From: Rhodopila sp.
Lineage (GTDB): Bacteria > Pseudomonadota > Alphaproteobacteria > Acetobacterales > Acetobacteraceae
DNA: 33,678 bases
Direction of reading: 5' to 3'
Assembly (NCBI GenBank): GCA_025355085.1
Contig: JANXLQ010000314.1
Span: 1-33,678, forward strand
This document shows, in pieces, positions 1 to 33,678 of this stretch. Each line of letters starts with the position of its first letter. Position 1 is the first letter of the stretch. The notes under the pieces are model-generated. The model ran no database searches, had not been told where the DNA came from, and saw only the letters and a list, made by a program, of their open reading frames with translations. The translations under genes were made by a program, and so were the position numbers.

Positions 1-730
1 GATGGGTCACGATCCCGGCCATCGGGGCCACCATCGTGCAATACGAAATCTGCAACTCCGCCGCTTGAACGGTAGCCTCGGCCTGCTTTAACGATGCCTC
101 TGCCGCAAATACCTGAGCCCCGGCCGAACGCACCGAGGCCTGCGCCCCGCCCACCGTTTGGCGGCTGGCGTCCAACTTGGCCTCCGCCGAATGGAACGTC
201 GCCGTTGTAGCCTCTATCTGCTGGCGGCTGACCGCATTCGGGTTAATTTTTTGGAACCGGTCGTAATCCTGCCTGGCTTGCAACAAGCCGGCTTCCGCGA
301 CACGCACATTAGCGGCCGCCTGATCGACACTGGCCTGTTGGACGAATACCTGTGCATGGGCCTGTTGCACACTGGCCTCGGCACTGACCTGCTGCGCTTT
401 CGCCTGATCCAATTTCGCCTGATAATCTCGGGGGTCGATCAGCACCAACGTTTGGCCCGCCGTGACATGCTGGTTGTCGGTGAACAGCAGTTTCGTCACC
501 TGCCCGGCCACCCGAGGCGCCATTTGGGTCGTGTGAGCATCGATCGAAGCGTCGTCAGTGCTTTCGAAATGCCGCGCTTCCAGCCAGTACCAAACGCCGC
601 CCACGATCATGCCCAAGACCACAAGACCGCCAAATGCGATACCGAGCAACCGCTTCCCACCGTTCGGTTTTTGGGGGGGTATCCGTTGCTCAGCGTCCCG
701 TTGCCTCAGGTCACGGGTCATATCGTCCAT
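1..730 (-). CDS. HlyD/EmrA-type membrane fusion protein (partial, C-terminus outside window)
   Basis: Periplasmic adaptor of a tripartite efflux pump or secretion system. It would link an inner-membrane transporter (MFS of the EmrB type, or ABC) to an outer-membrane channel. The frame starts at ATG 728-730, with GGAG about 9 nt upstream, and stays open to the window edge, giving about 243 residues. Seen: a charged cytoplasmic N-terminus, one membrane segment at about residues 28-50, a biotinyl-lipoyl half-motif at about 58-103 (ending in LVLIDPRDY), then a long Gln/Ala-rich stretch typical of the alpha-helical coiled-coil hairpin. The frame continues into the second lipoyl half (AELQISYCTMVAPMAGIVTH). 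The order TM, lipoyl, coiled coil, lipoyl is that of EmrA/HlyD proteins. It is divergent from a TetR gene across a palindromic operator, so drug- or solvent-inducible expression is likely. The transporter partner should lie to the left of the window. Family is sure; the exported substrate is unknown. Confidence 0.9.
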   Translation of the reverse strand, partial: MDDMTRDLRQRDAEQRIPPQKPNGGKRLLGIAFGGLVVLGMIVGGVWYWLEARHFESTDDASIDAHTTQMAPRVAGQVTKLLFTDNQHVTAGQTLVLIDPRDYQAKLDQAKAQQVSAEASVQQAHAQVFVQQASVDQAAANVRVAEAGLLQARQDYDRFQKINPNAVSRQQIEATTATFHSAEAKLDASRQTVGGAQASVRSAGAQVFAAEASLKQAEATVQAAELQISYCTMVAPMAGIVTH

Positions 731-770
731 AAATAGCGCTCCGTGATGAGACCGCAAAAAGTAGAGTGGG

Positions 771-795
771 CATTGACCGAACCGTTCGGTCAATG
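771..795. promoter_or_regulatory. TetR-type operator, perfect 12+1+12 palindrome
   Basis: The 25 bp run has left arm CATTGACCGAAC, a single central C and right arm GTTCGGTCAATG. The arms are exact reverse complements. It sits in the divergent intergenic region between the membrane fusion gene and the TetR gene. Each arm contains TTGACC, which could also serve as a -35 hexamer, so bound repressor would cover both promoters. Size and symmetry fit operators of AcrR/TetR-class dimers. Binding by the adjacent regulator is inferred. Confidence 0.8.
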
Positions 796-848
796 AAATA
801 GGACAGGTAATGGAGTTATTCAGGTTGTCAATATGACGCCTGCGCAGG

Positions 849-1481
849 ATGGTTGGTTCAATGGATGTCGAAATCGCCTTAGGCCCGGAAAAACGGGTCC
901 AGATACTGACCGGCGCCGCGACCGTGTTCGCCGCAGACGGCTACGAAGGCGCCAGCATGGCTCGGATTGCCGCCATCGCCGGTGTGTCGAAAGGCACGCT
1001 GTATAATCATTTTGACAGCAAGGCCGCGCTGTTCACCGCCTATGTGGGGGAAAAATGTCAGCAAACCCTGGCGCGGGTGTTCGACGGCGCAAACCACGAC
1101 GGCGATCCGGCGGAGGTGCTGCGCGGTATCGGCAAACGCATGGTACAGATGATGCTGTCGGACGTCGGCCTGGCGATCTATCGCGTGGTGATCGCCGAGG
1201 CGACCAAATTCCCCGACCTCGCGCGCGGTTTTTTCGAATCCGGCCCCGCCCGCGCGATTGGCTTCATGGCGGACTGGCTGGCGGAGGAAACAAGGCGCGG
1301 CCGATTGAATGTGCCCGATCCGGCATTCGCCGCAGAACAGTTCTTCAATCTGTGCCAAACCAGACTCGTGCTGCGGCGAAAGTTGGAGATGTTGCCCGAT
1401 CCGCCGGAGAGGGACATCGATGAAGTGGTGGACGCATCGATTACGATGTTTCTAAAAAGCTACAGCCCCGCGCAGGTTTGA
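849..1481 (+). CDS. TetR/AcrR family transcriptional regulator
   Basis: Ligand-responsive repressor, 210 residues, the usual TetR size. Residues 15-62 form the N-terminal DNA-binding domain. The helix-turn-helix is clear at about 37-56 (MARIAAIAGVSKGTLYNHF), followed by DSKAALF, a standard continuation. The C-terminal half (about 80-200) is helical and resembles the AefR-like ligand-binding domain of efflux regulators. ATG 849 and in-frame ATG 861 (MDVEIALGPE) are both possible starts and neither has a strong ribosome-binding site. The gene is divergent from the membrane fusion protein gene with the palindrome at 771-795 between them, the classic arrangement for a local repressor of an efflux operon that also regulates itself. 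The inducer is unknown. Confidence 0.92.
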   Translation: MVGSMDVEIALGPEKRVQILTGAATVFAADGYEGASMARIAAIAGVSKGTLYNHFDSKAALFTAYVGEKCQQTLARVFDGANHDGDPAEVLRGIGKRMVQMMLSDVGLAIYRVVIAEATKFPDLARGFFESGPARAIGFMADWLAEETRRGRLNVPDPAFAAEQFFNLCQTRLVLRRKLEMLPDPPERDIDEVVDASITMFLKSYSPAQV

Positions 1482-1578
1482 TCGCGGAGGCCGCTTGTTC
1501 CGGCTATCCGGAGCACCTGTTGTTTATTTGCCAATGGCAGGAATCGGTCCAGCCGTTACGAACGACCACAATGACAAT

Positions 1579-3351
1579 TCACCCGCCGCCGGGCCCGACG
1601 CGGAAGACCATCATGCTATGCACCGCCAAACCCAGTAACCGGCGATCATCTGAATTGGTGATCTCGCTTGGTCGCGCCGCGTTTGGCAGATGCAGCACGA
1701 TCGTCACCGGCTCGTCGTCCTGGATCGGCAGAGGCGGTAACCGCACTTCGATCACCGACTGGACTTTCAGCTTGCAGGAACCCAGCAACTCTCTGTCGAT
1801 CGTCAGCTCAAGAGCTTGGAATCGCAGACGTTCCTCGACCACCAGCGGGCTGACAACCATACGAAAGATGAAATACCCATTCCCCAGCAAAGGCGGCAAA
1901 CGGATCGTGCAATGTTCGGCAACCGTCCAGGTAAAACTCTCCTCAGGCAACCCCCAGCCTTCGAGTAAATAATTTTCAACCCCGGTGTTAGCCATGACAT
2001 CTATCGATAGAATGGTTTCCACTTCGGCTTGTCCCGGAACATCGATCGACACCGGGGCCAGATACATTTCCACATGTTCTGCGTCTTCGGCCACCAGGAT
2101 CTTGGCGCCGGCAGGCCTGACGCCTGCCAATTCAGCTAAAGGCGGAATTGTGTTTGCCGGCAGTGTTTCGGTTAACGGCGGCCCCAGCAGTCGCGCGATA
2201 TCCTGTCCAGTGACCGAGGCCGCCCCCGATTGGCGCAGCGCCCAGCACACGACGTCGTAGAGCTTTTGGTCCTCCTGTATCTCATCAGCCAAAACTGCGC
2301 CGCACAGGCGGCGTGCCTCGGCGTTGGGAAGAATTGACTCCGACCGGTTATGCCGCGCGCTTTCTTGAATGCCCCAGCGGTCCTTAAGCCAGCGATCGTA
2401 AAGCTGCGTCGTTGTTATTTCAACGTTATGGATAATCAGGTTAGCCATCGCCGGCGCATAGCGAGTCTGAGAGCCCCGCCCAAGGTAGAAGCACGTTCGG
2501 TTTGGTTCGGCTATCAACGGATTGAGCAACGCCTTGACCGTCATATCCTTAAAATCCTCCGGGATCATGCCTTCCGGTAGCTTCGTCAGCCCGAGAAGGC
2601 GCAAATACTCAGCGGCGTCGGGATCATGTCCGTTAGGGTCCTGCCTTATACGCCCCACAACATAGTTCGCCTGCGAAATCATCTGATCCATGGGATCGCG
2701 CAGTACCGTGAAGATACGATCGTCGGGACGAATCCCGACCCATTCGACAAATTCGCCCAGTTCCATGTGGCCATACGCGAACAGCCGATCGCCCGATATC
2801 GCGGCGCGCGCCAGACCGCCGACAATCTCCAGAAACTCCGTGCTCGTGGTCGAATTTTCGTGCGCAAGCATGGTCGGCAACGGCACGGAGCGATGACCAA
2901 GATTGAGAATCAGATCAGTGCCTGCGCATTTGGGAATGTGGATGAAAACGTCGCGTCCTTTCTCTGGAAACGCCCGCAGAAATGACGTCTGAATGGTTTG
3001 ACGGAACTCCTTCGACAACAGGGCGCCGCGAAAATGCTCCCGAGCATCGTATTCCGCATGCGGTAGCGCAACAGCAACCGATTCCGGAGGACGGCCAAGC
3101 ACGACCTGATAAACCTGGATCGGGGTTACGCCGGTGAAGTCGATCATCCGCAGAAATTCAGCAAGACCGATATGTGGCGTGTATAACGCCAGAAGCTGAA
3201 ATAACTCCGGACGCGAACGCGGCATACGAACTGGCGCACCGCGGAACCAACGGAGCAGGTCTTTTTGTGTTTCACGGTTTACGGCGTCCAATGAAATCAA
3301 CTCCTCCAGTAAACCATCTGGCGTGGCATTCAAACCAATGTCGTTCGGCAA
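1579..3351 (-). CDS. Sulfotransferase-like P-loop protein with C-terminal beta-rich domain
   Basis: About 590 residues from the earliest start. Residues about 120-375 look like a sulfotransferase fold. A PAPS-loop-like motif HIPKCAGT lies at 128-135 (compare HIPKTAGT in cell-surface glycan sulfotransferases), and VLRDPMDQMIS at 206-216 matches the 3'-phosphate-binding region with its RDP signature. Residues about 30-115 form an N-terminal helical module seen in no family I can name. Residues about 410-590 are beta-rich, with GWGLPEESFTWT and a closing DDRRLLGLAVHSM. That type of domain occurs beside glycan-modifying enzymes in related bacteria. The start is uncertain: TTG 3351 has no ribosome-binding site and an in-frame stop two codons upstream, while TTG 3291 is preceded by GGAGGAG at good spacing. 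The gene stands alone, flanked by about 1 kb without genes. A role in sulfating a surface polysaccharide is inferred. Confidence 0.7.
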   Translation of the reverse strand: MPNDIGLNATPDGLLEELISLDAVNRETQKDLLRWFRGAPVRMPRSRPELFQLLALYTPHIGLAEFLRMIDFTGVTPIQVYQVVLGRPPESVAVALPHAEYDAREHFRGALLSKEFRQTIQTSFLRAFPEKGRDVFIHIPKCAGTDLILNLGHRSVPLPTMLAHENSTTSTEFLEIVGGLARAAISGDRLFAYGHMELGEFVEWVGIRPDDRIFTVLRDPMDQMISQANYVVGRIRQDPNGHDPDAAEYLRLLGLTKLPEGMIPEDFKDMTVKALLNPLIAEPNRTCFYLGRGSQTRYAPAMANLIIHNVEITTTQLYDRWLKDRWGIQESARHNRSESILPNAEARRLCGAVLADEIQEDQKLYDVVCWALRQSGAASVTGQDIARLLGPPLTETLPANTIPPLAELAGVRPAGAKILVAEDAEHVEMYLAPVSIDVPGQAEVETILSIDVMANTGVENYLLEGWGLPEESFTWTVAEHCTIRLPPLLGNGYFIFRMVVSPLVVEERLRFQALELTIDRELLGSCKLKVQSVIEVRLPPLPIQDDEPVTIVLHLPNAARPSEITNSDDRRLLGLAVHSMMVFRVGPGGG

Positions 3352-4400
3352 TTTTTGCTATTCCAGCTCTATGTGAAAACTCATCTTACGCATTGTAATC
3401 GCTTGGTTCCGGTCAAGCCAATCCTATCGAGTCCAGCAATTTTTACTCTACAGCAAGTATTGCTAGAAATCGGTTAAAAACCAATGCTATCACTGCTCAC
3501 GATACGATGAGAAATTTTGACGGCCGCGGCAAATAGCATGCACACAGCCACCCAAGGCAGCATCGGCGAACCAGCGGTCAGACAATCGTGTGAAGCCAGC
3601 CGGCATATGGTTTGGCGCATAGAATGCGCCCGCTCATCGTTAGGACAGGCGCAAAATTACGATTCCTACCTTTGAAAATATGGTAACTACCCAGATACAC
3701 CTTTAGTTTGCCCAGACAGTCTCCGGGAAACAGGTCTGTGGTCGAGTTTGCGCGGCGTCGATGACGTTTTGGGGTACGAACTTGGCCCACAGGCTGGATT
3801 CAGGCGACCTATCCGGGCCGTTTCCAAAAATCGATATACGGGAGGTTTCGCGTGACGAGAAGCGGGGGCGGCATCTTGACGGAAGCATTGCGACCGGCAT
3901 CGCCGCCGCCTCTCGCAATGCGCGGCATATCCAGGGTTTTTCGAGGGAAAGGTGCAGCAGGCGCTGTTTGCCTGATCGGGTGAGGATGCCTGCCTCGTCA
4001 CCGTTCCAGGGCGGGTCACAGACCAATGGGCAACGGGTTTATCCGTGCTTCGTCGCGGCCCGACTCGACTACCGGCATCAGCCCGCAACGCCGAATTTTC
4101 CTGGAGTCTTTTCGCCGTCATTGGAAAGGATCCAACGACCCTTCATCCTAACCCGGACAAGCTGGGCTATGATAAATCGGAACGTTTCCAGATGGCCGTC
4201 AACACATCAATCTTGTAAGCTGTTGCAGAGATGCGTGCATGCCCCGCAATATCTTCCGTGCCACCTCCACCAGCATCGTGCCAGGATAGATGGCGCGGGC
4301 GAGCCGAACCGAGACGACGCGGGGATACCGGCAATATTCCGGTCAGCCTGAAAACGCTCCTGACGCAAAATGAATCGCATTGAGGGGCGGCAAAGCCGGG
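3352..4400. other. About 1 kb without a supportable gene
   Basis: Open frames on both strands here are rich in Arg, Ser and Pro, lack recognisable motifs and overlap one another, as expected of non-coding or decayed DNA. The first 150 bases (3400-3550) are AT-richer than the surroundings. One short plus-strand stretch at about 4114-4215 reads like a protein end (NPDKLGYDKSERFQMAVNTS then a stop), but I could not extend it into a gene or identify it. It may be a remnant of a lost gene. Confidence 0.5.
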
Positions 4401-4411
4401 TTAGCCGCCCC
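4384..4411 (-). terminator. Possible hairpin terminator at the end of the Mo-hydroxylase operon
   Basis: GGGGCGGC (4384-4391) pairs perfectly with GCCGCCCC (4404-4411) around a 12-nt loop that contains the stop codon of the MoaD-like gene. No T-tract follows, so the terminator role is uncertain. Confidence 0.3.
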
Positions 4412-4652
4412 CGATCTTTGGAATCAGATAGATTTCGCTACCCGGTTTTAACTCCGCCGAATAGGCGTCCTGGAAAATCTCGCCGTCGATGGCGATTGCC
4501 ATACTTTCCTCGACCTGCTTGCCCAGGCCGGGAAACCGCCGCTCCAATTCCAGAATCAGCCGGCGGAACGTGGTCGCCTCAACCTCGAACTCCGTCTGGC
4601 CAGCAGTAAACTGCTGGACAGCGGAGCCCGAGGAGAGGACGACTGTAGGCAC
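4401..4652 (-). CDS. MoaD/ThiS-family sulfur carrier-like protein (copy 1)
   Basis: 83-residue ubiquitin-like protein ending in Gly-Gly-Gly, the hallmark of sulfur carriers that are adenylated and thiocarboxylated at the C-terminus. Seen: N-terminal beta strand (PTVVLSSG), the ThiS/MoaD pattern FRRLILELERRFPGL, and a C-terminal EIYLIPKIGGG. It starts at GTG 4652, directly after the TAA of the Mo-cofactor subunit (4655-4653), so the two are translationally coupled. It is the last gene of the operon FAD subunit, 2Fe-2S subunit, Mo subunit, MoaD-like. A paralogue occupies the same place next to the second Mo subunit at 17940. It could be a dedicated molybdopterin synthase small subunit, or a sulfur donor for the terminal sulfido ligand of the enzyme; both are inference. 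Confidence 0.85.
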   Translation of the reverse strand: MPTVVLSSGSAVQQFTAGQTEFEVEATTFRRLILELERRFPGLGKQVEESMAIAIDGEIFQDAYSAELKPGSEIYLIPKIGGG

Positions 4653-6920
4653 TTATCCGGCCGCGTCGAGCGCTGCGCGGATCTTCGGCGGCGACATCGG
4701 CAGATCCGGCATACGAAGTCCGGTCGCGCTGCGGATGGCATTGGCGATCGCGGCCATCGGCGGGATGATCGGCACTTCGCCCACACCGCGGGCACCGAAC
4801 GGGTGACGCGGGTTGGGCACTTCCACCAGCACCGCCTCGATCATCGGCATGTCGGAGGCGACGGGTACCCGGTAGTCGAGGAACCCGGCGTTCTCCATCT
4901 GGCCTTTGGTGTTGTAGATGTATTCCTCGCTCAACGCCCAGCCGATGCCTTGCGCGGCACCGCCCTGGATCTGGCCTTCGACGTAGCTGGGATGGATCGC
5001 CTTACCGACGTCCTGGATCGCGGTGTAGCGCTCGATCTTGACGTGACCGGTTTCCTTATCGACCGACACATCGCAGATGTGGGCGCCAAATCCGGGGCCT
5101 GCGCCCTGGGCGTTGACCGACACCTCGGCGAGAATCGGCCCGCCTGTGCGGCCGGCCTTCAGCGCCAGGGCAGCGAGATCCAACGGCTCGAACGCACCGG
5201 CGTTGGAACCGGCCGGATAGGCCATGCCGTCTTTCCACTCGACCGCTTCGACCGGGATGTCCCAGGTCTGTGCGGCACGGCGCTTCAGGTCTTCGACCAC
5301 CTTTTCGGCGGCCTGCGTGGCCGCCATGCCGGTGGCGAAGGTCACCCGCGATCCACCCGTCAGGAAGGTGAAGCCGATCGACGCCGTGTCCGCGACGATG
5401 GTACGAACCGCAGTCGCCGGCACACCGAGTACTTCGGCGACCATCATGCCGATGGAGGCGCGAGAACCACCGATATCCGGGCTACCCGTCGCGGCGGTAA
5501 CCGTCCCGTCCTCATTCACATGCACCTGCGCCGAGGATTCGCCGCCGATGTTAAACCAGAAGCCGGTAGCCAGGCCGCGGCCGTGGCCTTCCTTCAACGG
5601 CGACTTCCAATGCGGGTGCGACTTCACGGCGTCCAGAACGGCGGTAAATCCAATGTTCTGGTGGACCGGCCCGTAATGGGTTTTCGTGCCGTTCTTCGCC
5701 GCATTCATCTCCCGCAGGGTCAGTGCGTCGATGCCCAGCTTGATGGCCAGTTCGTCCATCAGGCTTTCGACGGCGAAAGAGGTGATCGGGGCGCCCGGGG
5801 CGCGATAGGCAGCGACCTTCGGACGATTGCTGACCACGTCGTAGCCAACGACATCGACGTTCGGCAGGTCATACATGGCGAACCCGCACATGCAGCCCGG
5901 CCCGATCGGCGATCCCGGGAAAGCGCCGGCCTGGAATTTCAGCACCTGTTGAGCGGCGACGATGGTGCCGTCTTTCTTGGCACCGATCTTGACCGTCATC
6001 GCGGCGCCGGACGTCGGACCAGAGGCGCGGAACACATCTTCCCGCGTCATCTGCATCTTGACCGAACGGCCCGACTTTCTCGACAGCGTGACGGCAACCG
6101 GCTCTAGATACACCAACGTCTTGCCACCGAAGCCGCCACCGATCTCGGCCGGATTGACCCGGATATTGGACATGCTGATGCCCAACAGTTTGGCGGTGTA
6201 GGCGCGGACCATGAAATGGCCCTGGGTGGAGGTGTGGATCTGCACCTGACCGTCGGGGGCATAGCTCGCAAGGCACGCATGCGGCTCGATATAAGCCTGA
6301 TGCACCGGCTGGGTGGTGTAGCTACCCTCGACGATGACGTCCGCTTCCTTGAAGCCGGCTTCCACGTCGCCCTTCTTGAAGGTAACGACCTTGGCGATGT
6401 TGGACGGCTTCTCGGGCTTCGGTGACACGCCGGAGGTGAACATGTCGGCGTGCAGCACGGGTGCGCCGGGAGCCATTGCATCTTCCACGTCGATGACGTG
6501 CGGCAGAACTTCGTAGGTCACCTCGATCAGCGCCAGCGCCTCATCGGCGATCGCCTGGGTGCTTGCCGCGACGGCGGCCAAGGCATGGCCCTCATACAGG
6601 ACTTTATCGCGCGCCATGCAGTTCAGCGACAGATCGCGGAAATTCATCGGACCTTCACCGACGAACGCCTCTTCCGAGGCGATCTCGGGGAAATCGACGC
6701 CGCTGACGACGGCAAAAACGCCCTTCAGCGCCGCCGCCTTGGTCGTATCAATCGATACGATTCTGGCATGGGCATGCGGCGACCGCAGCACCTTGCCCCA
6801 CAACATTCCCGATGCCCGCGTATCCGCTGCGAACACCGCGCGTCCGGTCACCTTATCCACCCCATCCGGACGGATGGGACGAGTGCCAACGACTTTTAGA
6901 CTGGAGTCGATATAGTTCAT
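4653..6920 (-). CDS. Xanthine dehydrogenase/aldehyde oxidase family Mo-cofactor subunit (copy 1)
   Basis: 755-residue large subunit of a molybdenum hydroxylase, carrying the molybdopterin cytosine dinucleotide cofactor and the active site. Seen: N-terminal GTRPIRPDGVDKVTG typical of the aldehyde-oxidase a/b domain, the cofactor loop GGGFGGK (261-267), the active-site loop AYRAPG (371-376), and the catalytic glutamate in GVGE (E715). The loop is AYRAPG, not AYRCSFR, so this is not a form I CO dehydrogenase. Length fits CoxL/CutL-type three-subunit enzymes. Its start overlaps the 2Fe-2S gene by ATGA (6917-6920) and its stop abuts the MoaD-like gene. The substrate is probably an aldehyde or an aromatic or N-heterocyclic ring; this cannot be settled from sequence. 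A paralogue lies at 18193-20472. Confidence 0.93.
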   Translation of the reverse strand: MNYIDSSLKVVGTRPIRPDGVDKVTGRAVFAADTRASGMLWGKVLRSPHAHARIVSIDTTKAAALKGVFAVVSGVDFPEIASEEAFVGEGPMNFRDLSLNCMARDKVLYEGHALAAVAASTQAIADEALALIEVTYEVLPHVIDVEDAMAPGAPVLHADMFTSGVSPKPEKPSNIAKVVTFKKGDVEAGFKEADVIVEGSYTTQPVHQAYIEPHACLASYAPDGQVQIHTSTQGHFMVRAYTAKLLGISMSNIRVNPAEIGGGFGGKTLVYLEPVAVTLSRKSGRSVKMQMTREDVFRASGPTSGAAMTVKIGAKKDGTIVAAQQVLKFQAGAFPGSPIGPGCMCGFAMYDLPNVDVVGYDVVSNRPKVAAYRAPGAPITSFAVESLMDELAIKLGIDALTLREMNAAKNGTKTHYGPVHQNIGFTAVLDAVKSHPHWKSPLKEGHGRGLATGFWFNIGGESSAQVHVNEDGTVTAATGSPDIGGSRASIGMMVAEVLGVPATAVRTIVADTASIGFTFLTGGSRVTFATGMAATQAAEKVVEDLKRRAAQTWDIPVEAVEWKDGMAYPAGSNAGAFEPLDLAALALKAGRTGGPILAEVSVNAQGAGPGFGAHICDVSVDKETGHVKIERYTAIQDVGKAIHPSYVEGQIQGGAAQGIGWALSEEYIYNTKGQMENAGFLDYRVPVASDMPMIEAVLVEVPNPRHPFGARGVGEVPIIPPMAAIANAIRSATGLRMPDLPMSPPKIRAALDAAG

Positions 6921-7402
6921 GCAACAGTCTCCCCACGCATATCGGCAGCTACATCCATGACGGCGCGGATGACTTTGTCATAACCCGTGCAACGGCACAG
7001 GTTTCCGGCGAGCCAGTAGCGCGCTTCGGTTTCGGTCGGGTTCGGATTCTCGTCCAGCAGCGCCTTGGTGGCGACGATCAGGCCGGGGGTGCAGAAACCG
7101 CATTGCAGCGCCGCGTATTCCAGGAACTTCTGCTGAATCGGGTGCAGCGTGTCGCCGTTGGCGATGCCTTCGATCGTGGTGATCGATTTGCCCTCGGCTT
7201 CGACGCCGAGCATGAGGCAGGAGCACACGAGGCGATCGTCCACGATCACCGAACAGGCGCCGCAGTCGCCCGAGCCGCAGCCTTCCTTACTGCCGGTCAG
7301 ACCGATGACATCGCGCAGGACATCGAGCAGGGTCTGTTGCGTCTCGCACAGGAATTCCGCGGACTCGCCGTTGATAGTGGCGGATACGTACGTCTTTGCC
7401 AT
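6917..7402 (-). CDS. Molybdenum hydroxylase 2Fe-2S subunit
   Basis: 161 residues from ATG 7402; the longer open frame upstream runs into the neighbouring gene and is not used. It passes electrons from the Mo site to FAD through two 2Fe-2S clusters. All eight cysteines are present. The plant-ferredoxin-type cluster has C42, C47, C50 and C62 (C-x4-C-x2-C-x11-C). The helical domain cluster has C101, C104, C136 and C138 (CGFC, then x31, then CRC). It lies 1 bp after the stop of the FAD subunit gene and overlaps the Mo subunit start by 4 bp, so the three subunits are made as a unit. It is the only 2Fe-2S subunit in the window and may have to serve the second Mo subunit as well. Confidence 0.95.
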   Translation of the reverse strand: MAKTYVSATINGESAEFLCETQQTLLDVLRDVIGLTGSKEGCGSGDCGACSVIVDDRLVCSCLMLGVEAEGKSITTIEGIANGDTLHPIQQKFLEYAALQCGFCTPGLIVATKALLDENPNPTETEARYWLAGNLCRCTGYDKVIRAVMDVAADMRGETVA

Positions 7403-7403
7403 C

Positions 7404-8294
7404 TTAGTGGGCCTTTCCGTTCTTGATGCCGTTGGCGCGATCGAACGCGATCGCAGCAACGCGGCGGGCCAGAACGCCCGCGATCTTAGTGCGATATTCG
7501 ATGGTGCCGCGCTTGTCGGTAATCGGCTTGCAAGCGGCCTGAGCCACCGCATCCAGCTTCGCCAGCGTGTCGGCGTCCAGCGTGTGCCCGATCAGCACGT
7601 CGGCAGCTTCCTGAACCAGCAGCACGGTTGGGGCAACGGCGCCCAAAGAGACCCGGGCGGCGGTGCAGACGCCATTTGCATCGAGCGTGACGCTGATACC
7701 GCAGCCGACAACCGCGATATCCATTTCCGTCCGCGGAATGAAACGCAAATACGCGTCGCTGGACCGTGCCGGACGTACCGGCAGTTTGAACTCCAGGATG
7801 AATTCGTCCTTGGCCAGCGATGTACGGCCGGGGCCGGTCGGGATCTGCTCGACCGGCACTTCGCGACGGCCTTTGCTGCCGACGATGATCGCGGTCGCGC
7901 CGGCGGCGAACAAGGCCGGCACGCTATCGGCGGCCGGAGAGGCGTTGCACAGATTACCCGCCAACGAACAGCGGCCCTGCACCTGCGTCGAACCGATCAG
8001 GTCCAACGCTTCCACCAGGCCGGGCCACGCGGCGTTCAGGCCGGCATGGGCTTCGACTACCGCACCGGGGGTGCCCGCGCCGATAATGAAAGCGCCATTT
8101 TCCTCGCGGATGCCGATGATCCCCGGAATTTTCTTGGTATCGACGATCAGTTCCGGCTTCAGGCGGCCGGACCGCATTTGCACCAGAAGATCAGTTCCCC
8201 CGGAAAGAACTTTCGCCAAACCGGCAGAACCGGCCAATAGTTTAACCGCATCGTCCACCGAAGTGGGTGCGGCATAGCTGAGACTTGTCATCAT
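7404..8294 (-). CDS. Molybdenum hydroxylase FAD-binding subunit
   Basis: 296 residues, CoxM/CutM family, which takes electrons from the 2Fe-2S subunit to an external acceptor. Seen: the FAD-binding motif LSGGTDLLVQMRSG near residue 30 (family form AGGTDLL) and SLAGNLCNASPAAD near residue 110 (family form TIGGNLxxASPxAD). It is followed by a C-terminal CO dehydrogenase flavoprotein domain. The start is ATG 8294 or the adjacent ATG 8291. This is the first gene of the operon FAD, 2Fe-2S, Mo subunit, MoaD-like. The promoter should lie in the 265 bp between 8295 and the end of folD (8560). That region also holds two small GC-rich hairpins (for example GCGGGC at 8409-8414 with GCCCGC at 8423-8428), one of which may terminate folD. 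Confidence 0.93.
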   Translation of the reverse strand: MMTSLSYAAPTSVDDAVKLLAGSAGLAKVLSGGTDLLVQMRSGRLKPELIVDTKKIPGIIGIREENGAFIIGAGTPGAVVEAHAGLNAAWPGLVEALDLIGSTQVQGRCSLAGNLCNASPAADSVPALFAAGATAIIVGSKGRREVPVEQIPTGPGRTSLAKDEFILEFKLPVRPARSSDAYLRFIPRTEMDIAVVGCGISVTLDANGVCTAARVSLGAVAPTVLLVQEAADVLIGHTLDADTLAKLDAVAQAACKPITDKRGTIEYRTKIAGVLARRVAAIAFDRANGIKNGKAH

Positions 8295-8559
8295 CGCTCC
8301 CGATCAAACGCGTTTTGCTCCCCCCGGTAGCGTTTCCGGGGCGGTCAAGTACCACGTTAGGCGATAGAATCCGGATGGTCGAGAGGGGCATGCATCGCGC
8401 GGCCCCGGGCGGGCAGGTTGCCGCCCGCTGTAAATTGAATATTCATGTTAAATCGCTACCGCACGCGCCGACAAATCGGCGGGTCCGTGCCACGAATCGG
8501 CGTTGCGATACGAGAATATGCGCCTCATGTACCCTGCCAACTAAAATGACAGTGTTGCG

Positions 8560-9432
8560 TCAGAGGCACCGGCGGAGAAGTGCGGCCGTCAATGTGTTTT
8601 CCAACAGGCACGCCACGGTCATCGGTCCCACGCCGCCTGGTACCGGGGTGATGGCCCCCGCGATTCCGGCACACTCGTCGAATGCGACATCGCCAACCAG
8701 CCGGCCATCCGGAAGGCGGTTGATCCCGACATCGATCACCGTGGCGCCTGGTTGGATCCAATCGCCACGGACTATCTCCGGCCGGCCCACGGCAACAATA
8801 AGAATGTCGGCGCGGCGGCACTCCGCCGGAAGATCGCGTGTCCGCGAATGTGCGATGGTCACGGTGGCATCCGCGGCAAGCAGCAGCCTGGCCATCGGGC
8901 GGCCGACAATGGCGGACCGGCCCAGAACAACGGCGCGAGCTCCCGAGATTTCCACCCCGGTCGCTCGGAGAAGTTTCATAACGCCTAGCGGTGTACACGG
9001 AACCAGGCCAGGGCGGCCGTCCGCCAGATGGCCGACATTGGTGGGATGGAAGCCGTCCACATCCTTCGCGGCGTCGATCGCTGCGATGACCGCCTGTGAG
9101 TCGATTCCCTTTGGCAATGGCAGTTGAACCAGGATTCCATCGATCGTGTCATCGCCGTTCAGGGCCTCGATCGTGGCCAACAGGACCGCCTGCGTCGTGT
9201 CGGCGGGCAGGCGGATGGTGCGCGCGGCGATACCGGCCTCCCGCGCTGCACGGTCTTTGGTGCGCACATAGACGGTGCTGGCGGGGTTCTCCCCTACCAA
9301 CACAACGGCGAGGCCAGGCGTGAAGCCGGCGGCTGACACTTTGACGGCTATCTCGGCACGCAGCGCTGCCGCGATAGCTTTACCGTCTATAATGCGGCCG
9401 TCTATAATGGGGGCGGTCAGGGGCTTGGTCAC
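8560..9432 (-). CDS. folD: Bifunctional methylenetetrahydrofolate dehydrogenase/cyclohydrolase FolD
   Basis: 290 residues. Cytosolic enzyme that converts 5,10-methylene-THF to 10-formyl-THF via methenyl-THF, using NADP. Seen: the substrate-site signature [17 protein letters not shown] with Y55 and K59 (YxxxK), [10 protein letters not shown] at about 98-107, DVDGFHP, the Rossmann loop [11 protein letters not shown] at about 169-179, and the C-terminal [10 protein letters not shown]. The N-terminus carries a small in-frame duplication ([10 protein letters not shown]) encoded by a repeat of CCGTCTATAATG. ATG 9432 overlaps the stop of the DUF167 gene by 4 bp. The order yggT, yggU, folD is common in alphaproteobacteria, so this is a core-genome block between the two halves of the Mo-hydroxylase locus. 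Confidence 0.97.
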
Positions 9433-9731
9433 AATGTCTCCAGTATGGCGGTCAGATGTGTTGCATCGCCCGTGACGTGCAGCGTTTTGTTACGGCTGGT
9501 GTGACCGAGCGTGACGGCAACCGACGAGGTTGGAACGTGAAGCGCCTCGGCCAGCGCCGCGCAGGCTGCGCGATTTGCTCTCCCGTCTTCGGGGACTTCG
9601 CTCACGCCGATTCGCAGGCATGCGCCGTGAGCAGAACCCGCCCTGCCCTGAATGCCGGGCCGGCGCGACTTCGGTTGAACCTTCACGGAAACGCTGACAC
9701 CATCGCTCATTGCCCGCCAAAACACAGTCAT
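9429..9731 (-). CDS. DUF167 (YggU) family protein
   Basis: 100 residues. The family pattern is clear: [15 protein letters not shown], then [26 protein letters not shown], then [17 protein letters not shown]. It is a small conserved cytosolic protein with no established biochemical role. The start is ATG 9731; MSDGV (residue 8) is an alternative closer to the usual family N-terminus. It overlaps folD by ATGA. The gene upstream is a degraded copy of yggT, the usual partner. Confidence 0.88.
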
Positions 9732-9755
9732 GCCAGTCAGTCTTCAATGCCGTTA

Positions 9756-10115
9756 CTACGCGGGTCTGGTAAAAATGGCGGCGTTGTAAGGAAGCCGGCG
9801 AACGCCGATACTGGCGAAACTACGCAAAAAGTTCTGAAATGAACACGGCACGGATTTGGCAATGCGAGATTGAAAGTCACCAATCGAGCCCACCACGGAC
9901 TTACGCATGCCCTGCGCGACGAACAACGTGACTACGCCTGAAAGCGTCACCAGTGCGCCCAGGTACGCCACGACCGCGCGGGTGCATAGCTTCAGCAACT
10001 CATTTAACCGCCAGAATCGCGTCCCGATCATCGGGTGGACACTCCAAAATCCGAGCAGCAACCTAAAGGTGCCGGCGGCGTTGGGCAACCAGCTTCGTGG
10101 CGGTCGATCTGACAT
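9756..10115 (-). pseudogene. Degenerate YggT-family membrane protein
   Basis: Open frame of 119 codons just upstream of the DUF167 gene, exactly where yggT is expected. Read against my memory of YggT, it is collinear. SVVGSIGDFQSRI corresponds to the family stretch around SIGDFLYRITEP, and NFLRSFASIG corresponds to FLPxxGGID with the conserved prolines and glycines replaced. The second hydrophobic half is missing and ends in a premature stop at TAG/TAA. The N-terminal 35 codons have no family match. No other YggT-like frame exists nearby. Because the frame is still open, a strongly diverged but functional protein cannot be excluded. Confidence 0.5.
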
Positions 10116-10537
10116 GATCGAACCACACGCGAACCATTCTGGTGCGTCGGCCCCCGTTGACGAGGCACCCGCCGATCAAAGCGGCGCACCGCGCCACCGC
10201 TGGGAATCCTTTAGAAAATGAGGAACAGTTACGCAATGCAGTGACGATTGGCGGAGTCTGCGGCATACGAAATACAGTCTTGATGTCACTGAGTATTTTC
10301 CGAATCCAGCATTCCTATACACAGCCGGGTATCTAAACCTCAAACGATGTTAGGAACGTCACCGGATCGAAGCCAGCCCCCAACACCCGCCCCCCTGTCG
10401 CTTTCCGTTCACCCGATTGCCCTGCAAGTTACCCCGGCCAACCATGGTCCACGGATACCGTAATTGGCGGTTCAACGGATCGAACACCGGCTCCCCTCTT
10501 GCACCAACCCGCCGCATGGCTTCCATTGCGACCGATA
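10116..10537. other. Intergenic region without a gene (divergent promoter region)
   Basis: About 420 bases between the decayed yggT (minus) and the CoxE-like gene (plus). No convincing ORF, RNA or repeat was seen. It should hold the promoter of the maturation operon, and the former yggT-yggU-folD promoter probably now lies here or inside the decayed yggT. Confidence 0.4.
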
Positions 10538-11743
10538 ATGAGCGCCAACGATCCGCTGAACCAGCCGAACCCACGCCTTGCGGCCAACGTCATGCACTTC
10601 GCGCGACTGCTCCGCCGCGCCGGCCTGCCCGTTGGTCCGGCCGAGAGCATCGCCGCGCAGGACGCGCTGACCCGCATCGACCTCGCCTCCAAAACCCAGG
10701 CGCGCACGGCGTTGCGGACCGCGATGATCCACCGCCACGAACATCAGGATGTATTCGACCAGGCCTTTGCCCTGTTTTGGCGCGATCCCTCCTCGGCGGA
10801 GCAAGCAGCGGCGATGGCGCTGCTGGACGCGCAGAAAGAAAAGAAAGCCGAACGCCCTCCCCCGGCCGCGCGCCGGGTCGCGGAGGCTTTCGCATCCAAA
10901 AAAGATAAGCCGCATCGACCAAAGGACGAACCGCCGGTCACCGACATGACAATGACCGTGTCGGCACAAGAGCGGTTGCAGCAGATGGATTTCGAAGCGA
11001 TGGGCGCTGCGGAAATCGCCGAGGCCAAGCGCGAAATCCGCCGCCTGGTGTTGCCGCTGGACCTGCGCCGCACGCGTCGCCTGCGCGCCGATCAGAACGG
11101 CCCGAAAACCGACCTGCGCCGCACCATTCGCGCCAGCTTGCGCCAGGGTGGGGAAATCCTCACGATCGCGCGCAACCGCCGCATCACCCGGCCGCCTCCG
11201 CTCGTCGTACTCTGCGACATCTCCGGCTCGATGGCTCGGTATGCACAGATTTTGTTGCACTTCCTGCACGCGGTGACCAACGACCGGGACCGCGTGCACG
11301 TTTTCCTGTTCGGCACGCGCCTGTCCAACGTCACCCGCCAGTTGCGCGCCCGCGATCCGGAGGTGGCGTTCCAAATGGTCGCCCACGCGGTGCCCGACTG
11401 GTCCGGCGGCACCCGAATCGGTGAAGCCGTCGCCAGCTTTAACCACCTTTGGGCCAAGCGGGTGCTGGGTCAGGGTGCGGTCGTGCTGCTGATCACCGAC
11501 GGCCTGGACCGCGACGGTGCCCACGGTCTGGCGGAGAACATGGACCGGCTCCATCGGTCCTGCACAAGGCTGGTATGGCTCAATCCGCTGTTGCGCTGGA
11601 GCGGGTTTGAGCCGAAATCCCAGGGTATTCGCGCAATGCTGCCGCATGTGGACGAATTCCGTCCAGTGCATAACCTGGCCAGCCTGCGCAGCCTGATCGA
11701 TCTGCTATCCCGTCCTGCCCCAATGAAGGGAAGAAGTTCATGA
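10538..11743 (+). CDS. CoxE-like VWA domain protein
   Basis: 401 residues from ATG 10538; a TTG 39 bp upstream would add a poor-looking extension. CoxE proteins assist metal insertion into Mo hydroxylases, normally as partner of the MoxR-type AAA+ ATPase CoxD. Seen: a helical N-terminal half with a charged linker (about 95-140, EKKAERPPP then KKDKPHRPKDEP), then a C-terminal von Willebrand A fold. The fold's MIDAS motif is DISGS at D227, S229 and S231, with SGGTRIGEA carrying the MIDAS threonine and VVLLITDGLDRD the next acidic site. It overlaps the XdhC gene by ATGA. No AAA+ gene is present in this window, which is unusual. Confidence 0.88.
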   Translation: MSANDPLNQPNPRLAANVMHFARLLRRAGLPVGPAESIAAQDALTRIDLASKTQARTALRTAMIHRHEHQDVFDQAFALFWRDPSSAEQAAAMALLDAQKEKKAERPPPAARRVAEAFASKKDKPHRPKDEPPVTDMTMTVSAQERLQQMDFEAMGAAEIAEAKREIRRLVLPLDLRRTRRLRADQNGPKTDLRRTIRASLRQGGEILTIARNRRITRPPPLVVLCDISGSMARYAQILLHFLHAVTNDRDRVHVFLFGTRLSNVTRQLRARDPEVAFQMVAHAVPDWSGGTRIGEAVASFNHLWAKRVLGQGAVVLLITDGLDRDGAHGLAENMDRLHRSCTRLVWLNPLLRWSGFEPKSQGIRAMLPHVDEFRPVHNLASLRSLIDLLSRPAPMKGRSS

Positions 11744-12060
11744 GCATGTCAGAAGACGTCCTGTCCACCGCCGCTGCCTGGCGCGCTGCGGGGGAGCAGG
11801 TTGCCATCGCAACGGTGACGGAAACCTGGGGAAGTTCGCCCCGGCCCGCCGGCAGCCAGATGGCGGTTACCAAATCTGGCCGGATGGCCGGGTCGGTGTC
11901 CGGAGGCTGTATCGAGGGCGCCGTGGCCGACGCGGCAATGAAGACAATCGACTCCGGGACACCGCAACTGCTGGATTTCGGCGTCAGCCACGAACGGGCC
12001 TGGGAGGTTGGTTTGGCCTGCGGCGGCAAAGTGAAGGTGTTTGTCGAAAAGCTGAGTTAA
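11740..12060 (+). CDS. XdhC/CoxI family protein, N-terminal domain only
   Basis: 106 residues matching only the N-terminal XdhC_CoxI domain: VTETWGSSPRPAGSQMAV and GSVSGGCIEGAVAD are the family signatures. XdhC binds molybdopterin cofactor and promotes its sulfuration before insertion into xanthine dehydrogenase-type enzymes. The Rossmann domain that normally follows in the same chain is encoded separately at 12309. The stop is a clean TAA after VKVFVEKLS, the natural end of this domain, so it looks like a stable split rather than a recent frameshift. It is coupled to the CoxE-like gene by a 4-bp overlap. Confidence 0.9.
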   Translation: MSMSEDVLSTAAAWRAAGEQVAIATVTETWGSSPRPAGSQMAVTKSGRMAGSVSGGCIEGAVADAAMKTIDSGTPQLLDFGVSHERAWEVGLACGGKVKVFVEKLS

Positions 12061-12086
12061 CGCAAGCGCATGGCCTTCCATAACGT

Positions 12087-12128
12087 AAGGTATGGGAACT
12101 TAAGGTGCGGGAACTTACGGTGCGGGTG
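12087..12128. repeat. Short tandem repeat, 15-bp unit
   Basis: Units AAGGTATGGGAACTT (12087-12101) and AAGGTGCGGGAACTT (12102-12116), then a partial third ACGGTGCGGGTG. It lies in the 248-bp gap between the two XdhC-part genes. Confidence 0.75.
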
Positions 12129-12246
12129 GCCGAACGCTGGCGCAAAGACCGTCTTGATCTCGCCCCGTGCTGTTCTGTCTCAATCGCGCCCCTGAAGTCC
12201 CTTCTCGAAGCCGTGCGTTTGCTCAATCTCAGCCTTTGGTCAGCGG

Positions 12247-12273
12247 CGCCCTCCCCTTTCTTGGCGGAGGGCG
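12247..12273. other. Hairpin between the two XdhC-part genes
   Basis: CGCCCTCC (12247-12254) pairs perfectly with GGAGGGCG (12266-12273) around an 11-nt loop, ending 35 bp before the start of the second XdhC part. No T-tract follows, so it is more likely an RNA-processing or attenuation structure than a strong terminator. Confidence 0.35.
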
Positions 12274-12308
12274 TTATCATGTCCATCCAAGTCGCAGGAT
12301 AAACGACC

Positions 12309-13007
12309 ATGACCCCAGAAATACTCGCCGCGCTGGAACAGGCAAAACAAGAAAAGCGACCCGTCGTACTGGCCACGCGATTGCCGTCGGGTGAACAACG
12401 CCTGCTGCCCGGCCCGAACGCGCCGGCCGATCTGAACGCCGCCGCCAATCGCGCATTGGATCGGGATGAGAGTGGGACGGTCAAGCTGGGCGACACCGAC
12501 TGGTTCCTGCATGCCTACAACCCGCCGCTTCGGCTGATCGTCGTCGGGGCCGTGCATATCGCACAGGCGCTGGTGCCGTTCGCGGTTCCCTGCGGCTTCT
12601 CGGTCACCGTGGTCGATCCGCGCCGGTCGTTCGCGTCCGACGATCGCTTTCCAGACACCGTCATCTCTAACGAATGGCCGGACGAAGCCCTGGACAAGTT
12701 CGCCCCTGACAGCCGCACTGCCATCGTGACGTTGACGCACGATCCGAAGCTGGACGATCCCGCCCTGGACCGCGCATTGAAATCGCAGGCATTCTACATC
12801 GGCGCCCTCGGGTCCCGCCGCACCCATGCGGCGCGATTAAGCAGGTTGCGGGAATTAGGGCACCAGGATTCTGCATTGGCCCGCATTCGCGGCCCGGTCG
12901 GTCTCAACATCGAAGCCGTCACCGCCCCCGAAATCGCCCTGTCCATCATCGCCGAGATCGTTGCTGTCCGCCGCAACGCGTCGCTGCCGGCGAAGCCGAC
13001 CCCATGA
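12309..13007 (+). CDS. XdhC family protein, C-terminal Rossmann domain only
   Basis: 232 residues matching the XdhC C-terminal nucleotide-binding domain. Seen: LRLIVVGAVHIAQALVPFA, the dinucleotide-fold motif, where Val replaces the usual Gly of GxGHxxxAL; then VTVVDPRRSFAS, TAIVTLTHDPKLDDPAL, FYIGALGSRRTHAARL, and IRGPVGLNIEAVTAPEIALSIIAEIVA. All are standard family blocks. The first 65 residues are a short extra segment. It works with the N-terminal part at 11740 in Mo-cofactor binding and sulfuration. Its end overlaps the next gene by ATGA (13004-13007). Confidence 0.9.
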   Translation: MTPEILAALEQAKQEKRPVVLATRLPSGEQRLLPGPNAPADLNAAANRALDRDESGTVKLGDTDWFLHAYNPPLRLIVVGAVHIAQALVPFAVPCGFSVTVVDPRRSFASDDRFPDTVISNEWPDEALDKFAPDSRTAIVTLTHDPKLDDPALDRALKSQAFYIGALGSRRTHAARLSRLRELGHQDSALARIRGPVGLNIEAVTAPEIALSIIAEIVAVRRNASLPAKPTP

Positions 13008-14662
13008 AATTCGGGGCAGCGCCGCTGGATGAGGCCAAAGGTGCCATCATGGCGCACAGTCAAAAGGTCGGCGAGCGGATGATCCGCAAGGGATCGTTGC
13101 TGGACGACACCGCTATTGAGGCGTTGCGCGCGGCCGGCCGGCTAGAGGTGATCTGCGCCCGTTTGGAACCGGGCGACGTGCCGGAAGACATCGCGGCCGA
13201 TCGGTTGGCGACGCCGCTGGTTTCACCGTTGATCGCACGATCCCGAGCCGCGACGGGGCGCGTCAATCTGTCGGCCGAGGTGCCGGGACTGTTGCGGATC
13301 GACACCGCGCGCATCGACCGGATGAACACGATCGACGAGGCACTGACAATCGGCACTCTTCCCGATTATGCCGTCGTCGCGCCGAGAGATCTTGTGGCGA
13401 CCATTAAGATTATCCCCTTCTCGGTCCCCGGCAACGTTCTGTCGGTTGCCGAGGCCCTCGCCAGACAGGGGACAAGCCCGCTGGCGCTGCACCCGTTTCG
13501 GCACCTTAAGGCCGGTCTTGTCATCACCGAACTTCCGGGCCTGAAAGACAGCGTCACCGACAAGACGATCGCGATCACCGATGCCCGCATCACCGCGCTG
13601 ACCGGCACGTTGCTGCCACCCATCCGGTGTGCCCATCACGAAGAAGCGGTGGGACGCTCATTGGATCATCTGGTGGCGGCGGGTGCCGATCTGCTGCTGG
13701 TTATTGGCGCCTCGGCCGTTGTGGACCGGCGCGATGTCGGACCCGCCGGGATCGTACGTGCAGGCGGAGAGATTTTGCATTTCGGCATGCCGGTCGATCC
13801 GGGGAATCTGATCTGTCTCGGCCGGATCGGCGATAAGCCGGCGCTGGTGCTGCCCGGCTGTGCGCGCAGCCCGGCCTTGAATGGTATCGACTTCGTGTTG
13901 ACACGGTTGTTCGCCGGCGTCCCCGTCACACCGCGCGACATTATGCGGATGGGCGTCGGCGGTTTGCTGAAAGAAATGGAGACACGGCCGATGCCGCGTG
14001 AGAAAGCGCCGGCCACGCCGAGATCAGGCCCCGCCCCGCGCAGTGCGCCAGTGATCGCGGCGGTGATTTTGGGGGCCGGACGGTCTCGGCGCATGGCGCC
14101 ACACAACAAACTGCTGGTAACCGACAAGGCGGGGAAGTCGATGATCGCCCGCGTTGTCGATAACGTTTTGTCGTCGAATGCCCGGCCGATTTTGATCGTG
14201 ACCGGGCATCAGACCGAACAAGTCGAACACGCGCTCGGCGGCAGGCCGGTGCGGTATGTTCACGCGCCCGACTACGCCGAGGGTCTATCGGCCAGCCTGA
14301 AAGCCGGAATTGCGGCGGTGCCGCCTGAATGTGCCGCGGTGGTGGTGTGCCTGGGCGACATGCCGCTGGTGACCGGACGCATGATCGACCGGCTTATATC
14401 GATGTACGACCCGGCAGAGGGACGGCTGATCGTACTGCCCACGTTCCGCGGCAAGCAAGGTAACCCGATGCTGTGGGACCGGCGGTTTTTTCCGGAGATA
14501 CTCCAGATCAGCGGCGATTCCGGGGCGCGCTTCCTGGTCGGAAAACATACCGAATTCGTTTGCGAAGTAGAAATGGCCGATGACGCGGTGCTGCGTGATT
14601 TCGATACGACGGAATCGCTGGCAACCCTGCCAAAGGGTATGCGGCCGGAGGGCATGGCGTAG
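13004..14662 (+). CDS. Molybdopterin-binding / MobA-like nucleotidyltransferase fusion protein
   Basis: 552 residues, two enzymes in one chain. Residues about 1-325 are a MoeA/MoaB-like molybdopterin-binding module, with AGADLLLVIGASAVVDRRDVGP and KPALVLPGCARSPALNGID, related to the step that inserts molybdate. A Pro/Arg-rich linker (about 330-349) joins it to a MobA/MocA-like NTP transferase from residue 350. That part shows the nucleotide loop AAVILGAGRSRRMAPHNKLL, the DMP motif CLGDMPLV, and GKQGNPMLWDRRFF near the C-terminus. The layout matches proteins annotated as molybdopterin-binding/glycosyltransferase family 2. The likely job is conversion of Mo-molybdopterin to the cytosine dinucleotide form used by the hydroxylases encoded on both sides. 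It is the last gene of the maturation operon and is coupled to the XdhC part. Confidence 0.87.
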   Translation: MKFGAAPLDEAKGAIMAHSQKVGERMIRKGSLLDDTAIEALRAAGRLEVICARLEPGDVPEDIAADRLATPLVSPLIARSRAATGRVNLSAEVPGLLRIDTARIDRMNTIDEALTIGTLPDYAVVAPRDLVATIKIIPFSVPGNVLSVAEALARQGTSPLALHPFRHLKAGLVITELPGLKDSVTDKTIAITDARITALTGTLLPPIRCAHHEEAVGRSLDHLVAAGADLLLVIGASAVVDRRDVGPAGIVRAGGEILHFGMPVDPGNLICLGRIGDKPALVLPGCARSPALNGIDFVLTRLFAGVPVTPRDIMRMGVGGLLKEMETRPMPREKAPATPRSGPAPRSAPVIAAVILGAGRSRRMAPHNKLLVTDKAGKSMIARVVDNVLSSNARPILIVTGHQTEQVEHALGGRPVRYVHAPDYAEGLSASLKAGIAAVPPECAAVVVCLGDMPLVTGRMIDRLISMYDPAEGRLIVLPTFRGKQGNPMLWDRRFFPEILQISGDSGARFLVGKHTEFVCEVEMADDAVLRDFDTTESLATLPKGMRPEGMA

Positions 14663-14698
14663 CGGTATTGCCGAAACAGAGTTGGCAAGAAAAGCTCA

Positions 14699-14730
14699 CA
14701 TGGTGCGCGAGGACGCACCATCCACGTCAT
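14699..14730. repeat. REP-like dispersed repeat, copy A
   Basis: CATGGTGCG, a short loop, then CGCACCATCCACGTCAT. It shares the pattern CATGG, GC-rich palindrome, CCAYCCACGTC with copies at 17751 and 23421. Confidence 0.65.
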
Positions 14731-14733
14731 TGT

Positions 14734-14789
14734 CCTAACCCGTCGCAGTCATTGCGGGCCTTCATCCGCCATGACTGTGACGGGTTAGG
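14734..14789. terminator. Long hairpin after the maturation operon
   Basis: CCTAACCCGTCGCAGTCAT (14734-14752) pairs with ATGACTGTGACGGGTTAGG (14771-14789), 19 bp with a single G-T mismatch (G-U in RNA) and an 18-nt loop. It lies 70 bp after the stop of the fusion protein and may end that operon. It is immediately followed by CATAGGGCCGTTGGTATA (14790-14807), the same 16-bp end sequence that bounds the MITE-like element at 17723-17873. Confidence 0.5.
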
Positions 14790-14887
14790 CATAGGGCCGT
14801 TGGTATAACATGCCTCCGCGACCTCGACCGTCCGTCGATTCCGTGCGACATTTCCTGCTGGACACCACGCCCACAAGGAAATGCTGC

Positions 14888-16072
14888 ATGACGACCGGCC
14901 CGAACACTGGCCCCCTGGCCCGCTTCAAGGTTATCGACCTCACCCGCGTGCGGGCTGGCCCCACGGCTGTACGGCAACTGGCCGACTGGGGCGCCGATGT
15001 CATCAAGATCGAATCCCCCGAAGGCGACGCCGGCCTGGGTGGAGAACGCCACGGCCCCGACTTCCAGAACCTGCATCGTAACAAGCGCAGCCTGACGCTG
15101 AACCTGAAATCGCCCGACGGCGTCGCGATCATGAAACGTCTGGTCGCCAAGGCCGACGTGGTTGTGGAAAACTACCGGCCGGATGTGAAATTCCGCCTCG
15201 GCGTGGATTATGAGAGCCTGAAGGCGATCAACCCGCGCATCGTCTATGCCAGCATCTCGGGTTTCGGCCAGGATGGTCCCTATATCGACCGTCCCGGCTT
15301 CGACCAGATCGCCCAGGGCATGGGCGGCCTGATGTCGATCACCGGCGAACCCGGTCGCGGTCCGATGCGTGTCGGCATTCCGGTCGCCGATCTGACGGCG
15401 GGGATTTTCGCCGCCATGGGCATCCTGATTGCCTTGTTGGAACGCGAGCAGTCCGGTGAGGGGCAATGGGTAACAAGCTCCCTGTTGGGCGCTCAGATAT
15501 CAATGCTGGATTTCCAGGCCGCACGCTGGACCATCGGCAAGGAAGTGCCGGGCCAAGCGGGCAACAACCATCCCACCAGCATCCCCACCGGCGTATTCGC
15601 GACGGCCGACGGCTACATCAATATCGCGGCAGCGGGAGACGACATCTACCGCCGACTGTGCAAGGCACTCGGAGCAGAACATTTGTTCAGCGATCCGATG
15701 TACTCGACCGGCCGCGCGCGGTCGCAGAACCGGGATTCGCTGAATGAGGCAATCGGCGCCTTCACGGTGGCGAAAACGTCAGCGGATTGGATTGAGACAC
15801 TCAACAAGGCGGGCGTGCCGTCTGGTCCAATCTATAAAATGAATGAAGTATTCGCCGATCCACAGGTGAAGCATCTGGGCATGACTCGGGTCGTGCCGCA
15901 CCCCGTACTCGGTGACGTGGAGGTTATCGGGCAACCGATCGAACTCAGCCGCACGCCGTGGAGCATTCGCAGCGCGACACCGGAAGCGGGCGAACATACC
16001 GATGCCGTGCTGACTGAACTGGGATACAGCGCGGAAGAGATTGCTCGGTTGCATGAGGGGAAAGTGGTTTAA
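14888..16072 (+). CDS. Class III CoA transferase (CaiB/BaiF family)
   Basis: 394 residues from ATG 14888, preceded by AAGGA with 8-nt spacing. The longer frame from ATG 14810 starts inside a repeat and is rejected. It moves CoA between a thioester donor and a carboxylic acid acceptor. Seen: VIDLTRVRAGPTAVRQLADWGADVIKIE at the N-terminus, NLHRNKRSLTLNLK, ADVVVENYRPDV, and the catalytic aspartate D168 in VADLTAG, equivalent to Asp169 of formyl-CoA transferase. The C-terminal GVPSGPIYKMNEVFADPQV is typical. One oddity: the usual motif is DLSRVLAGP, and here it is DLTRVRAGP. It is followed by an SDR and a nitroreductase on the same strand, suggesting activation and oxidation of a carboxylic acid. 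The substrate is unknown. Confidence 0.93.
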   Translation: MTTGPNTGPLARFKVIDLTRVRAGPTAVRQLADWGADVIKIESPEGDAGLGGERHGPDFQNLHRNKRSLTLNLKSPDGVAIMKRLVAKADVVVENYRPDVKFRLGVDYESLKAINPRIVYASISGFGQDGPYIDRPGFDQIAQGMGGLMSITGEPGRGPMRVGIPVADLTAGIFAAMGILIALLEREQSGEGQWVTSSLLGAQISMLDFQAARWTIGKEVPGQAGNNHPTSIPTGVFATADGYINIAAAGDDIYRRLCKALGAEHLFSDPMYSTGRARSQNRDSLNEAIGAFTVAKTSADWIETLNKAGVPSGPIYKMNEVFADPQVKHLGMTRVVPHPVLGDVEVIGQPIELSRTPWSIRSATPEAGEHTDAVLTELGYSAEEIARLHEGKVV

Positions 16073-16074
16073 GC

Positions 16075-16094
16075 AGCCGGCATCGATGCCGGCT
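16075..16094. repeat. Perfect 20-bp palindrome after the CoA transferase gene
   Basis: AGCCGGCATCGATGCCGGCT is its own reverse complement and begins two bases after the stop codon. As RNA it can form a hairpin. Confidence 0.6.
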
Positions 16095-16106
16095 CTCGCG
16101 CCCAGT

Positions 16107-16137
16107 CGTCATGGCCCGGATTGTCCGGGCCATGACG
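16107..16137. terminator. Strong hairpin, REP-like copy B / possible terminator
   Basis: CGTCATGGCCCGGA, loop TTG, TCCGGGCCATGACG: a 14-bp perfect stem. The arm begins CGTCATGG like the other dispersed repeats, but the CCACGTC tail is missing. It lies between the CoA transferase and SDR genes and may separate their transcripts or lower read-through. Confidence 0.5.
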
Positions 16138-16258
16138 GAAATGAAATGGCAGCACGTCAATGTTAACGCATCGCAAGACTTAATACACCGGGGTCCGAAC
16201 GGGTCCGCACATGGCGGCACCTACAGATTCTATTCGCAATAAACAGGAGGAAACGAAC

Positions 16259-17056
16259 ATGGACTTTACCGGCAAGGTGGCACTGATCACCGGTGGCGGC
16301 GGTGGCATCGGCCGCGCAACGGCGCTGGGCTTCGCGTTGCGAGGTGCCAAGGTGATGGTGGTCGATGCGGATGCGGACTCCGGTCAGGCTAGTGTCGATA
16401 TTATCGCGCAACGTGGCGGCACCGCTGCATTCGTGAAAGCCGATGTAACGAAATCGGCGTCGGTGAAGGACTATGTTGAAAAAACAGTCGCCGCCTATGG
16501 CCGGATCGACGCTTTCTTCAACAACGCAGGCATCGAGGGGCAAGTCGTTCCTACCCAGGATTACGACGAAGAAATTTTCGATCAAGTGATCGCTGTCAAC
16601 CTCAAGGGCGTGTTTCTCGGGATGCGCCACGTCCTGCCAGTAATGTTGAAACAGGGATCGGGCGCGATCGTGAACACCGCCTCGGTCGCCGGCTTATTTG
16701 GGTCGCCCGGAATGGCAGCCTATGTGGCGTCCAAGCACGGTGTGCTCGGCTTAACGAAAGTGGCTTCCACCGACGTTGCCGGGCTTGGAGTCCGGGTAAA
16801 CGCGGTCTGCCCCGGTCCGGTGGAAACCCGCATGATGCGGTCGCTCGAATCCCAGCGGAATCCTAACAGCCCCGAGAGCGTCCACGCCGCATATTCCGCC
16901 GGCATTCCAACCGGCCGCTATGCGTTGCCGGAAGAAATCGCCGGCGCCGTACTATACTTGTGTTCCGACCTGTCCGGCGACGTGACGGGAACGCATATCG
17001 TCATCGACGGTGGCCGCTCCGCTTCGGGCGGCGTCGCACCTGTGAAACGTATTTAA
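16259..17056 (+). CDS. Short-chain dehydrogenase/reductase (SDR)
   Basis: 265 residues from ATG 16259, with a perfect AGGAGG 8 nt upstream; the frame from 16211 adds 16 unneeded residues. Classical SDR: cofactor loop TGGGGGIG (11-18), NNAG (88-91), and catalytic S142, Y155 and K159 in SVAGLFGSPGMAAYVASKH. C-terminal GRYALPEEIAGAVLYLCSD and GTHIVIDGG are standard. D36 in VVDADAD at the end of beta-2 suggests NAD rather than NADP. It probably oxidises a hydroxy compound or hydroxyacyl-CoA in the same pathway as the CoA transferase before it and the nitroreductase 15 bp after it. No substrate can be named. Confidence 0.92.
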   Translation: MDFTGKVALITGGGGGIGRATALGFALRGAKVMVVDADADSGQASVDIIAQRGGTAAFVKADVTKSASVKDYVEKTVAAYGRIDAFFNNAGIEGQVVPTQDYDEEIFDQVIAVNLKGVFLGMRHVLPVMLKQGSGAIVNTASVAGLFGSPGMAAYVASKHGVLGLTKVASTDVAGLGVRVNAVCPGPVETRMMRSLESQRNPNSPESVHAAYSAGIPTGRYALPEEIAGAVLYLCSDLSGDVTGTHIVIDGGRSASGGVAPVKRI

Positions 17057-17071
17057 GGGAGACCTTCAACC

Positions 17072-17710
17072 ATGCCCGATTTTTTTGAAATCCTCGGAAC
17101 CACACGTTCCATGCGCCGGCTGAAGCCAGACCCGGTGCCGGACGAACTGATCAAGACAATCCTGGAGGCGGGCATCAGCGCCGCCAATGGCGGGAATACG
17201 CAGACGTGGCGGTTCCTGGTCATCAAGGACCCGGCGATCAAGAAGGCCGTGCAGGTTTGGTACAAGAAGGCGTTCGATGAGGTCGTCGGGCCTCGTTACG
17301 CATCAAGCCCCGTGCCGCCCGGCGTGACAGCGGAAAGTTTCGGCAAGCAACATGGCGCGGTAGAGTATCTGACCGAGCATTTTCATGAGGCGCCGGTCTG
17401 GATTGTTGCGTGTTTGATGGATGGACCGAACCCGAACCGGGCAACCGGGGCGTCGATTTATCCGGCGGTGCAGAACATGCTGTTGGCAACGCGGGCGCTG
17501 GGGCTCGGCTCCACGCTAACGACACGGCATCTGCTGCATGCGAAGGAAAGCGAGGCAGCACTTGGGTTGCCCGAGGGCGTACATTCCTACGCCATTCTAC
17601 CGATAGGATATCCGATGGGTAAGTTCGGACCCGTTGGGCGCGGAAATCTTTCGGACTTTGTGTATCTGGATAAGTGGAACCAGCCGTATCCGGCAGTGTC
17701 CGGCGCGTAA
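17072..17710 (+). CDS. Nitroreductase family flavoprotein
   Basis: 212 residues. FMN-dependent NAD(P)H oxidoreductase of the nitroreductase superfamily. Seen: TTRSMRRLKPDPVPDELIKTILEAGISAANGGNTQTWRFLVI, the N-terminal FMN-binding block (family form RRSxRxF ... AAPSGxNxQPWxF), then ASIYPAVQNMLLATRALGLGSTLTT and the C-terminal LPIGYPMGKFGPVGR. The start ATG 17072 has GGGAG 11 nt upstream, just 15 bp after the SDR gene, so they are co-transcribed. Members reduce nitroaromatics, quinones or enones, dehalogenate, or act in catabolic pathways. A redox step in the CoA transferase/SDR pathway is inferred. Confidence 0.92.
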   Translation: MPDFFEILGTTRSMRRLKPDPVPDELIKTILEAGISAANGGNTQTWRFLVIKDPAIKKAVQVWYKKAFDEVVGPRYASSPVPPGVTAESFGKQHGAVEYLTEHFHEAPVWIVACLMDGPNPNRATGASIYPAVQNMLLATRALGLGSTLTTRHLLHAKESEAALGLPEGVHSYAILPIGYPMGKFGPVGRGNLSDFVYLDKWNQPYPAVSGA

Positions 17711-17722
17711 TTATACCATCTC

Positions 17723-17873
17723 ATACCAACGGCCCTATGTTTTGACCCGTCATGGCAGGCGAAGGCCTGCCACCCACGTCTTTGTCTGAACCAGCATCGC
17801 GAGATGTAGATGCGGCCTTTTGCTCGCAATGACGACAATGGGCTGAACAGTCAATATATAGGGCCATTGGTAT
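17723..17873. mobile_element. MITE-like element with 16-bp inverted ends, containing REP-like copy C
   Basis: ATACCAACGGCCCTAT (17723-17738) and ATAGGGCCATTGGTAT (17858-17873) are inverted copies with one mismatch, 151 bp end to end. Inside lie the dispersed repeat (CGTCATGGCAGGC, GAAG loop, GCCTGCC, then ACCCACGTCTTTG) and an AT-rich right part. It has no coding capacity. It lies between the convergent nitroreductase and MoaD-like genes. The same end sequence occurs singly at 14790-14807. Mobility is inferred from structure; no clear target-site duplication was seen. Confidence 0.5.
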
Positions 17874-17876
17874 CAT

Positions 17877-17909
17877 GCGCTATGGCTCGGGCCATCCGGT
17901 CCATAGCGC
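17877..17909. terminator. Hairpin between convergent genes
   Basis: GCGCTATGG (17877-17885) pairs perfectly with CCATAGCGC (17901-17909) around a 15-nt loop. It lies 30 bp beyond the stop of the MoaD-like gene and could end transcription from either side. Confidence 0.45.
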
Positions 17910-17939
17910 GTGAGGGCCACTTCTTCTTAACTAAGTGCG

Positions 17940-18188
17940 TCAGCCGCCCTCGATCCGGGGGATAAAGAACACCTCCGCACCCGGCGGCACCGGCTGGAAA
18001 TACCCGGTCTCATGGTATTCGCCGTTGATGGCAACGGTCGTTTCCTCCTCCAGATGCTCACCAAGCCCCGGATACAAGTCGTCCATCGCCTTCAACACAC
18101 CGCGCATATTTTTCGCCTCCACCTCGAACTCCCGCACGCCGCTGGTGTAACGGCGTGCGAAACCCGAGGTGAAAACGACCGTGGCCAT
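17940..18188 (-). CDS. MoaD/ThiS-family sulfur carrier-like protein (copy 2)
   Basis: 82 residues, ubiquitin-like, ending in Gly-Gly after VFFIPRIE. It aligns end to end with copy 1: ATVVFTSG against PTVVLSSG, EFEVEAKNMRGVLKAMDDLYPGLG against EFEVEATTFRRLILELERRFPGLG, and FFIPRIEGG against YLIPKIGGG. The conserved GG allows adenylation and thiocarboxylation. It starts 4 bp after the stop of the second Mo subunit, the same order as at 4401-6920. The repeated pairing suggests it belongs to the enzyme rather than to general cofactor synthesis; this is inference. Confidence 0.85.
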   Translation of the reverse strand: MATVVFTSGFARRYTSGVREFEVEAKNMRGVLKAMDDLYPGLGEHLEEETTVAINGEYHETGYFQPVPPGAEVFFIPRIEGG

Positions 18189-18192
18189 CGGA

Positions 18193-20472
18193 TCAGGCCG
18201 ACATGGCCGCGAGCAGGCGTGGCGGAGACATCGGCAATTCGGTCATCCGCGTGCCGGTTGCCATGGCAATCGCGTTGGCGATCGCGGCCATCGGCGGGCA
18301 GATGCACGCCTCGCCCACGCCCTTGGCGCCATACGGATGGGTCGGGTTCGGCACTTCGACCAAAATCGCGTCCAGCATCGGCAGGTCGGACGCAACCGGG
18401 CAGCGATAATCGAGGAACCCGGCGTTATCGAGCAGGCCCTTGGCGTTGTAGATGTATTCCTCGCTCAACGCCCAACCCACGCCCTGGGCGACGCCGCCCT
18501 GGATCTGGCCTTCGACATAGGACGGATGGATCGCCCGTCCGACATCCTGGGCCGCGACAGCCTTCAGAATGGTAACATGACCGGTTTCCGGATCGACCTG
18601 AACATCGAAGAACTGAGCGGCAAAACCGGGCGCCTGTCCGCCGGCATTGACGCCGTTGGACGCCGTGATCGGGCCGCCGGTTGCCGCCGCCTTGGCTGCG
18701 ATGTCTTTCAACGACAACGGCTTGAAGTCGCCGACGTTGGAGGACGCAGGCTTGGCAAAGCCATCTTCCCAGACCACGCCTTCCTCATCCACGCCCCAGA
18801 TCAGCGCGGCGCGTTTGCAGAGGTCTTTCACCACGATGTTGGATGCATTCACCACCGCCATGCCGGTCGCGAACGTAACCCGCGATCCGCCGGTTACATG
18901 CGTGTAACCAACCGAAGCGGTGTCAGCGACAATGGCGCGCACCGTGTTGTAATCCACCCCCAGCGTTTCCGCGGCCATGATCGCCATGGATGCGCGCGAG
19001 CCGCCAATGTCCGGGCTGCCGGTCGCCACCAGAACGGTGCCGTCAACGTTCACCTGAAGGGTCGCGCTCGACTCGCCGCCGCCATTGAACCAATAGCCGC
19101 AGGCAACGCCGCGTCCCTGGTTGGGACCGAGCGGAGCCGTATAACCAGGATGATTCCGCAGCGCCTGCAGGGTTTCGACAAACCCGGCATGGGCATGCTT
19201 CGGCCCACCGAGTGTCGGCGTACCAATCCGGGCGACGTTCTTAATCCGCATATCCAGCGGATCCATCCCGATTTCCTTGGCGCAAAGATCGAGCACACTC
19301 TCCACCGCGAAGTTTGCGATCGGGGAGCCAGGCGCACGATACGCCGCCGCCTTCGGCCGGTTCGACACCACGTCGAAGCCCACCGCCCGCTGGTTGGCGA
19401 TCTCGTAAGGTGCATAGGCGCACAGGCAGCCGTTCATCACCGGCGAGCCCGGGAAAGCGCCTGCCTGGAACTTGAAGATGCCGTCGGCGGCCACAATCGT
19501 GCCGTCCTTCATAACGCCGATCTTAACCCACATCGACGCACCGGAGGTCGGGCCAGAGGCGCGGAAGACTTCCTCGCGGCTCATTTGCAGGCGTACCGGC
19601 AGGCCGGATTTGCGGGATAGCGTGGCGGCGATGGGTTCCAGGTAGGTGACCGTCTTGCCCCCGAAACCACCACCGATTTCAGCCGGCGTCACGCGCAGGT
19701 CGCCCAGTTTGGCGCCGAGGATCTGCGCGGTAAGGGCGCGCATCTGGAAGTGACCCTGGCTGGAGGACCAAATTTCGCACTGGCCGTCGGCCTCATACTT
19801 CGCGACGCAGGCGTGCGGCTCGATATATGCCTGATGGACGGCGGCGGTCTTGAACTCCTTCTCGATCACCACGTCGGCCTGCGCGAAGCCGGCCGCGACA
19901 TCGCCCATGGCGAAATCCAGGCGCTTGGAGATGTTCGACGCCTTCGTGGGCACCGGCTCGATGCCGCGCGAGATCATGTCCTCGAACAGCAGCGGCGCGT
20001 CGGGCGCCATCGCTTCATCGACGTCGATGACATGCGGCAGAACCTCATACTCGACCTTGATCAGCGAGGCAGCGTGATCGGCGATGCTGGCGCTGATCGC
20101 AGAGACCGCAGCGACCGCGTGGCCTTCGTACAGCACCTTTTCCCGCGCCATGATGTTGCGGGTGACGTGCCAGAAGTTTACCGCGACCCGCTCCGGCCCA
20201 ATGTAGTCGAACTTCTGCGCGGGAAGATCGGCGGCGGTCATCACTGCCTTCACACCCGGCAGAGCCTCGGCGGCGGAGGTGTCGATCGACACGATACGAG
20301 CGTGCGCGTGCGGCGAGCGCAGAATCTTACCATAGATCATTCCCGGCAGCTTCAGGTCCGCGCCATACATCGCTCGGCCCGTAACCTTGGGAATCCCATC
20401 GGGGCGAATCGGACGGGTTCCGATCCACTTAAAACGCTTCACTGAATCGGTGACGATCGTAGAGTCGTTCAC
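18193..20472 (-). CDS. Xanthine dehydrogenase/aldehyde oxidase family Mo-cofactor subunit (copy 2, without partner subunits)
   Basis: 759 residues from GTG 20472, preceded by GAGGA 6 nt upstream; the longer frame to 20544 has no family match and is rejected. It is closely related to copy 1, with shared blocks such as GTRPIRPDG, LRSPHAHARIVSIDT, VHQAYIEPHAC, AEIGGGFGGKT, SRKSG, EDVFRASGPTSGA/EEVFRASGPTSGA, and PMSPP near the end. The active-site loop AYRAPG is at about 377-382 and the catalytic glutamate is E721 in GVGE. It differs from copy 1 in the segment after GVGE (ACICPP against VPIIPP) and around residues 85-110, so a different substrate is likely. No FAD or 2Fe-2S subunit gene is adjacent: upstream are an AhpD-like and an LLM gene. 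It either shares the small subunits of copy 1 or works in another complex. Confidence 0.92.
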   Translation of the reverse strand: MNDSTIVTDSVKRFKWIGTRPIRPDGIPKVTGRAMYGADLKLPGMIYGKILRSPHAHARIVSIDTSAAEALPGVKAVMTAADLPAQKFDYIGPERVAVNFWHVTRNIMAREKVLYEGHAVAAVSAISASIADHAASLIKVEYEVLPHVIDVDEAMAPDAPLLFEDMISRGIEPVPTKASNISKRLDFAMGDVAAGFAQADVVIEKEFKTAAVHQAYIEPHACVAKYEADGQCEIWSSSQGHFQMRALTAQILGAKLGDLRVTPAEIGGGFGGKTVTYLEPIAATLSRKSGLPVRLQMSREEVFRASGPTSGASMWVKIGVMKDGTIVAADGIFKFQAGAFPGSPVMNGCLCAYAPYEIANQRAVGFDVVSNRPKAAAYRAPGSPIANFAVESVLDLCAKEIGMDPLDMRIKNVARIGTPTLGGPKHAHAGFVETLQALRNHPGYTAPLGPNQGRGVACGYWFNGGGESSATLQVNVDGTVLVATGSPDIGGSRASMAIMAAETLGVDYNTVRAIVADTASVGYTHVTGGSRVTFATGMAVVNASNIVVKDLCKRAALIWGVDEEGVVWEDGFAKPASSNVGDFKPLSLKDIAAKAAATGGPITASNGVNAGGQAPGFAAQFFDVQVDPETGHVTILKAVAAQDVGRAIHPSYVEGQIQGGVAQGVGWALSEEYIYNAKGLLDNAGFLDYRCPVASDLPMLDAILVEVPNPTHPYGAKGVGEACICPPMAAIANAIAMATGTRMTELPMSPPRLLAAMSA

Positions 20473-20589
20473 GGCATCCTCGCTTTGCTTAATCTTGAAC
20501 CAATTGGCTGTAGCCAGGGTCGCCCACCAGGCAGGGAAACGCAATAGCTGGATGCAACCGGACTACCGAACATCGCGCCCAGCCGAAGG

Positions 20590-20670
20590 AAATCCGGCGC
20601 CACCATCAAGGCCACGCTGTTCCCCGCCGAGCAGTTGGGCCAGGCGTTCGACCACGACGGTATGACACGC
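20590..20670 (+). pseudogene. Relic of a TRAP transporter solute-binding protein (DctP-like)
   Basis: On the plus strand the frame reads SGATIKATLFPAEQLGQAFD then HDGMTRD. This resembles the DctP-family stretch in which a basic strand, FPxxQLGKAFDHYDM and RDGIAD follow each other. Nothing before or after in any frame continues the family, and the region is only about 270 bp long between two minus-strand genes. It is best read as a fragment left from a deleted transporter gene. Confidence 0.4.
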
Positions 20671-20742
20671 GACCAACTTACGGAGATCCCCGCCGGAGAT
20701 GAATTGCGGTTGGAGCCGATGCCGCCCCAACCGCTAACGGCG

Positions 20743-21315
20743 TTATCGCGCCTGCCCGTGATACTCCCGGTTCGGCATCATGTCCGTCGCCGAGGCCATC
20801 CGGTTCGACAGGTTGAAGAACGCCACCGTCTCCGAAATGTCGAAAATATCCTCCTCGCTGAACCCCTGCTGCGACAGAACGTCGCGATCCGAGTCCTCTA
20901 TCAGATACGGCGTTACCGTCAGCTTCCAGGCAAAATCCAGCATCGCCCGTTGCCTGGGTTCCAGCCTCGCCACGCGGTAATTAAGCGCCATCATCTCCCC
21001 CAGTTCGGGGTCATCGGACAAAGCCCGCACCGCCGCGCCGTGCGCCACCAAACAGTAGTAACACCGGTTGGCCGAAGAAACGACCACGGCAACCATCTCC
21101 CGTTCCAGCTTCGACAGCCCGCACTTAGACAGCATAATCTCGTTATACATCGCCATGAAATTACGCAGGCGCTGCGGCCGCAGGCTATAGGTGCTCAGAA
21201 CATTCGGCACGAAGCCAAGTTTCTCCACACACTTCGTCCATATTACCTTCAGGTCGTCGTCGAAACCGTCGGGTTCGGGAACACCAAGAGCCGAGATATG
21301 ATCGGGTTGCGGCAT
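20743..21315 (-). CDS. AhpD-like / carboxymuconolactone decarboxylase family protein
   Basis: 190 residues, the size of peroxidase-related AhpD-like proteins. Seen: the redox motif CYYCLVAHG with C85, C88 and H92 in the order CxxCxxxH, preceded by GLSKLEREMVAVVVSSANR, and a C-terminal helical segment FSEEDIFDISETVAFFNLSNRMASATD. The CxxC pair would act as an alkyl-hydroperoxidase or disulfide relay. The gene begins 4 bp after the stop of the LLM oxidoreductase, so the two are one transcription unit. Such pairs often protect cells from peroxide made by flavin monooxygenases; that link is inference here. Confidence 0.9.
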   Translation of the reverse strand: MPQPDHISALGVPEPDGFDDDLKVIWTKCVEKLGFVPNVLSTYSLRPQRLRNFMAMYNEIMLSKCGLSKLEREMVAVVVSSANRCYYCLVAHGAAVRALSDDPELGEMMALNYRVARLEPRQRAMLDFAWKLTVTPYLIEDSDRDVLSQQGFSEEDIFDISETVAFFNLSNRMASATDMMPNREYHGQAR

Positions 21316-21319
21316 GCCC

Positions 21320-22414
21320 CTACTCCGCCGCCTGCAACACGTCGGTCTTTTTCCACGAATGCAACACCGGCAGAACCTCCTTAGCGTAAAGCTTCAAGCC
21401 TTCCTCGGCCAGATCGTAAGGCGTGCCGCCGAAGCGGAACGAGGTGGCCAATTCGAATTCCCCGACAACCGCGCGGCGTTCCTCAAACATCCGCAGGATA
21501 TGGTCTGGTGTTCCCCACACCGCCGCCGACATGAAGGCCGAAACGATACCATCCATGCCGATCTCTTTCGCCAGGGCGATCTTCTGCGCGTAGGAATCGT
21601 AACCCTTCACTTGCGCAAAATGTTCCCCAAGCAATTCATAATGATAGAAATTGCTCTCGACGAATTTGCCCATGTATTGGCGAGCCTTATCCTCGGCGCC
21701 GTCCATCGTCGGTGTGCAAATACAGAAATCCGCCAGCAGCGGCGCCAGTTCCGGTCCGCCATGCATCTGCTTGATCAGGTCGCGATGCTTCTGGATCGCC
21801 GGCATCCGCATCGGCCACGGCCGATCCGCGAACATCACCATGCGGGCGTTCAGTTTCGCCGCCGAAACTACAGAATCATCCGACGAAGCCACCGCGTAAA
21901 TACGCCCATCGATCGGCTTGTAGGGCCGGGGCCGCAGCTCCGTCCGAGGCTGCTTATAAAACGGCCCGTCGCCTTCGATGAAACCCGTCCGCAGCGCCCC
22001 GACGATCATCGCGGCCGCTTCGTCGAATCGTTCCCGCGATTCGTCCATCGTCCCGCGAAACGCCTCGAACTCCCGCCGAGCCAAACCGCGGCCCATGCCC
22101 AAACGCAGACGGCCTTTGCTCAGAAGATCGACCATGATCGCGCGTTCGGCGACCCGCAACGGATCGTTCCATGGCAGGATAACCGCTGCGGTTCCCAGAT
22201 CGACGTTCGGGCAAACCGCTGCCAGATACGCCATCAGTTGCAGATTGTCGGGACAGAACGAGTAGTCGTTGAAGTGATGCTCCACCGCCCACAGAGCATC
22301 GAATCCGCTGTCCGCCGCTAGCCGCGCAAGCTTGATTTCCTCGTCCCAGACCTGCTCGTCCGAAACCCCTGTCCAGCCATAGCTGGCGAATACCATCTGC
22401 AAACCGACGTCCAA
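21320..22414 (-). CDS. LLM class (luciferase-like) flavin-dependent oxidoreductase
   Basis: 364 residues from TTG 22414, which is preceded by AGGAGG at 5-nt spacing; ATG 22396 (MVFASYGW) is the alternative, and the frame further upstream is not coding-like. Bacterial luciferase TIM-barrel fold. Seen: EEIKLARLAADSGFDALWAVEHHFNDYSFCPDNLQLMAYLAAVCP, the family N-terminal block with EHHF; TAAVILPWNDPLRVAERAIMVDLLSKGRLRLGMGRGLARREFEAF, the canonical flavin-site block; and a C-terminal GTPDHILRMFEE. Such enzymes use reduced FMN or F420 to oxygenate or reduce small molecules. It sits upstream of the AhpD-like gene and the second Mo subunit, pointing to oxidative catabolism. Confidence 0.9.
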   Translation of the reverse strand: MDVGLQMVFASYGWTGVSDEQVWDEEIKLARLAADSGFDALWAVEHHFNDYSFCPDNLQLMAYLAAVCPNVDLGTAAVILPWNDPLRVAERAIMVDLLSKGRLRLGMGRGLARREFEAFRGTMDESRERFDEAAAMIVGALRTGFIEGDGPFYKQPRTELRPRPYKPIDGRIYAVASSDDSVVSAAKLNARMVMFADRPWPMRMPAIQKHRDLIKQMHGGPELAPLLADFCICTPTMDGAEDKARQYMGKFVESNFYHYELLGEHFAQVKGYDSYAQKIALAKEIGMDGIVSAFMSAAVWGTPDHILRMFEERRAVVGEFELATSFRFGGTPYDLAEEGLKLYAKEVLPVLHSWKKTDVLQAAE

Positions 22415-22524
22415 CGCATCCTCCTGACTTTGTTGGCGGCATGTTCCCACGCCCCCGCTTAGTGGGCAAATTTGGCCTCTGCCAAACCGCGCGCTAAGCT
22501 TCCGCAACAGACAGGGGTACACGC

Positions 22525-22866
22525 ATGGCGCTGAAACGCATGGTGCTGGAAATCGGCATGGGCACAGACATCAGGGGCATCGATCCCACAAAGGCCGCCG
22601 TGCGCGCCCTTCGCGACGCACTCTGGCACAACTCGCTCGGTGTTGCCGCCGCGCTGGGACTCGACACCGACTCGATGCAGGTGGAGGTCACCATCGGCGT
22701 GCCGCACCCAGAACAGGTGGACAAGGCGCAGGTGCTGGCGATCCTGCCGCACGGCACCGGAACGGTAACAGTCGTGGAGGGCGGGTTGGAAATCCCGAAT
22801 GACGAAGGCACCAACGCCACCTTGATCGCCAGTGCTGCCGCTGTAGTCTGGTTAGACGTCCCCTAG
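22525..22866 (+). CDS. Lin0512 family protein (copy 1, altered motif)
   Basis: 113 residues. It belongs to the small Lin0512 family of unknown function. The family is marked by GxGxDxHG near the N-terminus; here the motif is GMGTDIRG, with Arg at the His position. Seen: KRMVLEIGMGTDIRG, TKAAVRALRDALWHNSL, a beta strand QVEVTIGVPHPEQVD, LPHGTGTVTVVEGGLEI, and a hydrophobic C-terminal strand. ATG 22525 lies 8 nt after AGGGG. It is divergent from the LLM gene across 110 bp and followed by a paralogue after 126 bp of palindromic DNA. The tandem pair suggests a hetero-oligomer, with one member having lost the motif; that is inference. Confidence 0.88.
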   Translation: MALKRMVLEIGMGTDIRGIDPTKAAVRALRDALWHNSLGVAAALGLDTDSMQVEVTIGVPHPEQVDKAQVLAILPHGTGTVTVVEGGLEIPNDEGTNATLIASAAAVVWLDVP

Positions 22867-22875
22867 AGCGCGATT

Positions 22876-22978
22876 GTTTGAGGTTGCTTCCACCTCAAAC
22901 GTGAATCACGCGATCGAACATAGAATTAGACCATGATCGGCACGGGAGAGGGTTCAATCTCAAACGATCATGGTCTAA
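22876..22978. repeat. Composite palindromic element between the two Lin0512 genes
   Basis: Two perfect inverted repeats. GTTTGAGGT (22876-22884) pairs with ACCTCAAAC (22892-22900), loop 7. TTAGACCATGATCG (22926-22939) pairs with CGATCATGGTCTAA (22965-22978), loop 25. The second ends just before the ribosome-binding site of the second gene, so it could affect its translation or act as an operator. CTAGAGCGCGAT at the left edge resembles widespread alphaproteobacterial palindromic repeats. Confidence 0.65.
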
Positions 22979-22992
22979 CGGAGAACAGCATC

Positions 22993-23337
22993 ATGGCACG
23001 CAAGCGCGTTATTCTGGAAATGGGCACCGGCAACGATCTGCACGGTGGAGACTACACCAAAGCGGCGCTAAGGGCGGTGCAGGACGCCATTCACCACTCC
23101 TCGCTATCCATGATCCGCTCGCTCGGTATCGACGCGAAGACGCAGATGTTCGTAGAGGTAACAATCGGCGTTCAGCAGCCCGGCGAGGTGGACCTGGAGG
23201 CCGTGAAAGCGACTCTGCCGCACGGAATCGTTACTGTGAAGGCGGTCAAGGGCGGCTTGGATGTGATCGACCGGGAACGTGGCGACAACGCGGTCATTGC
23301 CAACGCAGCCATCGTGGTTCGGCTGGAACTGCCGTAG
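22993..23337 (+). CDS. Lin0512 family protein (copy 2, canonical motif)
   Basis: 114 residues from ATG 22993, with GGAG 9 nt upstream; the earlier in-frame ATG 22933 lies inside the palindromic element and is rejected. It carries the intact family motif GTGNDLHG (GxGxDxHG), then TKAALRAVQDAIHHSSLSMIRSLG, FVEVTIGVQQPGEVDLEAV, LPHGIVTVKAVKGGLDVI, and IANAAIVVRLELP. It aligns with copy 1 along its whole length. The family function is unknown. Its placement beside oxidoreductase and CoA genes suggests a metabolic role, which is inference. Confidence 0.9.
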   Translation: MARKRVILEMGTGNDLHGGDYTKAALRAVQDAIHHSSLSMIRSLGIDAKTQMFVEVTIGVQQPGEVDLEAVKATLPHGIVTVKAVKGGLDVIDRERGDNAVIANAAIVVRLELP

Positions 23338-23417
23338 TTACAGATCGCCTATTGAACCAAGGTGGCCTGCGCAGGCAGCAGTTCTCATTTTGGCAAAGCA
23401 GCGATAGTGTCTCCAGT

Positions 23418-23516
23418 CGTCATGGTGCGCGAAGGTGCGCCATCCACGTCTTTAGGAGTCTCGGACCAGCAAAGACATGGATGGCACGCCTTCGCACACC
23501 CACGCCTTCGCACACC
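23418..23516. repeat. Two REP-like repeats head to head plus a 16-bp tandem duplication (copy D)
   Basis: The arm at 23424-23453 and the arm at 23471-23500 are inverted copies, 26 of 30 bases identical and all four differences transitions, separated by 17 nt. The right arm ends in CACGCCTTCGCACACC (23485-23500), which is repeated exactly at 23501-23516. It lies between the convergent Lin0512 and enoyl-CoA hydratase genes, where it may act as a bidirectional terminator. The rest of 23338-23693 shows no gene. Confidence 0.75.
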
Positions 23517-23693
23517 ATAACAATGAACGTGCGAGACGCACCTTCATCCGATTGCCCTGCTGGGCGATACCTTCCTCGATTGCCCGGGTGATATACGGCG
23601 AGATAAACAGCATAATAAGAATTTCTGTGTCGTAGCCGCCACATGGCCGAATCGTAACAGGGCCATGCGGAGACTACCAGGATCGCCCGGACT

Positions 23694-24473
23694 TTAGCGG
23701 CCACGCCAAATGGGTTGACGTTTTTCGACATAGGCGCGAATGCCCTCGACTCTGTCCTCACTGCTGTATGGACTAATGCCCTCATTCAACCGAAGCGCCG
23801 CAGGCACCGGCAAACCGTTGGATCGGATCGCCGTTTCCTTCATGCGCCGCAGCGAAACCGGGGCGTTTTCGCAGATCGCCTCGGCCATGCGCATCGCTTC
23901 GTTCAGCGCTTCGCCACGCGGAACCACGCGGTTCACCAGCCCCCAGCGCCTAGCGTCCTCGGTGCCGATATATTCGCCCAGATACAGCATCTCATAGGCG
24001 ATGCCGGACGGGATCATCCGCGGCAGCATGACATTGGCGAAGTGCGCGCCCTTACCGCGTTTGGCTTCCGGCAAACCCAGCAGCGCATGTTCGGCAGCCA
24101 CTCGCATGTCGCAGGCCAACGCCAACTCCAAACCGCCGGCGACAGCCGATCCATTCAAAGCGGCGATGGTGGGCTTGATGGTTTCATAGACAACTTCGAA
24201 CACGTACCGCTGGACGCGGGACAGCAGCGGCTGGAACGGCTTTCCGTCCGCATCCTCCTGCGCCCGCGCCTTCAAATCGGCACCGGCGCAGAAGGCCCGG
24301 TCGCCAACCGACGTTAATACAATTGCCCTAACGTCCGGGTCGGCGCCGCCTTCGACGAACGCCTCGATCAATGCGTCCGACAACTCCGGCGAGAGCGAGT
24401 TCATCCGCTCCGGCCGGTTAATTGTCAGCACCAGGATTTGTCCGCGCATTTCCGCCAGCAGGATGTCGGTCAT
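23694..24473 (-). CDS. Enoyl-CoA hydratase/isomerase family protein
   Basis: 259 residues from ATG 24473, with GGGGGAGA about 8 nt upstream. Crotonase superfamily. Seen: ILVLTINRPERMNSLSPEL, the oxyanion-hole block DRAFCAGADLKARA, and NGSAVAGGLELALACDMRVAAEHALLGLPEAKRGKGAH, in which the Glu of LELAL and the Glu of LPEAKRG take the places of the two catalytic glutamates of enoyl-CoA hydratase. The usual GxxPGxGG after PEAKxG is here GKGAHFAN, so a specialised substrate is possible. It is divergent from the ADP-forming acyl-CoA synthetase gene with 126 bp between them. It probably hydrates an unsaturated acyl-CoA in the local pathway. Confidence 0.92.
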   Translation of the reverse strand: MTDILLAEMRGQILVLTINRPERMNSLSPELSDALIEAFVEGGADPDVRAIVLTSVGDRAFCAGADLKARAQEDADGKPFQPLLSRVQRYVFEVVYETIKPTIAALNGSAVAGGLELALACDMRVAAEHALLGLPEAKRGKGAHFANVMLPRMIPSGIAYEMLYLGEYIGTEDARRWGLVNRVVPRGEALNEAMRMAEAICENAPVSLRRMKETAIRSNGLPVPAALRLNEGISPYSSEDRVEGIRAYVEKRQPIWRGR

Positions 24474-24599
24474 CGTTCTCTCCCCCAAAATACAGGCGGC
24501 CAGAATAGCGCGGGTTTCCGAACATGGACATGGCAACGGACGATGCGACAGTATGCGCGCCGCGAAACGCCGCCTTTAGACGCCCGGAGTGCTCACTGT

Positions 24600-26645
24600 A
24601 TGCCAGCCCAAATCGCCACGCAGGACGCGTTGCACGCCTTGTTCCATCCGCGCGCAGTGGCAGTGATCGGCGCGTCCGACGATACAACGAAGCACGGCTA
24701 TATCGTGTTGACCAACATCCGCGACACCGGCTTTGAGGGCGGTATTTACGGCATTAGCCGCCGGCTGAAGGATGTCGATGGCATCCCGTGCTTCCCCGAT
24801 CTGGCATCGGTTCCCGAACAAATCGACACCGCATTCCTGGCGATCCCGGCCGAGGCTGCCGTGCAGGCGGTGCGCGACTGCGCCAGGGCTGGCCTTAAAG
24901 CGGTGATCGTGGGCTCCGCCGGTTATGCCGAAAGCCTGGATGCCGGCGGCGAGGCACGCCAGCGGGAACTTCAGCAAATCGCCGAGGAGGAAGGCATCCG
25001 AATCGTCGGGCCGAACTGCAACGGCATGTACAACGCGCATCATCCCGTATCGGTCGGGTTCAACACCGCGCACGCCAAGCGGCAGACACCCGGCGGAATC
25101 TCGATCTTTTCCCACAGCGGCGCGCTGTTCGATGCGATGGCCGGCCGGTTGCGCATGCTCGGCGCCGGGCTGTCGCTGTTCGCCTCGGCAGGGAACGAAG
25201 CCGACATGTCAGTGCTGGACTACATGGAATACGGCATCAGCCACGCCCAGACCCGTGTCATCGTTCTGTTGATCGACAGCCTGGACGATGGCCCGCGATT
25301 CCGCCGGCTGGCACTGGCGGCTCATGCGGCGGGCAAGCATGTCGTGGCATTGAAGATCGGAGGGTCGGAGGCAGGCGCGGCGGCAGCGGTGGCGCATTCG
25401 TCCCGCATGGCCGGCGACGACGCGTCCTATCGCGCACTGTTCGCGGCCAGCGGCGTGGCGACGGTCAAAACGCTGGAGGGCCTGATGACAGCCGCCGCTC
25501 TGCTGGACAAATACGGCAGTTGCCCGGGAAAGCTCGGGTCGCTGTCCACATCCGGCGCCGGCGCCTCTCTCATCGCCGACCGCTGCGAGGCACTCGATGT
25601 GCCGCTGGCAACCCTGACGCCGGAAACCTTTGCGGCAATCGACTCGCACAAGATGTTCTCGCGCATCGGCAACCCGCTCGACATGGGAATTTTCGGCGGC
25701 ATGCGTCGCTCGGCGGAGGTTCCCAGCCTGCTGATGAACGATGCGGGCGTGTCGGTCGGCCTCGCCCTGGTGCATTCGATGAACCCCTGGCAGGGCGACC
25801 CGTATCGCGCCGCGATGGGCGATGCCCGGAAGCGGTCCGGCAAGCCGCTGCTGGTGGTCACGCCGGGCGGCATGCCAGAGGCGGAACGGCAAACCTATCT
25901 GGATCGCGGCATCGACGTGTTCACCGACACCGACATCCTGTTAGAGGGAATTGGCGCGCTGATGACACCGCCGCCGCAACCCATTCCAGAATCCGTGCCC
26001 GCCAGAGCAAGCGCCCTCCCCGGCCGCCAGCTTACCGAACCCGAAAGCCTGCGCCTGCTGGCCGAATACGGTGTGCGGACGGTGCCGACAGTGGAATGCG
26101 ACTCGGCGGCCGCTGCCGTCACGGCAGCAATCCGCCTGGGTTATCCCGTGGTGTTGAAAGGCGTTGCCGACGGAGTCGCGCACAAAAGCGACCTCGGTCT
26201 GGTACATGTCGGCCTGCGCGACACCGATGCCGTGGCGCAGGCGTTCAAGGCGGCCGGCTGTCCCCGCGTGATCGTCCAGGCCATGATCGCCGGCGACCTG
26301 GAGGCCATAGCCGGAATCACCCGCGCGGACGGTGTCGGACTGGTCCTGATCGCCGGCCTCGGCGGCATCTTCGCGGAGGCGCTGCACGACGTCTCCACGT
26401 TCCCCATTCCTATCGGCCGCGGGTTCATCGAGGCCGCACTGGCGAAAGGCAACCTCGGGCGCGTGCTGGCCAGCCCCCGATGGAAACACCCCGGCTCATT
26501 CGATGCCTTCGTAGATCTGCTGATGGCACTACAGGCAGCGGCGTTGTCGCTCGGCGACACCCTGCAAGCCATCGACATCAACCCCGTCATTCTGGGCGAA
26601 GCAGGCGCCATTGCCGTCGATGCGCTGGTGATTCCAACACCATGA
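24600..26645 (+). CDS. ADP-forming acyl-CoA synthetase (acetate-CoA ligase type, fused alpha-beta)
   Basis: 681 residues from ATG 24600; the longer frame to 24438 overlaps the divergent gene and is rejected. It makes or breaks acyl-CoA with ATP/ADP and phosphate. Domains in order: CoA-binding (HPRAVAVIGASDDTTKHGY, about 16-33), succinyl-CoA-ligase-like (PGGISIFSHSGALFDAM and onward), then ATP-grasp from about 480 (LLAEYGVRTVP, GYPVVLKGV, VAHKSDLGLV) with the C-terminal AIDINPVIL. The phospho-histidine site is H266 in AAVAHSSRMAG, where the family usually has SHTGSLAG, so the neighbours of the catalytic His are changed. Its stop overlaps the start of the RuBisCO-like gene (ATGA, 26642-26645), so the two are translationally coupled. 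The acid it activates is unknown. Confidence 0.92.
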   Translation: MPAQIATQDALHALFHPRAVAVIGASDDTTKHGYIVLTNIRDTGFEGGIYGISRRLKDVDGIPCFPDLASVPEQIDTAFLAIPAEAAVQAVRDCARAGLKAVIVGSAGYAESLDAGGEARQRELQQIAEEEGIRIVGPNCNGMYNAHHPVSVGFNTAHAKRQTPGGISIFSHSGALFDAMAGRLRMLGAGLSLFASAGNEADMSVLDYMEYGISHAQTRVIVLLIDSLDDGPRFRRLALAAHAAGKHVVALKIGGSEAGAAAAVAHSSRMAGDDASYRALFAASGVATVKTLEGLMTAAALLDKYGSCPGKLGSLSTSGAGASLIADRCEALDVPLATLTPETFAAIDSHKMFSRIGNPLDMGIFGGMRRSAEVPSLLMNDAGVSVGLALVHSMNPWQGDPYRAAMGDARKRSGKPLLVVTPGGMPEAERQTYLDRGIDVFTDTDILLEGIGALMTPPPQPIPESVPARASALPGRQLTEPESLRLLAEYGVRTVPTVECDSAAAAVTAAIRLGYPVVLKGVADGVAHKSDLGLVHVGLRDTDAVAQAFKAAGCPRVIVQAMIAGDLEAIAGITRADGVGLVLIAGLGGIFAEALHDVSTFPIPIGRGFIEAALAKGNLGRVLASPRWKHPGSFDAFVDLLMALQAAALSLGDTLQAIDINPVILGEAGAIAVDALVIPTP

Positions 26646-27739
26646 GATTCGCCGTCACCTACCACATCCGCTCCGACGCGGCGTCGATCGAAGCCCGCGC
26701 CCAAGGCATCGCAGTTGAACAAAGCGTCGAAATGCCGCTCGGCGGTATTCAGGATTCTGCCGTCCTGGTCGATATTGTCGGACAGGTGGACGGGATTGCC
26801 GACATTGGCAATGACCTGTTCGCTGTCCGGATTATGCTTGCCGGCGCGACGATCGGTGAGGACGCCGGGCAATTCCTGAACATGCTGTTCGGCAATACCT
26901 CGCTGCACGAGGACGTCCTGCTGCACGACGCGGAAATACCCGGCACGCTAAGGTTGGCGTGCGGCGGCCCGCGCCACGGCATTGCCGGCCTGCGCCAGCG
27001 TTTGGGCGTGCCGCACCGGGCGTTCACCGGATCGGCGCTAAAGCCGCAAGGTTTATCGCCGGATCAGTTAGGAGGTCTGGCCGAGCAATTCGCCAGTGGC
27101 GGGCTGGATTTCGTGAAGGACGATCATGGGCTGGCGGACCAATCCTACAGCCGCTTCGCCAGCCGGGTGCGTTCTTGTGCGGCCGGTATCTCCCGGGGCA
27201 CAAAGATAACCGGGCACCCGACCCGATACATTCCCAGCCTGACCGGTAACCTGGACCAATTACGCACGCAGGCAGCACTGGCGCGCAACGAGGGGCTGGA
27301 CTGCGTCATGGTGGCGCCGATGATATCCGGTTTCTCCAACGTTCAGGCACTGGTCGCGGATTTCCCGGACATGGCCTTCTTCGCCCATCCCAGCATGGGC
27401 GGTCTGCGGATTTCTCCAGGTCTGCTCATCGGGAAACTGTTTCGCCTCATCGGTTGCGACGCAGTGGTGTTCCCAAGCCATGGCGGGCGGTTCGGGTATT
27501 CGCCGGCCATGTGCCTGGCATTGGCGGAAAATGCTCGGGGCAACGATCCCGGATGCCCTGCCCTGCCCGTCCCGGCTGGTGGCATGACGATTGACCGCAC
27601 TGCTGAAATTCTTGACTTCTATGGGCCGGACACGATGCTGCTGATCGGTGGCAACCTCCTTCTGGCGCGCGAGCGGATCGCCGGGGAAGCCGCCGCCTTT
27701 GCCCGCGCCGTTGCGGACCACACATTTACCAGGGGCTAG
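26642..27739 (+). CDS. RuBisCO-like protein (form IV type)
   Basis: 365 residues from ATG 26642. Shorter than true RuBisCO large subunits (about 450-480) but with their blocks in order: N-terminal FAVTYHI, FGNTS with N85 (equivalent to Asn123 of the spinach enzyme), GPRHGI, GSALKPQGLS with K134 (Lys175), GGLDFVKDDH with K159 (the carbamylated Lys201), FFAHPSMGG with H249 (His294), and VPAGGM at 311-315. Differences from carboxylating RuBisCO: the acidic ligand after Asp203 is His (H162), Lys177 is replaced in LKPQGL, the Arg after His294 is Pro, the Ser379 position is Ala, and no loop-6 lysine block is seen. It is therefore a RuBisCO-like protein that probably enolises or isomerises a phosphorylated sugar or related compound. 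It is coupled to the acyl-CoA synthetase before it, with a cupin 2 bp after. The reaction is unknown. Confidence 0.88.
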   Translation: MRFAVTYHIRSDAASIEARAQGIAVEQSVEMPLGGIQDSAVLVDIVGQVDGIADIGNDLFAVRIMLAGATIGEDAGQFLNMLFGNTSLHEDVLLHDAEIPGTLRLACGGPRHGIAGLRQRLGVPHRAFTGSALKPQGLSPDQLGGLAEQFASGGLDFVKDDHGLADQSYSRFASRVRSCAAGISRGTKITGHPTRYIPSLTGNLDQLRTQAALARNEGLDCVMVAPMISGFSNVQALVADFPDMAFFAHPSMGGLRISPGLLIGKLFRLIGCDAVVFPSHGGRFGYSPAMCLALAENARGNDPGCPALPVPAGGMTIDRTAEILDFYGPDTMLLIGGNLLLARERIAGEAAAFARAVADHTFTRG

Positions 27740-27741
27740 CC

Positions 27742-28203
27742 ATGGATTCCGAAATTCTGCCGCTGTTCCGCCCGGTCAAAGAAGACTTCCGTTGGGAGGC
27801 AGTTGCGCACCAACCGTACAAACAGGACGGAAGCGCCCCATTCAAGGATATTTCGCGGCAGGTGTTGTTCCACGAAGACTCCCTGGCGTGCGAGCTGCGC
27901 TATTTTGAAATGGATGCTAACGGCTACTCGACGTTGGAACGGCACGAGCATACTCATGGCGTTATGATCCTGCGCGGCTCCGGCGAATGCCTGGTCGGTG
28001 AAGATGTGCGAACGGTCAAGCAATTCGATTTAATATCGATCCCATCCATGGTCTGGCACCAATTCCGCGCCACCGCTGGTGAGCCGCTCGGTTTTCTCTG
28101 CATGGTCAATGCACAAAGGGACCGGCCGCAATTACCCTGCGACGCGGACCTTGCGGGTCTGAGGTCAATCCCGGCAGTAGCCCGATTTCTGGCAAAGCCC
28201 TGA
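27742..28203 (+). CDS. Cupin domain protein next to the RuBisCO-like gene
   Basis: 153 residues. Single cupin barrel. The first motif is ERHEHTHGVMILRGSGECLVG with H68 and H70 (and H72) as likely metal ligands; the glutamate usual four residues later is absent. The second motif gives H106 in IPSMVWHQF. EPLGFLCMVNAQRDRPQLP near the end is a long conserved-looking block. ATG 27742 follows the stop of the RuBisCO-like gene by 2 bp, with AGGGG inside that gene's end. In Rhodospirillum rubrum a cupin near a RuBisCO-like gene is the 1-methylthioxylulose 5-phosphate methylsulfurylase, so a sulfur-sugar role is a fair hypothesis. The acyl-CoA synthetase in this operon is not part of that pathway. Confidence 0.88.
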   Translation: MDSEILPLFRPVKEDFRWEAVAHQPYKQDGSAPFKDISRQVLFHEDSLACELRYFEMDANGYSTLERHEHTHGVMILRGSGECLVGEDVRTVKQFDLISIPSMVWHQFRATAGEPLGFLCMVNAQRDRPQLPCDADLAGLRSIPAVARFLAKP

Positions 28204-28217
28204 TTGGAATATAGTGT

Positions 28218-28251
28218 AGCAGAGGGGCACGCCGGGACGTGCCCCTCTGCT
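28218..28251. terminator. Bidirectional hairpin terminator
   Basis: AGCAGAGGGGCACG, loop CCGGGA, CGTGCCCCTCTGCT: a perfect 14-bp stem between the convergent cupin and csbD genes, 14 bp after the cupin stop. No strong T-tract is present, but position and strength fit a shared terminator. Confidence 0.75.
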
Positions 28252-28257
28252 GACAGA

Positions 28258-28440
28258 TCAGCGTTTGGTCATATCCCTGGCAGCATCTTTTGCTCCGCCA
28301 ACCGCATTCTGCACCTTGCCCGCAGCCTTTTCGGCAGCACCTTCAACCTGCGTTTTTGTGTCGCCGGTAACCTTGCCGACTGCCTCTTTCACACTGCCCT
28401 TGGCTTGGTGCAGGGCGCCTTCGACTCGATCCTTGTCCAT
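28258..28440 (-). CDS. CsbD family stress protein
   Basis: 60 residues, acidic/basic alternating and helical, with the CsbD pattern MDKDRVEGALHQAKGSVKEAVGKVTGD followed by EGAAEKAAGKVQNAVGGAKDAARD. These small hydrophilic proteins accumulate under general or envelope stress; their molecular role is unknown. ATG 28440 follows AGGAG at 6-nt spacing. A perfect 14-bp hairpin lies immediately upstream of the ribosome-binding site. Confidence 0.9.
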   Translation of the reverse strand: MDKDRVEGALHQAKGSVKEAVGKVTGDTKTQVEGAAEKAAGKVQNAVGGAKDAARDMTKR

Positions 28441-28453
28441 GTCTCACTCCTGA

Positions 28454-28485
28454 GTTTCAGACGACCCTGCCGGGTCGTCTGAAAC
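28454..28485 (-). promoter_or_regulatory. Perfect 14-bp hairpin in the csbD leader
   Basis: GTTTCAGACGACCC, loop TGCC (28468-28471), GGGTCGTCTGAAAC. It ends about 4 bases from the AGGAG ribosome-binding site of csbD. It could be an mRNA structure controlling translation or stability, a protein-binding palindrome, or a terminator for upstream read-through. Confidence 0.5.
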
Positions 28486-28613
28486 CTCAACGAGTGAAAG
28501 ACGGATAGGTTGCCTGTCGCATTCCAATCAACCGGCAACAGGCTTCGTCGCGATTGGTATCCATCCCGGGTTTACTATCGTTTGGCGGTTTAGATTCAGA
28601 TCGGTTTGACGAA

Positions 28614-29468
28614 TCACGACATGACCCGACCGGGCGCCGGGCCGTTGCCGCGCATTTTCAGCACCCCCGATAACGTATCGAACCAGAATGTCGCGCCGAA
28701 CAGCGTGGATAGTGCAGTGATCGCGAAGCCAAGACATTTGGCCAACCAACCGATAACGGACTTCGGGCATTGCGAGCCATCCATTTCCCAGCCGATCGGC
28801 AATCCAAGCTTCAGCATTTCGTCAAATGCGAACTTGGGTGGCAAAGCCTGCGTGATCGCATGCGTAATCTGCGGCTGTTGCCAAAGCGTCCGGGCAATTG
28901 CCAAGGTGTCGATATTCAAACCCATGGCGATCAGCAGTCCGAACCCAAAGCAAAAAAGCTGGGTCCAGCGTTTGTAGCTCCCACTGACCCTGTCCATTCC
29001 GGTATCAAACCAGGTACCGACCGCTGCTCGCATGGCATCGATACTCCCCTTTGCTCTGTCAGCCATGCCTGTCAGCATTGTTTGCATTTGCGGGTTCGCG
29101 GTCAGCAGCGGGCTGGCGGCAATCGCTGCCTTCATGTCCTCCGCCGTCCCGGACACGATGTTTACCGAATCCAGCATCGCGCCGGCGAAATGCAACGGAT
29201 CGATGTAGGCCGGTTTATGGATCATTCCACCCGGCGTCGTCGCGGAACCGTCGTCGCGCGGATTGACCAGCGCATGCTGGTACAGCGTCAGCGCCAAACC
29301 GGTAAATTTGGGATCGTTGACCAGGGACTGCACGCCGGCAAGCAATGTATTGGCCCGCCATGAGGCGACCGTTGCGCAAACCTCGGTCATCAATCCACAG
29401 ATCAGACTGACCGTCAGGAAAGCAAAGACGACGCCGACGGCGACATCAAGCACGCTGCTATTGAACAT
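28614..29468 (-). CDS. Integral membrane protein of unknown function
   Basis: 284 residues. Membrane segments at about 8-32 (VAVGVVFAFLTVSLICGLM) and about 171-190 (LFCFGFGLLIAMGLNI), and a pair near the C-terminus (about 240-265, with FGATFWFDTLSGVLKMRG). A soluble, Ala/Met-rich stretch of about 130 residues lies between the first and second. The C-terminal pattern FWFDTLS...RG recurs in uncharacterised proteobacterial membrane proteins. ATG 29468 follows GAGGGG. It stands alone. No function is proposed. Confidence 0.75.
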   Translation of the reverse strand: MFNSSVLDVAVGVVFAFLTVSLICGLMTEVCATVASWRANTLLAGVQSLVNDPKFTGLALTLYQHALVNPRDDGSATTPGGMIHKPAYIDPLHFAGAMLDSVNIVSGTAEDMKAAIAASPLLTANPQMQTMLTGMADRAKGSIDAMRAAVGTWFDTGMDRVSGSYKRWTQLFCFGFGLLIAMGLNIDTLAIARTLWQQPQITHAITQALPPKFAFDEMLKLGLPIGWEMDGSQCPKSVIGWLAKCLGFAITALSTLFGATFWFDTLSGVLKMRGNGPAPGRVMS

Positions 29469-29562
29469 TGTTGCCCCTCAGGATGACTATTTCGGTCACC
29501 GGCGAGGGAGTAGGATTACGTTTTCATTCTGATAGTCAAGCATCGCCGCGGACGAGGTGCCG

Positions 29563-30090
29563 TTAGGTCTGGTGGGACTGCGGCATCAGACCGCGCCTCG
29601 GCAACCATGCGACGAAGCGGTTGGCGTTGTCGATCGCTTCCTGCTCAACCGGCCGGCTGTCGCGCACGTAACGATTCGCGAAACCGTCCACACCCCAGCG
29701 TTGATATTGCATCACATGCGTCAATTCATGCGCCCACACCTTCAGGTCCGATTGCGCCACGGTTTCGGCCTTGAACAGAACGACATCGCCCAGCGTCATC
29801 GCCGTGGCGTCGCCATAGGAAAAGGCCAGCGCAGGCAGGGTCAGCGCACGCGAACCACCGACGGCAAAACGGCAGCGTTGCAGCAACGCAGCGGGGAAAT
29901 AGCCCAGCAACGACCGATAGACCGACGGCGGAATACCACGAACACCGTCCGCGATTGCTTGCTGACGTGCGTCTTCGATCAGCCGGGCTAGCGCGCTGCC
30001 GGCATAGTCGAGAAGGCCGGGTGCGATCCCGGGCTGCGCACGAACGGGGATTGCCCAGCCAAGGCAGGCTAGAAGGAATGAGCGGCGCAT
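29563..30090 (-). CDS. Secreted DUF4157-like protein with HExxH motif
   Basis: 175 residues. The N-terminus MRRSFLLACLGWAIPVRAQP is a typical cleavable signal peptide (cut probably after VRA). The core carries AMTLGDVVLFKAETVAQSDLKVWAHELTHVMQYQRWGVDGFANRYV, with HELTH as HExxH zinc-site motif and the HVMQY continuation typical of DUF4157 proteins. A glutamate further on (VEQEAIDNA) could be the third ligand. Probably a periplasmic or surface zinc protein; peptidase activity is unproven. It is monocistronic. About 256 bp without a gene lie between it and coq7. Confidence 0.8.
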   Translation of the reverse strand: MRRSFLLACLGWAIPVRAQPGIAPGLLDYAGSALARLIEDARQQAIADGVRGIPPSVYRSLLGYFPAALLQRCRFAVGGSRALTLPALAFSYGDATAMTLGDVVLFKAETVAQSDLKVWAHELTHVMQYQRWGVDGFANRYVRDSRPVEQEAIDNANRFVAWLPRRGLMPQSHQT

Positions 30091-30346
30091 TTGCGTACGG
30101 TCTGAAACAACATGACGATATATTCACCACCCTATCGCGTCGAAACGCCGCCTAAAATGTGGCCATATAGGGACAATTGGCGGCCGTCGGGCCAAGACTT
30201 GTGGTGGGCGCGTTCAAGGTAAATGTACGGAAAAATCCCGGAATCAGGCTATAAACCGTTGATAATAAAAATTTCATCTAACCGCGACCTGCCCGTCAAT
30301 GCCGGAACAGGCCCGTCCGCGCATCCCCCCCCGATCAGGGCGCCCT

Positions 30347-30904
30347 CTAAATCCGCTCGCTGATTGTGATCGCGGCGCGGCAGCCGGCCTTGATGACACG
30401 CGACATCAGCCGGTAACCGAACGCCTGTTCGGCTCCGTTCTCCAGGCCGATGTCACGATGCTCCAGTTCCTCGGCACGGAACGCCGCCACCGTCTCCCGC
30501 AGCGCCGGTTCAGCGGTTCCCAGGGTTTCGAGTTGGGCGGAGTAATGCTCGTCGATCGCTTCCTCGACCGCGACAGTGCAGGCCATCGCGGCTTTTTCGC
30601 CCATCGCCGCCGTTACAGCACCGAGCGCGAACCCGGCAATGTGCCAGAATGGCAGCAGCGCGGTCGGACGCACGCGGCGATCCGCGATCATGTCGTTAAA
30701 GGTCCGCAGATGCTGCTGTTCCTGTGCCTGCATGTGGCGGATCAGATCACCCTTCGGACCCTGCCCCAAGACCGCGAGTTGTCCGGCATAAATCCGAGTC
30801 GCGCCGTATTCGCCGGCCTGATCCACCCGGATCATCCGCTCCGCGATCTCGCGAACACTCGGATCGCCCGGCAACGCGCGCTCGATCGGACGGTTGTTTG
30901 TCAT
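30347..30904 (-). CDS. coq7: Demethoxyubiquinone hydroxylase Coq7
   Basis: 185 residues. Di-iron enzyme that hydroxylates demethoxyubiquinone late in ubiquinone synthesis, at the inner membrane. Ligand motifs in order: RVDQAGEYGA (E32), QAQEQQHL (E62 and H65), VAVEEAIDEHY (E114/E115, H120), and AEELEHRD (E145/E146, H149). The two ExxH-type pairs identify the Coq7 ferritin-like fold. ATG 30904 overlaps the stop of the DsbB-like gene by ATGA. This marks the organism as ubiquinone-using and proteobacterial. Confidence 0.95.
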   Translation of the reverse strand: MTNNRPIERALPGDPSVREIAERMIRVDQAGEYGATRIYAGQLAVLGQGPKGDLIRHMQAQEQQHLRTFNDMIADRRVRPTALLPFWHIAGFALGAVTAAMGEKAAMACTVAVEEAIDEHYSAQLETLGTAEPALRETVAAFRAEELEHRDIGLENGAEQAFGYRLMSRVIKAGCRAAITISERI

Positions 30905-31395
30905 CGTGTTCCCCTTCTGCCCAACAGACAGATGGCCAGCCCCGCGGCAAACGCCAGAGCGAACAGCAGGTTCATCGCTGCCATCGACAGCGGCAGGCCC
31001 GGTATCAGGAACGTCGGCTCATCGCACGGCTTGGATGGCCGCGCCGGCATGGACGCCAACCGTTCCGCGATCGAGCCGCTGAGGTGCGGTGCTGCACACT
31101 CCGGCAATGGGCTCGGCCACCAATGGAACTCCACCCCCACATGCACTGCCGCAACGGCGGCATCGGCCAGTAGGGCGGCGATGGCGAGACATAGCAACGG
31201 GATCACCAAACGGCTTGGTGCCATAGCCGCCAGAAGCCCAAGGACGATGACAACCCGGTATGGCCAGCGTTCGGCGAGGCACAGCGCACAGGGAACCAAT
31301 TCGCCCCAAATCTCGGACGCGTAGGCAAAACAGAGTGCGGCTGCCGCCAAAAGGGCCGCGAGAATGGCAAGGGTACGGGGTGAAAGACGCTGCAT
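30901..31395 (-). CDS. DsbB-family disulfide bond formation protein
   Basis: 164 residues from ATG 31395; the frame upstream to 31614 runs into the divergent gene and is rejected. Inner-membrane protein that reoxidises periplasmic DsbA and passes electrons to quinone. Four hydrophobic segments are seen. The first cysteine pair is C36/C39 in PCALCLAERWPY, with the family arginine and proline. The second pair is C100 (LPECAAPH) and C124 (KPCDEP). The coupling to coq7 makes sense since DsbB uses ubiquinone. The gene starts 95 bp from the divergent GST gene. Confidence 0.9.
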   Translation of the reverse strand: MQRLSPRTLAILAALLAAAALCFAYASEIWGELVPCALCLAERWPYRVVIVLGLLAAMAPSRLVIPLLCLAIAALLADAAVAAVHVGVEFHWWPSPLPECAAPHLSGSIAERLASMPARPSKPCDEPTFLIPGLPLSMAAMNLLFALAFAAGLAICLLGRRGTR

Positions 31396-31489
31396 AGCTT
31401 TCCATGTGCCCTGACTAATGGGGGGATGCAAGTTGCCTTGGGTGCCGATAAGGTAGTCCTTGGAAACCCTGTTTGAAGAGAAAAAACCA

Positions 31490-32128
31490 ATGCATCGCAT
31501 CGTTTGGGGACGGCCTACATCGAGCAATGTGATGAAGGTCCTGTGGCTGCTGGACGAACTCGCTTTGCCGTTTGAGCGGATCGATGTGGGTGGCTCGTTC
31601 GGAAAGACAGACACGCCGGACTACCGCACTATGAACCCGACCGGGTTGGTGCCGACGTTACAGGAAGACGACTTCGCGTTGTGGGAAAGTAACGCGATCC
31701 TGCGCTATCTCGGGCAGGCACATGCCTCCGCCATCAAACTCTGGCCGGCGGATTTTCACGCTCGGGCGAACATCGACCGCTGGATGGACGCACAGCAGAC
31801 GGTGCTGAACCGGCCCATGAGCCAGGTGTTCTGGGGCTTGGTCCGGACGCCCGCAGACAAGCGCGATCTGGTTGCCGTGGCCGCGGCGATCGAGGAAACC
31901 ACGCGGGCGTGGCGGATGATCGACGCCAACCTCGCCGGTCAACCTTATATCGCGGGCGGGGAATTCACGCTGTGCGACATTTCCTGGGGGGTCCATGCGC
32001 ATCGTTGGTTCAACATGGACTACCTCGGTCTGACACGGCCCGAGATGCCCGCGTTGCGCGCCTGGTACGACCGGCTTTGCCATCGTCCGGCGTTCCAGCA
32101 GGCTGTGGTGGCAACGCCAATCGTCTGA
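31490..32128 (+). CDS. Glutathione S-transferase family protein
   Basis: 212 residues from ATG 31490, with GAAGAG upstream; a TTG at 31460 adds 10 residues. The N-terminal thioredoxin-like domain shows GRPTSSNVMKVLWLLDELALPFE, NPTGLVPTLQEDDFALWESNAILRYL (cis-Pro and the glutathione-binding ES pair). The C-terminal helical domain has FTLCDISWGVHAHRWF. The layout is that of bacterial GSTs of the theta/beta-like type, used in detoxification or catabolic isomerisation. It is divergent from dsbB. A 7-bp tandem repeat follows the stop codon. Confidence 0.92.
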   Translation: MHRIVWGRPTSSNVMKVLWLLDELALPFERIDVGGSFGKTDTPDYRTMNPTGLVPTLQEDDFALWESNAILRYLGQAHASAIKLWPADFHARANIDRWMDAQQTVLNRPMSQVFWGLVRTPADKRDLVAVAAAIEETTRAWRMIDANLAGQPYIAGGEFTLCDISWGVHAHRWFNMDYLGLTRPEMPALRAWYDRLCHRPAFQQAVVATPIV

Positions 32129-32129
32129 T

Positions 32130-32171
32130 GGATGCTGGATGCTGGATGCTGGATGCTGGATGCTGGATGCT
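32130..32171. repeat. Heptanucleotide tandem repeat, six perfect copies
   Basis: GGATGCT repeated six times without error, starting 2 bp after the GST stop codon. It lies in the 146-bp gap before the desaturase gene. Such perfect arrays change length by slippage. Confidence 0.9.
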
Positions 32172-32274
32172 GGTAAAACCAGCGTCGTTCGTGTGACAAT
32201 GCTAAAATTCGTGCTGCAACCCGTATGCGACGCACGCGGGATGCCATTTTCGGCAACCGTTCGAAAGTCAGGTT

Positions 32275-33237
32275 TTGAGCATCCCCCAAGCTGCCGTTCA
32301 CCCGTCGCTCCCTCGTTTGGCTCTACCGGCGGCGGTCAATAAGCGCCGGATCGTCTGGTCATACGCGATTACGGTCGGGGCATACCATCTGATCGCGCTG
32401 CTGGCGCTGATACCGTGGTATTTCAGTTGGACCGGCGTCGTGTCGGCGGTTCTAGGGATGTATGTGTTCGGCACCCTGGGTATCAACCTGTGCTACCATC
32501 GGCTGCTGACCCATCGCGGGCTGGTCTGCCCGAAATGGCTGGAACATGCGTTCGTGGTGCTGGCCGTGTGCTGCATGCAGGATACCCCGGCGCGCTGGGT
32601 GGCGGTGCATCGGCGGCATCACGAGCATTCGGACCGCCAGGACGATCCCCACAGTCCGCTGGTCAATTTCTTCTGGGGCCACGTCGGCTGGATGCTGGCG
32701 GAGAACCGCGATCTGGTGCGGCTGGGAATTTTTGACCGCTATGCCAAGGACATCCTGCGCGACCCATTTTATAAACGGCTGGAACGGACACTGCTTTACC
32801 CCTCCATCCTGTTCGGATCGTGGGCGGTGTTTTTCGCCAGTGGTTTCGCAGCGGATATGTTAGCTGGAGGCAGCTTCTCGGAAGCATTGCAGTTCGGCGC
32901 CAGTCTGCTGATCTGGGGCGTGTTCGTGCGAACGGTCGCGGTCTGGCACATCACCTGGTCGGTCAATTCGGCGGCCCATCTTTGGGGTTACCGAAATTAC
33001 GAAACCGGCGACCGAAGCCGCAATAACTGGATGGTGGCGCTGATCACCAACGGCGAGGGCTGGCACAACAACCATCACGCCGACACACGCTCTGCCAGGC
33101 ATGGTCATCGCTGGTGGGAACTCGATGTGGTGTACCTGTCGATACGGGTGCTGGAAATGTTGGGATTGGCGCGGAATGTTTGCCGCCCGGACAAGACGGT
33201 GGCGGCGGGACTGGCCAAGACGAAACGGACCCGGTAG
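32275..33237 (+). CDS. Acyl-CoA/fatty acid desaturase (delta-9 type)
   Basis: 320 residues. Membrane-bound di-iron desaturase that introduces a cis double bond into acyl chains. All three histidine boxes are present: HRLLTH (75-80), HRRHH (112-116), and HNNHH (264-268). Membrane segments flank them (about 28-70, 175-195, 203-222). WHITWSVNSAAHLWG is the family signature between boxes two and three. The start is TTG 32275, since no ATG or GTG occurs in frame before residue 60; a weak AGG lies just upstream. It is an orphan gene between GST and a convergent DUF2442 gene and controls membrane fluidity. Confidence 0.92.
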   Translation: MSIPQAAVHPSLPRLALPAAVNKRRIVWSYAITVGAYHLIALLALIPWYFSWTGVVSAVLGMYVFGTLGINLCYHRLLTHRGLVCPKWLEHAFVVLAVCCMQDTPARWVAVHRRHHEHSDRQDDPHSPLVNFFWGHVGWMLAENRDLVRLGIFDRYAKDILRDPFYKRLERTLLYPSILFGSWAVFFASGFAADMLAGGSFSEALQFGASLLIWGVFVRTVAVWHITWSVNSAAHLWGYRNYETGDRSRNNWMVALITNGEGWHNNHHADTRSARHGHRWWELDVVYLSIRVLEMLGLARNVCRPDKTVAAGLAKTKRTR

Positions 33238-33337
33238 CGGAGGACGATACTGGGCCGGTGGGATCAATGGTTCAGATGACTCCGATCTCCATCGACGCAA
33301 CAATGACCGTAAACTGATTCGGCCATTCAAGCCCTCA

Positions 33338-33363
33338 AAGCCCCAGCGCCCAAGGCGCGGCTT
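33338..33363. terminator. Possible hairpin between convergent genes
   Basis: AAGCC and GCGCC (separated by CCA) pair with GGCGC and GGCTT around a CAA loop: a 10-bp stem with a 3-nt bulge. It lies between the convergent desaturase and DUF2442 genes. Confidence 0.35.
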
Positions 33364-33392
33364 GGGCCACCGCCCGACGGTTACGGGGCCAG

Positions 33393-33678
33393 CTATTCTG
33401 CGGCGAAGGCGGCGTTCTGTTCTGCTGCCATGTGCCATAGGCCGTCGGCATCAACGTCGATCGCGGGATCGCCATTCGGACGCGTGGGCTCCGGCCACTC
33501 GATCGACATGCCATGATAGGTCACTCGTACTTGGGAAAACAGGTGTTCATCCCGGAGAGCCTCCCATACTGGACCGTTGGCGATATCGCCGGAAAAATCG
33601 GTCACCGACTGCTCCCCGCTGCTCCACCGGACCAACAGCCGATACCCCGGCACGGGTTCAATCGATGCGATGCGATGC
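33393..33678 (-). CDS. DUF2442 family protein (5' end outside window)
   Basis: The frame is open to the window edge and reads HRIASIEPVPGYRLLVRWSSG, which matches the usual N-terminal strand pair of DUF2442 (RI.S..PLPGYRL.V.F..G). The true start therefore lies beyond 33678, and the GTG at 33653 is internal. At least 95 residues. Seen after that: VTDFSGDIANGPVWEALRDEHLFSQVRV and SIEWP, the family core. Function unknown; DUF2442 genes often sit beside toxin-antitoxin-like DUF4160 genes, which would lie outside the window. Confidence 0.8.
   Translation of the reverse strand, partial: HRIASIEPVPGYRLLVRWSSGEQSVTDFSGDIANGPVWEALRDEHLFSQVRVTYHGMSIEWPEPTRPNGDPAIDVDADGLWHMAAEQNAAFAAE

Follow-up and report, generated by a model that had tools for sequence, protein, structure and literature searches.

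A putative MTA-isoprenoid shunt gene pair coupled to an acyl-CoA synthetase gene in Rhodopila

Sequence comparison makes it very probable that a RubisCO-like protein (RLP) and a cupin encoded side by side in Rhodopila sp. catalyze the middle two steps of the 5'-methylthioadenosine (MTA)-isoprenoid shunt, and that the acyl-CoA synthetase encoded just upstream forms, with a neighboring crotonase, a separate acid-handling module. The window, by which we mean the whole stretch of DNA analyzed, is 33,678 nucleotides long, and the locus occupies positions 24600-28203. Its first gene (24600..26645, plus strand) encodes an ADP-forming acyl-CoA synthetase of the ACD family (681 residues), assigned from the ORF and its Pfam matches. 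The second (26642..27739, plus) encodes a 365-residue RLP of the DeepYkr type, predicted to be a 5-methylthioribulose-1-phosphate 1,3-isomerase, and the third (27742..28203, plus) a 153-residue cupin, predicted to be a 1-methylthioxylulose-5-phosphate methylsulfurylase. The crotonase gene, of the enoyl-CoA hydratase family (23694..24473, minus), stands divergent from that of the synthetase.

Read directly from the sequence, the synthetase and RLP genes share an ATGA overlap at 26642-26645, and the RLP stop codon (TAG, 27737-27739) is separated by a 2-bp gap from the cupin ATG at 27742. The three ORFs, their coordinates, and both junctions are thus as an earlier sequence-only reading of this DNA had described them, and synthetase, RLP, and cupin would be carried on one shared transcript. 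The arrangement goes beyond chance, because the synthetase gene lies directly upstream of the RLP gene in all 26 Rhodopila genomes that have both on one contig, and because 72 of the 80 named RLP loci, which come from several phyla, have a cupin gene immediately after the RLP gene. The named loci are the best 80 of at least 575 confirmed stretches, and the remaining eight extend at least 2.1 kb downstream of the RLP without a cupin. No synthetase was found at 74 of the 80 (10 of these 74 have less than 1 kb upstream), and crude ORF clustering gave no cluster present in more than six loci besides the RLP, the cupin, and their antisense frames. The three-gene order, whose conservation the sequence-only reading had proposed to examine, is kept together, though among the genomes examined only within one genus.

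The RLP matches PF00016 at 68.8 bits (cut-off 30.1). Its best solved relative is 3qfw (6e-105; the next is at 1e-30), to which the nearest of the fetched loci are those of Rhodopseudomonas (66-70%), and it is identical to the Rhodospirillum rubrum RLP at 202 of 357 aligned residues. Residues K134, K159, D160, D161, and H162 are identical in all 138 rows with a letter there, duplicate loci being included in the RLP and cupin rows alike, and H249 is also conserved. These positions include the active-site lysines of RLPs and the KDD(H) motif (K159-D160-D161-H162), to which catalytic roles are ascribed. Against the two NCBIfam models for the MtnW enolase the protein scores 136.7 bits (cut-off 409) and 97.6 bits (cut-off 513.6), and against the OiaX decarboxylase equivalog 48.3 bits (cut-off 700), in each case below the cut-off.

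The cupin matches Cupin_2 at 43 bits (cut-off 27.2), and its solved relatives include 3kgz (4e-53) and 3jzv (9e-53), the latter named Rru_A2000. H68, H70, and H72 are present in 128 of 128 rows, H106 in 127 of 127, and C120 in 125 of 125; the four histidines are of the metal type and C120 is the conserved cysteine, as in an orthologous cupin. Both proteins are close relatives of Rru_A1998 and Rru_A2000, bearing out the likeness to the R. rubrum pair noted before. According to three reports (PMC4958253, PMC4334135, PMC5893883), Rru_A1998 is the MTRu-1P isomerase and Rru_A2000 the MTXu-5P methylsulfurylase of the MTA-isoprenoid shunt in R. rubrum. The placement of the RLP within this known functional group has a divided outcome, as the pathway of the group explains the cupin and not the synthetase; the synthetase is absent from the published pathway as we read it, in agreement with the earlier view that it stands outside it.

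In the proposed route, MTA would be split by MtnP and isomerized by MtnA to 5-methylthioribulose-1-phosphate, which the RLP would convert to 1-methylthioxylulose-5-phosphate. The cupin would take off the methylthio group to give the isoprenoid precursor 1-deoxyxylulose-5-phosphate and a methanethiol equivalent, from which O-acetylhomoserine sulfhydrylase would make methionine. MtnP and MtnA are encoded elsewhere in the window's genome, away from the locus, and no synthetase or aldolase was seen by eye in the mtnP neighborhood. mtnP is present in 46 of 46 genomes (308.7 bits in the window's genome; cut-off 274.85) and mtnA in 31 of 31 RLP genomes and 268 of 299 overall (5.2e-122 in the window's genome); because both also occur in RLP-less genomes, they do not discriminate.

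Within the order, 299 genomes were sampled; 31 of them encode a close relative of the RLP, and these are also the ones that have the cupin. The classical salvage dioxygenase, PF03079, has no match in any of 26 RLP genomes tested, including that of the window, where the classical mtnD route is absent by this measure, versus matches in 18 of 20 genomes without an RLP (Fisher p 7e-11). The 20 were hand-picked, and the comparison covered all but 7 of those 31. It is likewise absent from all 10 genus genomes tested, which therefore need another salvage route. This pattern suggests that the shunt replaces classical methionine salvage in Acetobacteraceae related to Rhodopila. The sequence-only reading had suggested that the two proteins work in a pathway, not yet described, for a branched sugar or a sugar acid; this finds no support, given their kinship to proteins of R. 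rubrum and Rhodopseudomonas, their occurrence in the same 31 genomes, the missing dioxygenase, and the presence of mtnP and mtnA. Drift of the RLP and cupin in Rhodopila to a new substrate, using the acid activated by the synthetase, is highly improbable. The RLP of the window is only 70% identical to that of genome G057 (synthetase 89%, crotonase 96%), as drift might produce, but the RLP-cupin segment seems rather to have been replaced, the key residues are invariant across the family rows examined, and the genus genomes would be left short of a salvage route.

Turning to the synthetase, its matches to CoA_binding_2, Succ_CoA_lig, and ATP-grasp_5 all exceed the Pfam cut-offs, and H266, the phosphohistidine candidate, and H528-K529, of the ATP-grasp motif, are invariant in an 11-row alignment. 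It looks like a catalytically complete ADP-forming enzyme that would activate a carboxylic acid by forming the CoA thioester. Relatives on plasmids were sought, and none appeared at 1e-60. Among NCBIfam models it comes closest to those of acetate-CoA ligases (307.5 and 278.1 bits), and O-acetylhomoserine sulfhydrylase frees acetate when making methionine from methanethiol, which could make the synthetase a means of returning that acetate to acetyl-CoA. Sulfhydrylase-family matches are present, as partial matches at contig ends in the window's genome (best 464 bits, cut-off 495.1) and over the cut-off in the other 9 of 10 genomes, with matches in 14 of 14 controls as well. We nonetheless consider acetate recycling very unlikely: the curated cut-offs of 1200 and 567.15 bits are not reached, the crotonase is left unexplained, and in R. 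rubrum, for which the shunt is published, the 15 kb taken about the RLP contain no synthetase match (nor one for the crotonase).

A synthetase beside a crotonase is also the usual layout of hydroxycinnamate-type modules (feruloyl-CoA synthetase plus hydratase-lyase), and such a module, or another for aromatic or branched acids, would be metabolically unconnected with MTA. Hydroxycinnamoyl-CoA lyases are not known to have the first of the two crotonase glutamates, whereas E116 and E136 are both kept in all 22 rows of the crotonase here, as in ordinary hydratases, and its best matches among the 60 solved relatives listed are hydratases or dehydratases by name. This reading thus appears unlikely, although the soil feruloyl-CoA synthetase FCS1 (PMC6388921) is an ACD-family enzyme with the same three Pfam domains and a phosphohistidine at 267, a likeness to the window's synthetase in domain set and histidine number only.

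Alternatively, the acid activated by the synthetase may be (methylthio)acetate or 3-methylthiopropionate, with the crotonase helping to release methanethiol, which would go into the same final step of methionine formation. A Dmd-like route of this kind needs an acyl-CoA dehydrogenase, and none was found among the 26 window proteins scanned with Pfam. DddX, a solved ATP-dependent DMSP lyase, shows that the ACD family can take a sulfur acid (PMC8163506), and its phosphohistidine His292 aligns with H266, but another solved protein, a 3-hydroxypropionate-CoA ligase, is nearer (6e-61, versus 6e-50 for DddX); the DddX residue Trp391 falls opposite F365 across a gap and is not kept, and the alignment does not reach Glu432 and Phe435 of DddX. 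The coupling of the synthetase to the MTA-salvage pair throughout the genus favors this reading, as does PMC5893883 (2018), in whose discussion the enzymes that form methanethiol in the aerobic DHAP-methanethiol shunt still count as unidentified. On balance we hold it to be quite unlikely, and we doubt strongly that MTA salvage has, in synthetase and crotonase, a CoA-dependent branch for methylthio acids that provides the steps forming methanethiol in a route of the aerobic DHAP-methanethiol type and is run from the same operon as the isoprenoid shunt. The open-access literature searched contained nothing joining a RubisCO-like protein, an acyl-CoA synthetase, and methylthio.

The history of the locus within Rhodopila is in keeping with a separate acid-handling module. 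The synthetase occurs in 27 of 33 genomes, and 21 of 22 loci have the divergent crotonase next to it. RLPs of the genus that lack the synthetase, as at the RLP locus of Rhodopila globiformis, lie nested within those that have it. A single gain of the module is probable, with its later loss while the RLP and cupin stayed; it is therefore not required for the shunt, and the two functions would be independent. Synthetase and divergent crotonase were probably set before the RLP-cupin pair near the base of the genus, so that the shunt genes would now ride on the synthetase transcript. Conversely, the strict genus-wide coupling, together with a synthetase dN/dS that is low in both pairs compared (0.085 and 0.144), could mean that it serves the same metabolism as the shunt.

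On this reading, the MTA-isoprenoid shunt also reaches the Acetobacteraceae close to Rhodopila. The coupled synthetase-crotonase module offers a concrete place in which to seek further methylthio-acid steps, the terminal enzymes being left open in the 2018 report (PMC5893883); should it prove unrelated, the locus would be nothing more than shunt genes that have come to lie behind a different operon.

Among known systems, classical MtnW, the 2,3-diketo-5-methylthiopentyl-1-phosphate enolase, belongs to the same superfamily as the window's RLP and shares its upstream pathway (PMC6302742), but is set apart by the NCBIfam scores and the lack of a dioxygenase match in the window's genome. OiaX, the RLP of the apiose pathway, shares the superfamily and is distinguished by its own model score. 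The closest counterparts are the loci of R. rubrum (Rru_A1998, Rru_A2000) and Rhodopseudomonas palustris (RLP1, cupin), where related genes for the two proteins also stand in the order RLP, cupin, with mtnP and mtnA in the genome and no classical dioxygenase match. In R. rubrum, unlike in the window, a minus-strand ORF separates RLP and cupin (7069-7443 of that locus, L132); considered as a candidate synthetase, Rru_A1999, it proved to be a BrnA-type antitoxin. In the window a synthetase gene overlaps the RLP start, with a crotonase gene divergently beside it. The Rhodopila locus is a known salvage locus in a version specific to this lineage, and the coupled synthetase is its sole unusual part.

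The three genes that the sequence-only reading described as one coupled set, encoding an ADP-forming acyl-CoA synthetase (24600-26645; 681 residues), a RubisCO-like protein (RLP; 26642-27739) and a cupin (27742-28203), were confirmed with their close junctions by reading the open reading frames directly, and domain searches matched the gene names. The genome (4.94 Mb, 471 contigs) contains one RLP match. The closest solved relative of the RLP is 3qfw (6e-105; second, 1e-30); for the cupin, the top solved relatives are 3kgz and 3jzv, of which 3jzv carries the deposited name Rru_A2000. Across family rows, some of them duplicates from one genome, the RLP lysines and KDDH motif and the cupin histidines and cysteine are invariant. 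According to earlier papers, the RLP of Rhodospirillum rubrum and Rhodopseudomonas palustris is a 5-methylthioribulose-1-phosphate isomerase and the cupin a 1-methylthioxylulose-5-phosphate methylsulfurylase (PMC4958253, PMC4334135, PMC5893883). We predict with high confidence that the window RLP and cupin are enzymes of the 5'-methylthioadenosine-isoprenoid shunt; the undescribed pathway proposed earlier is not supported for these two, and known biology explains both.

The RLP and cupin are also linked across genomes. Among 80 named RLP loci, the best of at least 575 confirmed stretches, the cupin lies directly 3' of the RLP in 72 and is absent within 2.1-10 kb downstream in 8. An RLP match at 1e-20 occurs in 36 of 299 sampled genomes of the order, weakly (1e-21 to 1e-25) in 5, and the cupin (1e-15) occurs in exactly the 31 genomes with a non-weak RLP match. 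The acireductone dioxygenase family was found in 0 of 26 genomes with the RLP (24 of the 31 plus Rhodopila globiformis and R. rubrum, with seven g20 genomes having a more distant RLP left out) versus 18 of 20 hand-picked genomes without it (Fisher 7e-11). Taken together, the co-occurrence and dioxygenase data are good evidence that the RLP and cupin replace the classical salvage route in these genomes. Neither mtnP nor mtnA discriminates, since mtnP occurs in 46 of 46 genomes tested and mtnA in 268 of 299, the 31 RLP-cupin genomes all among them. Sulfhydrylase-family matches occur in 10 of 10 genomes, 9 above the cut-off; in the window's genome they are pieces at contig ends only. At another locus of that genome (L143 6886-9910), the genes for cytochrome c1 and cytochrome b immediately precede mtnP, a layout similar by eye in L144, L145, L146 and L148.

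Plasmid records with an RLP match number 25 (15 among the matches listed), and cupin matches in the plasmid collection come from two records only, Terrarubrum and Candidatus Thiodictyon. The Terrarubrum plasmid (L190 5995-8542) carries RLP, cupin and cysE (serine O-acetyltransferase) consecutively, hinting at a link to sulfur assimilation. Three Rhizobiaceae plasmids viewed (L191 1688-7119, L192 1686-7110, L193 1686-7110) bear a different cassette, one run of mtnK, mtnA, a two-part transketolase/DXS-like enzyme and an RLP, adjoined by a sugar ABC transporter; this RLP has 39-41% identity to that of the window. No cupin is annotated near it on these three plasmids, and the transketolase may take over the cupin step.

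The synthetase has a much narrower distribution. At 1e-150, with the three best candidates scored per genome, it occurs in 9 of 299 genomes of the order, every one in the window's genus. R. globiformis belongs to this genus, since the RLP of genus genome G362 shares its contig coordinates with R. globiformis locus L036; G379, G381 and G376 match loci L031, L033 and L034 of Rhodopila sp. likewise. Within the genus, 27 of 33 genomes contain the synthetase and 32 of 33 the RLP. The synthetase is directly upstream of an RLP on the same contig in 26 of the 27; in G372, a contig end cuts the synthetase and the RLP is on a different contig. The two matches are spaced by 8, 11 or 14 bp, stop and start codons included, in the 24 genus genomes other than the window's, G371 and G372. 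There is no synthetase match at 74 of the 80 named RLP loci (the best of at least 575 stretches), with an upstream span of at least 2.1 kb in 60 of the 74 and below 1 kb in 10. His266 aligns with the phosphohistidine His292 of the ATP-dependent DMSP lyase DddX. The enzyme should be active, a prediction made because its phosphohistidine and ATP-grasp HK motif do not vary in an 11-row alignment.

Adjoining the synthetase is a divergent gene of the enoyl-CoA hydratase family (crotonase; 23694-24473, reverse strand). Of 22 genus loci where 1.1 kb or more precedes the synthetase, 21 have the crotonase next to it (about 1 kb away in one of the 21). None of the 5 genus loci lacking the synthetase has the crotonase, although in one of these five the sequence on the relevant side ends after 4.5 kb; the two genes therefore behave as a single module. 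Residues Glu116 and Glu136 are unchanged in all 22 crotonase rows. We predict that this module, which stands ahead of the shunt genes in the window's genus, activates an acid.

Elsewhere in the window, tandem Lin0512-family genes (22525-22866 and 22933-23337) lie near the crotonase; the pair has a match in one compared region (L133) and none in nine others, though several of the nine do not extend far enough to reveal it. Two molybdenum-hydroxylase large subunits with an identical set of three Pfam domains (4653-6920 and 18193-20544, both reverse strand) enclose CoxE-, XdhC- and MobA-like genes, and FAD and [2Fe-2S] subunit genes adjoin the first.

The earlier unease over a synthetase foreign to known RLP pathways was fair, and three alternatives for its substrate, each of low probability, can be considered. 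The module could handle methylthio acids, but the synthetase fails DddX membership, with Trp391 not kept; no acyl-CoA dehydrogenase appeared among 26 window proteins scanned. Recycling of acetate is another alternative, against which the synthetase falls below the acetate-CoA ligase cut-offs. Action on hydroxycinnamates is a third: the domain set is also that of a feruloyl-CoA synthetase (PMC6388921), so domain architecture alone is not decisive.

On the RLP tree (90 of 124 rows; some synthetase-presence labels assigned by hand), genus RLPs without the synthetase are nested among those with it. The label requires three changes, two forced by well-supported branches, and the simplest account is one gain and two losses. 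In G113, another genome of the genus, a C-terminal synthetase remnant (L140 10385-10624; 60% identity, residues 602-681) sits just 5' of the RLP, and the cupin is on a separate contig (G113:C30:23784-24236). In one genome pair, the window's and G057, RLP and cupin (26642-28203) show a synonymous distance of 1.6, against 0.59-0.77 in four genes that span 20743 through the synthetase and 0.85-1.20 in five genes downstream. The higher value relative to both flanks suggests that, in one lineage, RLP and cupin were swapped together as a single segment, possibly by replacement in place. The G113 remnant and this apparent exchange speak for salvage pair and module as two separable functions.

A synthetase match was not found in the 15-kb R. 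rubrum RLP region, and an open-access literature search found no report of synthetase-crotonase linkage to the salvage pair. In the genome taken as R. rubrum, whose cupin matches the aligned 3jzv residues, the RLP shares 202 of 357 aligned residues with that of the window. What is new in the window's genus is the genus-wide, module-like linkage of a synthetase and crotonase to this RLP-cupin salvage pair.
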